From the NCBI RefSeq assembly GCF_020982545.1, contig NZ_JAJKLK010000001.1, forward strand, positions 496,001 through 560,000: DNA of 64,000 bases. Direction: 5' to 3'. Source of the stretch: Streptomyces sp. MNU76. GTDB lineage: Bacteria > Actinomycetota > Actinomycetes > Streptomycetales > Streptomycetaceae. Positions 1 through 64,000 of the stretch are shown in pieces. Below the pieces are notes generated by a model. It searched no databases. It saw nothing but the letters and a program-made list of their open reading frames with translations, and had not been told where the DNA came from. The position numbers and the translations under genes were made by a program. Position 1 is the first letter of the stretch. Each line of letters starts with the position of its first letter.

Positions 1-735
1 GCCGAGACCGCCCTCGTTCCACAGCAGCACGAAGTCGTCGTGGCCCTTGGCCGCGCCCAGCCGCTGTTCGGCCAGCGCGGCGAGGTTCACGTCGTTCTCG
101 TACTCCACCGGCATCGGCAGCGCGGCGGCGAGTTCGTCGAGGAGGGCGGGGGAGTGCCAGCCGGGCAGGTGCGAGGCGTACCGCAGCCGTCCGGTGGTGG
201 GGTCGAAGGCGCCCGGTGTGCCGATGACCAGCCGGTGCACGTCGGACCGGGTGAGTCCGGCGGCCTTGACCGCCCCGTCGAGGGCGGCGGTGACCTGCCG
301 TACGACCGGCTGGGCGGCACGGCGTCCGGGGGTGGGGACGGCGTGCTCGCCGATCGTGCGGCCGGTGATGTCGGCGACGGCGGCCAGGACGCGTTCGGGG
401 GTGACGTCGAGGCCGGCGGCGTACGCGGCGGTCGGGTCGACCGCGTAGAGCTGGGCGTTGGGGCCGGGTCGGCCCGTACCGGACCCGCCGGCGCCGGACC
501 CGCCGGCGCCGGACCCGCCGGTGTCGGGGCCGCCGTCGCGGGGTCCGTCCGCGCCGGTGCCGGTGGCGACCACGAGGCCGGCGGCTTCGAGGCGCGCCAG
601 GAGCTGGGAGGCGGTCGGCTTGGACAGCCCCGTCAGCCTGCCGAGCCGGGTCCGGGAGAGCGGGCCGTGCTCCAGCAGCAGATCGAGTGCGGCGCGGTCG
701 TTCATGGCGCGCAGTACGCGAGGGGTTCCTGCCAT
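1..735 (-). CDS. ROK-family transcriptional regulator (N-terminal part, runs off the window)
   Basis: Reading from the ATG at 735 towards position 1 gives an open frame that is still open at the window edge. It begins MAGTPRVLRAMNDRAALDLL and has a MarR/NagC-like winged helix in about residues 10-55 (RLTGLSKPTASQLLARLEAAG). A Gly/Ala/Ser-rich linker made of three near-identical 15-bp repeats follows (about 485-530). Then comes a sugar-kinase-like ROK fold with the phrases IGTPGAFDPTTGRLRYASHL and VEYENDVNLAALAEQRLG. ROK repressors usually sense a sugar or sugar phosphate; the effector cannot be told here. The C-terminal half, including any zinc-binding cysteines, lies outside the window. Family call is firm, target unknown. 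Confidence 0.85.
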   Translation of the reverse strand, partial: MAGTPRVLRAMNDRAALDLLLEHGPLSRTRLGRLTGLSKPTASQLLARLEAAGLVVATGTGADGPRDGGPDTGGSGAGGSGAGGSGTGRPGPNAQLYAVDPTAAYAAGLDVTPERVLAAVADITGRTIGEHAVPTPGRRAAQPVVRQVTAALDGAVKAAGLTRSDVHRLVIGTPGAFDPTTGRLRYASHLPGWHSPALLDELAAALPMPVEYENDVNLAALAEQRLGAAKGHDDFVLLWNEGGLG

Positions 736-832
736 GGGTCCGCCACCTGCCCAACTGTTAGGAAAGTTTCCTATCGGATGCCAGGACGATAGGACTAGAC
801 CAGGCGAGCGTCAATGACCGGCCATGAAAAAA

Positions 833-866
833 GCCCCCGGGCGGCGGAATCGCCGTCCGGGGGCCG
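833..866 (-). terminator. Intrinsic terminator of the secreted-protein gene
   Basis: On the minus strand a GC-rich hairpin (arms CCGGACGGCG and CGCCGCCCGG, short ATTC loop) is followed directly by a run of T. It sits just past the stop codon at 880. Confidence 0.75.
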
Positions 867-879
867 GGGTGCGGTGCCG

Positions 880-1713
880 TTACCTCACGTCGACGAAGTC
901 CGCCGCGGACGTCTTCGCTGCAGTGGTGGACGTACCGGCGAACTTGTAGCGGTACGAGCCGTCCTTCGACGCCTTCACGGTGGTGGCGAGAGCCCCGCCC
1001 GTGCCAGAGGTCACCGTCTTCACGTCGGTGTAGGCGGCGGCGCCCTTCGCCTTGAACTGGAGGGTTACCTTCTGGCCCTTGTACCCGGCGTACCTGCCGG
1101 TGTTCCAGTCGGCGCGGGTGAGCGCGCCCTTGACGGTCAGGGTCTTGCCCTTGACGACCGGCTCGGGGGTGGCGTTCACGGTGACCTTGGAGACCCGCTG
1201 GAGCTTGGCGGTGCCGAGGTTGCCCCAGATGTCGAGGCCGGTGTGCGCGCTGATGTGGTCGTCGGATTCGTCGAGGTCGATCGCCGTTTCGCTGTAGAGG
1301 GCGGCGGCCTTCCAGGTGGTGGCGTCCGCGGCGGTGTAGAGGTTGTCCCGCGGGTCGATGGTGAGCTTCGCCGCGCAGGACTCGGTCACCGTGGTGTCGG
1401 TCGTCGCGGTCGTGGTGCAGACGGGCATCGAGTTCGCTTCGACGGCGTTGTCGGTCTCCGCCAGCGAACCCCGGTAGAGGGCGGCGATCAGGAAGTTGTT
1501 CTGGTAGTCGATGACCAGATCGGCCGGCCGGGTGAAGCTGTACGTCACCGGCACGGTCACCGCGGCCTTGGTGCCGACCGCGATCGGCTTGCCGTTGTTG
1601 ACCGTGATGGTGCCGAAGGTCAGAGCCGGCGAGTCGGCCAGCGCGGCGGGCGCGGCGAGGCCGGTGAGAGCCAGGGTGCCGGACATGGCGGCGCCTATGG
1701 CGAGCTTGCGCAT
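880..1713 (-). CDS. Secreted protein with signal peptide, calcium-binding or Ig-like type unknown
   Basis: A 277-residue protein starting MRKLAIGAAMSGTLALTGLA, with a classical Sec signal peptide cleaved about after ALA-DS (residue 27). An in-frame ATG slightly upstream (1725) is possible, but the one at 1713 places the basic n-region correctly. The mature part is rich in Thr, Val and Lys, with beta-strand-like segments. One is an N-terminal portion resembling a small secreted domain (about 30-150) and the other a C-terminal Ig-like portion (VSKVTVNATPEPVVKGKTLT, about 170-275) with the GATRADWN-type wording common in Streptomyces surface proteins. I do not recognise an enzymatic motif. It is monocistronic with its own terminator, so an extracellular structural or binding role is only inferred. 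Confidence 0.75.
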   Translation of the reverse strand: MRKLAIGAAMSGTLALTGLAAPAALADSPALTFGTITVNNGKPIAVGTKAAVTVPVTYSFTRPADLVIDYQNNFLIAALYRGSLAETDNAVEANSMPVCTTTATTDTTVTESCAAKLTIDPRDNLYTAADATTWKAAALYSETAIDLDESDDHISAHTGLDIWGNLGTAKLQRVSKVTVNATPEPVVKGKTLTVKGALTRADWNTGRYAGYKGQKVTLQFKAKGAAAYTDVKTVTSGTGGALATTVKASKDGSYRYKFAGTSTTAAKTSAADFVDVR

Positions 1714-1956
1714 GAGTCCCCACATTCGTGGCGGGCCCCTGGGCGTTGCGCTCCAGAACAAGGGCCCGCTGTGGGACTGACACTAGGCGATCATGTGTGC
1801 GAAGGGAATGCGGGGTACCTGTGAAGACGGTCCCGAAGGCGCAGGTCAAGAGGATGCGCGCGTTCCAGGCGCCCCGGAGGTGCGGATCAGGTGCCCTGCG
1901 ACGCGTACCGGGTGCCCCTGCGGCGAGGGCACCCGGCCATGCAAAAACCCGGACCG

Positions 1957-2493
1957 TCAGGCGGAGATGCCGTCGATCCGGGCCAACGCGTCGTCCGCGC
2001 CGAACGGCTGCAGGTAGGGCAGCCAGCGCGGGTCCCTGTGCCCCGTGCCGATGATGCGCCAGGCCAGCCCGGTGGGCGGTGCGGGTTTGTGGCGGAGCCG
2101 CCAGCCGATCTCGACGAGATGGCGGTCGGCCTTGACGTGGTTGCAGCGGCGGCACGACGCGACGACGTTGTCCCAGACGTGCTTGCCCCCGCGACTGCGC
2201 GGGATGACGTGGTCGACGCTGGTTGCGACGCCACCGCAGTACATGCACCGGCCCCCGTCGCGGGCGAACAGCGCCCGACGGGTCAGAGGAACGGGCCCCC
2301 GATAGGGAACCCGGACGAATCGCTTGAGCCGGACCACGCTGGGTGCGGGGACTGTGACGGTCGCGCTGTGCAGATAGGCGCCGGATTCTTCCAGGGAGAC
2401 GGCCTTGTTCTCCAGGACGAGGACGAGCGCGCGGCGGAGCGGTACGACGCCGAGCGGCTCGTACGACGCGTTGAGGACCAGGACGTGCGGCAC
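1957..2493 (-). CDS. HNH endonuclease family protein
   Basis: A 178-residue protein from a GTG start with an AAGGAGG ribosome site a few bases before it. The N-terminus (VLVLNASYEPLGVVPLRRAL) is typical of the widespread actinobacterial HNH family. The nuclease core is in the second half: a first Cys pair (CMYC, about residue 83), the DHVIPRSRGG catalytic motif (about residues 94-103) and a second Cys pair with Asn (CRRCN, about 115), forming the usual zinc-stabilised beta-beta-alpha metal fold. It would act on DNA in the cytoplasm. Its physiological role is unknown for this family. It is divergent from the MscS gene with 315 bp between them, and no restriction-modification partner is nearby. 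Confidence 0.88.
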   Translation of the reverse strand: MPHVLVLNASYEPLGVVPLRRALVLVLENKAVSLEESGAYLHSATVTVPAPSVVRLKRFVRVPYRGPVPLTRRALFARDGGRCMYCGGVATSVDHVIPRSRGGKHVWDNVVASCRRCNHVKADRHLVEIGWRLRHKPAPPTGLAWRIIGTGHRDPRWLPYLQPFGADDALARIDGISA

Positions 2494-2808
2494 GGATGCC
2501 TCCTTGTACGCCGGCGGCGCGTGGCTCGCGCCGTGGACGATCCGTAGTCAGTCTCCCCTCAGGCCTGGTGGAAGCGCCACCATGTCCCGGTAACGGGCTG
2601 GGAGTGTTTTCGACCACACCTCATTCATCCCCCGTCGTGTGCGCCCTTCACTCCCTGGTGAGCGCCCTGTCTCCCTCGAACAAGGCGGCGTCCTCCACAC
2701 AATGCCCCGATAGTGTGGTGGGCCTGCCCGTCCGGTGACCTTTCCGTGACCCGATGGATCTTGACCGCCGTGCCGGAGGGCAGATATCGCACCTTGGAGG
2801 TTCCCGCC
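2494..2808. promoter_or_regulatory. Divergent intergenic region between the HNH and MscS genes
   Basis: A 315-bp region with no credible gene. It must hold both promoters. A short inverted repeat (CCACAC, 12 bp, GTGTGG) lies near 2695-2720. I see no stronger signal. Confidence 0.4.
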
Positions 2809-3909
2809 GTGCCGTCCGTTTCTTCCCTGTCCCTCCTCCTGGCCGCCGCCGCGCCGTCGCCGTCGCCCTCGGAGACGGCGACGACACCGGCCGTGCCGTC
2901 GCTGGAGGACGCACAGGAGAGCGCGACCAACGCCGCCAGCTGGGTGGAGGAGAACTGGTCCACATGGCTGGCCATCGGTCTCCGCGTCCTGCTGATCGTG
3001 GCGATAGCGGTGGTGCTGAGAGTGGTGGTCCGGCGGGCCATCACCAAGCTCATCGACCGGATGAACCGCTCCGTGCCGGGCGTCGAGGGGGGCACCCTCG
3101 GCGGTCTGCTGGTCAACGTCGAGCGCCGCCGCCAGCGCTCCCAGGCCATCGGCTCGGTGCTGCGCTCGGTCGCGTCGTTCCTGATCCTGGGCACGGCCGC
3201 CCTGATGGTCCTCGCCACCTTCGAGATCAATCTGGCACCACTGCTGGCCTCCGCCGGTGTCGCGGGCGTCGCCATCGGTTTCGGCGCCCGGAACCTGGTC
3301 ACGGACTTCCTCTCCGGTGTCTTCATGATCCTGGAGGACCAGTACGGCGTCGGCGACACCGTCGACGCGGGCGTCGCGTCCGGCGAGGTCATCGAGGTCG
3401 GCCTGCGCGTCACCAAGCTGCGCGGCGACAACGGCGAGATCTGGTACGTCCGCAACGGCGAGGTCAAGCGCATCGGCAACCTGTCGCAGGGCTGGGCCAC
3501 GGCCGGCGTCGACGTCACCGTGCGCTACGACGAGGACCTCGACAAGGTCCGCCGCACCCTCGCCGAGGTCGGCGAGGCGATGAGCAAGGAGGAGCCCTGG
3601 AACGAGCTCCTGTGGGGCCCCATCGAGGTCCTCGGCCTCGACGACGTGCTCCTGGACTCGATGGTCGTCCGCGTCTCCGCCAAGACCATGCCGGGCAAGG
3701 CCCTCACGGTCGAGCGGGAGCTGCGCTGGCGCATCAAGAAGGCCTTCGACGCCGCCGACATCCGCATCGTGGGCGGCGGCCCGGCCCCCGCGGCCGACGA
3801 GGACGCCGACCCGACGGCCGGTGTGTCGGCCCCGTCCGTGTACGCCAACTCGACCTCGCCCCAGTCGGAACGGGCGACACCGATCGCGCCCTCGGCCGTG
3901 CCCAAGTAG
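2809..3909 (+). CDS. Small-conductance mechanosensitive channel (MscS family)
   Basis: A 366-residue membrane protein. I chose the GTG at 2809 because TTGGAGG lies eight bases upstream; longer in-frame starts lack a ribosome site. Membrane segments are at about residues 53-74, 120-138 and 141-160. The third is the Gly/Ala-rich pore helix followed by the family signature IGFGARNLVTDFLSGVF. The rest is the cytoplasmic beta domain and vestibule (about 180-330) plus a short acidic, disordered tail. MscS channels release solutes under osmotic down-shock. A GC-rich hairpin follows the stop codon. It is monocistronic, with no sign of damage. Confidence 0.92.
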   Translation: MPSVSSLSLLLAAAAPSPSPSETATTPAVPSLEDAQESATNAASWVEENWSTWLAIGLRVLLIVAIAVVLRVVVRRAITKLIDRMNRSVPGVEGGTLGGLLVNVERRRQRSQAIGSVLRSVASFLILGTAALMVLATFEINLAPLLASAGVAGVAIGFGARNLVTDFLSGVFMILEDQYGVGDTVDAGVASGEVIEVGLRVTKLRGDNGEIWYVRNGEVKRIGNLSQGWATAGVDVTVRYDEDLDKVRRTLAEVGEAMSKEEPWNELLWGPIEVLGLDDVLLDSMVVRVSAKTMPGKALTVERELRWRIKKAFDAADIRIVGGGPAPAADEDADPTAGVSAPSVYANSTSPQSERATPIAPSAVPK

Positions 3910-3942
3910 AGCGAGGGCGCGCAGGGGGGCGTGCGTGACTGT

Positions 3943-3972
3943 GGGGGCGCCCGGATCTCTCCGGACGCCCCC
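3943..3972. terminator. Hairpin between convergent MscS and ABC permease genes
   Basis: A 12-bp stem (GGGGGCGCCCGG with CCGGACGCCCCC, one mismatch) with a short loop lies between two converging genes and can serve both strands. Confidence 0.65.
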
Positions 3973-4041
3973 ATGTTCTTCCCGCCTCCTCCGGCTGCCC
4001 AGGAGCACCCCCGTGTCTCCTGGGACGCCGTCCCTTCGGCC

Positions 4042-5403
4042 TTAGACGTACCGCAGTTCCGTCGGCCGGATCGTGCGGTGGAGCAGAGGCAGGGTGGTGG
4101 CCGCGGCGAGCAGACAGGCGCCGTACACCGCGAGAGGGACCAGGGGTGCGCCGTAGGGGAGGGACAGGGCACCGCCCACGTAGCTGGCGTACGTGACGGC
4201 GATCGCCGTGCCGCCCAGGCCGGCGACCAGTATCGACGGCGCCAGGGGCAGGGCCGTCTCCAGCAGCAGGGCCCGGCGCAGCACCTCGTACGGCACCCCG
4301 GCGGCGACCTGCGCGGCCAGGCCCCGGCGGCGGGTGGCGAGGGACTCGGCGGTGCCGACGGCCAGACCGAAGAGGGTGATGGCGAAGCCGACGACGATGG
4401 CCGCGGCGGTGAAGTTCAGACCGGCGAGGTAGAAGTCGTCTCTCCCGGCCAGCCGGGTCGGTCCCTCGATGTGCGCGAGCAGCGCCTGCCGTACGCCGAG
4501 GTACCCGCTGCCGACCACGACCCCCATGAGGACGGCCGCATGGGTGCGGGCCGCCGCCCAGGGGTCGTCGCGCAGCCGCTCGGCGGCGATCAGTACCGCC
4601 GGGTTCCCGGTGCGCGAGGCGAGCAGCCGGCCGGTGACCCTGGAGACGGCGCCGGACAGCAGTACCGCGCCCGCGCCCACCGCGAGCAGCGCGCCGCACA
4701 GGGTCAGCGGGGCCTGCCCGGCCTTCTGGTCGGGCATGTTCCGGGTGGTGCCGGCGACGGCGAGGAGGGCCGCGAGCACCAGCACTCCGATCGCACCCAG
4801 GAACACCCACATCGGCCCCCGGCCGGAGCCCGGCCGCACCCGTCGTACCCAGCCCAGCGGCGAGGCCACGACCCGGCGCGGCGCCAGCACGCTCACGAGA
4901 GCGCCGGACGCGGGCACGCCGAGCGCCACCAGCACGATCACGAGCCACGTCACCGGGCCGGGGCTGTGCCACCGGCTCACCAGGAACACCACGAAGGCGA
5001 GGGTCGCGGCCAGCGAACCCGCCAGACAGGCCACCCCCGTCTCCAGCGCCGCGATCCGCCGCACCTGGCCCCCCGAGGCGCCGGCCAGCCGCAGCCCGGC
5101 GAGCCGCCGGTCCCGGTGGACGGCCCCCACGCGGGCGCACTGACCGAGGAACCCGAGGACCGGCACCAGCAGGAGCAGCAGGGTGGTGATCACCCCGGCG
5201 CGTTCACCGGGGTTGTCCATCAGCCCGGCGGCCAGGCCCAACCGATGGTGACCGGCCAAGGAGGCGAGCGCTCCCGCCGCCAGACCGAAGGCCGTCGCGA
5301 GCGCCGCCCCGGCCGCCGTGAGCGCCATCCGCCACCACTCCCTCCGGTCCGAACCCCGCGTCAGCAGCAGGGCCAGCCGCAGATCGTTCACCAGCCCCTT
5401 CAC
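4042..5403 (-). CDS. ABC transporter permease, FtsX/MacB type
   Basis: A 453-residue integral membrane protein starting at the GTG that overlaps the stop of the upstream ATPase gene (GTGA overlap, 4 bases). It has about eight membrane segments arranged as two FtsX-like halves: one near residues 20-110, a central block at about 190-260, and a C-terminal block at about 340-440 separated by periplasm-like loops. There is no ATPase motif, so it depends on the ATPase encoded just before it. Permeases of this type usually act in lipoprotein or peptide extrusion or in resistance to antimicrobial peptides. Together with the PadR gene this forms a three-gene operon, probably a drug- or peptide-responsive pump. 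Confidence 0.88.
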   Translation of the reverse strand: MKGLVNDLRLALLLTRGSDRREWWRMALTAAGAALATAFGLAAGALASLAGHHRLGLAAGLMDNPGERAGVITTLLLLLVPVLGFLGQCARVGAVHRDRRLAGLRLAGASGGQVRRIAALETGVACLAGSLAATLAFVVFLVSRWHSPGPVTWLVIVLVALGVPASGALVSVLAPRRVVASPLGWVRRVRPGSGRGPMWVFLGAIGVLVLAALLAVAGTTRNMPDQKAGQAPLTLCGALLAVGAGAVLLSGAVSRVTGRLLASRTGNPAVLIAAERLRDDPWAAARTHAAVLMGVVVGSGYLGVRQALLAHIEGPTRLAGRDDFYLAGLNFTAAAIVVGFAITLFGLAVGTAESLATRRRGLAAQVAAGVPYEVLRRALLLETALPLAPSILVAGLGGTAIAVTYASYVGGALSLPYGAPLVPLAVYGACLLAAATTLPLLHRTIRPTELRYV

Positions 5404-6137
5404 GGGGACACCTCCAGCTCCGTGTCCGTGCCCGCGCTCGTGCCCGCGTCCGCCTCCGACACCACGACCCCGTCCCGCAGCGTGACCTCGCGGTCCGCGT
5501 ACGCCGCGGTCTGCGCGTCGTGCGTGATCAGCAGCACCGCCGTGCGGGACTCCCGGGCCGCGTGTGTCAGCGCCGCCATCACCTGCTCGCTCGCCAGCGA
5601 GTCCAACGCCCCGGTCGGCTCGTCCGCGAACACCACCCTCGGCCCGGTCACCAGCGCCCGCGCCAGCGACACCCGCTGCGCCTGGCCGCCACTCATCTCT
5701 CCGGGCCGCTGGTCCTCCTGCCCCCGCACCCCGAACCGCTCCAGCCACTCGCCGGCCCGCTCCCGCGCGGCCCGGCGATCCGTGCCGGCCAGCAGCAGCG
5801 GCAGTGCGACGTTGTCGACGGCCGTCAGCTCGGGTATCAGCTGGCCGAACTGGAAGACGACCCCGAAGTCCGTCCGGCGCAGCTCGCTCAGGTCCTTCTC
5901 GGGGAGCTGGTCGAGCCGCTTCCCGGCGTATGCCACCGAGCCCTCGTCCGGCCGGACGATCCCCGCCAGACAGTGCAGCAGAGTGGACTTCCCGCTGCCG
6001 CTGGCCCCCGTGACGGCGAGGATCTCGGCCTCCCGGAGCTCCAGCGAGGCACCCCGCAGCGCCCGTGTCCTGCCGTGCTCCTTGACCAGTCCGCGGGCCG
6101 TGAGCACCGGCGAGGGACGGGTGTTCTTCTCGGTCAT
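5400..6137 (-). CDS. ABC transporter ATP-binding protein (LolD/MacB-like)
   Basis: A 245-residue ATPase. Walker A is GASGSGKST (about residues 43-51), the Q-loop follows at FQFGQL, the ABC signature is MSGGQAQR (about 148), Walker B is VVFADEP (about 168), and the switch His is in LLITHD. It couples ATP hydrolysis to the permease encoded directly downstream. It starts inside the stop of the PadR gene (ATGA overlap) and ends inside the start of the permease gene, so the three proteins are translationally coupled. Confidence 0.95.
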   Translation of the reverse strand: MTEKNTRPSPVLTARGLVKEHGRTRALRGASLELREAEILAVTGASGSGKSTLLHCLAGIVRPDEGSVAYAGKRLDQLPEKDLSELRRTDFGVVFQFGQLIPELTAVDNVALPLLLAGTDRRAARERAGEWLERFGVRGQEDQRPGEMSGGQAQRVSLARALVTGPRVVFADEPTGALDSLASEQVMAALTHAARESRTAVLLITHDAQTAAYADREVTLRDGVVVSEADAGTSAGTDTELEVSP

Positions 6138-6667
6138 GCTGCGTCGACCTCCGCGGTCAGGGTGGTCAGCCGGGCCGCCGTGGTGCTCATCCAGCGGAGG
6201 TCGGCGTCAAGGTGGTTGAGGGCGTAGTCCGCCGCGAGCACGGTCGAGAGGTCGGCGCCCGGCGCGGTCTTCACGGCGGTCAGCTCCCGCATGCGCGCCA
6301 TGTGCGCGGTGCGCTGCCCCCGTAGGTAGGCGGCCGGGTCGCCGTCGGTGAGGATCGAGACGACGAGCTTGGCGAAGATCTCGTTCGTCACGAACGGCGC
6401 CGGCGCGGTGATCTCCCCGGCCCACCTGGCCAGCTCGCGCGCCCCCTCGTCCGTCGAGCGGTACATCGTCCGTTCCGGGCCGCTGTCCGCCTCGGTGCCG
6501 TCGACCTCGGCGAGCCCGTCGCGGACCAGCCGCTGCAGGGTCGTGTAGACCTGCCCGTACGCCAGCGGACGGGCCTGCGGGAAGCGTTCGTCGTGCCGTC
6601 GCTTGAGGTCGTAGCCATGGCTCGGCCCACCGGCGAGCAGCCCCAACAGGATGTGACGGGTGCTCAT
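6134..6667 (-). CDS. PadR-family transcriptional repressor
   Basis: A 177-residue protein starting MSTRHILLGLLAGGPSHGYD, the canonical PadR opening. The winged helix is in residues 1-80 (DLKRRHDERFP, YTTLQRLVRDGLAE) and a C-terminal helical dimerisation domain of the Vir_C type covers about 90-175. It is first in an operon with the ABC ATPase and permease, with 4-base overlaps. By analogy with PadR/LadR-type pairs it most likely represses its own transporter operon and is released by an exported compound. The longer in-frame extension upstream is rejected because it lies across the promoter. Confidence 0.92.
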   Translation of the reverse strand: MSTRHILLGLLAGGPSHGYDLKRRHDERFPQARPLAYGQVYTTLQRLVRDGLAEVDGTEADSGPERTMYRSTDEGARELARWAGEITAPAPFVTNEIFAKLVVSILTDGDPAAYLRGQRTAHMARMRELTAVKTAPGADLSTVLAADYALNHLDADLRWMSTTAARLTTLTAEVDAA

Positions 6668-6675
6668 GCCCCCAG

Positions 6676-6703
6676 TATGCACTGAGTATATGTACTGAGT
6701 GAA
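6676..6703 (-). promoter_or_regulatory. Probable PadR operator
   Basis: Just upstream of the PadR start, in an A/T-rich island, a direct repeat ACTGAGT occurs at 6681 and 6694, around a near-palindromic AGTATATGTACT. Position and composition suit an autoregulatory site. The exact operator is inferred. Confidence 0.45.
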
Positions 6704-6863
6704 TAGCCGGCTTCGGAGCGGCCCCGGAGTATGTTCCGGATCCTGCGAGGAAGTGAACAACCCCACGATGTCCGCCCGCCCACGTCTGCGGCGGCGCGCG
6801 CTGGGTAGGGCTGGAGTACCCCGGACCCGCACCCCATCGCCGTACGACGACTAGGAGGCCCCC

Positions 6864-7100
6864 GTGGCCACGACCACCCCCCTGCCGACCCAGGCCCGCT
6901 CCAAACGCGAGGCGGAGCCCTACGAGCTCCACGAGCCGCACGTCTGTGTGTTCAGCGCCGAGGGGCCCTGCGCCGACGTCCCGCTCACCAGTGAACCGCC
7001 GCTCCCGGACGCGGCCCCCCTCACCAGCGAGCCGCCCCTCGCCGACGCGGCTCCCCTCACCAGTGAACCCACGTCCCACGGCGCCGCATCGGGGGTCTAG
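6864..7100 (+). CDS. Small repeat-containing protein upstream of malQ
   Basis: A 78-residue protein from a GTG with AGGAGG seven bases upstream. Residues 1-36 are charged and unremarkable. The C-terminal half carries three copies of a roughly 14-residue unit around PLTSEPP.., encoded by about 42-bp DNA repeats. It has no signal peptide or membrane segment. Its stop codon TAG is followed immediately by the ATG of malQ, so the two are co-translated. I do not recognise the family. The repeat suggests copy number may vary between strains. Confidence 0.65.
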   Translation: MATTTPLPTQARSKREAEPYELHEPHVCVFSAEGPCADVPLTSEPPLPDAAPLTSEPPLADAAPLTSEPTSHGAASGV

Positions 7101-9224
7101 ATGACAGAAGACCCAGGGGGTTCGGGCCTGGCGCCCGAGACCCCGCTGGCCCGGCTCGCCGCCCTGCACGGCGTGGCCACCTCCTACAGCTCCTCACCGG
7201 ACCGTACGGTCGCGGCCTCGGACGGCGCGGTCGTGGCCGTCCTCGCCGCGCTCGACGTCGACGCGAGCACCCCCGAGGCCGTGCGCACCGCCCTCGCCGC
7301 CCGCGAACGGCAGCTGTCCGCACGGCTGTTGCCGCCGACCCTGGTCCAGTGGGCCGACGGCGGACCCCCGGCCGCGCTGACCGCCCTCCCCGAGGGCACC
7401 CGGCTGCGCGTCGAGACCGAACAAGGTGAACTCCACTCGACGACGGAGCAGCTGCCCCCGGGCGTGCACGCCCTGCGCGCCACCGCCCCGACGGCCGCAC
7501 CGCCGAGGCCCACCTGGTCGTGGCCCCGGCCCGGCTGCCCGCCCGCCCGACCGCACCTACGGCCTCCTCGTCCAGCTCTACTCCCTGCTCTCGCGGCGCA
7601 GCTGGGGCATGGGCGACCTCGGTGACCTCGCCGAGCTGTCCGCCTGGGTAGGCCGCGCCCTCGGCGCCGGATTCGTCCAGGTCAACCCGCTGCACGCGGC
7701 CGTACCCGGCGCCCCCACCGACCCTCCCCGTACCGCCCCTCCTCCCGCCGCTACCCGGACCCCGTCCACCTGCGCGTCGAGGACGTCCCCGAGTACCCCT
7801 ACGCCCTCGCGGAGGCCGCCGCCCCGTCCCCCGACGGCCACGACTGCCTCGGCGCGCTGTCGGAGCGGGCCGCGCGCCTGCGGGACTCCGTGCTCGCCAA
7901 GGGTGAGCTGATCGACCGGGACGCGGTGTGGGACCTCAAACGGGAGGCCCTGGAGCTGGTGCGGGCCGTCCCGCTCGGCCCCGGGCGCAGAGCCGCGTAC
8001 TGGGACTTCCTCGCCGAGGAGGGCCAGGCGCTGGAGGACCACGCCACCTGGTGCGCGCTCGCCGAGGTCCACGGCTCCGACTGGTCGCGCTGGCCCGATG
8101 CCCTGCGCGACCCGCGCTCCGCCGAAACCGCCCGCGCGCGCGGCGAGTTGATGGACCGCGTCGACTTCCACACCCGCCTCGCCTGGCTCACCGACGCGCA
8201 GCTCGGCTCCGCGCAGCGCTCCGCGCGCGACGCCGGCATGCCCATCGGCCTGGTGCACGACCTGGCGGTCGGGGTCCACCCCGGCGGCGCCGACGCCTGG
8301 GCCCAGCAGGAGTACTTCGCGGCCGGCATGTCCGTCGGCGCGCCCCCCGACGCCTTCAACTCGCGGGGCCAGGACTGGGGCCTGCCGCCCTGGCGCCCCG
8401 ACCGCCTCGCCGAGTCCGGGTACGCCCCCTACCGGCGCCTCCTGCGCGCCCTGCTGCGCCATGCGGGCGCCCTCCGCATCGACCACGTCATGGGCCTGTT
8501 CCGGCTCTGGTGGGTCCCGCAGGGCGAGGCCCCGACCGAGGGCACGTACGTCCGCTACGACGCCGACGCCATGCTCGCGATCCTGGTCCTGGAGGCGGAG
8601 CGGGCCGGCGCCCTGGTGATCGGCGAGGACCTGGGCACGGTCGAACCCGGCGTCCGCGAGGCCCTCGACGCCCGCGGGGTGCTGGGCACGTCCGTGCTCT
8701 GGTTCGAACGCGACTGGGAGGGCACGGGCCGCCCGCTCCCGCCCGAACACTGGCGCGCGAACTGTCTCGCCACCGCCACCACGCACGACCTGCCGCCGAC
8801 CGCCTCCCGGCTGACCTGCGACCACGTCGACCTCCGCCACGGTCTGGGTCTGCTGACCCGCTCCCTGGACGAGGAACGGGCGGAGGCGGCCGCCGACGCG
8901 GGGGAGTGGCTGGCCCTCCTCGCCCGGCTGGGGCTGCTGGACGGGGCCGGCGGGGGTATCTCCACGACCTCCGAGGAAGCGCAGATCCAGGCCCTCCACC
9001 GCTTTCTGCTCCGGACCCCCGCGCGCATGATCGGTCTCTGGCTCCCCGACGCGCTCGGCGACCGGCGCCCGCAGAATCTGCCGGGGACGTGGGATCAGTA
9101 TCCGAACTGGCGTCTGCCGATCGCTGACGCGGCGGGGCGGGCGGTGACGCTGGAGGAACTGGCGGCGTCGCCCCGGTTGCACGCGTTGGTGGATGTGCTG
9201 CGGGGGGGTGGGGGCGCCTCATAG
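7101..9224 (+). pseudogene. malQ: 4-alpha-glucanotransferase (amylomaltase), frameshifted as sequenced
   Basis: MalQ transfers glucan segments between maltodextrins in cytoplasmic maltose/glycogen metabolism. The reading starts MTEDPGGSGLAPETPLARLA and the C-terminal 440 residues are intact, with GH77 features such as RIDHVMGLFRLWWVP and VIGEDLGTVEPGVRE. Between them the frame shifts three times. Near 7490 the wording RATAP must continue DGRTAEAHLVVAPARLP in another frame. Near 7548 it moves again to DRTYGLLVQLYSLLSRRSWG. Near 7724 it returns to YRPSSRRYPDPVHLRVEDVP. Each shift is cured by adding one G or C in a short run, and the three deletions add up to three bases, giving about 708 residues, normal for actinobacterial MalQ. 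Sequencing error is much likelier than decay. Confidence 0.88.
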
Positions 9225-9261
9225 CTCGGGGGCCGGGTTCGTCGGCGGGTGCGGCCCGGTG

Positions 9262-9400
9262 GGCTTCGCGCAGTTCCCCTCCTAAAGCGACCAGGCCCTG
9301 CGGGCCTGGAAGGCGACGGGGCCGTGGGAAAAGCACGGGGCGCAGCCCCTGCTTTCCAGGGGCGCGGGAACTGCGCGAGCAACCACGAGGCACCCGCACC
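9262..9400. repeat. Dispersed Streptomyces-type intergenic repeat, copy 1
   Basis: Two inverted copies of a GCGCAGTTCCCC element flank a hairpin-rich core. The right half reads into GGAACTGCGCGAGCAACC followed by CACCCGCACCC. The same wording recurs near 24.1, 28.1, 40.7, 44.7, 50.9 and 62.0 kb in this window, always between genes. Confidence 0.8.
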
Positions 9401-9503
9401 CGCATACGAGACCGGTACCCCGAGCTACCAGGCGCCCCCTGCCCGAGCCAGAAGGCGCCCCCGCCCGCGCGCGCGCCCCACCCGCGTTCGTTACCTTTAG
9501 CGC

Positions 9504-9755
9504 GTGGACAAGAAGAACGCCCTGCGCGCCGGCGCCCTGGCTGCCGGTACGACGCTGATGATGCTGCTCATGTCGTCCCCCGCCCTCGCGCTGGTGCCCG
9601 ACGACGGCGACGACCCGGGCCCGGGCCTCAGCGTGATCGAGACGCTCGGCCTCTTCGTCGTCGCGCCGCTCGCCCTGTTCGCGGTGATCACCGGCCTCGT
9701 CATGGTCCTGGACGGGTCCACGGACCGTCAGCCGAAGGCCAAGGCGAAGGCCTGA
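9504..9755 (+). CDS. Small membrane protein, unknown function
   Basis: An 83-residue protein from a GTG. Residues 8-30 form a hydrophobic signal or anchor (GALAAGTTLMMLLMSSPALA). An acidic stretch PDDGDDPGPG follows, then a clear transmembrane helix at about 45-68 (TLGLFVVAPLALFAVITGLVMV) and a basic Lys/Ala tail. The topology fits a small inner-membrane protein with an external acidic loop. It is convergent with the TetR gene and shares a strong terminator with it. I do not know a function. Confidence 0.75.
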   Translation: MDKKNALRAGALAAGTTLMMLLMSSPALALVPDDGDDPGPGLSVIETLGLFVVAPLALFAVITGLVMVLDGSTDRQPKAKAKA

Positions 9756-9788
9756 CCGCCTCCGCCCCACCTTCCTCAACACGTATCG

Positions 9789-9830
9789 CCGAGGGCACCC
9801 TCCGCACACCAGTGCGGAGGGTGCCCTCGG
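9789..9830. terminator. Bidirectional terminator, 19-bp perfect stem
   Basis: A perfect 19-bp inverted repeat (outer bases CCGAGGGCACC) with an ACCA loop lies between the convergent small membrane protein gene and the TetR gene. Confidence 0.85.
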
Positions 9831-9836
9831 CGCGTT

Positions 9837-10412
9837 CTACGCCCGGTGAGCCGTGAGATACCGCTGCACGGTCGGCCCCATCCACTCCACGATCTCCTCG
9901 CGGCTCAGCGCCACGGTCGGCGGGAACCGCAGGACGTAACGCGTCAGAGCCAGCCCCAGCACCTGTGACGCGCAGAGCGCGGCCCGGGTCCCCGCCTCCT
10001 CGGGGCGCGGGCACACATGCCGGGCGAGCGGCAGCAACTGGTCCCGGAAGACTCCCTGCATCCGTTCGGCGCCCGCCTGGTTCGTGGTGCCGACCCGGAG
10101 CATCGCGGTGAGCATCTCGTTCTCCTCCCAGAGGTCGAGGAAATGGCTCACCAGCACCCGGCCCACCTCCCGCGCGTCGAACGCGCCGGGATCCGGCAGC
10201 CGCAGGTCGACGTCGAGCGCCGCGGCGTACAGCCCCTCCTTCGAGCCGTAGTACCGCATGACCATCGACGGATCGATCCGGGCGTCCTTGGCGATCGCCC
10301 GGATGGTGGCCCCGTCGTACCCGTCGGCCGCGAACCGCTCGCGCGCCGCCCGGAGGATCGCGTGCCTGGTCGCGTCGGACCGGCGGGGTGCGGGTCGTGC
10401 CGTGTCGTTCAT
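9837..10412 (-). CDS. TetR-family repressor of the adjacent FAD monooxygenase
   Basis: A 191-residue protein starting MNDTARPAPRRSDATRHAIL. The N-terminal helix-turn-helix is at about residues 30-52 (YDGATIRAIAKDARIDPSMVMRY), followed by the usual KEGLYAAAL. The C-terminal ligand domain is helical and lacks recognisable contacts. A longer in-frame start upstream would lie within the operator array and is rejected. It is divergent from the FAD monooxygenase gene with a 110-bp gap full of CAAC/GTTG palindromes. The inference is that it represses both genes and is released by a phenolic or polyketide-like substrate, as in many TetR/monooxygenase pairs. Confidence 0.93.
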   Translation of the reverse strand: MNDTARPAPRRSDATRHAILRAARERFAADGYDGATIRAIAKDARIDPSMVMRYYGSKEGLYAAALDVDLRLPDPGAFDAREVGRVLVSHFLDLWEENEMLTAMLRVGTTNQAGAERMQGVFRDQLLPLARHVCPRPEEAGTRAALCASQVLGLALTRYVLRFPPTVALSREEIVEWMGPTVQRYLTAHRA

Positions 10413-10413
10413 G

Positions 10414-10510
10414 CCAACAAACGTAGGCCAACAGCTGTTGACAGTCCAGGGTCGCGTCCCTACGTTTGACAACAGGCGTTGGCCAACAACCGTTGACCAA
10501 CACGTGTTGG
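10414..10510. promoter_or_regulatory. Operator array of the TetR/monooxygenase divergent promoter
   Basis: Four palindromes with the core CAAC-N4-GTTG are visible: CAACAGCTGTTG at 10429, CAACAGGCGTTG at 10470, CAACAACCGTTG at 10484 and CCAACACGTGTTGG at 10497. The last three are spaced exactly 14 bp centre to centre. A fifth degenerate half site (CCAACAAACGTAGG, 10414) is also 14 bp from its neighbour. A 10-bp inverted repeat, CAAACGTAGG / CCTACGTTTG, brackets the centre (10418 and 10459). Confidence 0.8.
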
Positions 10511-10522
10511 CAGGAGGCCGCC

Positions 10523-12174
10523 ATGAACGGCAAGCGCGACGACGACACCACCACCCGCACCCTTCGCCCCCAGAACGCCCAGGGTGCCCAGGACGCTCAC
10601 GACCCGCGCGGCGTCGTCGTGGTGGGCGCCGGTCCCACCGGACTGCTGCTCGCCGGCGACCTCGCCGCCGCCGGCGTCCCCGTCACCCTCGTCGAGAAGC
10701 GCGAGCACCGGATCAGCAACCTCTCCCGGGCCTTCGTCGCACACGCCCGCACCCTGGAGCAGCTCGACGCCCGGGGCCTCGCCGACGAGCTGGAGGCCAG
10801 GGGCCGGCGCCTCGACCGCATCGCCCTCTTCGGGCGCCTCTCCGTCCGCCTCGACACCCTCCCCTCCCGTTTCAACCACCTCCTGGTGATCCCGCAGTAC
10901 GAGGTCGAGGAGGTCCTGGAGCGGCGGGCGGTGGAGGCCGGGGTGCGGTTCCGGTACGAGACGGAGGTGACGGCGGTCGTGCAGGGCGAGGGTGAGGTCG
11001 CGGGCGAGATCGCGAGCGGCCCCGGGGGCGCGCACGGCCCCGGGGGCGCGCACGGTGCCGGGAGCACGGACGGTGTCGCGGTCGACGTACGGACGGCGGA
11101 CGGTGGCACCGACCGGCTGACCGCCGCGTACGTCGTCGGGACGGACGGGCACCGCAGCGCGGTCCGCGAGGCGGTGGGGCTGCCGTTCCCGGGGAAGTCC
11201 GTCATCCGTTCCGTGGTCCTCGCGGACGTACGGCTCGACGAACAGCCGGAGGAGGTGCTGACCGCGAACGCCGTCGGCGACGCCTTCGCCTTCATCGCGC
11301 CCTTCGGCGACGGCTACCACCGGGTCATCGGCTGGCACCGGGGCCGTGACGTCCCCGACAGCGAGCCGCTCGACCTCGACGAGGTCAGGGAGATCACCCG
11401 GCTCGCGCTCGGCCGCGACTACGGCATGCGGGACGCCCGCTGGATGTCCCGCTTCCACTGCGACGAGCGCCAGGCCCCCGCGTACCGGGTCGGCCGGGTC
11501 TTCCTCGCCGGTGACGCCGCCCATGTGCACACCCCGGCCGGCGGGCAGGGCATGAACACCGGGCTCCAGGACGCCGCCAACCTGGGCTGGAAGCTGGCCG
11601 CGGTCCTGGGCGGCCACGCGGACCCCGCCCTTCTCGACAGCTACCAGGCCGAACGCCACCCCGTCGGCCGGGCCGTGCTCCGCAGCAGCGGCGGCATCGT
11701 CCGTCTCGCCATGGCCAAGTCCCCCTGGATGCTGGCGCTCCGCACCGCCCTGACCACCTTCGTCAACCATGTTCCCCCGGCCCGCACCCGAGCGATCGGC
11801 CAGATCACCGGGATCGGCTACGAGTACCCCGCCCCGCGCGGCGCCCACCGCCTGGTCGGCACCCGTGTGCCGGACGTCGCCCTGTCCACCGGCCGCCTCT
11901 ACGAGGCCCTGCGCGGTGGCCGCTTCGTCCTCGTCGGCCCCCGCGGCGCGACCCGGCCCGCCGCCCGGCCCGCCGCCCTCGACGGCCCACAGGGTGCGAA
12001 CGAGCCCCTCGTCCTCGGCGCACGCAAGGACCGCCTCACCTCGGCGACCTGGACGAGCGACCGCCGCACCACCGTCCTCGTCCGTCCGGACGGCTACGTG
12101 GCCTGGGCGGCGGAGGACGCGGACGACGCGGCGGTCGAGGGGCGCTCGCGCAGTGGGTGGGGGCGGCCGCTTAG
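10523..12174 (+). CDS. FAD-dependent aromatic/polyketide monooxygenase, probable frameshift near its end
   Basis: A flavoprotein hydroxylase of the PheA/TetX class. The ATG at 10523 follows CAGGAGG. The dinucleotide-binding GxGxxG is VVVGAGPTG (about residues 32-40). The middle motif is TDGHRSAVREAVGL (about 200-215). The FAD GD motif is FLAGDAAHVHTPAGGQGMN (about 330-348), and a thioredoxin-like C-terminal domain ends RPDGYVAWAAED. As sequenced, the frame runs on to a stop at 12397 with a basic, Pro-rich tail antisense to the MarR gene. Adding one G to the GGGG at 12139-12142 gives a normal ending ALAQWVGAAA and a stop at 12174. I give the restored end. Substrate unknown; it is controlled by the divergent TetR gene. 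Confidence 0.88.
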
Positions 12175-12251
12175 CGGGCGCGGGTGGTGGCTCGAGCGGG
12201 CGGCTCGGGCGGAGCCTCAGGACCCGCTCAGCACCCCGTCCCCACGACCGC

Positions 12252-12770
12252 TCAGGACCCCGTCCCCACCACCAGCAGTCTCAACAGGTCGGCCAGTTGG
12301 CCGGCCTGTTCGTCGTTCAGGTGGGCGAGCGCCTCGGCCTGGACGGCGACGCCCGCCCCGACGGCTTCGTCGATCAGGCTCAGGCCCTCCTCGGTGAGGG
12401 TGACCTGGAGGGCGCGGCGGTCGTGCGGGTCGGGGGAGCGGCGCAGGAGACCCGCGCGTTCGAGTTTGTCGAGGCGGCCGGTCATGCCGCCGGTGGTGAG
12501 CATGAGCGTGGCGGAGAGTTGGCGCGGCGAGAGCGTGAACGGCTCGCCGGAGCGCCGCAGGGTCGCGAGCACGTCGAACTCGCCGCGCGAGATCCCGAAC
12601 CGCCCGTACGTCTTCTCCATCAGGTCGCCGAGGGTCCGGGAGAGCCGGTTGACGCGGCCGAAGACCGCCATCGCGGTGGTGTCGAGGTCGGGCCGGGCGG
12701 CCGCCCACTGGTCGATGATCGCGTCGACGGGGTCGCGGAGCGGCTGGTCGGGCTCGGAACGCGGGTTCAT
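12252..12770 (-). CDS. MarR-family transcriptional regulator
   Basis: A 172-residue winged-helix protein starting MNPRSEPDQPLRDPVDAI. The DNA-binding part covers about residues 60-125, with the recognition helix in SPRQLSATLMLTTGGMTGRLDKLE and the wing at RSPDPHDRRALQVTLT. The N- and C-terminal helices form the dimer interface. It is divergent from a DMT-family exporter with a palindrome between them, a classical efflux-control layout. No active-site Cys of the OhrR type is seen, so a small-molecule ligand is more likely than peroxide. Confidence 0.92.
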   Translation of the reverse strand: MNPRSEPDQPLRDPVDAIIDQWAAARPDLDTTAMAVFGRVNRLSRTLGDLMEKTYGRFGISRGEFDVLATLRRSGEPFTLSPRQLSATLMLTTGGMTGRLDKLERAGLLRRSPDPHDRRALQVTLTEEGLSLIDEAVGAGVAVQAEALAHLNDEQAGQLADLLRLLVVGTGS

Positions 12771-12825
12771 GAGGTGAGTATCGGACGCCGATGGGTCGGC
12801 CGCAAGAAAGTGGCTTGACGAAAAG

Positions 12826-12843
12826 TAGCTTAGCGTTAAGCTA
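12826..12843. promoter_or_regulatory. Probable MarR operator
   Basis: TAGCTTA-GCGT-TAAGCTA, a palindrome with perfect 7-bp arms, lies in an AT-rich patch between the divergent MarR and exporter genes. A related half site, AAGCTAA, follows at about 12852-12858. Confidence 0.75.
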
Positions 12844-12881
12844 ATGGGAAGCAAGCTAAATCCTCGGGAAGGACGCGTCCC

Positions 12882-13894
12882 ATGACCGCGCGCACCGCGC
12901 ACACCGGGCACACCGCGTACGCCGCACCCGCCGAGAGCCGGCTCCCCCTCATCGCCCTGACCGCGCTCGCCCCCATCTCCTGGGGCACCACCTACGCCGT
13001 GACGACGGAGTTCCTGCCGGCCGACCGTCCCCTGTTCACGGGCCTGGTGCGGGCGCTCCCGGCGGGTCTGCTGCTTCTGGCGATCTCCCGCACGCTGCCG
13101 CGCGGGATCTGGTGGGGGAAGGCCGCCGTGCTGGGCGCGCTGAACATCGGCGCCTTCTTCCCGCTGCTCTTCCTCTCCGCCTACCGGCTGCCCGGCGGAA
13201 TGGCGGCGGTCGTCGGCTCGGTCGGCCCGCTGTTCGTCGCGGGCCTGGCGACCGTGCTCCTGGGGGAGCGGCCGACCCTGCGCACCCTGCTCACCGGGAT
13301 CGCCGCCGCCCTCGGTGTCAGCCTGGTCGTCCTGAAGGCGGCGGGCGCGCTGGACCCGGTCGGCGTGCTCGCGGCGCTGGCCTCCACGGCCTCCATGTCC
13401 ACCGGCACGGTCCTCACCAAGCGGTGGGGACGTCCGGCCGGTGTCGGCCCCCTCGCCCTCACCGGGTGGCAGCTGACCGCGGGCGGCCTGCTGATCGCCC
13501 CGCTCGCCCTGCTCGTCGAGGGCGCACCCCCGGCCCTGGACGGCCGGGCGATCGGCGGTTACCTCTACCTCGCCCTCGCCAACACCGCCGTCTCCTACTG
13601 GCTCTGGTTCCGGGGCATCGGCCGCCTCTCCGCCACCCAGGTCACCTTCCTCGGCCCCCTCTCCCCCCTGACGGCGGCCGTGGTCGGCTGGGCGGCGCTC
13701 GGTCAGGCCCTCACGCCCCTCCAGCTCCTGGGCATGGCCATCGCCTTCGGCGCGACCGTCCTGGGCCAGCTCCGCCCCCGCCCGACCGCGCCCAGGACCG
13801 GGCCGACCAGGGACCACGGCTCACCCCGACCGACGGCGACCGCCACGGACCACCGCTCACCCCGACCGACGACATCGGCGGGGGCGCCCGGTGA
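12882..13894 (+). CDS. EamA/DMT-superfamily exporter, 3' end uncertain
   Basis: A ten-helix drug/metabolite exporter. The two EamA repeats are at about residues 22-150 (ALAPISWGTTYAVTTEFLPA is the first helix) and about 165-295 (ending LGMAIAFGATVLGQL). It is divergent from the MarR gene and probably under its control. The in-frame stop is at 14156, which would carry the protein through a strong terminator and 224 bases into the 3' end of the convergent pepN gene. Adding one G to the G run at 13880-13884 gives a stop at 13894, inside the first terminator arm, so I list that end. The roughly 35-residue tail after the last helix is polar and probably disordered. Confidence 0.85.
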
Positions 13895-13910
13895 CCTCAC
13901 CGGGCGCCCC
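13881..13910. terminator. Bidirectional terminator between the DMT exporter and pepN
   Basis: A perfect 14-bp stem (GGGGCGCCCGGTGA / TCACCGGGCGCCCC) with a 2-base gap lies between convergent genes. Confidence 0.85.
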
Positions 13911-13932
13911 GCCGTCATGGCGGCGGCCCTCG

Positions 13933-16512
13933 TCACTCCGAGGGCGCCGCCGCGTCCGCGGCCTGGGCCCTCAGGGCGCGCTCGACACCCGAACGGGACT
14001 CCGAGACCAGGCGGCGCAGGGCCGCGTTCGGCTCGGCCGAGGCGAGCCAGGCGTCCGTCTTGTGCAGGGTGTCGGCCGAGACCTGGACGGTCGGGTAGAG
14101 GCCGACCGCGATCTGCTGGGCGATCTCGTGGGAGCGGGCGTCCCAGATGGACTTGACGACCTCGAAGTACTTGTCGGTGTACGGGGCGAGGAGGTCACGC
14201 TGGTCGGTCTGGACGAAGCCGCCGATGACCGCTTCCTGGAGAGCGTTGGGCAGCTTGTCCGACTCGACGACCTGCGACCAGGCCTCGGCCTTGGCCTCGG
14301 GCGTCGGGCGGGAGGCGCGGGCGGTGGCCGCGTGACGCTCACCGGCGGCCGTCCTGTCGCGCTCGTACTCGCCGGCGATCTCCGCCTCGTCGTAGCGGCC
14401 CACCGCCGCGAGCCGCTGGACGAACGACCAGCGCAGCTCGGTGTCGACGGCCAGTCCCTCGATCGTCTGCGTCCCCTCCAGCAGGGCCTCCAGCAGGTCC
14501 AGCTGCTCAGGCGTGCGGGCGGTCGCGGCGAACGCGCGCGCCCACGCCAGCTGGTGGTCGGAGGCGGCCTCGGCCGCGCGCAGGTGCGCGAGCGTGGCGT
14601 CCGTCCAGCGCGTCAGCAGCGCCTCGCGGGCCGTCGGGTCGGCGTACAGCTCGATCGCCAGCTTCACCTGACGGTGCAGCGACTGCACGACACCGATGTC
14701 GGACTCCTTGCCGATGCCGGAGAGCACCAGGGACAGGTAGTCGCGGGTCGCGAGCTCGGCGTCGCGGGTCATGTCCCAGGCCGAGGCCCAGCACAGGGCG
14801 CGGGGCAGGGAGGACTCGAAGTCGCCGAGGTGCTCGGTGACGAAGGCGAGGGACTGCTCGTCGAGGCGGACCTTCGCGTACGACAGGTCGTCGTCGTTGA
14901 GGAGGACCACGGCCGGGCGGCGCCTGCCCACCAGCTGCGGCACGGCGGTCAGTTCGCCGTCGACGTCCAGCTCGACACGCTCGTCCCGGACCAGCTTGCC
15001 GCTGTCGTCGTCCAGTTCGTACAGGCCGACCGCGATGCGGTGCGGGCGCAGCGTCGGCTCGCCCTTCGCGCCCGTCGGCAGCGCCGGGGCCTCCTGACGG
15101 ATCGCGAAGGAGGTGATGACGCCGTGCTCGTCGGTCTCGATCTCCGGGCGCAGGACGTTGATACCGGCCGTCTCCAGCCACGCCTTCGACCAGGCCTTCA
15201 GATCGCGGCCGGAGGTCTCCTCCAGGGCGCCCAGCAGATCGGACAGGCGCGTGTTGCCGAACGCGTGCGCCTTGAAGTACGCCTGCACGCCGCGGAAGAA
15301 CTCGTCCTGGCCGACGTACGCGACGAGCTGCTTCAGGACGGAAGCCCCCTTCGCGTAGGTGATGCCGTCGAAGTTGACGAGGACGTCGTCCAGGTCGTTG
15401 ATCTCCGCCATGATCGGGTGCGTGGACGGCAGCTGGTCCTGCCGGTACGCCCAGGTCTTCATGGAGTTGGCGAACGTGGTCCAGGAGTGCGGCCAGCGCG
15501 AGCCGGGGGCGTCCGCCTGGCAGGCGATCGACGTGTAGGTGGCGAACGACTCGTTCAGCCACAGGTCGTTCCACCACTCCATCGTCACCAGGTCGCCGAA
15601 CCACATGTGGGCCAGCTCGTGGAGGATGGTCTCGGCGCGGACCTCGTACGCGGCGTCCGTCACCTTCGACCGGAAGACGTACTGGTCGCGGATGGTCACC
15701 GCGCCCGCGTTCTCCATCGCGCCCGCGTTGAACTCCGGTACGAACAGCTGGTCGTACTTCTCGAACGGGTAGGCGTAGTCGAACTTCTCCTGGAACCAGT
15801 CGAAGCCCTGCCGGGTGACTTCGAAGATCGCGTCGGAGTCCAGGTACTCGGCGAGCGACGGGCGGCAGTAGATGCCGAGCGGCACGCTCTGCCCGTCCTT
15901 CTCGTACACGCTGTGCACCGAGTGGTACGGGCCGACGATGAGCGCCGTGATGTACGTCGAGATCCGGGGCGTCGGCTCGAAGACCCAGATGTCGTCCTTG
16001 GGCTCCGGTGTCGGCGAGTTGGAGATGACGGTCCAGCCGGACGGGGCCTTCACGGTGAACTGGAAGGTGGCTTTGAGGTCCGGCTGTTCGAACGACGCGA
16101 AGACCCGGCGCGCGTCCGGGACCTCGAACTGGGTGTACAGGTAGGCCTGTTGGTCGACCGGGTCGACGAACCGGTGCAGGCCCTCACCCGTGTTGGTGTA
16201 GGCGCAGTCGGCCACGACCCGCAGGATGTTGCGGCCCTCCAGCAGGCCGGGCAGCGCGATCCGGGAGTCCTCGAAGACCTCCGCCGGGTCCAGCGCGTCG
16301 CCGTTGAGGGTCACCTCGTGGACGGTCGGGGCCACCAGGTCGATGAAGGACGTCGCGCCGTTCTCCGCGACGTCGAAGCGCACCGTGGTGACGGACCTGT
16401 AGGTGCCGCCCTCCTGCGCGCCGGAGAGGTCGAGATCGATCTCGTACGAGTCGACGCTGAGCAGCGCCGCCCGCTGCTGAGCCTCGTCGCGGGTCAGGTT
16501 TGTGCCAGGCAC
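13933..16512 (-). CDS. pepN: Aminopeptidase N, M1 family (copy 1)
   Basis: An 859-residue zinc aminopeptidase that removes N-terminal residues from peptides in the cytoplasm. I chose the GTG at 16512 because GAGGAGAT lies upstream, and the second paralogue begins with the same VPG.NLTRDEAQ wording. The exopeptidase motif GAMEN is at residues 264-268. The zinc ligands are HELAH at 298-302 plus Glu321 in WLNESFA. A beta-sandwich N-terminal domain precedes the catalytic domain and a long helical ERAP1-like C-terminal domain follows (about 500-859). It has no signal peptide. A second full-length paralogue lies 12 kb away. Confidence 0.95.
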   Translation of the reverse strand: MPGTNLTRDEAQQRAALLSVDSYEIDLDLSGAQEGGTYRSVTTVRFDVAENGATSFIDLVAPTVHEVTLNGDALDPAEVFEDSRIALPGLLEGRNILRVVADCAYTNTGEGLHRFVDPVDQQAYLYTQFEVPDARRVFASFEQPDLKATFQFTVKAPSGWTVISNSPTPEPKDDIWVFEPTPRISTYITALIVGPYHSVHSVYEKDGQSVPLGIYCRPSLAEYLDSDAIFEVTRQGFDWFQEKFDYAYPFEKYDQLFVPEFNAGAMENAGAVTIRDQYVFRSKVTDAAYEVRAETILHELAHMWFGDLVTMEWWNDLWLNESFATYTSIACQADAPGSRWPHSWTTFANSMKTWAYRQDQLPSTHPIMAEINDLDDVLVNFDGITYAKGASVLKQLVAYVGQDEFFRGVQAYFKAHAFGNTRLSDLLGALEETSGRDLKAWSKAWLETAGINVLRPEIETDEHGVITSFAIRQEAPALPTGAKGEPTLRPHRIAVGLYELDDDSGKLVRDERVELDVDGELTAVPQLVGRRRPAVVLLNDDDLSYAKVRLDEQSLAFVTEHLGDFESSLPRALCWASAWDMTRDAELATRDYLSLVLSGIGKESDIGVVQSLHRQVKLAIELYADPTAREALLTRWTDATLAHLRAAEAASDHQLAWARAFAATARTPEQLDLLEALLEGTQTIEGLAVDTELRWSFVQRLAAVGRYDEAEIAGEYERDRTAAGERHAATARASRPTPEAKAEAWSQVVESDKLPNALQEAVIGGFVQTDQRDLLAPYTDKYFEVVKSIWDARSHEIAQQIAVGLYPTVQVSADTLHKTDAWLASAEPNAALRRLVSESRSGVERALRAQAADAAAPSE

Positions 16513-16612
16513 GCGGTCATCTCCTCGGTATGTGTGGGTTGCGCCATCCTTCCATGGGGTGGGGGTGTGCGGGTATGCACCACCGGGCGGCCTCATCGGT
16601 AGCGTTCTCGGT

Positions 16613-16840
16613 ATGAGGATCAGCGTGAGCCTGCCCCAGGAGGATGTCGCATTCGTCGATGAGTACGCGGCTCGGAAAGGGCTGTCCGGATCCGCCGCGA
16701 TACATGTCGCCGTGCAGTTGCTGCGCGAGTCCACTCTGGAGGAGGACTACCTGGAGGCCTGGGACGAGTGGCACGCGAGTGAGGACGCGGACTTGTGGCG
16801 CCGCATGGCGGGGGACAGCCTTTCTGATGAATCGCGGTGA
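16613..16840 (+). CDS. Ribbon-helix-helix antitoxin
   Basis: A 75-residue protein. Residues 1-40 (MRISVSLPQEDVAFVDEYAA then RKGLSGSAAIHVAVQLLRES) form a MetJ/Arc-type ribbon-helix-helix DNA-binding domain. The acidic C-terminal tail with Trp and Glu (LEEDYLEAWDEWHASED) is typical of antitoxins that wrap a MazF-type toxin. It overlaps by 14 bases the start of a MazF-like frame that is now broken. This antitoxin itself looks intact and may persist as an orphan autorepressor. Confidence 0.85.
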   Translation: MRISVSLPQEDVAFVDEYAARKGLSGSAAIHVAVQLLRESTLEEDYLEAWDEWHASEDADLWRRMAGDSLSDESR

Positions 16841-17032
16841 CACTTACCCGGTCGACCTTGAGCCGAGCGTCGGCGTGACCCGAACAAGCAGCGCCCGCCG
16901 GTCCCCGTGACCGACACCGCCGCCCACCGCATGGCCGGCCGAGCGGGGCACGACGTCCTGCGGATCGGTGCCGTACCGCCGCACCTGCTCAAGGAGATCG
17001 ATCGGGCCCTGCGGCAGCAACTGGCCCTCTGA
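16827..17032 (+). pseudogene. Degenerate MazF/PemK toxin
   Basis: The frame starting at 16827 reads MNRGDTYPVDLEPSVG, the standard N-terminus of MazF/PemK endoribonucleases. After a one-base shift at about 16875 the next frame continues DPNKQRPPVPVTDTAAHRMA, which still matches the family (the NK.RP motif). The text then jumps to DVLRIGAVPPHLLKEIDRAL and ends RQQLAL at 17032, the usual C-terminus. The middle of the fold, some 40-50 residues, is missing. The toxin is therefore almost certainly inactive even if the one-base shift is a sequencing error. Confidence 0.75.
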
Positions 17033-17043
17033 ACAGGCGAAAA

Positions 17044-17080
17044 AAAGGGGCGCCCCCGGCATCCGGTGGGCGCCCCTTCC
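17044..17080 (-). terminator. Terminator of asd
   Basis: A hairpin with arms GGGGCGCCC / GGGCGCCCC around CCGG-ATG-CCGG is followed on the minus strand by TTTTTT, just past the asd stop at 17094. Confidence 0.8.
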
Positions 17081-17093
17081 GCGTGTCGTCCGC

Positions 17094-18176
<1,083 letters not shown>

Positions 18177-18413
18177 TCAGCCCGGGTCCGCCTGTCCAAT
18201 CCTTTGACCGGAACGCCCGAGGGACGGGACGGCCCCGCTCCCGGCAGGGGAGCCGCTTCTTCGGGTGGCACCCCTGCTGAGCTGGAGAAATTCGCCCTAC
18301 GGCGGCTCCGTGCCGCAAGCTGTGCTGCCTCGACCCTGCCCACGCCGACCGGGTGCACGCGAAGGTGTGACGTACGCCTCTGCGCCGAACCGTGAAAGTC
18401 GTGCCGAACCCGC

Positions 18414-18439
18414 CGAACGTTTCGGCCCGCGGCGGCGTC
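18414..18439 (+). promoter_or_regulatory. Candidate ECF-type promoter of the sigma factor gene
   Basis: GAAC at 18415 and CGTC at 18436 are 17 bp apart, matching the general -35/-10 pattern of ECF sigma promoters in Streptomyces. The site is about 25 bp upstream of the GTG and would allow autoregulation. This is inference from spacing only. The remaining 18114-18413 shows no other clear signal. Confidence 0.35.
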
Positions 18440-18464
18440 GTAGGGGAAACGCGGGAGGGGAGGG

Positions 18465-19001
18465 GTGGCTGTGCTGCGCAGAAAGGCGCGCCACGTCCAG
18501 GGGGTCCAGGAGCCGGACGACCCACTGGACGCGGCCCAGGAGCGGCGGGTGCGTGCCGTGCTCGCGCTCGGCGGCGTGCCGCAGTCGGACCTGCTGGACG
18601 GGGTACAGCAGGTACGGCTGCGGCTGCTGGAGCGGGCCGCGAGCGGCCGGGAGGCGCCGCGGGACGTGTCCGCGTGGGCGGCGGTGGTCGCCTCCAACCT
18701 GGCGATGGACTGGCACCGCGCCAAGCGCCGCCAGGAGCGCCTGGGGGAGCGGCTCGCCTCGCTGCGCCAGCACGAGCACCCCTCGGGCGAGGACTCCAGC
18801 GTGCTCTCGCTCGCCGTCGCCCGAGGCCTGGACGAGCTGCCCGACGCCCTGCGTCAGGTCCTCGTCCTGCGCTTCTACGCCGACCTGCCGGTACGCGGGA
18901 TCGCCGACGAGCTCGGCATCCCCGAGGGCACGGTCAAGAGCAGGCTCCACTCGGCGGTCCGCGCCCTGCGCACCCGCCTGCACGAGGACGAGGTGGTGTG
19001 A
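18465..19001 (+). CDS. ECF-type RNA polymerase sigma factor
   Basis: A 178-residue sigma factor from a GTG preceded by a purine-rich GGGAGGGGAGG. Region 2 covers about residues 25-100 (DLLDGVQQVRLRLLERA, WAAVVASNLAMDWHRAKRR) and region 4 about 115-175, including LVLRFYADLPVRGIADELGI and EGTVKSRLHSAVRALR. A region-4 helix-turn-helix of this kind binds the -35 element. The next gene starts two bases after its stop and encodes a single-pass membrane protein, so the pair looks like sigma and membrane partner. The signal is unknown. Confidence 0.92.
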   Translation: MAVLRRKARHVQGVQEPDDPLDAAQERRVRAVLALGGVPQSDLLDGVQQVRLRLLERAASGREAPRDVSAWAAVVASNLAMDWHRAKRRQERLGERLASLRQHEHPSGEDSSVLSLAVARGLDELPDALRQVLVLRFYADLPVRGIADELGIPEGTVKSRLHSAVRALRTRLHEDEVV

Positions 19002-19002
19002 C

Positions 19003-19995
19003 ATGACCGCCCGGGACGACAGCCGACGCGACACCGAGCAGGAGGCGCTCCGCGCCCACGAGGGCCCTCCGCCCGAGGACGGCCCCACGCACGACGGCTC
19101 CGCCGCTCGCGACGGCGCCGCGCACGACGAGCCCACGTACGACGGCACCGCCTACGCCGGTATGGACGCGCTGATGGCGGCCCTTCTCGACGAACCGTTG
19201 CCCGAGGACGCCCTGCGGGACGCCGAGTACGTGGCGTCCCACGAGGCGGCCGTCGCCGACCTCGCGCTGCTGCGGGAGCAGCTGGGGCTGATCGGCGAGG
19301 CCCTGGCGGCGCCGGACGAGGACGCCGTGACCGGGGTCGCGCCGGGGCGAGTGGGGGCCGCGCGGCCGGGGGACACGGCCGGTGCCGAGACGGACCCCGG
19401 GCCGGTGTCCGGGACCGCGTCGGCCCCCACCGCGTCGGTGACCCCCCTGCCGTCGCGGCCGTCCCGCGCCCGGCGCGCCCTGCGGATCACCGGCGGCACC
19501 CTCGCCGCCGCGGCCGCCGCCTCCGTGGTCCTCGCCATCGGCTGGGGGGTCATGCAGACCGGTGACGGGGCGAGCAGCACGAAGGCGCGCGACGCCGGCG
19601 TCTCCGAGCAGTCGAGCGGGGACACCGGGAACACGGACTACGGCGACCGGGGGGACGCGTCCGCCTCGCTCAGCCGGGAGGGGTACGTGGCCTGTGCCCG
19701 CACGATCGTGGAGGGCACCGTCACCGAGGTCGAACCCGTGCCGGGGGCCGAGCAGGACCGGATCACGGTGGAGGTGGACCACTGGATCAAGCCCGACAAG
19801 GGCGAGGACCGGATCGTCTTCCCGATGAGCCAGGACGTCGACCCCCGTCTGAAGGAGGGCGACCACGTCCTCCTCGGCATCCCCCGGGACAGCGCGCAGC
19901 CGGACATCTGGACCACGAAGGAGGCGGAGATCGCCCGCGAGCGGGCCTGGATCGAGGCGGCGCTGCCGGACTCGAAGCGGATCAAGTGCGACTGA
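19003..19995 (+). CDS. Membrane protein, candidate anti-sigma partner of the ECF factor
   Basis: A 330-residue protein whose ATG comes just after the sigma factor stop. Residues 1-50 are acidic and low-complexity. Residues 53-100 form a helical cytoplasmic segment (MDALMAALLDEPLPEDALRD). A Pro/Ala/Thr linker follows, then one membrane helix at about 163-185, and an extracellular domain (about 190-330) with two Cys (Cys at about 227 and the penultimate residue) that could form a disulphide. It has no HxxxCxxC zinc anti-sigma motif, so the anti-sigma role rests on position and topology. The outer domain (YVACARTIVEGTVTEVEPVP) looks like a small beta barrel. Confidence 0.78.
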   Translation: MTARDDSRRDTEQEALRAHEGPPPEDGPTHDGSAARDGAAHDEPTYDGTAYAGMDALMAALLDEPLPEDALRDAEYVASHEAAVADLALLREQLGLIGEALAAPDEDAVTGVAPGRVGAARPGDTAGAETDPGPVSGTASAPTASVTPLPSRPSRARRALRITGGTLAAAAAASVVLAIGWGVMQTGDGASSTKARDAGVSEQSSGDTGNTDYGDRGDASASLSREGYVACARTIVEGTVTEVEPVPGAEQDRITVEVDHWIKPDKGEDRIVFPMSQDVDPRLKEGDHVLLGIPRDSAQPDIWTTKEAEIARERAWIEAALPDSKRIKCD

Positions 19996-20044
19996 CCCGC
20001 TGAACGACCGGGAGCCGGAAGGGGACCGGAAGGGGAGCAGCGCG

Positions 20045-20076
20045 AAGGGGCGGGTGTCCAGCCGGACACCCGCCCC
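20045..20076. terminator. Bidirectional terminator, 14-bp perfect stem
   Basis: AGGGGCGGGTGTCC / GGACACCCGCCCCT with an AGCC loop lies between the convergent sigma-partner gene and subtilase gene. Confidence 0.85.
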
Positions 20077-20114
20077 TCCGTTCGCCTCAGTACGGCTCAC
20101 GCACTACCGGCGCA

Positions 20115-23100
20115 CTACGGCGTGACCTTCTCGATCCGCACGCTGCCGGTGCCCGCGGCGGTGCCGCGCGCGTTCACCAGCTGGACCTGGCCGAAGAACT
20201 CCCGGCCGGCCGGGCCCTCGGCGGCCGCGACGACGTCACCGGAGACGGTGACCGACGCGCCCGTACCGAGCTTGACGGCGGTGTCCGCGACCTTCACCTC
20301 GCCCAGGGCGGAGGAGAAGAACACGTCGCGGTAGTCGTACGCGGTCGACCCGGCCGGAACCGCGTAGCCGACGACCTCGATGGTGTACGTACCGGCGGCC
20401 GGCTTCGGGACGGAGACGGACTCCTCGGAGTCGCCGTCCGCGGAGCTCGCGATCTGGGTGCCCGCGGCGTCGTAGACGTACAGGTCCAGGTCGGCGCCCG
20501 TGTCCGCGGTGTTGCCGATGGCGACGTCCAGGGACTCGGCGCCCGCGGGCACCTCGACCGTGGTCGTCTGGGTGTCACCGGTCGCGATGGTCGGCCGGTC
20601 GGTCTTGGCCGAGCCCAGCGGGCCGCCCGCCAGCTTGCCGTCGACCGGGGCGAGAGCGTTGGTCACCTTCCAGGTGGCGGCGGTCGGGGTGCCGACCTTG
20701 GCCTCGGGGACGGTGACGACCTCCGGGTCGAAGTTCGCGCCGTAGACCGCGAAGTTCAGCTTGTAGGGGTTGTCGAGCAGCGGCGACGTACGGCGCGACT
20801 CGACCTCGATCTCCCAGACACCGGGCTGCGGGTTGGCGTACGAGCGCACGTCCGGCTTGCAGCCCCCGCCGTCCTGGAAGTTGCTGTAGCAGGTCAGCGA
20901 GCTGGTGCTCTCGACCGCCAGGCCGTACGGGTGGTTGGCGATGAACCGGGTCTGGCTCTTGCCCTTCAGCCCGCTGATCGCGACCTCGAGGGTCTTGGCA
21001 CCCTCGGGAACGGTGACGAAGTACGACTTGGAGGAGTTGCGCTGGACCTTGCCGGACGCCGAGTGGGTGTACTTCAGCGGCGTGGACGCGACCACCGTGT
21101 TGAGGACCTGCCGGTCGATGCCGACGGTCTTCGGGTCGTCGATCTCCAGGATCGCGCTGCTGATGCCGGAGTTCTTCGGCTTGGCGGCGATCTTCACGGT
21201 GACCGGCTTGTTCAGCGGCAGGGAGACCACGTCGTCGCCGACGATCCGGAACGTCCTGTCCCGGTTGTTTTCCAGGTGCAGCTCGTGGCGGATCGCCTTG
21301 GCGGCGCCCGTGGTACGGGTGACGGTCACCTCGTACGTCTTCTTCTGCCCGACCTTCAGGCCGCCCTCACGGTCGTAGAGGCCGGTGCCGAAGCCCGGCG
21401 TCTTCAGCGCGAAGTCGATCGCCGTGTCGACGGGGGCCTTGACCGAGTACTCGTGCGCGGTCGCGCCCTTCTTGATCGACTTCCATGCGTCGACGATGTT
21501 CATCAGACCTGCGCCCTCGGCGTACGCCTGGACACCGCTGATGTGGTCGGCGGTCGAGGTCAGCGCGGTGCGCAGCTTCGCGGGCGTCAGGTCGATGCCC
21601 TTCTGCTTCGCGGCGCTCAGCAGCAGCGCGGAGGAGCCGGCCGCCTGCGGGGAGGACATCGAGGTGCCGTTGAGCATCTGGTAGCCGGCCGGGAGCGGGT
21701 AGCCCGCCTCGGGGACCGGGCCGCCCGGCAGCCAGGTCTGCGTGGTGTTGATCGAGGCGCCGGGCGCGACCAGGGTGGGCGTGAAGCCGCCGTCCTCACG
21801 CGGGCCGCGCGAGGAGAAGTTGAACAGCTGGTTCTTCTTGGTGACCTTCGAGCCGTAGTTGGCCGCCCAGGTCTCCTTGGAGACGGACGCGCCGACCGAG
21901 ATGACCTTGTCGGCCAGGCCGGGGTCGCCGATCGTGTTGGCACCCGGGCCCGAGTTGCCGGCCGAGATGACCAGCTGGACGCCGTAGGTGTCGATGAGGC
22001 GCGTGTAGAGCTCGGCGCGCGCGTTGTTGCCGTCGTTCAGCGCCGGGAGGCCGCCGATCGACATGTTGACGATGTCGACACCGCGGTTGACGACGAGGTC
22101 GATCATGCCCTCGGTGAGCGCCACGTTGGTGCAGCCGGGGCCGAACTCGCAGGCGCGGGAGGAGACGATCTGCGCACCGGGAGCGGCGCCGTTCATCTTG
22201 CCGCCGAACAGGCCCTTCGCGGCGGTGATGCCGGCGACGTGGGTGCCGTGCTCGCTGGAGATGAGACCGATGTTGACGAAGTCGGCCTTCTTGCCGACCC
22301 AGTCGCCCCCGAAGGGGTCCATCGGGACGTCCTTGCGGTACTCCACGACGAACGGCTGGCGCTCGGCGACGTCGGTCGACGGGTCGTCGGTGCCGAAGTA
22401 GCCGATCTGGTAGCCGTCCTTGTACGGCTTCATCGGCTTGTCGTCGGTGAAGTCGAAGTTCTGGTTGACGTCGACGGTGACCGTGCCGGCCGCCGCGTCG
22501 TAGAGCACGCCCCATGCGTCGGTGGTGTCGCCGTCGCGGTTCACGTCGCCCGCCGCGTCACCGGCCGCCGTGATCGACTCACGGAAGAGGTTGACGGAGT
22601 ACGAGCCCGTGGGCGCGGTCCAGGTCTGGCCGCCGTAGGTGAAGGTGGGACCGGCGACCGAGTTCGTCATCGGGCGCCAGCTGCCGTCGCCGTCGACGAT
22701 CGGGTCGGTGGACGTCACCCAGTCGACGATCTTGCGCTTGCCGGTGGTGGTCTTCTGCAGCGCGGGGTGCGCGAGGTCGACGCCGGAGTCCAGGACGCCG
22801 ATGGTGATACCCCGGCCGTCCGCCTTCGGGTTCTGCTTCACGAAGTCGACGGCGCCCGTCTCGAAGGACGGGTTGTACGGGTTCTCGGCGGGGGTCTTCT
22901 TGCTGGGCCCCGGGTATGTCTTGGCCGCCTTGGCCCCCGACTTCGCGTCCTTGGCCGAGACCGGCGAGGGGTCGTCGAGGACGATCTCCTGGCGCAGGTC
23001 GATGCCCTGGACGGAGGAGAGCTTCGCGGCGGCCGAGATGGCCGAGTCGGCGCTCTTGGTCGGGACCGTGGCGCGGACGTAGCCGAGCTTGTCGTAGGTG

Positions 23101-23423
23101 CGGCCCACGGAGCCGCCCTTGACCGCGTCCAGCTGCTCGGCGACCTGCTCGGTCTTGCCGGGCGTGGTGGCGATCATCATCGTGACGTTCTTGTCGCCGT
23201 CGGCCTTGGCCTCGGCGAGCAGATCGGCGTCGGTCGAACCGAGCTTGTCGTGCGCGGACTTGACGCCGCCGTCCGCCGGGACGGCGGCGGACGGGTCGTC
23301 CGCCGAGAAGGCCAGGGGTATCGGCCCGGCCGCGGAGAGCGCGGCGACCAGTCCCGCGGCCACGGCAATCCGGGCCACGCGTCTCGCACCCGGGCCAGAG
23401 CCGGGGTGGGGGGTGAGGGTCAT
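20115..23423 (-). CDS. Secreted subtilisin-like serine protease (S8), large, multidomain
   Basis: About 1,100 residues. The second ATG (23423) fits an AGGG ribosome site better than the first. A signal peptide covers the first 40 residues or so, followed by an I9-like propeptide (about 60-150). The S8 catalytic domain has Asp at about 212 (IGVLDSGVDLAHP), His at about 392 (SSEHGTHVAG) and Ser at about 588 (NGTSMSSPQAAG), with a long insertion between Asp and His. The downstream region contains Ig-like and a pre-peptidase C-terminal-like domain (about 960-1060, DLDLYVYDAAGTQIASSADG). The protein is exported and likely degrades extracellular protein during mycelial growth. It is monocistronic. 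Confidence 0.93.
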   Translation of the reverse strand: MTLTPHPGSGPGARRVARIAVAAGLVAALSAAGPIPLAFSADDPSAAVPADGGVKSAHDKLGSTDADLLAEAKADGDKNVTMMIATTPGKTEQVAEQLDAVKGGSVGRTYDKLGYVRATVPTKSADSAISAAAKLSSVQGIDLRQEIVLDDPSPVSAKDAKSGAKAAKTYPGPSKKTPAENPYNPSFETGAVDFVKQNPKADGRGITIGVLDSGVDLAHPALQKTTTGKRKIVDWVTSTDPIVDGDGSWRPMTNSVAGPTFTYGGQTWTAPTGSYSVNLFRESITAAGDAAGDVNRDGDTTDAWGVLYDAAAGTVTVDVNQNFDFTDDKPMKPYKDGYQIGYFGTDDPSTDVAERQPFVVEYRKDVPMDPFGGDWVGKKADFVNIGLISSEHGTHVAGITAAKGLFGGKMNGAAPGAQIVSSRACEFGPGCTNVALTEGMIDLVVNRGVDIVNMSIGGLPALNDGNNARAELYTRLIDTYGVQLVISAGNSGPGANTIGDPGLADKVISVGASVSKETWAANYGSKVTKKNQLFNFSSRGPREDGGFTPTLVAPGASINTTQTWLPGGPVPEAGYPLPAGYQMLNGTSMSSPQAAGSSALLLSAAKQKGIDLTPAKLRTALTSTADHISGVQAYAEGAGLMNIVDAWKSIKKGATAHEYSVKAPVDTAIDFALKTPGFGTGLYDREGGLKVGQKKTYEVTVTRTTGAAKAIRHELHLENNRDRTFRIVGDDVVSLPLNKPVTVKIAAKPKNSGISSAILEIDDPKTVGIDRQVLNTVVASTPLKYTHSASGKVQRNSSKSYFVTVPEGAKTLEVAISGLKGKSQTRFIANHPYGLAVESTSSLTCYSNFQDGGGCKPDVRSYANPQPGVWEIEVESRRTSPLLDNPYKLNFAVYGANFDPEVVTVPEAKVGTPTAATWKVTNALAPVDGKLAGGPLGSAKTDRPTIATGDTQTTTVEVPAGAESLDVAIGNTADTGADLDLYVYDAAGTQIASSADGDSEESVSVPKPAAGTYTIEVVGYAVPAGSTAYDYRDVFFSSALGEVKVADTAVKLGTGASVTVSGDVVAAAEGPAGREFFGQVQLVNARGTAAGTGSVRIEKVTP

Positions 23424-23653
23424 CAGCATCCCTGTAGGTAAGGAATTCAGGTGAGAACGAACATTGATGATCCGAGCGGCGGGTTCGGATCGGTCCGGTC
23501 CGTTATGCGGTGCCGGATGATCGCTCAGCCTTACCGAAGTGACACATGTTTGGGGAGGGTTGACCGAGGCGGGATTGTGTCATGGCGTAAACCCGCCACC
23601 CGGCATGAGGGTGATGACCGTCCATGAGTGGACATTTTGGCTAACGTCTGTGC

Positions 23654-24118
23654 ATGCGCGAGGAGTTGAGGGTGGCGGCCTACGCCGTCTGTGTGCGCGA
23701 CGGACAGCTGCTGCTGGCCCGCTGGGTCTCCCGGGACGGCGGCGAGAAGAAGTGGACCCTGCCCGGCGGCGGCATGGACCACGGCGAGGACCCCTACGCC
23801 ACGGTCGTCCGGGAGGCCGCCGAGGAGACCGGCTACACCGTCGAGCCCACGGTCCTCCTCGGCATCGACACCGGCCGGCGCACCTACCCCCGCCACCTCG
23901 GCACCCGCGCCGACCACCAGGCCCTCCGCATCGTCTACGAGGCCCGCGTCACAGGCGGCGACCTCCGCCACGAGACCAACGGCTCCACGGACATGGCCGC
24001 CTGGCACCCCCTGGGCGAGATCCCGACCCTGGAGCGGGTGGGCCTGGTGGACGTGGGCCTACGCCTGTGGCGAGAACGCCCGGCCAACGGCCACCTGGAA
24101 CCACCGGCGACCCCTTAG
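23654..24118 (+). CDS. Nudix hydrolase
   Basis: A 154-residue protein with the complete Nudix box GX5EX7REUXEEXGU at residues 39-61 (GGGMDHGEDPYATVVREAAE then ETGY). Nudix enzymes cleave nucleoside diphosphates linked to another moiety; the substrate cannot be assigned from sequence. The N-terminal strand VAAYAVCVRDGQLLLARW is typical of MutT-like housecleaning members. It stands alone and is followed directly by a degenerate copy of the dispersed repeat. Confidence 0.92.
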   Translation: MREELRVAAYAVCVRDGQLLLARWVSRDGGEKKWTLPGGGMDHGEDPYATVVREAAEETGYTVEPTVLLGIDTGRRTYPRHLGTRADHQALRIVYEARVTGGDLRHETNGSTDMAAWHPLGEIPTLERVGLVDVGLRLWRERPANGHLEPPATP

Positions 24119-24190
24119 GGGCGCGGGGCAGTACTGAACATGCGGCTACCGCCGCGGGGCGCGAACAACCACGACGCACCCGCACCCACC
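24117..24190. repeat. Dispersed intergenic repeat, copy 2 (degenerate)
   Basis: GGGGCGCGGGGCAGTACTG and, further on, GCGCGAACAACCACGACGC with CACCCGCACCC match the other copies with substitutions. The rest of the gap to 24471 contains no gene I can support. Confidence 0.6.
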
Positions 24191-24471
24191 GAATCACCGA
24201 AGCCGCTGCGGCGAATAGGTGCCGTACCCCGTCAGATGAACAAGGAGTGACCCCTTCCCGTCCCTCCCCTCACATTCGGGAACCCCCAGTGAACGCACCC
24301 CGTCCCCGAAGATCGACGTACGGTGATCGGCGCCGCCCGTTGCGACGTCGTTAACGTCCAGGCCACCCCCGCTGCCAAGCATCGAGGAAGAGCGGGAACC
24401 CCACTCCGGCCCCCACCGCGGAGCGGCCCCGCGACCACTTCCGACGCGTTCGCATTCGGGGAGACCGCGCC

Positions 24472-26268
24472 ATGTCGCGCATACGCTCAGTCGCTGCCGC
24501 CGCCACCAACCCTGACCGCCGGGCCTTCCTCGCCGCCACCGGCGCGGTCGGCCTCGCCGCGGGCGTCGGCTTCGCCCTGCGGCCGGAGACCGAAGCCCAC
24601 GCCGCCGCCTCCGCCGCCGACCGCGCCACGGCCACCGAGGTCCCCTTGGCCAACCTCTCGAACAGAGAGGCCCCGGCCGCACCCCTCGCGCCGTACACCC
24701 GGGGCACCACCCTCGCCTCGGTCGCCGCGCCCCGCACCTCCTCCGGCTACCGCCGCCTCGGCTCCGGCCCGGCCTGGGCGCGGGTCGTGCGCGGCGACCT
24801 CGCCACCCCCAAGGCCGGCCGCGAGAAGCGCCGTACGACCCTGGCGTCCTTCGTGCAGTTCACCGACCTGCACGTGGTCGACGTCCAGCACCCGCTGCGC
24901 TACGAGTACCTGCGCGCCCAGACCGCCAGCGCGTGGCGGCCCCAGGAGGCGCTGTCCGTGGCCGGCGCCGTCTCGCTCGTCGAACGGGTGAACGCGCTGC
25001 GCGGGGCCCCGGTGACCGGTTCCCCGCTCCACTTCGTGATGACGACCGGCGACAACACCGACAACAACTCCCGGACGGAACTGGACTGGTTCCTGAAGGT
25101 GATGAGCGGCGGCCGGGTCACCCCCAACTCCGGGGACCCGCGCCGCTACGAGGGCGTCCAGAACAGCGGCCTGAAGCTCTACTGGCAGCCGGACGCGGCT
25201 CTCCGCGACGCAGACAAGCAGCTCGGCTTCCCCCGCCTGGACGGTTTCCTGGCCGCCGCGATCCGTGAGGTCAACAGCCCCGGCCTGAACGTCCCCTGGT
25301 ACTCCACGGTCGGCAACCACGACTCCCTCCCGGGCGGCTGCTACGCCCCCGGCGACTCCTTCTTCGCGGACTTCGCGGTCGGCGGCAGGAAGTTGATGAC
25401 GCTGGACGAGCAGGTCGGCAAGGCCCTCTGGGACAACGTCAAGAGCGGCGGCGACCCCAAGGGTGCCGACTGGAAGGCCGTCCTCAAGGCCCAGGCGAAG
25501 AAGATGCGTTCGGTCACCCCGGACGAGAACCGCGCCCCCTTCACCCCGCAGGAGTACCTCCGGGCCCACCTGGACCCGGCCCACGCCGGCCCCGGCCCGG
25601 TCGGCCACGGCTACTCGCAGGCCAACCTCGACGCCCGCACCCAGTACTACGCCTTCCGCGTCGCCGACGACGTCATCGGCGTCAGCCTCGACTCCACCGA
25701 CCCCGGCGGGCACTACGAGGGATCGCTCGGCACGGCCCAACTCAAGTGGCTGGACCGTACGTTGAAGGAGGCGGCCAAGGACGGCTCGTACGCCGTCGTC
25801 TTCAGCCACCACACCAGCACGTCGATGCGCAACCTGCGCAAGGACCCCGCCCGCCCCACCGAGGCCCGCCACGGCGGTGACGAGGTGCTCGCGCTGCTCG
25901 GCCGCCACCGCAACGTACTGGCCTGGGTGAACGGCCACAGCCACCGCAACCGCATCACCCCGCACTCGGCATCGGGCGGCGGCTCGTTCTGGGAGATCTC
26001 CACGGCCTCCCACATCGACTTCCCCCAACTCGCCCGCGTCATCGAGCTGGTGGACAACAAGGACGGCACGCTCTCCGTCTTCACCACGCTGATCGAATCA
26101 GCCGCCCCGCACACCACCGACTTCACGGACCTCTCGCAGACCGGCCTCGCCGCCCTCTACCGCGAGCTGTCCTACAACGCCCCCGGCCGCCGTGACACCC
26201 TCACCGGCAAGGCCGGTGACCGCAACACGGAGCTGGTCCTCCGCAAGGGGTCAACGACCCGGGGCTGA
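24472..26268 (+). CDS. Tat-exported metallophosphoesterase (TIGR03767-like)
   Basis: A 598-residue protein. A twin-arginine signal, NPDRRAFLAATGAVGLAAGV (about residues 13-32), indicates export in a folded state. The calcineurin-like dimetal site is complete: FTDLHVVDV (about 126), TTGDNTDNN (about 189), VGNHDS (about 280), FSHHTS (about 445) and VNGHSHRN (about 483). The substrate of this actinobacterial family is not known; phosphate scavenging or phospholipid cleavage are options. The upstream 350 bp contain a degenerate dispersed repeat but no obvious operator. The last few codons abut the TnpB remnant. Confidence 0.93.
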   Translation: MSRIRSVAAAATNPDRRAFLAATGAVGLAAGVGFALRPETEAHAAASAADRATATEVPLANLSNREAPAAPLAPYTRGTTLASVAAPRTSSGYRRLGSGPAWARVVRGDLATPKAGREKRRTTLASFVQFTDLHVVDVQHPLRYEYLRAQTASAWRPQEALSVAGAVSLVERVNALRGAPVTGSPLHFVMTTGDNTDNNSRTELDWFLKVMSGGRVTPNSGDPRRYEGVQNSGLKLYWQPDAALRDADKQLGFPRLDGFLAAAIREVNSPGLNVPWYSTVGNHDSLPGGCYAPGDSFFADFAVGGRKLMTLDEQVGKALWDNVKSGGDPKGADWKAVLKAQAKKMRSVTPDENRAPFTPQEYLRAHLDPAHAGPGPVGHGYSQANLDARTQYYAFRVADDVIGVSLDSTDPGGHYEGSLGTAQLKWLDRTLKEAAKDGSYAVVFSHHTSTSMRNLRKDPARPTEARHGGDEVLALLGRHRNVLAWVNGHSHRNRITPHSASGGGSFWEISTASHIDFPQLARVIELVDNKDGTLSVFTTLIESAAPHTTDFTDLSQTGLAALYRELSYNAPGRRDTLTGKAGDRNTELVLRKGSTTRG

Positions 26269-26640
26269 AGTCCCGGGCTTGCAGAGCGGGCGCCACTGGT
26301 TGTGGTGCTGCGCTTGCGTCCTGTCCCGCCCTCGGATGTCGGGGGTGGGGCTGGGGCGGTTGACTGCGCCCCGCGTCGCCACAACTCTTCCGCGCGGGCG
26401 CGGATGTTGCGGGAGCTGTTGCGGTCCGCGTGATCAACGAATCCGCAGGACCGGCACGCGAACCACGCCTGGGAGACCCGGTTCGCCTTGTCGATGCGGC
26501 CGCACTCGGCGCAGGTGCGGGAGGTGTGCGCTGGATCGACGTACACCACCGGCACCCCGGCCTTCTTGGCCTTGTACGCGATGAACGCCCCCCATTCAGC
26601 GACCCGTCGGCCGTACGTTCGACAGCGCCCCGGCTTCGCC
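26248..26640 (-). pseudogene. TnpB (IS200/IS605 family) C-terminal fragment
   Basis: On the minus strand a frame reads RRVAEWGAFIAYKAKKAGVP, then VVYVDPAHTSRTCAECGRID, then FACRSCGFVDHADRNSSRNI. This is the end of the TnpB RuvC domain with its zinc ribbon (CAEC and CRSC) and the third catalytic Asp. Everything before it, including the first two RuvC motifs, is absent. A stem with CCCGGG arms at about 26251-26270 follows the frame, as at IS605-type right ends. It is a remnant left by an older insertion, not active on its own. Confidence 0.82.
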
Positions 26641-26720
26641 AGACAGTCCTGCGGGCGCTCCGCGCCCGAACTCCCGACTCTGCGACGCTCCACGTCGCCA
26701 CCACACGATGCGTGGCATGA

Positions 26721-26753
26721 GGAAGGGCCGCCGAAGCGATCGGCGGCCCTTCC
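26721..26753 (-). terminator. Terminator of the DUF559-like gene
   Basis: A perfect 14-bp stem, GGAAGGGCCGCCGA / TCGGCGGCCCTTCC with an AGCGA loop, lies just past the stop at 26783. Confidence 0.8.
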
Positions 26754-26782
26754 TCTCCCCTCCTGGTGGTCCGAGTTCCCGG

Positions 26783-27859
26783 TTACCGGGGAAGCACCAC
26801 GACGTACGCCGCCGGATCCCGGTCGCACGACGCCATCAACGCGGTGCGGACGACGGCCGCCTGCTGTTCCAGCGAGTCACGCAGTTTGCGGGGCGTGACG
26901 TGCACGACGGTGATGCCGAGCCGCTCCAGCATCTCGCGCTTGCGGGCGTACTCGGACCACAGCGCGTCGTCCTCCTGGCGCGGGGCCCGGGTGTCCAGCT
27001 CGACCGCGACGGCCTGCTCCGGCCAGTACGCGTCGAGGCCGCCGAGGTGCGGACCACCGGGGAGGCGGAGGTCCACGTTCCAGACGGGGTCGGGGAGGGC
27101 GTGTTCGCGGACCATCCGGTACAGGTGGTCCTCCGCGACGGCCCTCCCCTCCGCGACCAGCGACTCCACCGCGTCCGCCACCTGCGGCCGGTTCAGCAGC
27201 CGCGCCTCCGTCAACTCCCGGATCACGGCGGCGGGTTCGGTGTGCCCGCCGCGCACCGCCTCCGTCAGCAGCCTGCGCACGGTGGCCGCGTCGGAGAGTT
27301 CCCCGACCGCGTCCGCCAGGGCGCGCGGCACGGGGGCGACGGGCAGGCCGGTCACGTACGACGGGGTCGGCACGGCCGAGGTATGCACGATCCGCGCGCA
27401 GCCCACGGTCCGCAGCCGGCGCAGCCGCGGGACCAGGACGTCGATCGTGTCGAGGGACGGGATGGGGGGAGCGGACGCGAAGCCGTGCAGCGTCAGGGCG
27501 GCGAGCCCGGTGATCACCGCGTCCGCGTAGCGGGGTGTCGCCGCCGGGCGGGGCTCGTCGGCGTTCGGCTGCGCGGGGACCCCGGCGACGCCGCCGGCCC
27601 CGGTGGAGGTGTCGCGGAACGGGGAGCGGGCCGCGTACGAGAGCACCGCGTGCAGGCGCTCCTCCGAGGTGGGCGGGCCCGGGTGCAGCAGGAACACACT
27701 CGGCAGGATCTGCTGCCAGGAGCCACCGGGCCGGCACCGCTCGTTCGTCTCGGCGGCGGTGACACCCTGCGCGCGCAGCTGCGCGGCCGTCAGCACCCGG
27801 CGCGTGACGTCCGAGAGGCGACGGAGGGGGCGGGGGGAGAGCGGGGTGTTGTGCGTCAT
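26783..27859 (-). CDS. DUF559-type protein with AbiEi-like N-terminus
   Basis: A 358-residue protein starting MTHNTPLSPRPLRRLSD. The N-terminal part (about residues 20-110) reads LTAAQLRAQGVTAAETNERC, then LPSVFLLHPGPPTSEERLHA, then AVITGLAALTLHGF, the pattern of a winged-helix AbiEi-like antitoxin domain. The C-terminal 110 residues resemble a PD-(D/E)xK/DUF559 nuclease fold: LDAYWPEQAVAVELDT, then YARKREMLERLGITVVHVTP. Such proteins are common orphans in actinobacteria with no proven function. No AbiEii toxin gene is adjacent. It is monocistronic with its own terminator. Confidence 0.8.
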   Translation of the reverse strand: MTHNTPLSPRPLRRLSDVTRRVLTAAQLRAQGVTAAETNERCRPGGSWQQILPSVFLLHPGPPTSEERLHAVLSYAARSPFRDTSTGAGGVAGVPAQPNADEPRPAATPRYADAVITGLAALTLHGFASAPPIPSLDTIDVLVPRLRRLRTVGCARIVHTSAVPTPSYVTGLPVAPVPRALADAVGELSDAATVRRLLTEAVRGGHTEPAAVIRELTEARLLNRPQVADAVESLVAEGRAVAEDHLYRMVREHALPDPVWNVDLRLPGGPHLGGLDAYWPEQAVAVELDTRAPRQEDDALWSEYARKREMLERLGITVVHVTPRKLRDSLEQQAAVVRTALMASCDRDPAAYVVVLPR

Positions 27860-27989
27860 GACCCGGAGGTTCCCGCTTCGGGCCCGCCCATGAACCTCTG
27901 TTACACGTCCGTCGACAAATCCGGACAAGACCGCACTAAAGTACGTGCGTTCGAGTGCCGATATCCGCTGGTCCGGACGGGGGCCGAAA

Positions 27990-28026
27990 AAGGTTACGGC
28001 TCTGATTACCCGAATTTCGTAACCTT
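27990..28026. promoter_or_regulatory. Inverted repeat AAGGTTACG...CGTAACCTT upstream of the DUF559-like gene
   Basis: Perfect 9-bp arms are separated by 19 bp, in an AT-rich patch upstream of the minus-strand gene. It could be an operator. The spacer is too long for a simple dimer site, so a paired-site arrangement is possible. Confidence 0.45.
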
Positions 28027-28089
28027 GAACCGGGCCCGGCGCCCATGAGCGCGGGGCGCGTGCACTCGGGCGGCCGCGGGGCCGCGGGG

Positions 28090-28146
28090 CCGCGGGGGCT
28101 GCTCGCGCAGTTCCCCGCGCCCCTCAAAGGGTCACGCCCTCGTGGC
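28090..28146. repeat. Dispersed intergenic repeat, copy 3 (inverted)
   Basis: GCTCGCGCAGTTCCCCGCG followed by CCCCT lies in reverse orientation, directly downstream of the second aminopeptidase N gene. Confidence 0.75.
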
Positions 28147-28148
28147 AG

Positions 28149-30749
28149 TTATCCCGCCGCCGCGTCACACTCCTGACCCCGCAGCGCTCGGGCCAGGTCG
28201 TCCCGGGCCTCGATCACCAGCCTCCGCAGCGCCGGCGGCGCCGACTCGTGCGAGGCGAGCCACGCGTCCGTCGCCTCCAGCGTCCCCGGCGAGTCCTGGA
28301 GCGAGGGGAACAGCCCTCGCACCACGTCCATCCCGATCTGGATGGACCGCTCGGCCCACACCCGCTCGATCACCTCGAAATACTTCACCGCGTACGGAGC
28401 CGTCAACTCCCGCTGCGACGGCCGCGCGAACCCCGCGATCGTCGCCTCGACCAACGCGTTGGACAACTTGTCCGACTGCACGACCGACGCCCACGCCTGC
28501 GCCTTGACCGCGGCGGACGGCCGCGCCGCCAGGCACCGCACCTGATGCCGCTTCCCGGAGGCCGTGTCGTCCCGCGCCAACTCGGCGGCCAGGGCGCCCT
28601 CGTCGGCGACCCCGTGCGTCGCCAGCGGCTCCAGGAAGGCCCACCGCAGCTCCTGGTCGACCTCCAGCCCGTCGACCTTCTCGCTGCCGTTCAACAGCCC
28701 CTGCAGCACCGTAAGTTCGGCTTCGTCCGACGCCACCGACGCGAAGAACCGGGTCCACGTCAGCTGGTGCTGGCTCCCCGCCTCGGCGGCCCGCAGCTCC
28801 CGCAGCGCACCCTCCGCGAGCAGCCGGCCCCCGGTCTCCCGCCACTGGGGCGCCGCGTAGTGCGTCAGCGCCGAGCCCGCCCACGCGTGCAGCATCTGCA
28901 GCACCCCGATGTCGGACTCCCGCCCGGCGAAACGCAGCACGAGGTCCACGAAGTCCCGCGCCGGCAGCAGCGCGTCCCGCGTCAGGTTCCACAGCGCCGA
29001 CCAGCACAGCGCCCGCGCCAGCGGATCGGTGATGTCCCCGAGCCCGGCCCGCAGCGTGTCCAGCGACGCCGCGTCGAACCGGATCTTGCAGTACGTCAGG
29101 TCGTCGTCGTTGACCAGCACCAGCGCGGGCGCCTCGGCCCCCGCCAGCTCGGCCACGACCGTACGCGGCCCGTTGACATCCACCTCGGCGCGCGCGTACC
29201 GCTCCAGCGCGCCGGAGCCGCCCTCGCCGTTCGCGTCCGTACGCCGATACAGACCGATCGCCACCCGGTGCGGCCGCAGCTCCGGATGCGACTCCGCCGC
29301 CTCCTGCACCACCGCCAGCTCGTCGATCCGGCCCTCGGCGTCCAGGAGCACCTGCGGAGTGAGGGAGTTGACCCCCGCCGTCTGCAGCCAGGCCCGCGAC
29401 CAGGACGCCATGTCCCGGCCGCTGGTCTCCTCCAGCACCGACAGCAGGTCGCCCAGCTTCGTGTTGCCGTACGCGTTCCGCTTGAAGTAGCGCCGGGCGC
29501 CCTCCAGGAACGCCTCGCGCCCCACGTACGCCACCAGCTGCTTCAGCACGGACGCGCCCTTGGCGTAGGTGATCCCGTCGAAGTTGAGCTTGGCGTCCTC
29601 CAGGTCACGGATGTCGGCCGTGATCGGGTGGGTGGAGGGCAGCTGGTCGGCTCGGTACGCCCAGGACTTGCGGTTGTTGGCGAACGTGACCCAGCCGTTG
29701 GTGAAACGGGTGGCCTCCACCATCGAGAAGGAGCCCATGAAGTCCGCGAAGGACTCCTTCAGCCACAGGTCGTCCCACCACACCATGGTCACCAGGTCGC
29801 CGAACCACATGTGCGCCATCTCGTGCAGGACGACGTTGGCCCGCCGCTCGTACGACGCCCGGGTGACCTTGCCGCGGAAGATGAACTCCTCCCGGAAGGT
29901 GACCAGTCCGGGATTCTCCATCGCGCCGAGGTTGTACTCGGGCACGAACGCCTGGTCGTACTTCCCGAACGGGTACGGGTAGTCGAAGTGGTCGTGGAAG
30001 AAGTCCAGCCCCTGCTTGGTGATCTCGAAGACGTCGTCGGAGTCGAAGTAGGGCGCGAGACCCTTGCGGCACATCGCGCCGAGAGGGATCTCCAGCCGCG
30101 TACCGTCCTCGAAGACCCGCTCGTAGGTGTCCGTCACATAGTGGTACGGGCCCGCGACGACCGCCGTGATGTACGTCGAGATCGGCTTGGTCTCCGCGAA
30201 CCGCCACACCCCGTCCGTGCGTTCGCCGACCCCGTTGCTCCACACGACCCAGCCCTCGGGCGCGCGCACCTCGAAGCGGTACGGGGCCTTGAGGTCCGGC
30301 TGCTCGAAATTGGCGAAGACGCGGCGTGAGTCGGCCGGCTCGTACTGCGTGTAGAGGTAGACCTCGCCGTCCTCGGGGTCGACGAAGCGGTGCATGCCCT
30401 CGCCGGTGCGGGAGTAGGCGCACTGGGCGTCGACCACCAGCTCGTTCTCGGCGGCCAGGTCGTCGAGGGTGATCCGGGAGCCGTCGAAGACCTCGCTCGG
30501 GTCGAGGTCCTTGCCGTTGAGGGAGACGGCCGTCACACGCGGCGCGACCAGATCGGCGAAGCTCGTGGCGCCCGGGTCGGCGCACCGGAAGCGGATGGTC
30601 GTCACCGACCGGAACGTACGCGGTTCGCCGGCGAGGTCACCGGACTCCCCGATGGCGGACCGCAGGTCGAGGGAGACCTCGTAACCGTCGACGGACAACA
30701 GCGCGGCCCGCTCCTGGGCCTCGTCACGGGTCAGATTCTCACCGGGCAC
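28149..30749 (-). CDS. pepN: Aminopeptidase N, M1 family (copy 2)
   Basis: An 866-residue paralogue of the gene at 13.9 kb, again from a GTG giving VPGENLTRDEAQERAALLSV. GAMEN is at residues 275-279, the zinc ligands are HEMAH at 309-313, and Glu332 lies in WLKESFA. All catalytic residues are present. The two copies agree closely in the N-terminal and catalytic domains and diverge more in the helical C-terminal domain. It is cytoplasmic, with no signal peptide. One copy may be specialised; which corresponds to which characterised Streptomyces PepN cannot be told here. Confidence 0.95.
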   Translation of the reverse strand: MPGENLTRDEAQERAALLSVDGYEVSLDLRSAIGESGDLAGEPRTFRSVTTIRFRCADPGATSFADLVAPRVTAVSLNGKDLDPSEVFDGSRITLDDLAAENELVVDAQCAYSRTGEGMHRFVDPEDGEVYLYTQYEPADSRRVFANFEQPDLKAPYRFEVRAPEGWVVWSNGVGERTDGVWRFAETKPISTYITAVVAGPYHYVTDTYERVFEDGTRLEIPLGAMCRKGLAPYFDSDDVFEITKQGLDFFHDHFDYPYPFGKYDQAFVPEYNLGAMENPGLVTFREEFIFRGKVTRASYERRANVVLHEMAHMWFGDLVTMVWWDDLWLKESFADFMGSFSMVEATRFTNGWVTFANNRKSWAYRADQLPSTHPITADIRDLEDAKLNFDGITYAKGASVLKQLVAYVGREAFLEGARRYFKRNAYGNTKLGDLLSVLEETSGRDMASWSRAWLQTAGVNSLTPQVLLDAEGRIDELAVVQEAAESHPELRPHRVAIGLYRRTDANGEGGSGALERYARAEVDVNGPRTVVAELAGAEAPALVLVNDDDLTYCKIRFDAASLDTLRAGLGDITDPLARALCWSALWNLTRDALLPARDFVDLVLRFAGRESDIGVLQMLHAWAGSALTHYAAPQWRETGGRLLAEGALRELRAAEAGSQHQLTWTRFFASVASDEAELTVLQGLLNGSEKVDGLEVDQELRWAFLEPLATHGVADEGALAAELARDDTASGKRHQVRCLAARPSAAVKAQAWASVVQSDKLSNALVEATIAGFARPSQRELTAPYAVKYFEVIERVWAERSIQIGMDVVRGLFPSLQDSPGTLEATDAWLASHESAPPALRRLVIEARDDLARALRGQECDAAAG

Positions 30750-30925
30750 GGGCGGCACTCCCTCGGGGTGGTGTTCAGTATGCGGACAGCCTGATCCTGC
30801 CATGCACCGCGGGAATGGCCGGGGCGGTCCTCGGTGTTGCCGGGTTTGTTGCCCGGTGGACCGAGCCCGCACGACTCCGCCTTCGTAGCCCTTTCAAGCC
30901 CCTTCAAGCCCTTTCGAGGAGAACC

Positions 30926-31582
30926 ATGTCCGAGCAGACCTCCGGCAAGACCCCTGTCGACTTCTGGTTCGACCCGCTGTGCCCCTGGGCCTGGATGACC
31001 TCGCGCTGGGTCCTGGAGGTGGAGAAGGTGCGGGACATCGAGGTCCGCTGGCATGTGATGAGCCTCGCGGTCCTCAACGAGCCCAAGATCGACGAGCTGC
31101 CCGAGGAGTACCGCGAGCTGCTGGCCACCAAGGCCTGGGGCCCGGTGCGGATCGTGATAGCCGCCCAGCAGGAGCACGGTCCCGAGGTGCTCGGCGACCT
31201 CTACACCGCGCTCGGCACCCGGATCCACAACCAGGGGGAGGGCCCCGAGAAGGAGACGGTCGCCGCCGCGCTGAAGGACGTCGGCCTGCCCGAGTCCCTC
31301 ATGGACCACTGGGACGACACCCCGTACGAGGCCGAGTTGCGCGCCTCCCACAAGGAGGGCATCGACAAGGTCGGCCAGGACGTCGGCACCCCCGTCATCG
31401 CCGTCCCCGGCGCCGACGGCGAGCAGATCGCCTTCTTCGGGCCGGTCGTCACCCCCGCGCCGAAGGGGGAGGAGGCCGCCCGGCTCTGGGACGGCACCCT
31501 CCTCGTCGCGTCGGTCCCCGGCTTCTACGAGATCAAGCGCACCCGCACCAAGGGCCCGGACTTCAGCAACCTGCTTTCTTAG
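30926..31582 (+). CDS. DsbA-like mycothiol-dependent nitroreductase family protein
   Basis: A 218-residue protein starting at the ATG after GAGGAG. The thioredoxin-like active site is FDPLCPWAW with Cys19 only (CPWA rather than CPWC), the pattern of the Rv2466c family that works with mycothiol. The helical DsbA insertion spans about residues 60-150 and a cis-Pro (GTPVI) is at about 151. It probably handles oxidative or electrophile stress in the cytoplasm. Upstream, three imperfect copies of AGCCCTTTCAAG lie between 30887 and 30916. It is monocistronic. Confidence 0.9.
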   Translation: MSEQTSGKTPVDFWFDPLCPWAWMTSRWVLEVEKVRDIEVRWHVMSLAVLNEPKIDELPEEYRELLATKAWGPVRIVIAAQQEHGPEVLGDLYTALGTRIHNQGEGPEKETVAAALKDVGLPESLMDHWDDTPYEAELRASHKEGIDKVGQDVGTPVIAVPGADGEQIAFFGPVVTPAPKGEEAARLWDGTLLVASVPGFYEIKRTRTKGPDFSNLLS

Positions 31583-31610
31583 GGCTCGGTTCGCCTCCGG
31601 GGCGCTCGTG

Positions 31611-31684
31611 CCTGTGTCGAGACGACGATCGTGCTCGACCCCTCCTTCGTCGGGGCCTGCGCGCGTTCGCCGTCTCGACACAGG
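31611..31684. repeat. 14-bp perfect inverted repeat downstream of the DsbA-like gene
   Basis: CCTGTGTCGAGACG at 31611-31624 and CGTCTCGACACAGG at 31671-31684 enclose 46 bp. It may fold as a terminator, but there is no T-run and the loop is long. Confidence 0.6.
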
Positions 31685-31769
31685 CGCGCCCCTTCGGCTC
31701 ACTCGCCGTAGGTGGCCGTCGGCTCAGTCGCCCTTCGGTGACTGGTGGTGCCGTAGTACCGGGAGAAGC

Positions 31770-31988
31770 TCACCGGAAGGACTCGGGCAGGGTCAGGCCC
31801 TCGCTCTGGTTGCCGTACGGCTGGACGAAGAGGCAGCGGCCCTTCTCGCCGCGGTTGCCGCAGCGCCACCAGCCGGCCGGGTTCTTGCCCAGCGACTCCA
31901 GGTACTGCCGTACTTCCTTGTCCGCCTTGTAGAACGGCAGGGGCTTGCCGCCACCGCACGGCGGGCAGTGCTTGTAGCTCGTGTCCAC
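31770..31988 (-). CDS. Small zinc-ribbon-like protein
   Basis: A 72-residue protein from a GTG (VDTSYKHCPPCGGGKPLPFY) with GGGAGG upstream. It has four Cys in two pairs (CPPC at residues 8-11 and CGNRGEKGRC at about 47-56), suggesting one zinc ribbon. WWRCGN and YLESLGKNPAG are conserved-looking. It lies downstream of sodF on the same strand but beyond a strong terminator. I do not know the function; it is a cytoplasmic metal-binding candidate. Confidence 0.72.
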   Translation of the reverse strand: MDTSYKHCPPCGGGKPLPFYKADKEVRQYLESLGKNPAGWWRCGNRGEKGRCLFVQPYGNQSEGLTLPESFR

Positions 31989-32113
31989 GCGACCTCCCGG
32001 TCCGGTCCGCCGGATCGGTAATCCGGCCGGAAACGGGAGCATAGGGCGAAAGCCGAGGAAGCGGTCAGACCGGAATGCGTCCCGCCGTGGCGTGTTCCGG
32101 CGGCCCGGAGGGC

Positions 32114-32150
32114 GAGAACCCCCGCGAGTCACGTCCTCGCGGGGGTTCTC
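32114..32150 (-). terminator. Terminator of sodF
   Basis: A perfect 15-bp stem, GAGAACCCCCGCGAG / CTCGCGGGGGTTCTC with a 7-base loop, lies downstream of the sodF stop. Confidence 0.8.
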
Positions 32151-32215
32151 CCTTTTCCCGCCTGCCCGGTGAAGGTTGAGAAGACGATCACGAGCAGGGC
32201 GTCTCGGCCGCCGGC

Positions 32216-32857
32216 TCAGGGGGTCAGCAGCAGCACATCCGCGCGGGACCGGGCCGCCGTGTAACGGCGGGCCACGTCCTGCCAGTTCACGACGGCCCAC
32301 ATGGCGTCGATGAAGTCGACCTTCTGGTTCTTGTACTGAAGGTAGAAGGCGTGCTCCCAGGCGTCGAAGACCAGGATCGGGGTCGATCCCTGGCCGACGT
32401 TGCCCTGGTGGTCGTAGACCTGCTCGACGACCAGCCGCCCGCTCAGCGGCTCGTAGGCCAGCACGCCCCAGCCCGAGCCCTGGGTGGTCGCGGCGGCCTT
32501 GGTCAACTGGGCCTTGAAGCCCGCGAAGGAGCCGAAGGACTCGGCGATGGCGTCCGCCAGCTCGCCGACGCCGTCCTTCTCCAGGGGCTCCCCGCCGCCG
32601 TCGCCGGTCATGTTCTGCCAGTAGATCGAGTGCAGGATGTGGCCGGAGAGGTGGAAAGCCAGGTTCTTCTCCAGGCCGTTGATCGCCCCCCAGGTCTCCT
32701 TGTCCCGCGCCTCGGCCAGCTGCTCCAGGGTGTCGTTGGCTCCCTTGACGTAGGCCGCGTGGTGCTTGTCGTGGTGCAGCTCGATGATCTCGGGGCTGAT
32801 CACGGGTGCCAGCGCCGCGTAGTCGTACGGCAGTTCGGGAAGCGTGTAGACGGGCAT
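32216..32857 (-). CDS. sodF: Iron/manganese superoxide dismutase (Fe-SOD)
   Basis: A 213-residue enzyme that dismutates superoxide in the cytoplasm. The start [20 protein letters not shown] is canonical. The metal ligands are His28 (ELHHDKHH), the second His in [10 protein letters not shown] (about 80), and Asp and His in [14 protein letters not shown] (about 169-173). [11 protein letters not shown] fits Fe/Mn SODs. In Streptomyces this gene is repressed by Nur when nickel is present and the Ni-SOD is used instead. A direct repeat matching a Nur box lies just upstream. Confidence 0.96.
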
Positions 32858-32879
32858 GGGGGTCCCCTCCGACCTCTTA

Positions 32880-32896
32880 TTGCAAAGTACTTGCAA
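32880..32896 (-). promoter_or_regulatory. Probable Nur box of sodF
   Basis: TTGCAA-AGTAC-TTGCAA: two TTGCAA units separated by five bases, 22 bp upstream of the sodF start, in an AT-rich patch. Nickel-responsive Nur is known to repress sodF in Streptomyces. The match to its site is from memory. Confidence 0.78.
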
Positions 32897-32944
32897 GTGC
32901 ACGCTAGCAGCAAGAGACTGTAGGGGCCTGCCCGGGCGCGCCAA

Positions 32945-32990
32945 AGGGCCCTCGCGCGAACCGACCGTCCGTCCTCCGCGCGAGGGCCCT
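32945..32990 (-). terminator. Inverted repeat downstream of the APC permease
   Basis: AGGGCCCTCGCGCG and CGCGCGAGGGCCCT form a 14-bp perfect stem with an 18-base loop after the stop at 33006. Confidence 0.65.
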
Positions 32991-33005
32991 GAAGTGCGAG
33001 CCGGA

Positions 33006-34391
33006 TCAGCGCGCGGCGCGCGCCCGCTGCCGGGCGTACCCGACCGCCGCCAGGATCAGCGTCATCCCGCCGGTCCAGTACAACTGCGTCCGCGTCCCCG
33101 GCTCCCGGGCCATGAGGACGAACACGGCGGCCATCCCCGCGAGCGCCACCCAGGTCAGCCACGGGAACGCCCACATCCGCACGACCAGCCGCTCCGGGGC
33201 CTCCCGCTCGATACGGCGGCGCAGGAGCAACTGGGAGACGGCGATGAGGATCCAGACGACGAGGACGACCGCCCCGATCATGTTCAGCAGCCAGGGGAAT
33301 ACGTCGTCGGGGCGCCAGTAGCTGAGCAGGACGCAGAGGAAGCCGAAGACGCTGGAGGCCAGGACCGCGATCCGCGGGACCCCGCCCGACACCCGGCCGA
33401 TCGCCTGCGGGCCCTGCCCGCGCGCCACCAGGGAGTACGCGATCCGGGAGGAGCCGTAGATGTTGGCGTTCATCGCGCTCAGCAGGGCCACCAGTACGAC
33501 CACGTTCATCACCTGACCGGCGCCGGGGATCCCCAGGTGGTCGAGGGCGGCGACGTACGGGCCCTTCTCCACGACCTCCTTGGAGTCCCACGGGACGAGG
33601 GTGACGATGACCGCCATGGAGCCGATGTAGAAGAGGGCGATGCGCCACATCGCCGTACGGACCGCCGTGGCCACGCCCTTCACCGGGTCCTCGGACTCGG
33701 CCGCCGCGATCGTCACGGTCTCCAGACCGCCGTACGCGAAGATCGACGCCAGCAGGCCGATGACCAGGCCGTCCGAGCCGCCCGGCAGCAGACCGTCCTC
33801 GCCGGTCAGGTTGGCGAGGCCGGGCGCTTCGGTGCCGGGCAGGACACCGGCGACGGCCAACACGCCCAGCACCAGGAACAGGGAGATCGCGCCGACCTTC
33901 AACGCGGCGAACCAGAACTCGAACTCGCCGAAGTTCTTCACGGCGGCCAGATTGGTGCCCAGGAACACCAGCATGAACAGCGCCACCCAGGCCCACTCGG
34001 GCGTCCCCGGCAGCCACCCCGTCACGATCTTCGCGGCGCCGATGCCCTCCAGGCCGACGGCCGTGCAGAGCAGCACCCAGAACGACCAGCCGGCCGTGAA
34101 GCCCGCCCACGGACCGATGGCGCGTTCGGCGTGCGCGGAGAAGGAACCCGAGGAGGGATACGCGGCGGACATCTCGCCGAGCATCCGCATCACCAGCATG
34201 ACGAGGAGCCCGGAGAGCGCGTACGCGAGGACGATCGAGGGACCGGCGGCGGCGATGCCCGCCCCCGACCCGACGAAGAGGCCCGCGCCGATCACACCGC
34301 CGAGGGCGATCATCGACAGGTGACGCTGCTTGAGGCCGTGGGACAGGGACGCGTCGGACTCTTGTGGAGCCTTGACGGAGGTGCTGGGCAT
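33006..34391 (-). CDS. APC-superfamily amino acid permease (copy 1, complete)
   Basis: A 461-residue transporter with twelve membrane segments. The first is [20 protein letters not shown] (about residues 26-45), the APC signature with the unwound GxG motif that binds the amino acid. [20 protein letters not shown] follows helix 2, and [15 protein letters not shown] is helix 5. This wording is typical of the AAT/GABA permease branch, so substrates may be neutral amino acids or GABA. It is intact and serves as the reference for the shortened paralogue at 38.9 kb. Confidence 0.92.
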
Positions 34392-34845
34392 GGGCGGGGT
34401 TCGTCCAATGCGTGAGACGGCAAAAACGCCGACAGTCTGAACAGCCCCTCCACGCGCACGGAGGGACTGTCCGCTATCCGGACGCGACCGATACGGCAGG
34501 TGGCTGCGCGGCTACGTACCGGGCCTGGGCAACCATGCGTCCGAAGTCGGCAAGACGGAGCCCACCGCTGCCCGGACGGCGAACGACGGGCGAGGCGGCA
34601 CCTGTGCACCCCGTCGACCCGATTGGTGAAACCCTACAGATTCGAGTCGACGCCCCGTCAGGCACCAAGCGGCTTCACCTCAGTGACCGGTGTCACGCCG
34701 TACCGGGTGTAACCAGCACCCTTTGTTCGAAGTCAACCAAGCCGTCGTTCATGCCTTTGTCGAGCGCTGATGATGTCCGGCCCGAGTCGGCTGGGATAGC
34801 GTCACCGTGTCCCCGCCCCCGTCACCCGCCGGAGTGAGCCCCAAC
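34392..34845. promoter_or_regulatory. Divergent region between the APC permease and bioY
   Basis: A 454-bp region without a supported gene. It contains an imperfect stem (ACAGCCCCTCC / GGAGGGACTGT, about 34440-34469) and a short palindrome, GTGAC-CGGT-GTCAC, at 34682-34695. The latter could serve biotin-dependent control of bioY, but I recognise no known regulator site. Confidence 0.4.
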
Positions 34846-35430
34846 ATGAGCACCGCCGTCGCCACGTCAGCCCGCCCCGGCGAGGTCCTCGCCGACCGTC
34901 TGCCCTTCACCGGCGCCCGCGCCCGCGACATCGCGCTCGTGGTGGGCGGTGCCGCGCTCACCGGGCTCGCCGCCCAGATCGCGGTGCCCGTGCCGGGTTC
35001 GCCGGTCCCGGTCACCGGCCAGACCTTCGCGGCCCTGCTCGTCGGCACCACCCTCGGCGCGGGCCGCGGTGTCGCCGCCCTCGCCCTGTACGCGCTGGCC
35101 GGCCTCGCCGGTGTGCCGTGGTTCGCCAACGGCACGTCCGGCGTCGGCGTCTCCTTCGGCTACATCCTCGGGATGGTCCTGGCGGTCGCCGCCGTGGGCG
35201 CCCTGGCCCGTCGCGGCGGCGACCGCTCCACGCTGCGGACGGCCGGCACGATGCTCGTCGGCGAGGCGATCATCTACGCCGTCGGCGTCCCGTACCTCGC
35301 GGCCACCGCCGACATCAGCCTCTCCTCCGCCGTCGCGCTCGGCCTCACCCCCTTCCTGATCGGCGACGCCCTCAAGGTCGTACTGGCCATGGGGCTGCTG
35401 CCGACGGCGTGGAAACTGCTGAAGAGCTGA
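34846..35430 (+). CDS. bioY: Biotin transporter BioY
   Basis: A 194-residue membrane protein, the substrate-binding S component of a biotin ECF transporter. The ATG at 34846 follows GGAGTGA. The family core is PVPVTGQTFAALLVGTTLGA (about residues 59-78), with six membrane helices, GVSFGYILGMVLAVAAVGAL and TPFLIGDALKVVLAMGLLP. No bioM/bioN energising genes are adjacent; many actinobacterial BioY proteins work alone or share an energy module elsewhere. Confidence 0.92.
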   Translation: MSTAVATSARPGEVLADRLPFTGARARDIALVVGGAALTGLAAQIAVPVPGSPVPVTGQTFAALLVGTTLGAGRGVAALALYALAGLAGVPWFANGTSGVGVSFGYILGMVLAVAAVGALARRGGDRSTLRTAGTMLVGEAIIYAVGVPYLAATADISLSSAVALGLTPFLIGDALKVVLAMGLLPTAWKLLKS

Positions 35431-35474
35431 AGAAGTGACACAGGTGACGCCCCGCCACTGAGCGGGCGCCGCCC

Positions 35475-35530
35475 CCGAAGAGGCTCGCCGGGTCGCCGTC
35501 CACCGACCGCACCACGGCGAGCCTCTTCGG
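35475..35530. terminator. Bidirectional terminator of bioY and the surface-protein gene
   Basis: CCGAAGAGGCTCGCCG / CGGCGAGCCTCTTCGG, 16-bp perfect arms with a 24-base loop, lies between convergent genes. Confidence 0.75.
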
Positions 35531-35616
35531 CATTCATGCGTGCGCGCCAACTGTGTTCTTGCGTGCGCGGCACCTGTGTTCGGACGTACGCGCTTCCCGT
35601 GTTCGGGCCTCCCGGG

Positions 35617-36387
35617 TCAGGACTCCTGCCGGGCCCGCCGCTGGTTCCACCGCAGGCCCGCCGCACCGGCGGAGACGAGCGCGGCGCCCGCCAGGCCCAG
35701 CGGCAGCACCCGGTCGGCCGGACCGGTCTGCGGCAGCTCGTCCGGCATGTCGTCCTTCCCGCCGCCACCGCCGCTGCCCCCGTCATCGTCTCCGCCGCCG
35801 GGGGTGACCGGACCGTTGTCGGTGCCGAGGAGCAGCGGGGTCGCGGGCTCGTTCGGTGCCTGGTTGGTCGTACCGAACGGGACCGGCCCCTGCTGCCAGT
35901 ACGTCTTCGACCCGTCGGCGTTCTGCACCGGCAGACAGATCTTGCCCTGCTTGCTCAGGTCGTACGTGGCGTCGATCGCATAGGTCTTCGACTTTCCGGC
36001 CGCCAGATCGTCGATCGCGCACGCGAAACCGCTGTTCGAGCCGTCGGGAAGATCCCCCTCCGGAATTGCCGAACAACCCTTGACATTCTTGACCGTCATG
36101 CCGTCGAAACCGACCACGAGCAATCGGATTTCGCCACTCGCCTTGCTTCCCTCGTTCTTCACGACGCCGGTGATATCGGTTTCCCCGGACTTGTTGTCGA
36201 CTTTGATCTCCTTGGACAGCAGCGTCGAGAGCTTCACGTCCGCCGGTGCCGCGTCCACGGTCTTTCCGCCATGACTGCTCAATCCCCCCTCGTCGTCCGC
36301 CGAGGCCGTGAAGCCGAGGATCATCACCGACGTGAACAACGCGGTGAGCAGCGATCCGGCGATGGCGGTCTTACGATGAGAACTCAT
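35617..36387 (-). CDS. Sortase-anchored surface protein (LPQTG motif)
   Basis: A 256-residue exported protein. The signal peptide is MSSHRKTAIAGSLLTALFTS followed by VMILGFTASA. The mature part (about 33-190) has two Cys pairs and Thr/Lys-rich beta segments. It ends in a Gly/Asp-rich spacer, the sorting signal LPQTG (about 223), a membrane helix (VLPLGLAGAALVSAGAAGLR) and a basic tail. LPxTG proteins are linked to peptidoglycan by sortase; no sortase gene is in the window. It is divergent from the Ser/Thr kinase gene. The A/T content is higher than neighbours around the promoter. Confidence 0.88.
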   Translation of the reverse strand: MSSHRKTAIAGSLLTALFTSVMILGFTASADDEGGLSSHGGKTVDAAPADVKLSTLLSKEIKVDNKSGETDITGVVKNEGSKASGEIRLLVVGFDGMTVKNVKGCSAIPEGDLPDGSNSGFACAIDDLAAGKSKTYAIDATYDLSKQGKICLPVQNADGSKTYWQQGPVPFGTTNQAPNEPATPLLLGTDNGPVTPGGGDDDGGSGGGGGKDDMPDELPQTGPADRVLPLGLAGAALVSAGAAGLRWNQRRARQES

Positions 36388-36558
36388 GTTCCATCCCCCT
36401 TGCGTCCCCCTGGCCGTGCCTGAATTCACGGCCTATGAAGAGGTACCACAAGATTTCCCAGCACTATGCTGGTGCGGCACGAAGTGTGACCAATACGCGA
36501 CGATGTGGTTCTTCTGAGGCGCGTGCGGTCATTTGTGAAAGGGTTGTCGAAGGGGGGC

Positions 36559-38779
36559 ATGGGGGTGCCGGAAATGACGCGGGGCGGTGTTCCTGGTCTT
36601 GTCGTGGCCGACCGTTATCGGCTGGTCGAATGCATCGGTCAAGGCGGAATGGGGCGGGTCTGGCGGGCCACCGACGAAATACTCGACCGGCAGGTCGCCG
36701 TCAAGGAAATGCGTATCGACGGTCAGGACCCGGAGGACAGCCGCACCCGGCGCGAGCGGACCCTGCGCGAGGCCAGGGCCACGGCCCGGATCGACCATCC
36801 CAACGTCGTACGCGTCTACGACGTCGTCGACGCGGGTGAGCGGCTCTGGATCGTCATGGAACTGGTCGACGGCCGCTCCCTGGAACGGCTGGTGGCGGAG
36901 GACGGTCCCCTGGACGCGCACGACACGGCCCGGATCGGCCTCGAACTGGTCGACGCGCTGGGCCAGGTGCACGCCCAGGGCGTCCTGCACCGCGACATCA
37001 AACCGGCCAACGTCCTGATCAGGCGTACGGGCATCCACCGGGCCGTCCTCACCGACTTCGGTATCGCCGCCATCCAGAACGCCGAGGCCCTCACCATGGC
37101 CGGCATGCTCGTCGGCTCCCCCGACTACATGGCCCCCGAGCGGGTCTCCGGCCGCCCCCAGGGCCCGCCCTCCGACCTCTGGTCCTCGGCGCCACGCTCT
37201 GCGCGGCCCTCGGCGGACGTTCCCCTTCTCGCGCTCCACCACTCTCGCCACCCTCCACGCCGTCCTCTACGAGGAGCCCGAACTCCCCGCCGCCGCGGGC
37301 CCCCTCCAGCACCTCCTGGCCGCCCTCCTCGACAAGGACCCCGAGGCCCGACCGGGCCTGCCCCGTCTCATCGAGGCGCTGCGTGCCGTCACCACACCCC
37401 CGGCGGCCTCCCCACAGGCGGCCAGGGGGCCGACGGAACCGGCACCGCCGGAGTCGGAGGAACCCCGGCCCACCGGCGAGCCGAGGGAACCGGCCCAGGG
37501 GGACCCTGGAGCCGACCACGCCCAAGCGGGCCGCGATGACGCGGAGTCGGGCATCGCAGCACCAGGCACCACCACACCGGACGCCCCCGCACCAGGCATC
37601 GCGGCGTCGGCCGACGCCGTGTCCGGCAGCGCGGCATCCGTCGCCGCCGGCCCCGACCAGCCGACGGCGAGCCCTCTGATGCCGATGCCGATGCCGACGC
37701 CCGAGGAGAGGCCGGGGCCGCCGGACGGAAACGGGCGACCGCCGACCGGCCCCGCCCCGAAGCGGGAGGCGGAAGCGACGCCCCCTTCCCCGCACGACAC
37801 CCCCGCCCGCACCCCACCCGACTCCACCAGCACACCGCACCCCCACAGCCCGTTCCACCCCGGAACCCGACCGAGCCACCACGCCCGTCCTCCGCCGCAC
37901 CCCTCCCTCCACCCCTCCCTCCCTCCCGTATCTCAGCCCCCGGCAGACCCCCGTCTCCCCGTGCCCGACCCCGATCCGGCGCCCGAGCACTCCACCCACA
38001 GCGACCTACCGACCAGGCCCCGGCGCACCTCGACTCCCACCCCACACGACACCCCCGCCCACTCCCACCCCCATGCCGCCCGGCGAACTGCCCGGCCCGC
38101 CCGTGCCGTCCCGGCATACGGAGCCGGACGGTCCCACGAGCCCCGAGGCCGCCGCCGGCGCAACCGCCGTATCGGCCTCGTCGCTGCCGCCGCCGTGGCC
38201 GTGACCGCCGCCGTGGCCGCGGTCGTCGTACCGGCGGTGAACGGCTCGCCCGACGACAAGGGAGGCAAAGACGACAAGGCGTCGTCGTCGACGACGGCCT
38301 CGCCCTCCGCCTCCTCCCCGTCCCCCACCGTCGCCGGCACGTCCCGGCCACCGAAGCTGCCGCCGGGCGCCCGCACGGAGGCCGGTGTGTTCGCCTGGGT
38401 CCCGCCCGACGGCTTCTCCCGGGAGGTGCACGCCGGCGCGGAGGTGCACTACACCGCGCCGGACGCCCGGCAGGAGATCGTCGGCAAGGCCTCGCTCGCG
38501 CGCGGTGACCTGCTGGAGCAGTGGCGGAAGAAGGAGAAGAGCACCAGCGAGGGGCCGGGATACCAGCGGATCCGCCTGGAGGAGACGGAGTTCCGTGGCA
38601 GGCCCGCCGTCGTGTGGGAGTACACCGTCACCGCCCAGGAACTGCCCTGGCACGTCCGCTCCCTGGGCTTCAACACCGGCGGCAAGTCGTACCAGCTGAC
38701 CACCTGGTACCACCCCGACATCGAGGACCGCGCCCTCCCGATCTACGAGAAGGTCGAGGAGAGCTTCACTCCGCTGTAG
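36559..38779 (+). pseudogene. Membrane Ser/Thr protein kinase, frameshifted as sequenced
   Basis: A PknB-type receptor kinase. The kinase domain begins YRLVECIGQGGMGRVWRATD with Lys in VAVKEM, the catalytic loop HRDIKPANVLI, DFGIA and MAPERVSG. After PSDLW the frame is lost twice: one C is missing near 37184 (should give WSLGATLCAALGG) and one near 37224 (should give RSPFSRSTTLATLHAVLY). Both repairs restore the kinase C-lobe. Then come a long Pro/Ala/His-rich linker of about 230 residues, one membrane helix (GLVAAAAVAVTAAVAAVVVP) and an extracellular domain of about 140 residues ending EKVEESFTPL. The start may be 36559, 36565 or 36574. Probably intact in the organism. Confidence 0.85.
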
Positions 38780-38796
38780 ATCCCACCGTGGGCACG

Positions 38797-38836
38797 AAAA
38801 AGAGGGCCCGGCGGCGGAAGAACCACCACCGGACCC
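38797..38836 (-). terminator. Terminator between the kinase and the second APC permease
   Basis: GGGTCCGGTGGTGG / CCGCCGCCGGGCCC on the minus strand pairs with a few G-U pairs and is followed by TCTTTTT. Confidence 0.7.
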
Positions 38837-38863
38837 TTGTCCGGACCTACGAGCCGGTCACTG

Positions 38864-39879
38864 TCAACTCACCGTGTCGGACACCTTCTCGGCGGACCCG
38901 GCGGCGGACTTCCCGCCACCGACCTTCTCCTTCACGAGCGCGATGCCGACCACGACCGCCGCGACCAGCAGCGACAGCAACAGGATCTCGCGGTTGCCGT
39001 GTTCGGTGTCGGTGAGCATGTAGCCGAGGACGAAGAGGATCAGCCCGATGGTGGCCCACGTCAGATGCGGGTACAGCCACATCTTCACGACGAGCTTCTC
39101 CGGCGTCTCCCGCTCGATGATCCGCCGCATCCGCAGCTGGGAGAAGCAGATGACGAGCCACACGAACAGGGAGACCGCACCGGAGGAGTTGACCAGGAAG
39201 AGGAAGACACCCTCGGGGAAGAGGTAGTTGAAGATGACCGCGACGAACCCGAACACCACCGAGGACAGGATGGCCGCCATCGGCACACCCCGCGCGTTCG
39301 TACGGCCGAACGAGCGCGGCGCGTCCCCGCGCGTCCCGAGCGAGAACGCCATCCGCGACGCGGTGTAGAGACCGGAGTTGAGACAGGACAGCACCGAGGT
39401 CAGCACGATGAAGTTCATGATCTGCCCGGCGTGCGCGATGCCGAGGGAGTCCAGGGCGGCCACGTAGGAGCCCTTCTCCTTGATCGACGGGTCGTTCCAC
39501 GGGAGCAGGGTCACCACGACGAAGATCGAGCCGAGGTAGAAGACGCCGATCCGCCAGATGATGCTGTTGGTGGACTTTGTCACCGCCTTCTGCGGGTGGG
39601 CGGAGAACGAACCCGAGGTCGGGTTGGCGGCGGACATCTCACCGAGCATCCGCATCACCAGCACCACCATCGTGCCCACGAGCGCGTACGACAGCAGGAT
39701 GCCGGGGTCGGCCGTGGCGATGCCGGAACTGGACCCGACGAAGAGACCGGCGCCGATGACACCACCGATGGCGATCATCCACAGATGACGGCTCTTGAGG
39801 CCGGCGTGCAGACCGGGGGAGGGGGAGAGGCCGAGCCTGGGGTGTCTGCCTGGTCCGACAGAGTCGGCTGGGAGGGCAT
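38864..39879 (-). pseudogene. APC-superfamily amino acid permease (copy 2), internally deleted and frameshifted
   Basis: The protein matches the APC family at the N-terminus ([40 protein letters not shown]) and in the C-terminal half (WRIGVFYLGSIFVVVTLLPW onward). At about 39592-39600 it jumps directly from SGSFSAH to PQKAVTKSTNSIIWRI. By comparison with the complete paralogue (residues about 88 to 236) roughly 150 residues covering helices 3-6 are missing, in frame. In addition the natural start at 39879 (MPSQPTLSDQADTPGSAS) needs one C added near 39825 to reach the main frame. Without helices 3-6 it should not transport. The deletion could be genuine or an assembly collapse. Confidence 0.82.
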
Positions 39880-40024
39880 GGGGGGAGGTTTCCTTTGCGC
39901 CGTTGTGGGGGCTTCCGTGCGTCTGCCCGAGGTCCACCCGATCGACTCCCGTCAGAGCGGGAGACGGGAGTGCACAGCTGGGGCCGGATGGACCGCTGTA
40001 AAGATCGATCCGGCGAATCGAAGG

Positions 40025-40085
40025 TGAAAGGAATCCTGAACCTTTGAATTCAGAACTTTACTTGAGATTTACTTAAGGTTCCGTG
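40025..40085. promoter_or_regulatory. AT-rich promoter region upstream of rpiB
   Basis: A stretch of unusually low GC with the direct repeat ACTTGAGATTT / ACTTAAGG and the palindrome TGAATTCA. It contrasts strongly with the surroundings and may hold promoter or nucleoid-protein binding sites. Confidence 0.4.
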
Positions 40086-40154
40086 GTTCAGCTCACGTTT
40101 CCTGGTCCTGCACCCCGTCGTGCCGCGCCGAAACACGCGTGTCACACTCGGACC

Positions 40155-40640
40155 ATGCGCGTCTACCTCGGCTCGGATCACGCCGGATACGAACTCAAGA
40201 ACCACCTCGTCGAGTGGCTGAAGGCCGCCGGCCACGAGCCCGTCGACTGCGGGCCCCACATCTACGACGCCCAGGACGACTACCCGCCGTTCTGCCTCCG
40301 CGCGGCGGAGCGTACGGCCGCGGACCCCGGGTCCCTCGGCGTCGTCATCGGCGGCTCGGGCAACGGCGAGCAGATCGCCGCGAACAAGGTGGCCGGCGTC
40401 CGCGCGGCCCTCGCGTGGAGCGCCGAGACGGCCGCGCTGGGCCGTGAGCACAACAACGCGAACGTCGTCGCTGTCGGCGCCCGGATGCACTCCGAGGAGG
40501 ACGCGACCAAGTTCGTCGAGACCTTCCTCGACACGCCGTTCTCCGGTGACGAGCGTCACATCCGCCGCATCGACATGCTGGCGTCCTACGAGACGACGGG
40601 CGACCTGCCGCCGATCCCGCCGCACCACCCGCAGCCGTAG
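40155..40640 (+). CDS. rpiB: Ribose-5-phosphate isomerase B
   Basis: A 161-residue enzyme interconverting ribose 5-phosphate and ribulose 5-phosphate in the pentose phosphate pathway. It starts MRVYLGSDHAGYELKNHLVE. The substrate-binding GSDHAG (residues 6-11), DYPPFCLRAAE, the anion-hole region GGSGNGEQIAANKVAGVRAA (about 67-86) and ARMHSEEDA are all present. In RpiB the catalytic residue is a Cys or Glu depending on subfamily; here GGSGNGEQ indicates the Glu-type actinobacterial form. It is monocistronic. Confidence 0.95.
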   Translation: MRVYLGSDHAGYELKNHLVEWLKAAGHEPVDCGPHIYDAQDDYPPFCLRAAERTAADPGSLGVVIGGSGNGEQIAANKVAGVRAALAWSAETAALGREHNNANVVAVGARMHSEEDATKFVETFLDTPFSGDERHIRRIDMLASYETTGDLPPIPPHHPQP

Positions 40641-40656
40641 TCACCGGGCAAGCAGA

Positions 40657-40770
40657 CCCCGTCGGCTGCGCAGCCGACGGGGCTGTGGGCTGAAAAGCAG
40701 GGGGCGCAGCCCCTGCTTTTCAGGGGCGCGGGGAACTGCGCGAGCAACCCCCACGCACCCGCACCCGACG
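40657..40770. repeat. Dispersed intergenic repeat, copy 4, with two hairpins
   Basis: A perfect stem, CCCCGTCGGCTG / CAGCCGACGGGG (40657-40682), is followed by a GAAAAGCAGGGG / CCCCTGCTTTTC stem and then GCGGGGAACTGCGCGAGC and CACCCGCACCC. It also acts as the likely rpiB terminator. Confidence 0.8.
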
Positions 40771-40817
40771 ACGCACCCCCAACCACCCCCACCCCTGCCG
40801 AACCCCCGGAGGACCCC

Positions 40818-41669
40818 GTGCCGGAGGGGCACACCATCCACCGCCTCGCCGAAGACTGCCGCACCCACTTCGGCCCGGAGGGCGACGGCCCCGAAGGCCA
40901 CGGCGTCGGCCGGAACGTCCACGTCACCAGCCCCCAGGGCAAGTTCGCCGACGCCGCCGCCCTCCTCACCGGCACCCCCCTCCACGCGGCCGAGGCCCAC
41001 GGCAAGCACCTCTTCCTGCACTTCGGCGACGCGGCCGCCGAGGAACGCGTCCACATCCACCTCGGCCTCTTCGGCAAGGTCACCTTCGGTCCGGCCCCCG
41101 CGCCCCCGCCCACGGACACCGTCCGCCTCCGGCTGCGCAACGACACGTCGTACATGGACCTACGGGGCCCCACGACCTGCGCCCTCATCACGGACGCCGA
41201 GAAACAGGCCGTACACGCCCGCCTCGGCCCGGACCCGCTCCGCCCCGACGCCGACCCGGCCCGCGCGTACGCCCGGATCTCCCGCAGCCGTACGACCATC
41301 GCCGCGCTCCTCCTGGACCAGAAGGCCATCGCGGGCGTCGGCAACGTCTACCGCGCGGAGGTCCTCTTCCGGCACGGCATCGACCCCTACCGCGCGGGCA
41401 GGGACATCACCCCGGCGGAGTGGGACGCGATCTGGGCCGACCTCGTCGCCCTGATGCGCGAGGGCGTACGCCACAACCGCATCGACACGGTCCGCCCCGA
41501 CCACCTCCCGGAGGCGATGGGCCGTCCGCCGCGCGTCGACGACCACGGGGGTGAGGTGTACGTGTACCGCAGGGCGAGCCTGCCCTGTCACATCTGTGGC
41601 GGCGAGATCCGCACCGCCGATCTCGCCGCCCGCAACCTCTTCTGGTGCCCGTCCTGCCAACACCGCTGA
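40818..41669 (+). CDS. Fpg/Nei-family DNA glycosylase
   Basis: A 283-residue base-excision repair enzyme. The GTG gives VPEGHTIHRLAEDCRT; after Met removal, Pro2-Glu3 form the catalytic pair. HGKHLFLHFG (about 54), the helix-two-turn-helix QKAIAGVGNVYRAEVLF (about 174-190) and a C-terminal zinc finger (CHIC and CPSC, about 258-280) are present, so the whole protein is intact. The TSPQGKF phrase and the overall layout are those of actinobacterial Nei2-like glycosylases for oxidised pyrimidines. Confidence 0.93.
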   Translation: MPEGHTIHRLAEDCRTHFGPEGDGPEGHGVGRNVHVTSPQGKFADAAALLTGTPLHAAEAHGKHLFLHFGDAAAEERVHIHLGLFGKVTFGPAPAPPPTDTVRLRLRNDTSYMDLRGPTTCALITDAEKQAVHARLGPDPLRPDADPARAYARISRSRTTIAALLLDQKAIAGVGNVYRAEVLFRHGIDPYRAGRDITPAEWDAIWADLVALMREGVRHNRIDTVRPDHLPEAMGRPPRVDDHGGEVYVYRRASLPCHICGGEIRTADLAARNLFWCPSCQHR

Positions 41670-41694
41670 TACCGCGCGCTGTTGCCCTGGCGCC

Positions 41695-42941
41695 CTAGAA
41701 CCCGTGCGGCAGCCAGGGCGCGAGCCCCGAGGACAGCAAGCCGGTGGACGCCTCCGCCAGCGACCCCTCCCGCAGTTCCCGCACCAGCCCGGCCGCGCCC
41801 AGCGAGGCCAGGCTCACCCCGCCCAGATAGGCCGCCCCCAACTCCCTTACGGAGAGGGAGAGATCGGCGGCGTCGGCGGTCCGCTCGCAGGTCGCGCCCT
41901 TGACGTCGCCGGTGAGCCGCCAACGTCCCTCGTTCCAGGGGCAGAAGGCGTCCTCGACCTCGAACACGACGTCCAGCGGCGCCTGATAGGTCCGCGCCCG
42001 CAGCGCGGCACCGACGTCCACGAGCCGCACGTACAGATCGTCCTTGACCCGCAGTCCGCACCGGCGGACGTCCGACACCAGGTGCAGCACCGGCTCGTCC
42101 ACCGGCAGCCGGTGGGCCACCACGCACCGCGTCAGGTCGATGTCGAAGAGGAACCGCCACAACGCGGCCCGCGCGGCGGGGTCCACGGCCTCCAGCGAAC
42201 TCACCTGGACGACCCCCTCCGGCCCGGCGTGCCCCCAGTCGGACTTGATCCGGAAACGGGCGTACCCCACGACCCCGGAACCGTCCCCTCACCCGCCCGC
42301 TCGGCCACCACGCACTGCAACGGCGAGGCCCCCTCCCGGTGGCGCTCCGTGTCGAGCAGGTCCACCCGCTCCCAGCCGGGCCGCCGCTCCATCATCCCCG
42401 GCCGCTCCGGCACCAGACGGGCGTACACCTCCTCGCACACGTCGAGCACCTCGACCGGATCCGCGTACCGCAGCCGTACGTCATCGGTGCCGGGCGGCAC
42501 GGACAGCCGTACCCGGGTGGTGTCGATGTCGGCGGTGAGCCGATGCGTGGCCTGGCCGTACCCGAAGCGGCCGTAGATCACCGGCTCGGACGCCGTCAGC
42601 ACGGCCAGCGGCTCGCCCCAGGAGCGGATGTCGTCCAACTGCCGCCGCATCATGGCCGTCAGCACCCCGCGCCGCCGGTGCGTGGCCGCGACGCCGACCA
42701 TCGTGACGCCCGCCGTCGGGACGACCGCGCCCCCGGGCATCGTCATCCGGAAGTCGAACGCCCCGGCCGTGCCGACGCATTGATCGCCGTCCCACACACC
42801 GATCGAGCGGTCGTACGGGGTGAGCGCCTTCCACAACTCCCGTTCCTCGGGGGGTTCGGGGGTGCCGCCGAAGGCGCGGACGAGGTTGTCGTACCAGACG
42901 TTCCAGTCTTCTTTGCGCAGCGCCCGCAGCTCAGTCGTCAT
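41695..42941 (-). pseudogene. Eis-like GNAT acetyltransferase, frameshifted as sequenced
   Basis: An N-acetyltransferase with two GNAT folds and a sterol-carrier-like C-terminal domain, the Eis/enhanced intracellular survival type. The N-terminal part starts MTTELRALRKEDWNVWYDNL and has the acetyl-CoA loop VGVAATHRRRGVLTAMMRRQ (about residues 82-101). The C-terminal part starts at VVGYARFRIKSDWGHAGPEG in another frame and ends STGLLSSGLAPWLPHGF. The frames join if one G is added to the GGGG at 42273-42276 (minus strand CCGGGGTC). The restored protein is about 415 residues, normal for the family. Eis proteins acetylate amines and in some species modify aminoglycosides. Confidence 0.87.
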
Positions 42942-43166
42942 ACGCCATGCCTAGCAGGGCAATCCCGTACGAGCGAACGAATTTGCCCCGCGCGTCGCCG
43001 TTCGACGTGGGATCCTTCCCAGGTGCCGCACGGAGGGCGCACGGGGGCCGAAGTACGCGTTCCGGTGTGAGATCTGTGTGAGATTCGTCGTGAACCGGCC
43101 CTCGGAAGGGGGACAAGTAGGACCTCCTGTGCACAGGGGCTGGTCCGATGGATAAGGTCCCGAACA

Positions 43167-44339
43167 ATGGCAGCAGGACGAGAGCGGCGCGCGGCGGCCG
43201 ATACGCTCACGGCCCGGATGAAGAAGTTGGTTCACCGGGCCCGCACCGGCCTGCGCAAATCCGCCGTCGACTACTTCCGCGGGGACGGCTCCGACTGGAT
43301 CGCCCTGGCCGGTCTGCTGCTGACGATCCCGCTGATCGCCTGTCTCACGATGATCAACGAGGTGTGGTTCTCACCCGCCGTCCTCGTCCTCCCCATCGTC
43401 GCCGGCGGTCTGCTGCTCCGGCCCGCCAGCCTCCTCGGCCTCTACGCCGCCGCCGCGACGGCCCTCATCGTGGAGTCCGTCAAGCTCGGCCCGTACACCG
43501 ACGGTCCGGCCCGCGTGACGCCCGGCACCGTGCTCGTGGTCGCCGCCTGCGGTTTCTTCGGTCTGCTCATCGCCCAGTTCCGCAGCCGCGTCGGCGTCCC
43601 CTGGCGGCGCGGCGGCACCATGCTCTTCGACCTGCGCGAACGCATCCGGGTGCAGAGCAAGCTGCCGCAGCTGCCGACCGGTTGGCACCGGGAGATGGCG
43701 CTGCGCCCGGCGGGCGGCCAGTCGTTCTCGGGCGACTTCGTCGTGGCCGCCCGGACGAACGGCGGCCGCACCCTGGAAGTCGTGCTCACCGACGTCTCCG
43801 GCAAGGGCATGGACGCGGGCTCCCGAGCCCTGCTGCTCTCCGGCGCCTTCGGCGGCCTGCTGGGTTCGCTCCCCCCGCACGCGTTCCTCCCGGCGGCCAA
43901 CGGCTACCTCCTGCGCCAGGACTGGGACGAGGGCTTCGCGACATCCATCCACCTCGTCCTCGACCTCGACTCCGGCGACTACGAACTCTTCTCCGCCGGC
44001 CACCCGCCGGGCCTCCAACTCAGTGCCGGCACCGGCCGCTGGGAGGAGAAGGCCGCCGAGGGCCCCCTCCTCGGCGTCTACGACGGCGCCCAGTTCGACC
44101 CGGTCAAGGGCTCCCTGCGCCCCGGCGACGTCCTGATGCTCTTCACCGACGGCCTCGTCGAGACGTCCGACCGTGACATCGTCGAAGGCATCGACCGCCT
44201 CACGGGCGAGGCCGACCGCTACGTCGCCGGTGGCTTCCACGGCGCGGCCTGGCACCTGATCGAAGCGGTGGCCAAGGACGTCAACGACGACCGAGCCCTC
44301 CTGCTGATCTGCCGAGAAGGCCCCACCCCGACGAGGTAG
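43167..44339 (+). CDS. Membrane PP2C/SpoIIE-type serine phosphatase
   Basis: A 390-residue protein. Membrane segments lie at about residues 45-145 (IALAGLLLTIPLIACLTMIN, AVLVLPIVAGGLLL, TVLVVAACGFFGLLIAQF). The cytoplasmic SpoIIE phosphatase domain begins at about 165 with HREMALRPAGGQSFSGDFV, LTDVSGKGMDAGSRALLLSG, SAGHPPGLQL and FTDGLVETSDRD; the acidic residues bind two metals. There is no PAS or GAF sensor, so the membrane part is the likely input. Typical partners are anti-anti-sigma factors, none of which are adjacent. Confidence 0.92.
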   Translation: MAAGRERRAAADTLTARMKKLVHRARTGLRKSAVDYFRGDGSDWIALAGLLLTIPLIACLTMINEVWFSPAVLVLPIVAGGLLLRPASLLGLYAAAATALIVESVKLGPYTDGPARVTPGTVLVVAACGFFGLLIAQFRSRVGVPWRRGGTMLFDLRERIRVQSKLPQLPTGWHREMALRPAGGQSFSGDFVVAARTNGGRTLEVVLTDVSGKGMDAGSRALLLSGAFGGLLGSLPPHAFLPAANGYLLRQDWDEGFATSIHLVLDLDSGDYELFSAGHPPGLQLSAGTGRWEEKAAEGPLLGVYDGAQFDPVKGSLRPGDVLMLFTDGLVETSDRDIVEGIDRLTGEADRYVAGGFHGAAWHLIEAVAKDVNDDRALLLICREGPTPTR

Positions 44340-44423
44340 AGAGCCCCACCGCCCCACCCCGACCCGCAAACCACGCCGCCACACGAAAGCCGCAGCCCGC
44401 CGAGCAGCGCGAGGACTCGACCG

Positions 44424-44632
44424 AAGCAGATCGACCCGCAGGGGTGCGGCCGTCGCCGATCGACCCGCAGGGTGCGACCGTCGCCGATCGGCCCGGGGGC
44501 GGGGTTTGAGCGTCGTCGATCGGCCGGAGGCGGGGACGGGGGTTTGAGCGTCGTCGATCGGCTCGGGAGCGGGGCTTGACCCATCGCAGATCGGCCCGTG
44601 GAGTTCGAGCGTCGTGTATCGGCCCGCAGGGG
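44424..44632. repeat. Imperfect tandem repeat, about seven units
   Basis: Seven units of 24 to 38 bp carry the shared wording CGTCGTCGATCGGCCCG and end in GGGGTTTGA or similar. It lies just after the phosphatase gene and ends where a dispersed repeat copy begins. It does not encode a recognisable protein in any frame. Unit lengths vary too much and spacers are not unique, so it is not a CRISPR array. Confidence 0.75.
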
Positions 44633-44639
44633 ACCTGCG

Positions 44640-44710
44640 CGCGCCCTTCCGGGCGCGGGGAACTGCGCGAGCAACCACGACGAACCCGCACCCAACACCC
44701 CACCCATACC
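44640..44710. repeat. Dispersed intergenic repeat, copy 5
   Basis: GCGGGGAACTGCGCGAGC followed by AACCACGACGAACCCGCACC. The 44711-44927 stretch after it is rich in CCCACC-type simple sequence and shows no gene. Confidence 0.78.
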
Positions 44711-44927
44711 CACCCCAATCTCACCCACCCGCCCCACCCCGTCCCCGAACCCCAAACCCTCACACACACCCAGGGGTCGAAGGGGCACAGCCCCTGGAGG
44801 ACGGGACGGGCAGGGGCGGCGGGGCGACCCCAAGCCCGCAACCAACGAACTCGCGAGCCGACAAACCATCACAAACCCAACGGACCCACGGACCCACGAA
44901 CCCGCAAACCCACAAAGGAGCCCCACG

Positions 44928-45399
44928 ATGCCCCGACCCACCTCACCCTCCCCGAAGTGGAGACCCTTGCCCGCACCGCCCACGCCACCCAGACAGACAA
45001 GGCCGGCCACCCCTACACCGACCACCTCCAGGCGGTCGCCCACGGCGTAGCCACCCGCGGCGGCGACCCCGACCAGATCGCCGCAGCCTGGCTGCACGAC
45101 GCCATCGAGGACCACGCCCTCACCGAGGAATGGCTGACCACCGCCCCTGGCCCCGCACGAAGGCCATCGTCCGGGCCCTCACCAAACACCCCGGCGAACC
45201 CCCGGAGGCCTACGCCGCCCGCATCCTCACCACCCCCGGCGCCCTCCTGGTCAAACAGTCCGACCTGGCCCACAACGCGAACCCCGCCCGCCTGGCCGTC
45301 CTGGACGCTCCCACCCGCACCCGCCTCACCGCCAAGTACGCCCACATGCGAAACCTCCTCGGCCTGCCGGACGAACCGACGGCCGAGGAGGCGACGTGA
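44928..45399 (+). pseudogene. HD-domain (RelA/SpoT-like hydrolase fold) protein, frameshifted as sequenced
   Basis: The ATG at 44928 follows AAAGGAG and begins MPRP. Adding one C near 44939 gives HLTLPEVETLARTAHATQTD, then AGHPYTDHLQAVAHGVATRG and AAWLHDAIEDHALTEEWL, which is the HD signature (H...HD) of small RelA/SpoT-like hydrolases. A second missing C near 45151 moves the frame to RTKAIVRALTKHPGEPPEAY, ending LGLPDEPTAEEAT at 45399. The restored protein is about 157 residues. It lacks a synthetase domain. Such proteins may hydrolyse (p)ppGpp or other pyrophosphates; the substrate here is unknown. Confidence 0.82.
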
Positions 45400-45444
45400 C
45401 GCACCCGCCGAGAGCGGGGATGAAGGGGAAACGGCCCGGGGGAG

Positions 45445-46647
45445 CTAGACCTTGGCCCCGGCCTTCCCCCGCTCCCGAGCCAACTCGGCGGCGTCCCTCT
45501 TGAACGCCCACTCCATCTTCGGCTCCATGGCGAACCGGAACATCCGCTGCACCGGCGGCGTGCACAGCACGGTGATGACGGCCGCGGCGAAGACCGTGAC
45601 GACCAGCTCGCCCAGCGGCTGGTACACCCACGCGTTGGCGTCGTACCAGTCCCAGAAGCGCGAGCCCTTCGCGAGGAACCCGTGCAGCAGGTAGCCGTAG
45701 AGCGTGCCCGCGCCCAGCACGGTGAACCACATCTTCCGCCGGGGCACCCAGGCGAAGAAGCAGGTGGTGAGCACCATGGAGCAGCCGAAGAGCGCGAAGG
45801 TCATGACGACCCCGGCCCACCACGGCGCACCCAGCTCCTGGGCGCTGTCCCGGTGGTAGAACCACGCCGAGTTCATGTGCGGCCCCACCCAGTACGCCAT
45901 CGCCAGCGCGACGGCCGCCACCGGCACGGACAGCATCCGCACCTCACGGCGCCGCATGAACTGGAAGTGCGCGGGCTTCATGAAGAGACCGACGACGAAG
46001 AAGGGCAGGAACTGAAGGACGCGTTGCAGGTCCAGGTCGTCGCCGATGTCGGGCGAGACGGAGGCGAGCGCCGCGATGCCGAGCGCCACCGGGATCGGCC
46101 AGCGCACCACCTTCCACAGCGGGGTCGTCAGCCGCCACACGAACAGCGCGATCAGGAACCAGGTGAGGTACCACGGGTCGAGCAGGCTGATCGGATGCGA
46201 GGGGTCGTCGTTGCCGTACCGCTTGAAGAAGGAGTACGCGATCTCGAAGAGGACGTACGGCACGGCGATGCCGGTGATCAGCCGGCGGAGCCGGTCGGGG
46301 CGCATGTCGAAACTGCGCGAGAAGTAGCCGGAGATGATGATGAAGGCCGGCATGTGGAACGTGTACACGACCATGTACAGCGCCTCGGCGGCGCGGCTGT
46401 GATCGGTCAGCGGCTCCCACGCGTGCCCCATCGCGACGAACACGATGGCGAGGTACTTCGCGTTGTCGAAGAACGCGTCACGCTGTTTGGCCGGTCTGGC
46501 CTCCGGGGAGGCGCCACCCGGCGTCGGGTGAGGGGACGAGGACTTCAGCGAGCGCGGACTCGGCACTCCGTCGGCCGGCGACTGTGGTGACTGTGCCGGC
46601 GGGAGCGGCGCCCTGGACCGGTCGTGCGGTCGCAGCGAGTTCGTCAC
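45445..46647 (-). CDS. Acyltransferase 3-family membrane protein
   Basis: A 400-residue protein with about ten membrane helices. I chose the GTG at 46647 (VTNSLRPHDRSRAPLPPAQS) because GGGAGGG lies upstream; the ATG 51 bases earlier lacks a site. The first 70 residues are Pro/Ser-rich and cytoplasmic. The family motif DNAKYLAIVFVAMGHAWEPL with the catalytic-type His is at about 78-97. Family members transfer acyl groups to sugars, peptidoglycan or small molecules. The substrate is unknown. Confidence 0.85.
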   Translation of the reverse strand: MTNSLRPHDRSRAPLPPAQSPQSPADGVPSPRSLKSSSPHPTPGGASPEARPAKQRDAFFDNAKYLAIVFVAMGHAWEPLTDHSRAAEALYMVVYTFHMPAFIIISGYFSRSFDMRPDRLRRLITGIAVPYVLFEIAYSFFKRYGNDDPSHPISLLDPWYLTWFLIALFVWRLTTPLWKVVRWPIPVALGIAALASVSPDIGDDLDLQRVLQFLPFFVVGLFMKPAHFQFMRRREVRMLSVPVAAVALAMAYWVGPHMNSAWFYHRDSAQELGAPWWAGVVMTFALFGCSMVLTTCFFAWVPRRKMWFTVLGAGTLYGYLLHGFLAKGSRFWDWYDANAWVYQPLGELVVTVFAAAVITVLCTPPVQRMFRFAMEPKMEWAFKRDAAELARERGKAGAKV

Positions 46648-47226
46648 GGACCCTCCCGCCGGGAACTCCGGGGGACGGTCCGAGCACTCGCTGCGCAAGC
46701 GGGGGACGAGGCAGCGGTGAACATCTGAGGCACCCTAGCGTTGTCTGTGCGATTTCGTAAAACCACCGACGTGAATCCTGTATTGAGGAGTACGTGTCAC
46801 TCACGGGTACCCGGGATTCGGTGAAGTGTGCCTCACGCGGAGCATCACCGTCCGTACACCCCAAGGCGCGTGGACTGCACCTGTCTGTCCGCATTCATCC
46901 CGACTAAATGGCGCATAGCGAGCGCAGGCGACTCCGGTGAAATGTCCGGTTAATTACCGTCCTGGGTGGGCCCCTTGGTGTGTCTGTGGCAACAATTCGA
47001 ATTCCCTGCGCTCGGGTTGTGTGTGCACGGAAACGATCACGTCGAATTCACCTCCGAGGTCCTCCCGTTGACCGGGGACCGGGGTGGCGCGGGTGCGGTG
47101 CCGTGGTCGACGTTGCCTCAGCCACTGCATATGACGGCCTGGTTGGTGGCACGATGGTTCTGGCGGGGTGCGCGTGGGGTCGGCGCCCCGGGCCGGGAGT
47201 GCGGACCGACCGAGGGTGTGATCTGT
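46648..47226. other. Intergenic region with no supported gene
   Basis: A 579-bp region between the acyltransferase and a small membrane protein gene. It is less GC-rich than its neighbours, with AT-rich patches near 46740-46800 and 46930-47010. It contains two promoters by position. No repeat or RNA was recognised. Confidence 0.5.
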
Positions 47227-47421
47227 GTGGCCATTTCGCTGTCAGTGGTCCTCTTGCTGGGGATCATCCTGGTGGTTCTGATGCGAGGGGGGACGATCAA
47301 GGCCGGCCCGGCCGTCGTCGCCATCCTCTTCGGGTTCTTCCTCGCCTCGACGGGCATGGCCGACGACATCCAACGCTTCCTGTACTCGATAGCGGACACC
47401 ATCAACTCGATCCAGTTCTAG
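47227..47421 (+). CDS. Small two-helix membrane protein
   Basis: A 64-residue protein from a GTG. Residues 1-21 (VAISLSVVLLLGIILVVLMR) and 30-47 (AVVAILFGFFLASTGMA) are membrane helices, followed by an amphipathic tail, DDIQRFLYSIADTINSIQF. The longer in-frame start upstream has no coding look. Function unknown. It ends overlapping by four bases the end of the convergent zinc-ribbon protein gene. Confidence 0.75.
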   Translation: MAISLSVVLLLGIILVVLMRGGTIKAGPAVVAILFGFFLASTGMADDIQRFLYSIADTINSIQF

Positions 47422-47912
47422 TGCCGGCCCGACCGTTCACCGCGAGACGGTGAACCCGGGCCCCCGACGCACATCATGCGGTGGGCCGGCACGACGGGTT
47501 CACCCGGCAGCGGATCGATCCCGCGCACTCGTACGGCCACGACGTCCGTGGGGACGGGGGAGAGGTCCGGAACCCTCGTCAGACGCCATCGGAAGGCCTC
47601 CGGCACGTCCTTGGCGGGCAGCTCCACCGTGGCGAGACTGACCCAACGGTCGTAGTTCGTCGGGTATACGCGGACCAAGGCGCCGCATTCAGGGCAGACC
47701 GGCGGTTCGATCCACGTCACGTCATCGGGGCCGGGGTCCGGTCTAGGTGCAGCCGTGGCTCCGTCGGTCGCGGCCATCTCGTTGGCGAAGGTGTTCCAGC
47801 ACCTCTCGCAGAGCCACGCCAGAAGCCGGAACCGCCCGCGCTCGCCCACACTGACACCGGTCTCCCCGCATTCATCGCATGCCGACCGGTCGCCATCCCG
47901 ACTCGCCCCCAT
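47418..47912 (-). CDS. Zinc-ribbon protein of the DUF6083 type
   Basis: A 164-residue protein starting MGASRDGDRSACDECGETGV. It has two Cys pairs near the N-terminus (CDEC, CERC), a third at about 73 (CPECGALVRVYPTNYDRWVS), and a C-terminal LPGEPVVPAHRMMCV. The family is common in Streptomyces and unstudied. No membrane part or enzymatic motif is seen. It is convergent with the small membrane protein gene. Confidence 0.78.
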   Translation of the reverse strand: MGASRDGDRSACDECGETGVSVGERGRFRLLAWLCERCWNTFANEMAATDGATAAPRPDPGPDDVTWIEPPVCPECGALVRVYPTNYDRWVSLATVELPAKDVPEAFRWRLTRVPDLSPVPTDVVAVRVRGIDPLPGEPVVPAHRMMCVGGPGSPSRGERSGRH

Positions 47913-48045
47913 AAAGCCGAGTGTGAGCGAATCCGGCCGAATCCCAATAGGTCGCGATTCGGCCTTTTCGCGCGATGTCGTCAGCCACCATGGGCCGCCT
48001 CGGGCGCCAAGTGTCGCCTCGGAAGGGCGAGGTGACCGCCCGAAG

Positions 48046-48798
48046 CTACTCGGGCGCGCTCACGGTCACGGGGCCCCTGAAACCCTTGAGGGTCACGACG
48101 TTGCGCGCCGCGTCGCCGGACACCTCGAGCCGCTGCTCGAACCGCACGACCCGGCCGGCCTCGTCGACCCACACCTCGCAGGCGAACTCCTTGGTGCCCG
48201 TGGCGCGCATCCTGTCGTACAGCCGACGGTCCACGGTCCGGAGCCGGTCCTGGGTGACCTCGCCGGAGAGTCGATACGTACGGACCCCGTCCACCTCTTC
48301 CGGGCCTTTGCGAGCCTTCGGCCCGAGGTCCAGGAGGAGTTGTGCGTAAGCGCCGTAGTCGGCCACCTCCGCACCCGAGGAGCCCCGTCCCGTACGGCGC
48401 CACTCGCCGGCCGCTCCGTCGCCCCCCACGGTGCGCGTGTAGGTCGCGTCCTCCAGCAGGATCGTTTCCGCCTCGAACGCCTGGTCCTTCGGGACGCTGT
48501 CGGAGGTCGTCACGGTCAACCTGCCCGTAGGGCTCGACGCGTTGAAGTTCATCCGCCCGGTCATGACCACCGTCGGCGTGGAGCCCGCATAGGTCTCCGT
48601 CCGCACCTCGGCCGAGTAGGGCGCCGGATCCGCGTTCTCGAGCGCCGCCTCGACGTCGAACGAGCCGTCGGCCCCCGGCGAGGCGGACATACCGCTCTTC
48701 GACGTCGGCGCGGGTGCCTCCCCGGCACTCCCGGAGCCACAGCCGACAAGCAGGGCGGCGGTCGCGACACCGACCGCCACGGCGACCGAGCGGTGCAT
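48046..48798 (-). CDS. LprG/LppX-like lipoprotein
   Basis: A 250-residue lipoprotein. The ATG at 48798 follows AGGAGG. The signal ends in a lipobox LLVGC with the acylated Cys20. The mature part (about residues 35-250) has the beta-rich half-barrel look of the LolA/LppX fold (PAPYSAEVRTETYAGSTPTV, EVWVDEAGRVVRFEQRLEVS). These proteins sit outside the membrane and carry lipids or lipoglycans. The tRNA-Gly gene lies about 100 bp upstream of it on the same strand. Confidence 0.88.
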   Translation of the reverse strand: MHRSVAVAVGVATAALLVGCGSGSAGEAPAPTSKSGMSASPGADGSFDVEAALENADPAPYSAEVRTETYAGSTPTVVMTGRMNFNASSPTGRLTVTTSDSVPKDQAFEAETILLEDATYTRTVGGDGAAGEWRRTGRGSSGAEVADYGAYAQLLLDLGPKARKGPEEVDGVRTYRLSGEVTQDRLRTVDRRLYDRMRATGTKEFACEVWVDEAGRVVRFEQRLEVSGDAARNVVTLKGFRGPVTVSAPE

Positions 48799-48894
48799 GG
48801 CAGGGAACCTCCTCAAGGCTCACTCCGACCGTGATGAAAAACGATCAGGGCCAGGTGGAGAGAAGATCCTCCGGCCTGACCCTGAGCGATATGG

Positions 48895-48965
48895 AGCGGG
48901 CGACGGGAATCGAACCCGCGTAGCTAGTTTGGAAGACTAGGGCTCTACCATTGAGCTACGCCCGC
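48895..48965 (-). tRNA. tRNA-Gly (anticodon TCC)
   Basis: On the minus strand the 71-nt sequence starts GCGGGCGTAGCTC and ends GCCCGCT. It has a full acceptor stem, the anticodon stem CTAGTC-TTCCAAA-CTAG with TCC, and the T-arm GGTTCGATTCC. No CCA is encoded. Confidence 0.95.
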
Positions 48966-49142
48966 ACGGCGCGCGCCGCAGGTCGGAGGACCGCGGCACT
49001 GAAGGCATCGTAGCGGGTCGGGCGGCTCCGCCGCACACCGCTTCCGGGCCGCGCCCCGCGCCCGCCGTCGCACGCGCCCGCGCACTCGGTAAATCCGGCA
49101 ACCGTATGGCCTGCGGGCATGTACCCTACGTGTCGCACCAGA

Positions 49143-49216
49143 CGGGGTGTGGCGCAGCTTGGTAGCGCGTCCGCTTTGGGAGCGGAAGGCCGTGGGTTCA
49201 AATCCCGCCACCCCGA
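49143..49216 (+). tRNA. tRNA-Pro (anticodon TGG)
   Basis: A 74-nt cloverleaf starting CGGGGTGTGGCGCAGCTTGG and ending CACCCCGA. The anticodon stem is CCGCTTTGGGAGCGG with TGG, and the T-arm is GGGTTCAAATCCC. It lies about 200 bp upstream of tig. Confidence 0.95.
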
Positions 49217-49418
49217 CCACCGCGCCGGTACGGCGCCGCCCGCCACCGGCAAGATCACCTTTTGGGGCGTGTACCGCCTGCGGTTACTATGCAAGCTGCG
49301 CGCCCGTGTGTCTGCACTCTCACGTCTCTCAAGGGCCGCTAATCCGCTGAAACCCCGCCGCACCGGCGTGGGACGTCAGCAGAACCCCCAAGAAGTCAGC
49401 CCCCAAGGAGACCGAACC

Positions 49419-50807
49419 GTGAAGAGCGCCGTGGAGACCCTGAACCCGACCCGGGTTCGGCTCAGCATCGAGGTGCCCTTCGAGGAGCTCAAGGACAGCC
49501 TCGACGCGGCGTACAAGAAGATCAACCAGCAGGTCACGGTGAAGGGCTTCCGCAAGGGCAAGATCCCGGCCCGCGTCATCGACCAGCGGTTCGGCCGCGG
49601 TGCGGTCCTGGAGGAGGCGGTCAACGACGCGCTTCCGAAGTTCTACACCGACGCGGTCAACGAGGCCGAGCTCAACGTCCTGGGCCAGCCCGAGGTCGAC
49701 ATCACGGAGCTGAAGGACGGCGAGACGCTGAACTTCACCGCCGAGGTCGACGTCCGCCCGACCATCGAGATCCCGGACTACTCCGGCATCGAGGTCGAGG
49801 TCGACGCCGTCGAGGTCACCGAGGAGGACGTCGAGAAGGCGGTGGAGCAGCTCCGCGAGCGCTTCGCCTCCACCTCCCCGGTCGAGCGCGCCGCCGAGGA
49901 CGGCGACGTCGTGACGCTCGACCTGGAGGCCAAGGTCGACGGCGAGGTCCTCGAGGACGGCGTCGCCGAGGGCGTCTCCTACACCATCGGCTCCGGCGAG
50001 CTGCTGGACGGCATCGACGACGCCGTGAAGGGCCTGGAGGCCGGTGGCGAGGCCACCTTCACCTCCGAGCTCAAGGGCGGCTCGGCGGCCGGCAAGGAGG
50101 CCGAGGTGACCGTCAAGGTCTCCCAGGTCGCCGCCCGTGAACTCCCGGCCCTGGACGACGAGTTCGCCCAGCTCGCCTCCGAGTTCGACACCCTCGAGGA
50201 GCTGCGCGCCGACAGCCGCAAGCGCCTGGAGAACATGAAGCAGTACGACCAGGCCACGCAGGCCCAGGAGCGCGTCCTGGAGAAGCTGCTGGAGCTCGTC
50301 GAGGTGCCCGTCCCCGAGAAGCTGCTCGAGGACGAGATCAACACCCGCAAGCACAACCTGGAGCACCACCAGCTCGGCCAGATGGGTCTCGACCTTGAGA
50401 AGTACCTCGAGATCCAGGGCAAGACGGTCGAGGAGTTCGACGCCGAGACCAAGGAAGCGGCCGTCAAGGGCATCAAGACCCAGTTCGTCCTCGACGAGCT
50501 GGTCGCCAAGGAGAAGCTGAACGTCAACCAGGAGGAGCTCACCGAGCACCTCATGCGCCGCGCGGCCTCCTCCGGCATGTCCCCGGACCAGTTCGCCCAG
50601 GCCGTCGTCCAGAACAACCAGGTCCAGCTCCTCGTCGGCGAGGTCGCCCGCGGCAAGGCCCTGGCCCTGGTCGTCGAGTCCTCCACGGTGAAGGACACCA
50701 ACGGCGAGATCGTCGACCTGGACGACGAGGACGAGGACGCTTCCGCTGAGAGCACCGAGGAAGCCCCGGCCGCCGCCGAGGCCGAGGAGAAGGCCCCCGA
50801 GGCCTGA
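49419..50807 (+). CDS. tig: Trigger factor
   Basis: A 462-residue ribosome-associated chaperone. The GTG at 49419 follows AAGGAG. The ribosome-binding tail [15 protein letters not shown] (about residues 38-52) carries the GFRxGKxP signature. The FKBP-type peptidyl-prolyl isomerase domain covers about 150-240 ([18 protein letters not shown]) and the C-terminal helical cradle about 250-420, followed by a Glu/Asp/Ala-rich tail. It is upstream of the clpP1-clpP2-clpX block, the standard bacterial order. Confidence 0.97.
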
Positions 50808-50832
50808 TCACTCCGCGAACAGCAGGCTCGAA

Positions 50833-50870
50833 GACGGGCCCCCGGGTCACTCATGACCCGGGGGCCCGTC
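50833..50870 (+). terminator. Terminator of tig, 17-bp perfect stem
   Basis: GACGGGCCCCCGGGTCA / TGACCCGGGGGCCCGTC with a CTCA loop. Confidence 0.85.
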
Positions 50871-50880
50871 GGCCTACCCA

Positions 50881-50994
50881 GGGGCGCGGGGAACTGCGCG
50901 ACCGGCCCCGTACGAGCCGCACCCGCCGATACACCTGACGTGGCAGACGCGCCTGCGGCTCGTGGAGGGCCGGTCGCGCAGTTCCCCGCGCCCC
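50881..50994. repeat. Dispersed intergenic repeat, copy 6, long inverted pair
   Basis: Two copies face each other with 28-bp perfect arms (GGGGCGCGGGGAACTGCGCG and onward). Inside, ACGAGCCGCA / TGCGGCTCGT extends the pairing, so the whole 114 bp can form a long hairpin between tig and clpP1. Confidence 0.85.
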
Positions 50995-51048
50995 TTCGGC
51001 GGCCGGGGGCCACCAGTGCCCGCCCCACCAGCGGAGCGCACACGCATG

Positions 51049-51059
51049 CGCTGACAGCG
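51049..51059 (+). promoter_or_regulatory. Probable ClgR box of clpP1
   Basis: CGCT-GAC-AGCG followed by AAC matches the CGCYNANRGCG core that I recall for ClgR activator sites upstream of clp genes. It lies 147 bp before the clpP1 start, suitable for an upstream promoter. Confidence 0.65.
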
Positions 51060-51205
51060 AACAGTTCCCTCTGCGGGATTCACCGGCGGAGCCACCGCGT
51101 TAGGGTCCATGAATACGAGGGCGGAGCCGTCGGGAAAACGGCTCGGCCCCCGGAAGGGAAACGTGAAGACGGCCCGGCGCCGTCGTAAGACGAGCAGGTG
51201 GATAC

Positions 51206-51832
51206 GTGACGAATCTGATGCCCTCCGCCGCCGGCGAGCCTTCCATCGGCGGTGGCCTCGGCGACCATGTCTACAACCGGCTGCTCAACGAGCGGATCAT
51301 CTTCCTCGGCCAGCCGGTCGACGACGACATCGCGAACAAGATCACCGCACAGCTGCTGCTCCTTGCCGCCGACCCGGACAAGGACATTTACCTGTACATC
51401 AACAGCCCGGGCGGCTCGATCACGGCCGGCATGGCGATCTACGACACGATGCAGTACATCAAGAACGACGTGGTGACCATCGCCATGGGTCTGGCGGCCT
51501 CGATGGGGCAGTTCCTGCTCAGCGCGGGCACCCCGGGCAAGCGCTTCGCGCTGCCGAACGCCGAGATCCTGATCCACCAGCCCTCCGCGGGCCTGGCGGG
51601 CTCCGCCTCGGACATCAAGATCCACGCCGAGCGGCTGCTGCACACCAAGAAGCGCATGGCCGAGCTCACCTCCCAGCACACGGGCCAGTCGGTCGAGCAG
51701 ATCACCCGTGACTCGGACCGCGACCGCTGGTTCGACGCCTTCGAGGCCAAGACCTACGGGCTCATCGACGACGTCATCGCCACCGCCGCGGGCATGCCGG
51801 GCGGCGGCGGCACCGGGGCCGGGCAGGCGTGA
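51206..51832 (+). CDS. clpP1: ATP-dependent Clp protease proteolytic subunit 1
   Basis: A 208-residue serine protease subunit. The catalytic triad is Ser99 (LAASMGQ), His124 (ILIHQPSAG) and Asp173 (SDRDRWF). [14 protein letters not shown] is the oxyanion-hole strand. In actinobacteria ClpP1 and ClpP2 form a mixed 14-mer with ClpX or ClpC. It begins the clpP1-clpP2 operon, with 79 bp before clpP2. It is a full-length family member with a short Gly-rich tail. Confidence 0.97.
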
Positions 51833-51911
51833 CGGCACCCGCCGGCACGCCTGCCCCCGCAACGCCCCCAGCCGAGCGCCTCAGCCCCTCTCAGGCTCCC
51901 AGGAGACACAA

Positions 51912-52592
51912 GTGAACGACTTCCCCGGCAGCGGCCTCCACGACAGCGCACGCTCCCAGTACTCGGGTCCGACGGCCGAGTCCCGTTACGTCATCCCGCG
52001 CTTCGTCGAGCGCACATCCCAGGGCATCCGCGAGTACGACCCGTACGCGAAGCTCTTCGAGGAGCGGGTGATCTTCCTCGGCGTGCAGATCGACGACGCC
52101 TCCGCCAACGACGTCATGGCGCAGCTGCTGTGCCTGGAGTCGATGGACCCCGACCGGGACATCTCGGTCTACATCAACAGCCCCGGCGGCTCCTTCACGG
52201 CGCTCACCGCGATCTACGACACGATGCAGTTCGTGAAGCCCGACATCCAGACGGTCTGCATGGGCCAGGCGGCCTCCGCCGCCGCGATCCTGCTGGCCGC
52301 CGGTACGCCGGGCAAGCGCATGGCGCTGCCGAACGCCCGCGTCCTGATCCACCAGCCGTACAGCGAGACGGGCCGCGGTCAGGTCTCCGACCTGGAGATC
52401 GCCGCCAACGAGATCCTCCGGATGCGTGCGCAGCTGGAGGAGATGCTGGCCAAGCACTCGACCACGCCGATCGAGAAGATCCGCGAGGACATCGAGCGCG
52501 ACAAGATCCTCACGGCCGAGGACGCGCTGTCGTACGGCCTGATCGACCAGATCATCTCCACGCGGAAGATGAACAACAACAGCGTCCGCTGA
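51912..52592 (+). CDS. clpP2: ATP-dependent Clp protease proteolytic subunit 2
   Basis: A 226-residue protein from the GTG at 51912 after AGGAG. The triad is Ser122 ([11 protein letters not shown]), His147 (VLIHQPYSE) and Asp197 (IERDKIL). The N-terminal extension of about 45 residues ([20 protein letters not shown]) is processed in the mature protease. It is co-transcribed with clpP1. Confidence 0.97.
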
Positions 52593-52620
52593 CCGCGAAA
52601 AGGCTGTAATGTCTGCCGCC

Positions 52621-52689
52621 CCTTGGCATGGTTGGCACCGTTTGACCCAGTGCACGACAAGGTGCACGACAAAGCGAACCGTGCCAAGG
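52621..52689. promoter_or_regulatory. Inverted and direct repeats upstream of clpX
   Basis: CCTTGGCATGGTT (52621) and AACCGTGCCAAGG (52677) form a 13-bp inverted repeat with one mismatch. Between them GTGCACGACAA occurs twice, 12 bp apart. Together they suggest a regulated clpX promoter or attenuator. Confidence 0.55.
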
Positions 52690-52796
52690 GGGGCCCGAAC
52701 GGGGGGCCCGGCAAGGTACCGTCGACATAAGGCAGCACCAGGAGCCGCTGGGTTTCCATAATCCAGGCGTCTCCCATGGCGAAGGGGAAGCACACC

Positions 52797-54083
52797 GTGG
52801 CACGCATCGGTGACGGCGGCGATCTGCTCAAGTGCTCGTTCTGCGGCAAGAGCCAGAAGCAGGTCAAGAAGCTCATCGCAGGGCCCGGTGTGTACATCTG
52901 CGACGAGTGCATCGACCTCTGCAACGAGATCATCGAGGAGGAGCTCGCCGAGACGAGCGAGGTCCGCTGGGAGGAACTCCCGAAGCCCCGCGAGATCTAC
53001 GAGTTCCTCGAGGGCTATGTGGTCGGCCAGGAGGCGGCCAAGAAGGCCCTCTCCGTCGCGGTGTACAACCACTACAAGCGGGTCCAGGCCGGTGAGAACG
53101 GCGGCGGTCAAAGCCGCGAGGACGCCATCGAGTTGGCGAAGTCCAACATCCTCCTGCTGGGCCCCACGGGCTCCGGCAAGACCCTCCTCGCCCAGACTCT
53201 CGCGCGCATGCTGAACGTCCCGTTCGCGATCGCGGACGCGACCGCGCTGACGGAGGCCGGCTACGTCGGCGAGGATGTCGAGAACATCCTGCTGAAGCTC
53301 ATCCAGGCCGCCGACTACGACGTCAAGAAGGCCGAGACCGGGATCATCTACATCGACGAGATCGACAAGGTGGCCCGAAAGAGCGAGAACCCGTCCATCA
53401 CCCGCGACGTATCGGGTGAGGGCGTCCAGCAGGCCCTGCTGAAGATCCTGGAAGGCACCACGGCGTCGGTCCCGCCCCAGGGCGGCCGCAAGCACCCGCA
53501 TCAGGAGTTCATCCAGATCGACACGACGAACGTCCTGTTCATCGTGGGCGGCGCCTTCTCGGGCCTGGAGAAGATCATCGAGTCCCGGGCCGGCGCGAAG
53601 GGCATCGGCTTCGGCGCGACGATCCGCTCGAAGCGGGAGCTGGAGTCCAAGGACCAGTTCGAGGCCGTCATGCCGGAGGACCTGGTCAAGTTCGGCATGA
53701 TCCCGGAGTTCATCGGCCGCCTGCCCGTCATCACCTCGGTCCACAACCTGGACCGCGAAGCCCTCCTCCAGATCCTGATCGAGCCCCGCAACGCCCTGGT
53801 GAAGCAGTACCAGCGCCTCTTCGAACTCGACGGCGTGGAGCTGGACTTCGAGCGCGAGGCCCTCGAAGCCATCGCCGACCAGGCCATCCTCCGCCAGACC
53901 GGAGCACGCGGCCTGCGCGCCATCATGGAGGAAGTCCTGATGTCGGTCATGTACGAGGTCCCGTCCCGCAAGGACGTGGCCCGGGTCGTCATCACAGCGG
54001 ACGTCGTCCACTCGAACGTGAACCCGACGCTCATTCCGCGCGACGCGCGGGGCCGGGGGCCGGGGGAGCAGAAGACGGCGTAA
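52797..54083 (+). CDS. clpX: ATP-dependent Clp protease ATP-binding subunit ClpX
   Basis: A 428-residue AAA+ unfoldase. The GTG at 52797 follows GAAGGGG and gives [20 protein letters not shown]; the ATG 21 bases earlier has no ribosome site. The zinc domain has Cys13, Cys16, Cys35 and Cys38. Walker A is GPTGSGKT at 122-129 and Walker B IIYIDEID at about 186. The IGF loop that docks on ClpP is in KGIGFGAT (about 270). The C-terminal sensor-2 helix is [11 protein letters not shown]. It has its own promoter region and a strong terminator. Confidence 0.97.
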
Positions 54084-54106
54084 CTCCTCAGCGGTGCACA
54101 GACATC

Positions 54107-54140
54107 GAAGGGGCCCCGGTCAACCGACCGGGGCCCCTTC
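54107..54140 (+). terminator. Terminator of clpX, 15-bp perfect stem
   Basis: GAAGGGGCCCCGGTC / GACCGGGGCCCCTTC with an AACC loop. Confidence 0.85.
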
Positions 54141-54193
54141 CACTATCAGCCTATGGCATGGTCAGATGCTCAACCATTAGTTAATGCAGGTCC

Positions 54194-54689
54194 TTATAAC
54201 CCACTTCCGCGTGGCTGGACGAGCCGGCCGATCTCTGACCGGTGTAGCCGCCGAACCGGCCCCGCTCGTCTGCTGCCTCGTGGCAGAGGGGCGGGGCTTC
54301 GGAGTCCGACATGGTGCGGCCATGTAAGAAGCCCCCGCGCCCTTCGTCGTGGTGCTACTTGCCGCCCCTCAACCGCTGGGGCCCCCTCACGCCACACGTG
54401 GGCCAGCGCGACGGCTTCGTCCCGATGCCTGCGCAGGACGTTGCCCTTGATGGTGGAGAGCACGTCATCCCTTGCACCCGGCTCCGAGCGGTCAAGCCCG
54501 CGCCGGGTCACCCGCAGCACCGCCCACCGCAGGCACACCCAGCCCCAGCAGATACACCCACGACGGACCGGTCACGTACCAGCTGGGATCACGCCACCGG
54601 GCCAGCTCCATCACCACCCACATCAGCGGCGAGTACACCACCAGCCACACCGCGACCCACTCATCAGCCGCGCCACCCGCACCGTCCAT
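54194..54689 (-). CDS. Hypothetical membrane protein, frameshifted as sequenced
   Basis: From an ATG at 54689 a frame reads MDGAGGAADEWVAVWLVVYS, then PLMWVVMELARWRDPSWYVT and SWVYLLGLG, with two membrane helices. Near 54543 adding one G to a GGG moves to a frame continuing VCLRWAVLRVTRRGLDRSEP, then DDVLSTIKGNVLRRHRDEAV. The join is smooth, as with other shifts in the window. The end near 54194 is uncertain. I do not recognise the family. Function unknown. Confidence 0.45.
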
Positions 54690-54758
54690 CTCTTCACAAT
54701 GCCTCCCACATCGAATGGGCCGGGACACCCGCAGATGCCCCGGCCCCAAACCTTCTGC

Positions 54759-55535
54759 TTACATACCCGTTTTCACCTTCGCGCTTCCGTCACCACGTTC
54801 GTAGATGCGGACCCACGGGTACCGGTGGACCGCCCCCAGGTCGACGTGGATCGGAGAGTACTGGAAGTCGCCCCTGCGCCAGGTCCGCAAGCCCCCGTGA
54901 CTGTCCCCGTTCCACCTGTAATACTCCGGACCCTTCGACCCGCTCCGGTCCAGCCCCTCCCACGACCAGCCCAGCACCGCCGCCCAGTCGTAGACCTTGT
55001 GGTTGACGTTCGGTGTCCCGTAGGACGTGACCCGCTTGCCGTTGAAACAGAACCGCTGGTTGACCTGGAAGTACGCGAACTTCCTTTTGTCGGCGGCCCA
55101 CAGCCAGTGCGTCGTTCCCCGGCTCTTGCACCCTGTAGCCGCCAGAGCCGTCGTCGCCGACGTCGACTTCGCCGGTCCGGCGGAAGCGAAATTCTCGACC
55201 GTCGTGGTGGTCGTCATCGTCTCCGCCTCCGCGTCGACGGTCGTCTCCTCGGTTGTGGACCCCACCGGGTACCCGATCCAGTAACCCGACGACAGCAGCT
55301 CGTCCGTGTCGTGCTCACTGAGCTGATCGTTCTTCGCCGCCGCCAGGAAGATGCTCGATTCCTTGTGCTGAGCCGCCTCCTCACGTGTGAGGGGAGTCGG
55401 CTCGTGGGCGTCGAGGTTACGGCGATACGCCTGTTCCGGAGTCTCCGAGTCAGCCGGGGCGGCAGCTGCCGTCAGACTGGCCCCGACGGCCATGACCACG
55501 GCCGTGACCAGCGTCGAACGTAAACGTATATGCAT
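54759..55535 (-). CDS. Secreted protein of unknown function
   Basis: A 258-residue protein starting MHIRLRSTLVTAVVMAVGAS with a clear signal peptide (cleavage about residue 28). The acidic N-terminal mature part contains a TPEQAYRRNLDAHEPTPLTR segment and a Thr-rich stretch TVDAEAETMTTTTTVENF. The C-terminal 120 residues have two Cys (TGCKSRG, RFCFNG) and many Trp and Tyr (WAADKRKFAYFQVNQRF, YDWAAVLGWSWEGL), resembling small Streptomyces secreted proteins of unknown role. It is in the accessory patch between clpX and valS. Confidence 0.78.
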   Translation of the reverse strand: MHIRLRSTLVTAVVMAVGASLTAAAAPADSETPEQAYRRNLDAHEPTPLTREEAAQHKESSIFLAAAKNDQLSEHDTDELLSSGYWIGYPVGSTTEETTVDAEAETMTTTTTVENFASAGPAKSTSATTALAATGCKSRGTTHWLWAADKRKFAYFQVNQRFCFNGKRVTSYGTPNVNHKVYDWAAVLGWSWEGLDRSGSKGPEYYRWNGDSHGGLRTWRRGDFQYSPIHVDLGAVHRYPWVRIYERGDGSAKVKTGM

Positions 55536-55600
55536 CAAAAACCCTCCGAGAATCGAACAAGTGTCGCGCCACGGGAGAACCTAGGGGCCCGTGTGAACGT

Positions 55601-55771
55601 TCAGCCAGGGATCTGAGGGACATCTGGGGTTTTCCTGCAAAACCCCCGCCGGCGGGGGCTGTTCACATCACGGGGCCACGCGGTCGGCACGACGACCGGT
55701 CCCACGGCCTCGTGATGGTCGCTGCCGTTGCACGGTTCGTCGCAGTTGCAGGGGCACTTGTAGTCGTCCAC
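55601..55771 (-). CDS. Possible small Cys-rich peptide
   Basis: A 56-residue frame from a GTG: VDDYKCPCNCDEPCNGSDHH, then EAVGPVVVPTAWPRDVNSPR. Four Cys lie within ten residues (CPCNCDEPC), a possible metal site. It starts nine bases after the stop of the preceding small frame, so the two could be coupled. Not recognised; it may be non-coding. Confidence 0.35.
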   Translation of the reverse strand: MDDYKCPCNCDEPCNGSDHHEAVGPVVVPTAWPRDVNSPRRRGFCRKTPDVPQIPG

Positions 55772-55780
55772 GGGGCGGAC

Positions 55781-55950
55781 TCAGTAGTCCTCTTCCCCGA
55801 TGACGAAGCTCGGGATGGCCTCGCTCGCTCGCTGAGCTCCAGCAGCTCCAGGGCCTGGCGGTACGCCTTGCCTCGCTCGCACTTGCACAGGCGGTCGGGG
55901 TCCAGAGATACGCCGACCGCCTCACGGTGCTGGTCGTTCAGGTCTCCCAT
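55781..55950 (-). CDS. Possible small protein, frameshifted as sequenced
   Basis: From the ATG at 55950: MGDLNDQHREAVGVSLDPDR, then LCKCERGKAYRQALELLELS. With one G added near 55830 it ends EASEAIPSFVIGEEDY and a stop at 55781. The frame also extends upstream without a start (LADALEWLGWDVESV), so the gene may be a 5'-truncated relic. No family recognised. Confidence 0.4.
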
Positions 55951-56005
55951 CACGGACTCCACATCCCAGCCCAGCCACTCCAGGGCGTCGGCGAGTGTGG
56001 CTATG

Positions 56006-56098
56006 CCACGGCCGCTTCAAGATCGACGGTGGGTGGGTGGCGCGCGGCGTGTCGGTGGGTTGAGCAGGACAGAGCTCCGGATCTTGAAACGGCCGCGG
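56006..56098. repeat. Inverted repeat element of about 90 bp
   Basis: CCACGGCCGCTTCAAGATC and GATCTTGAAACGGCCGCGG (17 of 19 positions complementary) bracket 55 bp. It lies just upstream of the truncated small frame. It resembles a very small MITE-like unit or an old terminator. No target duplication is evident. Downstream (56099-56250) a short frame with two TTA codons is visible but not convincing. Confidence 0.45.
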
Positions 56099-56255
56099 GT
56101 CGCCGTGAGCCCGGCTATTCGCTTGCACCTAACAGCCTGATTGTCATGGTCATGCTCATCGCGTCAAGGGTTAAGCGGATGCCTCCGGCATAGGAATTGC
56201 CGCTGGTGTCGGATATATCGGGAGACTCGTAAGTGCATTTGTTCGGGGGCAACAG

Positions 56256-56287
56256 CGGAGCCTCGGTCGCGATCGACCGAGGCTCCG
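56256..56287 (-). terminator. Terminator of the Pro/Gln-rich protein gene
   Basis: CGGAGCCTCGGTCG / CGACCGAGGCTCCG with a CGAT loop, just past the stop at 56301. Confidence 0.85.
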
Positions 56288-56300
56288 TCAGGGGGAAACG

Positions 56301-57271
56301 CTACGCCTTGACACGCACGTCCTTGCGGAAGTTGGCCGCCTTGTCAGCGGCGCCGCTCAGATCGGCACCCTTGCCCGCCATGGCGGACGCGATGTCGGCG
56401 TAGACCACGACGCCGAGGGTGCTGTGGTCACCCCAAATGCACACCGGCACGCTCATCTTGCTGGGGCCGCCCGACGAGGAGTCGCCCTCGAGCTTGGTCT
56501 CCTGGCACTTGAGGACCGCGCCGTCCAGAGCGTCGGGCGTGAAGGCCTCGGGGCTGCCCACGAGTTCACCGGTCTCCGAGGAGTCCTTGGTCGCCTCCTT
56601 CTTCATGTCGGCGAACATGGCGTCGACGACCGCTTCCGGATCCTCGATCTCGCCGTAGAGGCCCATGAAGTTGATCATCTGGGCGGACAGCGGGTTGCCC
56701 TCGTCTCCGGCCTGGTACCCGGCGCTCACATCCTTGGCGTTCTTCACGCCGTGCTCTTCGGCTTCCTTGATGTCGTCCTCATTGAAGCCGCCGCTGTCGG
56801 CGCTGCTGGACTTCTTGAACTCGTCGTTGAGCACCGATGCCGGTGTAGTCAGCTTGTGCGGCCCGTCGTCCGCGACGTCAGCCCCGCCGATCACGAAGTA
56901 CGCGCCCACCGCGACCGCCGCCACGACGGCCACCGCGCCCAGGATGATGCCGACCTTCTTGCCGCCGCCACCGCCGGAGGTGGGCGGCTGGGGCACCGTC
57001 GGGTAGCCCGGCTGCTGCTGGCCGTACGGGGCCTGCTGACCGTAGGCCTGCTGCTGGCCGTACGGCGGGGTCTGGGGCGGGACGCCCTGGGGGTCTGCTG
57101 CGGGTACCCGTAGCCCTGCTGCGGAGGCGCCTGCTGCGGGTAGCCGTAGCCGGGCTGGGGGGCGGCCTGCGGCGGCTGCTGGCCGTAGGGGCCCGGCTGG
57201 CCGCCCGGCTGACCGTACGGTCCGGGCTGCTGGGGCTGCCCGCCGTACGGGCCCGGCTGGTTGTAACTCAT
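56301..57271 (-). CDS. Pro/Gln/Gly/Tyr-rich single-pass membrane protein, frameshifted as sequenced
   Basis: Starts MSYNQPGPYGGQPQQPGPYG at 57271, with about 105 residues of QPGPYGQ- and GYGYPQQ-type low-complexity repeats. Adding one C to the run near 57096 joins this to the frame GVPPQTPPYGQQQAYGQQAP. A glycine/lysine hinge (GGGGGKK), one membrane helix (VGIILGAVAVVAAVAVGAYF) and an exported domain of about 180 residues with two Cys (KCQETKLEGD, VPVCIWGDHST) follow. The layout matches a large Streptomyces family of membrane-anchored proteins with disordered cytoplasmic tails. Function unknown. Confidence 0.8.
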
Positions 57272-57533
57272 GGTCTGGGTTCCCCTCCAGATGCTTATGT
57301 GTTTCAGACATCCTGGCGCAGACCTGAGGTGCACAACGCATCGGGGGTGGTGAGCAGGTGGCCGTCAGGGACACGCGAGTGTGTTCTGGCGTGCAGGAGT
57401 GAGTCTCCGGCCAGCGGCAGGAGCGCTCCCGGGGGAAGGGAACGGAAGTTCTTGCATCGAATGCGTGACCTTCGCCGGTGGTGGTCGTTGGGTGTGGTGA
57501 CGGGTTTCTGCGGCAGTCAGGGGTGGGGAGGGG

Positions 57534-59231
57534 TTGGGTGGGCTGCGGGAGTTGGCGGTGCCGTTCGTGGTGCCCGGCCCCTCGGGGGTCGCGGTCCGTA
57601 CCCGGCTCAAGGGCCTGACCGCCGCAGACGAGACGGTTCTCCGGCTGATCGGTGACCATCTGGGCTCGCTGGCCTCCCGAGATCTGAAGACGCGGTGCGT
57701 GGCCGGGCTGGAGCATGATGGTGAGGCGTGGGCGGAACGCAAGCGGGTCCTGACGGCCGAGTCGTCCTCGCGCTGGGCGGGGTCGATCACGAAGGCCACC
57801 CACGACCAGTGGGCGCTGGCCCGGCGTGGCCAGCTCGCACACATCCAGAGCCTGGAGGCGGGTGTGCGGACCGTCACTCAGCGGCTGTCCCTGCCGGTCG
57901 GGCAGAAGGGCAGCAAGAAGGCTCCGGGCGGCTATCACAGCAAGCAGGAGTGGTTCGCCAAGTCCCGCCGCCTGCACGTGCTGGAAGGCCGGCTACAGGC
58001 GGTGCGGGCCGACCGGGAGGCGGGGATGGTGCGTGTGGTGCGGGGCGGGAAGCGGCTGCTGAACACCCGCCACCACCTTCAGCAGGCGCAGCTCACCGAG
58101 GAGCAGTGGCGTGCGCGGTGGCAGGCCGGGCGCCGGTTCCTCGCCGCGGACGGGGAGTCCGGCAAGCGGTTCGGCAACGAGACCATCCGGGTCACTCCCG
58201 GCGGCGAGGTGTCCATCAAGCTGCCCGCGCCGCTGGCGCACCTGGCCAATGCCCCGCACGGCCGGTACGTGCTCCCCTGTCGTGTGGGGTTCGCGCACCG
58301 GGGCGAGCAGTGGGCCGACCGCATCACCACGAACCGGGCTGTCGCCTACCGCATCCACGAAGACGTGGGCCGGGGCCGCTGGTATGCGACCGCCTCGTGG
58401 ACGATCCCCCCGGCCCAGACGGTGCCGCTGGAGGCTGCCCGTGCGGGCGGCCTGGTCGGGGTGGACACCAACGCCGACCACCTCGCCGCCTGGCGCCTCG
58501 ATGCCCACGGCAACCCCGTCGGCGCACCACTGCGCTTCGACTACGACCTCACCGGCACTGCCCACCACCGCGATGCCCAACTCCGCCACGCACTGATCCG
58601 CCTGCTGCACTGGGCCCAGCGCCACCACCTCGCCATCGCGGTCGAAGACCTCGACTTCGCCACGGAGAAGACCCGGGAGAAGCACGGCCGCCGGAAGCGG
58701 TTCCGCGAGCTGATCTCCGGCCTGCCCACTTCCAGGCTGCGAGCCAGACTCCTCAGCATGGCGGCCGAACTCGGCATCCCTGTCATCGCCGTCGACCCCG
58801 CCTACACGAGCCGGTGGGGCGCCCAGCACTGGCAAAGGCCCCTCACCCACAAGACCAGGAAACCCACTCGTCACCATGCGGCAGCGGTGGCGATCGGCAG
58901 GCGCGCCCTGGGGCACCCGATCCGGCGACGGACGGCACCGCCCCCTGCTCACCGGAGTGATGAGCAGGGGCATCGGACCGTCCAGGCCGCACCGGTGGCC
59001 CCGGGGCGTGAGGGAACCCGCCCCCGCATTCCCGGACCACGGACACGATCCGTGCGCGCCGGACGCGGAGCGAACGCGGGAGACCAGAACGCCCAACACC
59101 GTTCGGGGCGTCCGGCTGAGCATGAGCTCCGGGAACAGGACTCATTCCCTCAGTCTTTAGGAACGGTCACACCGTTACCGAAGAATCCGGTTTCGGGACG
59201 GCCCCGTAACACCCCTAAACTGAGCCCGTGA
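57534..59231 (+). CDS. TnpB-like transposase/RuvC nuclease, IS200/IS605-related
   Basis: A 565-residue protein, from a TTG preceded by GGGGAGGGG. RuvC-I is [14 protein letters not shown] with Asp311 and RuvC-II is AVEDLDF with Glu371. [20 protein letters not shown] (about 415-431) follows as in TnpB, but the zinc-ribbon Cys pairs are absent. Where TnpB has its third acidic residue this copy reads [16 protein letters not shown], with His447-His448. The N-terminal 300 residues are the helical region typical of a long Streptomyces TnpB group. No TnpA is present. The last 30 residues run through the valS promoter region and overlap its start by 4 bases; the natural end may be near 59160. Confidence 0.82.
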
Positions 59232-61852
59232 CCGAGAACGCTCAGCAGCAGCCTCCAGCGCCCGCCACCGATCTGCCGACCCAGTACGCGCCGGCCGATG
59301 TAGAGGGGACGCTGTACGAGCGCTGGGTAGAGCGCGGTTACTTCGCGGCCGACGCCAAGAGCGACAAGCCCGCGTACACGATCGTCATCCCGCCGCCGAA
59401 CGTCACCGGCAGCCTGCACCTCGGGCATGCCTTCCAGCACACCCTCATGGACGCCCTCACCCGCCGTAAGCGCATGCAGGGTTACGAGTCCCTGTGGCTC
59501 CCCGGCATGGACCACGCCGGCATCGCCACCCAGAACAAGGTCGAGCAGCAGCTCGCCGAAGAGGGCAAGTCCCGCCATGACTTGGGGCGCGAGGAGTTCG
59601 TCGAGCGCGTCTGGCAGTGGAAAGAGGAGTACGGCGGCAAGATCCTCGGCCAGATGCGCCGGCTCGGGGACGGCGTCGACTGGGACCGCGAGCGGTTCAC
59701 CATGGACGAGGGCCTGTCCAAGGCCGTCCAGACCATCTTCAAGCGGCTCTACGACGACGAGCTGATCTACCGCGCCGAGCGCATCATCAACTGGTGTCCG
59801 CGGTGTCTGACGGCCATCTCGGACATCGAGGTCGAGCACCAGGAGGACGCCGGCGAGCTGGTCTCCATCCGTTATGGGGAAGGAGACGACTCTCTCGTCG
59901 TCGCCACCACCCGCGCGGAGACGATGCTCGGCGACACCGCCGTCGCCGTCCACCCCGACGACGAGCGGTACCAGCACCTCATCGGCAAGCAGATCAAGCT
60001 GCCGCTGACCGACCGCTCCATCCCGGTCGTCGCCGACACCCACGTCGACCCGGAGTTCGGCACGGGCGCCGTCAAGGTGACGCCGGCCCACGACCCGAAC
60101 GACTTCGCGATCGGCCAGCGCCACGACCTGCCGTCCATGACGATCATGGACGAGCACGGCGTCATCACCGTTCACGGCCCCTTCCTCGGCCAGGACCGCT
60201 TCGAGGCCCGTGACGCCATCGTCGGCGCGCTGCGCTCGCAGGGCCGGATCGTCGCCGAGAAGCGCCCGTACACCCACTCCGTCGGCCACTGCTCCCGCTG
60301 CAAGACGACCGTCGAGCCGCGGCTGTCGATGCAGTGGTGGGTCAAGGTCGCGCCCCTGGCCAAGGCCGCAGGCGACGCGGTCCGCGACGGCCGGGTCAAG
60401 ATCCACCCCGAGGACATGTCGAAGCGCTACTTCGACTGGGTGGACAACATGTTCGACTGGTGCATCTCGCGCCAGCTCTGGTGGGGCCACCGCATCCCCG
60501 TCTGGTACGGCCCGAACGGCGAGACGGTCTGCGTCGGCCCCGACGAGCAGCCGCCCACCGGCGAGGGCTGGACCCAGGACACCGACGTCCTGGACACCTG
60601 GTTCTCCTCCGGCCTGTGGCCGTTCTCCACGCTCGGCTGGCCCGAACAGACCGAGGACCTGCGGAAGTTCTACTCCACCGACGTCCTGCTCACCGGCCAC
60701 GACATCATCTTCTTCTGGGTCGCCCGGATGATGATGTTCGGCCTGTACGCGATGGACGGCGAGGTCCCGTTCAAGACCATCGCGCTGACCGGCCTGGTCC
60801 GCGACGAGCGCGGCAAGAAGATGTCGAAGTCCTTCGGCAACGTCGTCGACCCGCTCGACTGGATGGACACGTACGGCTCCGACGCGCTCCGCTTCACCCT
60901 CGCGCGCGGCGCCAACCCGGGCACCGACGTCCCGATCGGCGAGGACTGGGTCCAGGCCTCCCGTAACTTCGCCAACAAGATCTGGAACGCGACCCGCTTC
61001 GCGCTGATGAACGGCGCGACGGTCGAGGGCCCGCTGCCGGACGCCTCGCAGCTCTCCGCGACCGACCGCTGGATCCTCGCCCGCCTGGGCGAGACGGTCG
61101 AGCAGGTCGACGCGTACTACGAGGACTTCCAGTTCGCCAAGCTCAGCGACGCCCTGTTCCACTTCGCGTGGGACGAGGTCTTCGACTGGTACGTCGAGCT
61201 GTCCAAGACCACGTTCCAGGCGGGCGGCGCGCCGGCCGAGGTCAGCAAGCGCGTCCTGGGCGAGGTCCTGGACGTCACCCTGCGCCTCCTCCACCCGGTC
61301 ATCCCGTTCGTCACGGACACCCTGTGGACGACGCTGACCGGCGGCGAGTCCCTCGTCATCGCCGACTGGCCCAAGGACAGTGGCTTCCGCGACGACGCCG
61401 CCGAGCGCGAGATCGAACTGGTCCAGCAGGTCGTCACCGAGGTCCGCCGATTCCGTGCCGACCAGGGCCTCCAGCCCGGCCAGCGCGTCCCGGCCCGGCT
61501 GACCCTCGACGGCACGGTCCTGGCCCCGCACGAGGCCGCGATCCGTCAACTGCTGCGCCTGCAGCCGGAGGGCGAGGGCTTCGCGGCCACCGCGACCCTG
61601 CCGGTGGCGGGGGCCGAGGTGGCCCTCGACCTCTCCGGTGTCATCGACGTCGCCGCCGAGCGCAAGCGCCTCGCGAAGGACCTCGCGGTCGCGGAGAAGG
61701 AGAAGGCCCAGGCCACGGCCAAGCTTGGCAACGAGGCGTTCCTCGCGAAGGCGCCGGACCAGGTCGTCGACAAGATCCGGGGCCGCCTCGCCAAGGCGGA
61801 CGAGGACATCACCCGCATCACCGCCCAACTGGAACGCCTCCCGAAGGCGTAG
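59228..61852 (+). CDS. valS: Valyl-tRNA synthetase
   Basis: An 874-residue class I synthetase that charges tRNA-Val. The HIGH-type motif is HLGH at residues 64-67 and KMSKS lies near 532. The editing domain (about 190-345) contains [15 protein letters not shown], and the anticodon-binding and C-terminal coiled-coil domains ([20 protein letters not shown], about 810-870) are complete. GTG start after CCTAAACTGAGCCC. It is followed by a terminator and then folC, as in other streptomycetes. Confidence 0.97.
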
Positions 61853-61874
61853 CTCTTCGGACGTCTCCATGGGC

Positions 61875-61911
61875 GAAGGCCCCCGGTGCTGCATGGGCAC
61901 CGGGGGTCTTC
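61875..61911 (+). terminator. Terminator of valS
   Basis: GAAGGCCCCCGGTG / CACCGGGGGTCTTC with one G-T pair and a nine-base loop. Confidence 0.8.
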
Positions 61912-61984
61912 GGCTTGGCAGGCCTGGGTCCGCTCACCGGCGCTCGCCGGGCGTCGCCTGCGCCCACCCGTGCCGCCCCAGCGG

Positions 61985-62100
61985 CACGACTGCCCGCAGT
62001 CGAGGAGGGCCTGAGAGGGCGCAGCCCTCTCAGGGGCGCGGGGAACTGCGCGAGCAACCACGACCCACCCGCGACCGCCACACAACCCGTACCCCCGAGT
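61985..62100. repeat. Dispersed intergenic repeat, copy 7
   Basis: GAGAGGGCGCAGCCCTCTC hairpin followed by GCGGGGAACTGCGCGAGC and AACCACGACCCACCCGC, ending shortly before folC. Confidence 0.8.
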
Positions 62101-62147
62101 CATGAGGCGCCCCGGCCCGGCGAAGCCCCACCCGTAGACTGGGCCCC

Positions 62148-63665
62148 GTGAGCGAACGCAGTGACCAGCAGCCCGACCCGGTCGACCCGACCGACCCGTT
62201 CGAGGAGATCATCGCCGCGGAGACCGACCGGGATCCGGACCTCGCGGTGATCGAGGCCGGCAGCCGCACCCTGCGTGCCCAGGGCGGCGCACCGCAGGCC
62301 GACGTGCCGACCAGGCCCGCCGACCCGGCCCTCGACAAGGCCCTGCGCGACGTCGAGGCCGACCTCGCGACCCGCTGGGGCGAGACCAAACTGGAGCCCT
62401 CGGTCACGAGGATCGCCGCGCTGATGGACGTCCTGGGCGAGCCCCAGCGCTCGTATCCCTCCCTCCACATCACCGGTACCAACGGCAAGACCTCCACCGC
62501 CCGCATGATCGAGGCCCTCCTCGGCGCCTTCGAACTGCGCACCGGCCGGTACACCTCCCCGCACGTCCAGTCGATCACCGAGCGCATCAGCCTCGACGGC
62601 GCCCCCATCTCCGCCGAGCGGTTCATCGAGACGTACGAGGACATCAAGCCGTACATCGAGATGGTGGACGCGGCCCAGGAGTACCGGCTCTCCTTCTTCG
62701 AGGTGCTCACGGGGATGGCGTACGCCGCCTTCGCCGACGCGCCCGTGGACGTGGCGGTGGTCGAGGTCGGCATGGGCGGCACCTGGGACGCCACCAACGT
62801 CATCGACGGGGACGTCGCCGTCGTCACCCCCATCGACCTCGACCACACCGACCGGCTGGGCGAGACGCCCGCCGAGATCGCCGTGGAGAAGTCCGGCATC
62901 GTCAAGCAGGACGCGACGGTGATCCTGGCGCAGCAGCCGGTCGACGCGGCGCAGGTGCTGCTGAAGAAGGCCGTGGAGGTCGACGCGACCGTGGCCCGCG
63001 AGGGTCTGGAGTTCGGTGTCGTCTCGCGTCAGGTCGCCGTCGGCGGACAGATGCTGACCCTGCGCGGCCTGGGCGGCGAGTACCCCGAGGTCTACCTCCC
63101 GCTGCACGGCCCGTACCAGGCGCACAACGCGGCCGTCGCGCTCGCCGCCGTGGAGGCGTTCTTCGGCGTCGGTTCGCAGCGGCCCGAGCCGCTCGACATC
63201 GACACGGTTCGCAAGGCCTTCGCGACCGTCTCCTCGCCGGGCCGGCTGGAGGTCGTACGGCGGTCCCCGACCGTCGTGCTGGACGCCGCGCACAATCCGG
63301 GGGGCGCCCGGGCCACGGCCGAGGCCGTCGGTGAGGCGTTCGACTTCAGCCGGCTGATCGGTGTGGTCGGCGCGAGCGGCGACAAGAACGTGCGGGGTGT
63401 CCTGGAGGCCTTCGAACCGATCTTCGCCGAGGTCGTGATCACGCAGAACTCCAGCCACCGGGCGATGGACGCCGACGAGCTGGCCGGTATCGCGGTGGAG
63501 GTGTTCGGCGAGGAGCGGGTGCAGGTCGAGCCCCGGCTGCCCGACGCCCTGGAGGCGGCGATCACGCTCGCCGAGGAGGAGGGCGAGTTCGCGGGCGGTG
63601 GCGTCCTCGTCACCGGTTCCGTCATCACCGTCGGCGAGGCCCGGCTGCTGCTGGGGAAGGGCTGA
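62148..63665 (+). CDS. folC: Folylpolyglutamate synthase / dihydrofolate synthase
   Basis: A 505-residue Mur-ligase-fold enzyme adding glutamate to folates. The GTG at 62148 gives MSERSDQQPDPVDPTDPFEE. The P-loop is HITGTNGKTSTARMIEALL (about residues 106-124). RLSFFEVLTGMAYAAFADAP, VVEVGMGGTWDATNVI (about 204) and LDAAHNPGGARATAEA (about 380) are canonical. The first 60 residues are a poorly conserved acidic extension usual in actinobacteria. It is followed closely by a DUF4233-like gene. Confidence 0.96.
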   Translation: MSERSDQQPDPVDPTDPFEEIIAAETDRDPDLAVIEAGSRTLRAQGGAPQADVPTRPADPALDKALRDVEADLATRWGETKLEPSVTRIAALMDVLGEPQRSYPSLHITGTNGKTSTARMIEALLGAFELRTGRYTSPHVQSITERISLDGAPISAERFIETYEDIKPYIEMVDAAQEYRLSFFEVLTGMAYAAFADAPVDVAVVEVGMGGTWDATNVIDGDVAVVTPIDLDHTDRLGETPAEIAVEKSGIVKQDATVILAQQPVDAAQVLLKKAVEVDATVAREGLEFGVVSRQVAVGGQMLTLRGLGGEYPEVYLPLHGPYQAHNAAVALAAVEAFFGVGSQRPEPLDIDTVRKAFATVSSPGRLEVVRRSPTVVLDAAHNPGGARATAEAVGEAFDFSRLIGVVGASGDKNVRGVLEAFEPIFAEVVITQNSSHRAMDADELAGIAVEVFGEERVQVEPRLPDALEAAITLAEEEGEFAGGGVLVTGSVITVGEARLLLGKG

Positions 63666-63675
63666 GTTCCACGAC

Positions 63676-64000
63676 ATGCGTACTCTCTGTGCTTCGACGC
63701 TGATCGGCGAGTTCTTCGTCATCGGCTTCGCCGGGCTGGTCGCCATGAAGGACCCGGATCTGGCCATGACCACGGTCTGGACGGTCAGCGGCATCGCCAT
63801 GTTCCTCTGCGTCCTGCTGTGCGGTCTCGTCACCAGGCCCGGTGGGACCCAGCTCGGCTGGGCGCTCCAGATCGCGCTGATCCTCTCCGGGTTCTTCGTC
63901 CCGACGATGTTCTTCCTGGGCGCGGTCTTCGCCGCCCTGTGGTGGGCCTCGATCCACTACGGACGGAAGATCGACGAGGCCAAGGCCCGGTTCGCCGCGC
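63676..64000 (+). CDS. DUF4233-like membrane protein (N-terminal part, runs off the window)
   Basis: Starts MRTLCASTLIGEFFVIGFAG ten bases after the folC stop and is open to the window end (108 residues visible). It has three or four membrane helices (TLIGEFFVIGFAGLVAM, TVSGIAMFLCVLLCGLV, QIALILSGFFVPTMFFLGAV). The family usually follows folC in actinobacteria and is of unknown function; the coupling suggests co-transcription. Confidence 0.85.
   Translation, partial: MRTLCASTLIGEFFVIGFAGLVAMKDPDLAMTTVWTVSGIAMFLCVLLCGLVTRPGGTQLGWALQIALILSGFFVPTMFFLGAVFAALWWASIHYGRKIDEAKARFAA

Follow-up and report, generated by a model that had tools for sequence, protein, structure and literature searches.

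A conserved 14-bp-step palindrome array as a putative operator between a TetR-family gene and a divergent monooxygenase gene in Streptomyces

The 110-bp gap between a TetR-family gene and a divergent FAD monooxygenase gene of Streptomyces sp. MNU76 holds an array of CAAC-N4-GTTG palindromes at a 14-bp step, and this array is a real, deeply conserved, putative operator. Comparison with related loci lends strong support to the operator-array reading. The explanation that we favor, with a rough probability of 0.72, is that of a dedicated TetR operator, through which both genes would be repressed by cooperative, outward loading of dimers, from which a ligand would release them, and whose length would tune the response. 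The odds expressed for this and for the rival explanations overlap, as mixtures are possible, and do not sum to one. Positions are those of the window, meaning the whole stretch of 64,000 nucleotides that was analyzed. The genes and the array, which in the window comprises 2 + 3 units, are as follows.

9837 to 10412, minus strand: TetR-family repressor gene, 191 amino acids (P0001), ATG at 10412; presumed to bind the array, from its Pfam matches and from orthologs with the same array
10415 to 10426, unstranded: unit −2, CAACAAACGTAG; inward half-site degenerate (GTAG), overlapping the candidate tetR −10 box
10429 to 10440, unstranded: unit −1, CAACAGCTGTTG; putative core operator, its right end part of the monooxygenase −35 box
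10470 to 10481, unstranded: unit +1, CAACAGGCGTTG; putative core operator, starting 3 bp past the −10 box, over the likely transcription start
10484 to 10495, unstranded: unit +2, CAACAACCGTTG; two perfect halves
10498 to 10509, unstranded: unit +3, CAACACGTGTTG; two perfect halves, immediately upstream of the ribosome-binding site
10523 to 12397, plus strand: FAD-dependent monooxygenase gene of the aromatic-ring hydroxylase type (P0002), ATG at 10523; presumed target

Exactly four exact matches to CAACNNNNGTTG were found in the 64-kb window, all inside the gap (units −1, +1, +2, and +3); in 100 shuffles, the mean was 0.45 and no count was as high as four. The step among the units starting at 10470, 10484, and 10498 is exactly 14 bp, and the degenerate fifth unit starts 14 bp ahead of 10429. 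The sequence-only reading, which had described three palindromes 14 bp apart and a fourth with a degenerate partner, was thus correct in coordinates and spacing. The two sub-arrays are separated by a step of 41 bp rather than 42. Comparison of the orthologs extends the motif to a full 16 bp, GYCAACRNNYGTTGRC, such that adjacent units overlap by 2 bp.

Membership of the regulator in the TetR family was evident from Pfam matches to TetR_N (PF00440, 45 bits against a cut-off of 24) and TetR_C_16 (PF17920, 100 bits against a cut-off of 26) and from an all-helical AlphaFold model (mean pLDDT 89); the model is monomeric and therefore uninformative on dimer contacts on DNA. SCO0857 (PDB 2np3) is the best solved relative by sequence (E of 3.3e-18) and is the top match of the fold search (TM 0.69), yet it shares 28% identity in the fold alignment. 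The monooxygenase, whose ATG is preceded by GGAGG at 10513 to 10517, matches FAD_binding_3 (PF01494) and Rng_hyd_C (PF21274) above the Pfam cut-offs. A rifampin monooxygenase (Rox/Iri) was considered as the target enzyme and rejected, as the protein is related to the NCBIfam models but scores well under both cut-offs (rif_monoox, 318 bits against 800; Iri, 203 bits against 950). Between 12100 and 12397, the monooxygenase frame seems to shift. In three orthologs, the protein stops soon past the corresponding point, and the ortholog-like tail (...ALAQWVGAAA) is found in another frame, with a stop at 12174; a small frameshift or an assembly error near the 3′ end is likely.

Conservation was assessed in two samples. 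A scan of named genomes returned 515 TetR relatives, and among the best 80 of these 515, all titled Streptomyces and 70 to 94% identical, a monooxygenase homolog was present upstream on the opposite strand in 80 of 80 loci (about 1.4 kb off in one of them, L059). Together with the window, these 81 regions contained 224 exact palindromes, distributed over 79 regions, at pairwise distances of 14, 28, 41/42, and 55/56 bp and so on. In the second sample, 296 genomes of the class were searched for TetR homologs at E ≤ 1e-30; homologs were found in 58 genomes, and the analysis covered all 62 matches besides that of the window itself. Not every genome has the pair, a TetR homolog at this threshold being absent from 10 of the 28 genomes of the same genus.

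Two or more units exactly 14 bp apart were present in 127 of the 129 loci with a TetR identity of at least 45% (window included), compared with a mean of 0.2 and a maximum of 2 loci in 50 rounds of shuffling. The array therefore withstood one refutation that the sequence-only reading had set for itself, namely, a lack of conservation in orthologous promoters. At a TetR identity of at least 64%, runs of two or more units were found in 96 of 97 loci and runs of three or more in 81 of 97; at 50 to 64%, the corresponding numbers were 28 of 28 and 1 of 28, and at 45 to 50%, a run of at least two was seen in 3 of 4 loci. Below 45%, no 14-bp run was found in any of 14 loci; four of these (L154, L155, L156, and L166) carry one palindrome per side, 43 to 44 bp apart, with a divergent monooxygenase gene. 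The 50 to 64% class draws 26 of its 28 loci from four other families (codes f4, f17, f19, and f37) and the remaining two, L149 and L151, from the genus itself; in all 26 loci of the other families, two units were present on at least one side. A unit on the monooxygenase side accompanied an adjacent monooxygenase gene in 119 of 122 loci, versus 3 of 7 loci with none adjacent within the fetched sequence, the latter a small number that includes L059, which has only one-mismatch sites.

Two further observations concern the distribution of the array. Locus L111, from another family (f19), encodes a TetR protein 71 to 73% identical to that of the window and has a Streptomyces-like 3 + 3 array; horizontal transfer is possible. 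Four genomes of the genus Streptomyces (L148 to L151) encode TetR homologs of about 50% identity next to the same motif, in 2 + 3, 2 + 2, 2 + 2, and 2 units, respectively. Two of these genomes (L148 and L150) also hold a closer copy of the TetR gene, which raises a question of cross-talk.

Candidate promoter elements for both genes were placed in the gap.

10438 to 10443, plus strand: candidate monooxygenase −35 box TTGACA, from sequence; conserved
10461 to 10466, plus strand: candidate monooxygenase −10 box TACGTT, from sequence; 17-bp spacer
10443 to 10448, minus strand: candidate tetR −35 box TGGACT, from sequence
10420 to 10425, minus strand: candidate tetR −10 box TACGTT, from sequence and inference; mirrors the monooxygenase −10 region

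The pattern TTGACN at the end of unit −1, followed after 17 bp (64 loci) or 18 bp (44 loci) by TAnnnT, was present in 108 of the 129 loci, compared with 2.6% of shuffled gaps when spacers of 16 to 19 bp were accepted. Of the 21 loci that lack it, 14 have a TetR identity below 64% and 7 have one of at least 64%. Unit +1 starts 3 bp past the −10 box in 82 of the 108 loci, and in these the step across the promoter is 41 bp with the 17-bp spacer (52 loci) and 42 bp with the 18-bp spacer (30 loci). Because the 3-bp distance is kept and the step tracks the spacer, each sub-array appears to be tied to its promoter element and not to the other sub-array; across 112 loci the step varies from 38 to 48 bp, and the sub-arrays are not rigidly phased. 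A generic promoter scan reported no promoter in the gap, as its rule requires four of six matches in the −10 box and TACGTT has three. With 7 nucleotides between the candidate tetR −10 box and the ATG, the tetR mRNA would be leaderless. The locus has the anatomy of a divergent TetR gene with a near operator, with its neighbor less than 200 bp away and palindromes over both predicted promoters.

An outer inverted repeat, which the sequence-only reading had taken as part of the operator array, is formed by CAAACGTAGG at 10418 to 10427 and CCTACGTTTG at 10459 to 10468. The repeat is real, 10 bp long, and perfect, but it is probably no operator element: it coincides with the two predicted −10 boxes, and twin divergent TACGTT boxes explain its symmetry. 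It is best read as the putative −10 boxes of two divergent promoters, which replaces its interpretation as a further operator.

The 14-bp step itself is close to invariant. When nearest-neighbor distances were taken over 143 loci between sites with at most one mismatch, 345 were 14 bp and 2 were 13 bp, while none were 12 or 15 bp; 4 at 27 bp, 20 at 28 bp (a skipped unit), and 125 at 40 to 45 bp (the step across the promoter) were also recorded. These 143 TetR rows, 142 of them distinct (L079 equals L112), include many close relatives and are not independent loci, so sign and Fisher tests on them overstate independence. By arithmetic, 14 bp corresponds to 1.33 helical turns, which would place successive dimers about 120 degrees apart and return them to the same face after three steps, or 42 bp.

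Half-site polarity and unit numbers were counted over the 112 loci with a recognized promoter step of 38 to 48 bp, with runs extended through units of at most two mismatches; 17 of the 129 loci fall outside these counts, in part since a unit-like stretch bridges the promoter (e.g., L036), and extension with at most three mismatches left out 27 of 129. Loci contain 3 to 13 units in total. The core units are mostly intact (perfect halves in 104 and 110 of 112 and in 106 and 104 of 112). On the monooxygenase side, the outward half was perfect in 95 of 100 second units and the inward half in 69 of 100, and for third units the numbers were 46 and 22 of 57. The tetR side showed a steeper asymmetry (102 outward versus 14 inward of 109 second units, and 36 versus 1 of 53 third units), although polarity there is confounded by the tetR −10 box, GTAG being the complement of CTAC. 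Beyond the fourth unit, the counts are too small to show polarity, and in the window itself polarity is confined to unit −2, with +2 and +3 perfect in both halves. The alternative phase, with GTTG-N2-CAAC as the true palindrome, was rejected, because in outer units the outer half is retained and the inner half decays, and because isolated CAAC-N4-GTTG sites, exact or with one mismatch, occur in the four homologs below 45% identity that have a divergent monooxygenase gene.

Array length appears to have changed often: at least 47 changes in run length are required by a quick TetR tree whose support is weak at 56 of 139 inner branches. Locus L036 carries, at 2808 to 2903, a long 14-bp run that includes four identical adjacent units; it amounts to 8 units by the run rule applied to the identity classes and to 2 + 7 by unit scores, compared with 3 in the near TetR relatives L046 and L054, and by its sequence is a recent expansion. 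An ancestral one-plus-one array that grew stepwise was suggested by the identity classes and set aside, as the tree, whose root is unsure, puts the four loci below 45% identity with one palindrome per side within the ingroup.

The sequence-only reading had also pointed to the rest of the genome as a place to look for the same palindrome. Single CAACN4GTTG matches occur at 45 places in the genome of the strain (the array's four included), versus 32 for a reversed control. A two-unit model, built on sequence from 34 of 49 two-unit sequences, found no place besides the window array in the 10.5-Mb genome (E ≤ 10; 150 of 1,778 first-look candidates scored). This absence of a second match suggests an operator dedicated to this locus, and a wider regulon was rejected within the same search. 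On another contig of the genome (C19), palindromes TGTCAACCAGGGTTGACA and TGTCAACTTAGGTTGACA lie 28 bp (2 × 14) apart at 1561 to 1604 of locus L171, upstream of a short open reading frame and then, by eye, a Clp-N-like one. As the array model gave no match there, these are probably sites of another regulator.

The mechanism that we propose would run as follows. The adjacent TetR protein would use the array, with one dimer per 16-bp palindrome, to repress both the gene that encodes it and the divergent FAD monooxygenase gene. The predicted monooxygenase promoter holds two strong core units, −1 over the −35 box and +1 over the likely transcription start, and dimers would load here first, shutting that promoter. 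Further dimers would then be added outwards in 14-bp steps, aided by contact with a bound dimer, and this contact would allow outer units to tolerate a decayed inward half-site; the outward spread would close both promoters. A small-molecule ligand, plausibly a substrate or product of the monooxygenase, would free the dimers together, and array length, evolving by 14-bp units, would tune how strong and how steep repression is. We consider the strict spacing and the half-site polarity across loci to be best explained by several dimers loading cooperatively. Binding by this TetR protein, cooperativity, ligand release, tuning, and steepness are what we infer from these patterns.

More tentatively, and at odds clearly short of even, the array may act as an evolvable operator ruler, with nucleation at the core, a helical filament extending outwards in 14-bp steps of about 120 degrees, relaxed inward half-sites, and gain set by the number of units. 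Half-sites that face a bound neighbor would be relaxed from selection as protein contact replaces them, and species would shift the gain of the switch by gaining or losing 14-bp units.

Two other explanations are unlikely, to a similar degree. Only core units −1 and +1 might matter, with the others arising as by-products of slippage or duplication that raise the local repressor concentration without dimer contact. The expanded run of L036, the many run-length changes on the tree, and the lower scores of outer units in most loci all fit such an origin, and the exact 14-bp spacing could come in part from tandem duplication of a 14-bp unit. Neutral copies, however, would not be expected to retain a perfect outward half in second units (102 of 109 and 95 of 100) while the N4 core varies, and the presence of two units on at least one side throughout the four other families likewise argues against it. 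Several dimers could instead bind independently and form a roadblock without cooperativity, covering both promoters and repressing additively, much as SCO7222 is reported, in the available text of PMC3511530, to bind a TetR/monooxygenase gap at three discrete regions and to give three shifts. Independent sites have no need of an exact 14-bp step, yet the distances fall at 14 bp in 345 pairs and at 13 bp in 2. A regulator other than the adjacent TetR protein is a far more improbable reader of the array: the binding of the adjacent protein is deduced from sequence, but in several families the motif accompanies this TetR lineage, the two-unit model has no other place in the genome among the 150 of 1,778 candidates scored, and the 14 homologs below 45% identity all lack the 14-bp run. 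Chance or a simple tandem repeat with no regulatory role can be dismissed, for although the units do form a short tandem repeat, a trio of exact units 14 bp apart never arose in 20,000 Markov-shuffled versions of the local region, and the conservation in 127 of 129 loci also weighs against it.

Under cooperative loading of a dedicated operator, the unit number that varies between species looks like a naturally tunable on/off switch. The loci constitute a natural promoter series, with one repressor lineage, one operator motif, and differing unit number (3 to 13, 112 loci), which makes the relation of operator multiplicity to switch steepness, and its evolution, directly testable. Streptomyces engineering could also draw on the array for tunable parts. 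Within the open-licence literature, no publication on this array was found by title or by the start of the abstract.

The closest precedents are EthR/ethA and SCO7222/SCO7223. The EthR operator spans 55 bp, about 4 × 14, and EthA is an FAD enzyme. As in the window, EthR of Mycobacterium is a TetR repressor encoded divergently from a monooxygenase gene across a short gap, of 75 bp in its case. Cooperative binding of EthR as a homo-octamer between the TetR and monooxygenase genes is described in the accessible part of PMC5403819; its motif differs, being characterized in excerpts of PMC4482099 as larger, more complex, and without a classical palindrome. The strict 14-bp spacing and the half-site polarity are consistent with an EthR-like mechanism, in which several dimers would bind one gap cooperatively. 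No chain named EthR was present, by printed name, among 34 phmmer matches of the TetR protein at E ≤ 0.001. The array is thus EthR-like as far as its anatomy goes, with no sequence link to EthR in that run.

SCO7222/SCO7223 of Streptomyces coelicolor likewise pairs a TetR gene with a divergent monooxygenase gene and has three perfect operator palindromes (PMC3511530, in the portion available). Its operator is TGGAACGNCGTTCCA, and protection there falls into three discrete regions of a 146-bp gap, which this portion does not describe as a contiguous 14-bp array; an operator of the SCO7222 type was rejected for the window, where the motif is GYCAACRNNYGTTGRC. The same text considers TetR regulators with a divergent neighbor less than 200 bp away to be mostly likely repressors of that neighbor. 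DarR and QacR resemble the proposed array in placing more than one dimer on an operator. In the available text of PMC10636190, DarR dimers touch and bind overlapping palindromes, with one subunit on a non-optimized half-site, which provides a structural precedent for the proposed contact between neighbors. Both systems differ in scale, with two dimers on a 20-bp site for DarR and two on a 28-bp site for QacR (PMC4482099, in part) and not, as far as these texts extend, two to eight units arranged in tandem. The statement in the sequence-only reading that TetR sites usually comprise one or two palindromes accordingly needs qualifying, since multisite, multidimer operators are known from EthR, SCO7222, and DarR in the sources above. 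Judged by sequence, what appears to set the present array apart from these cases is the combination of a clean 16-bp palindrome, an exact 14-bp tandem step, a variable number of units, and half-site polarity.
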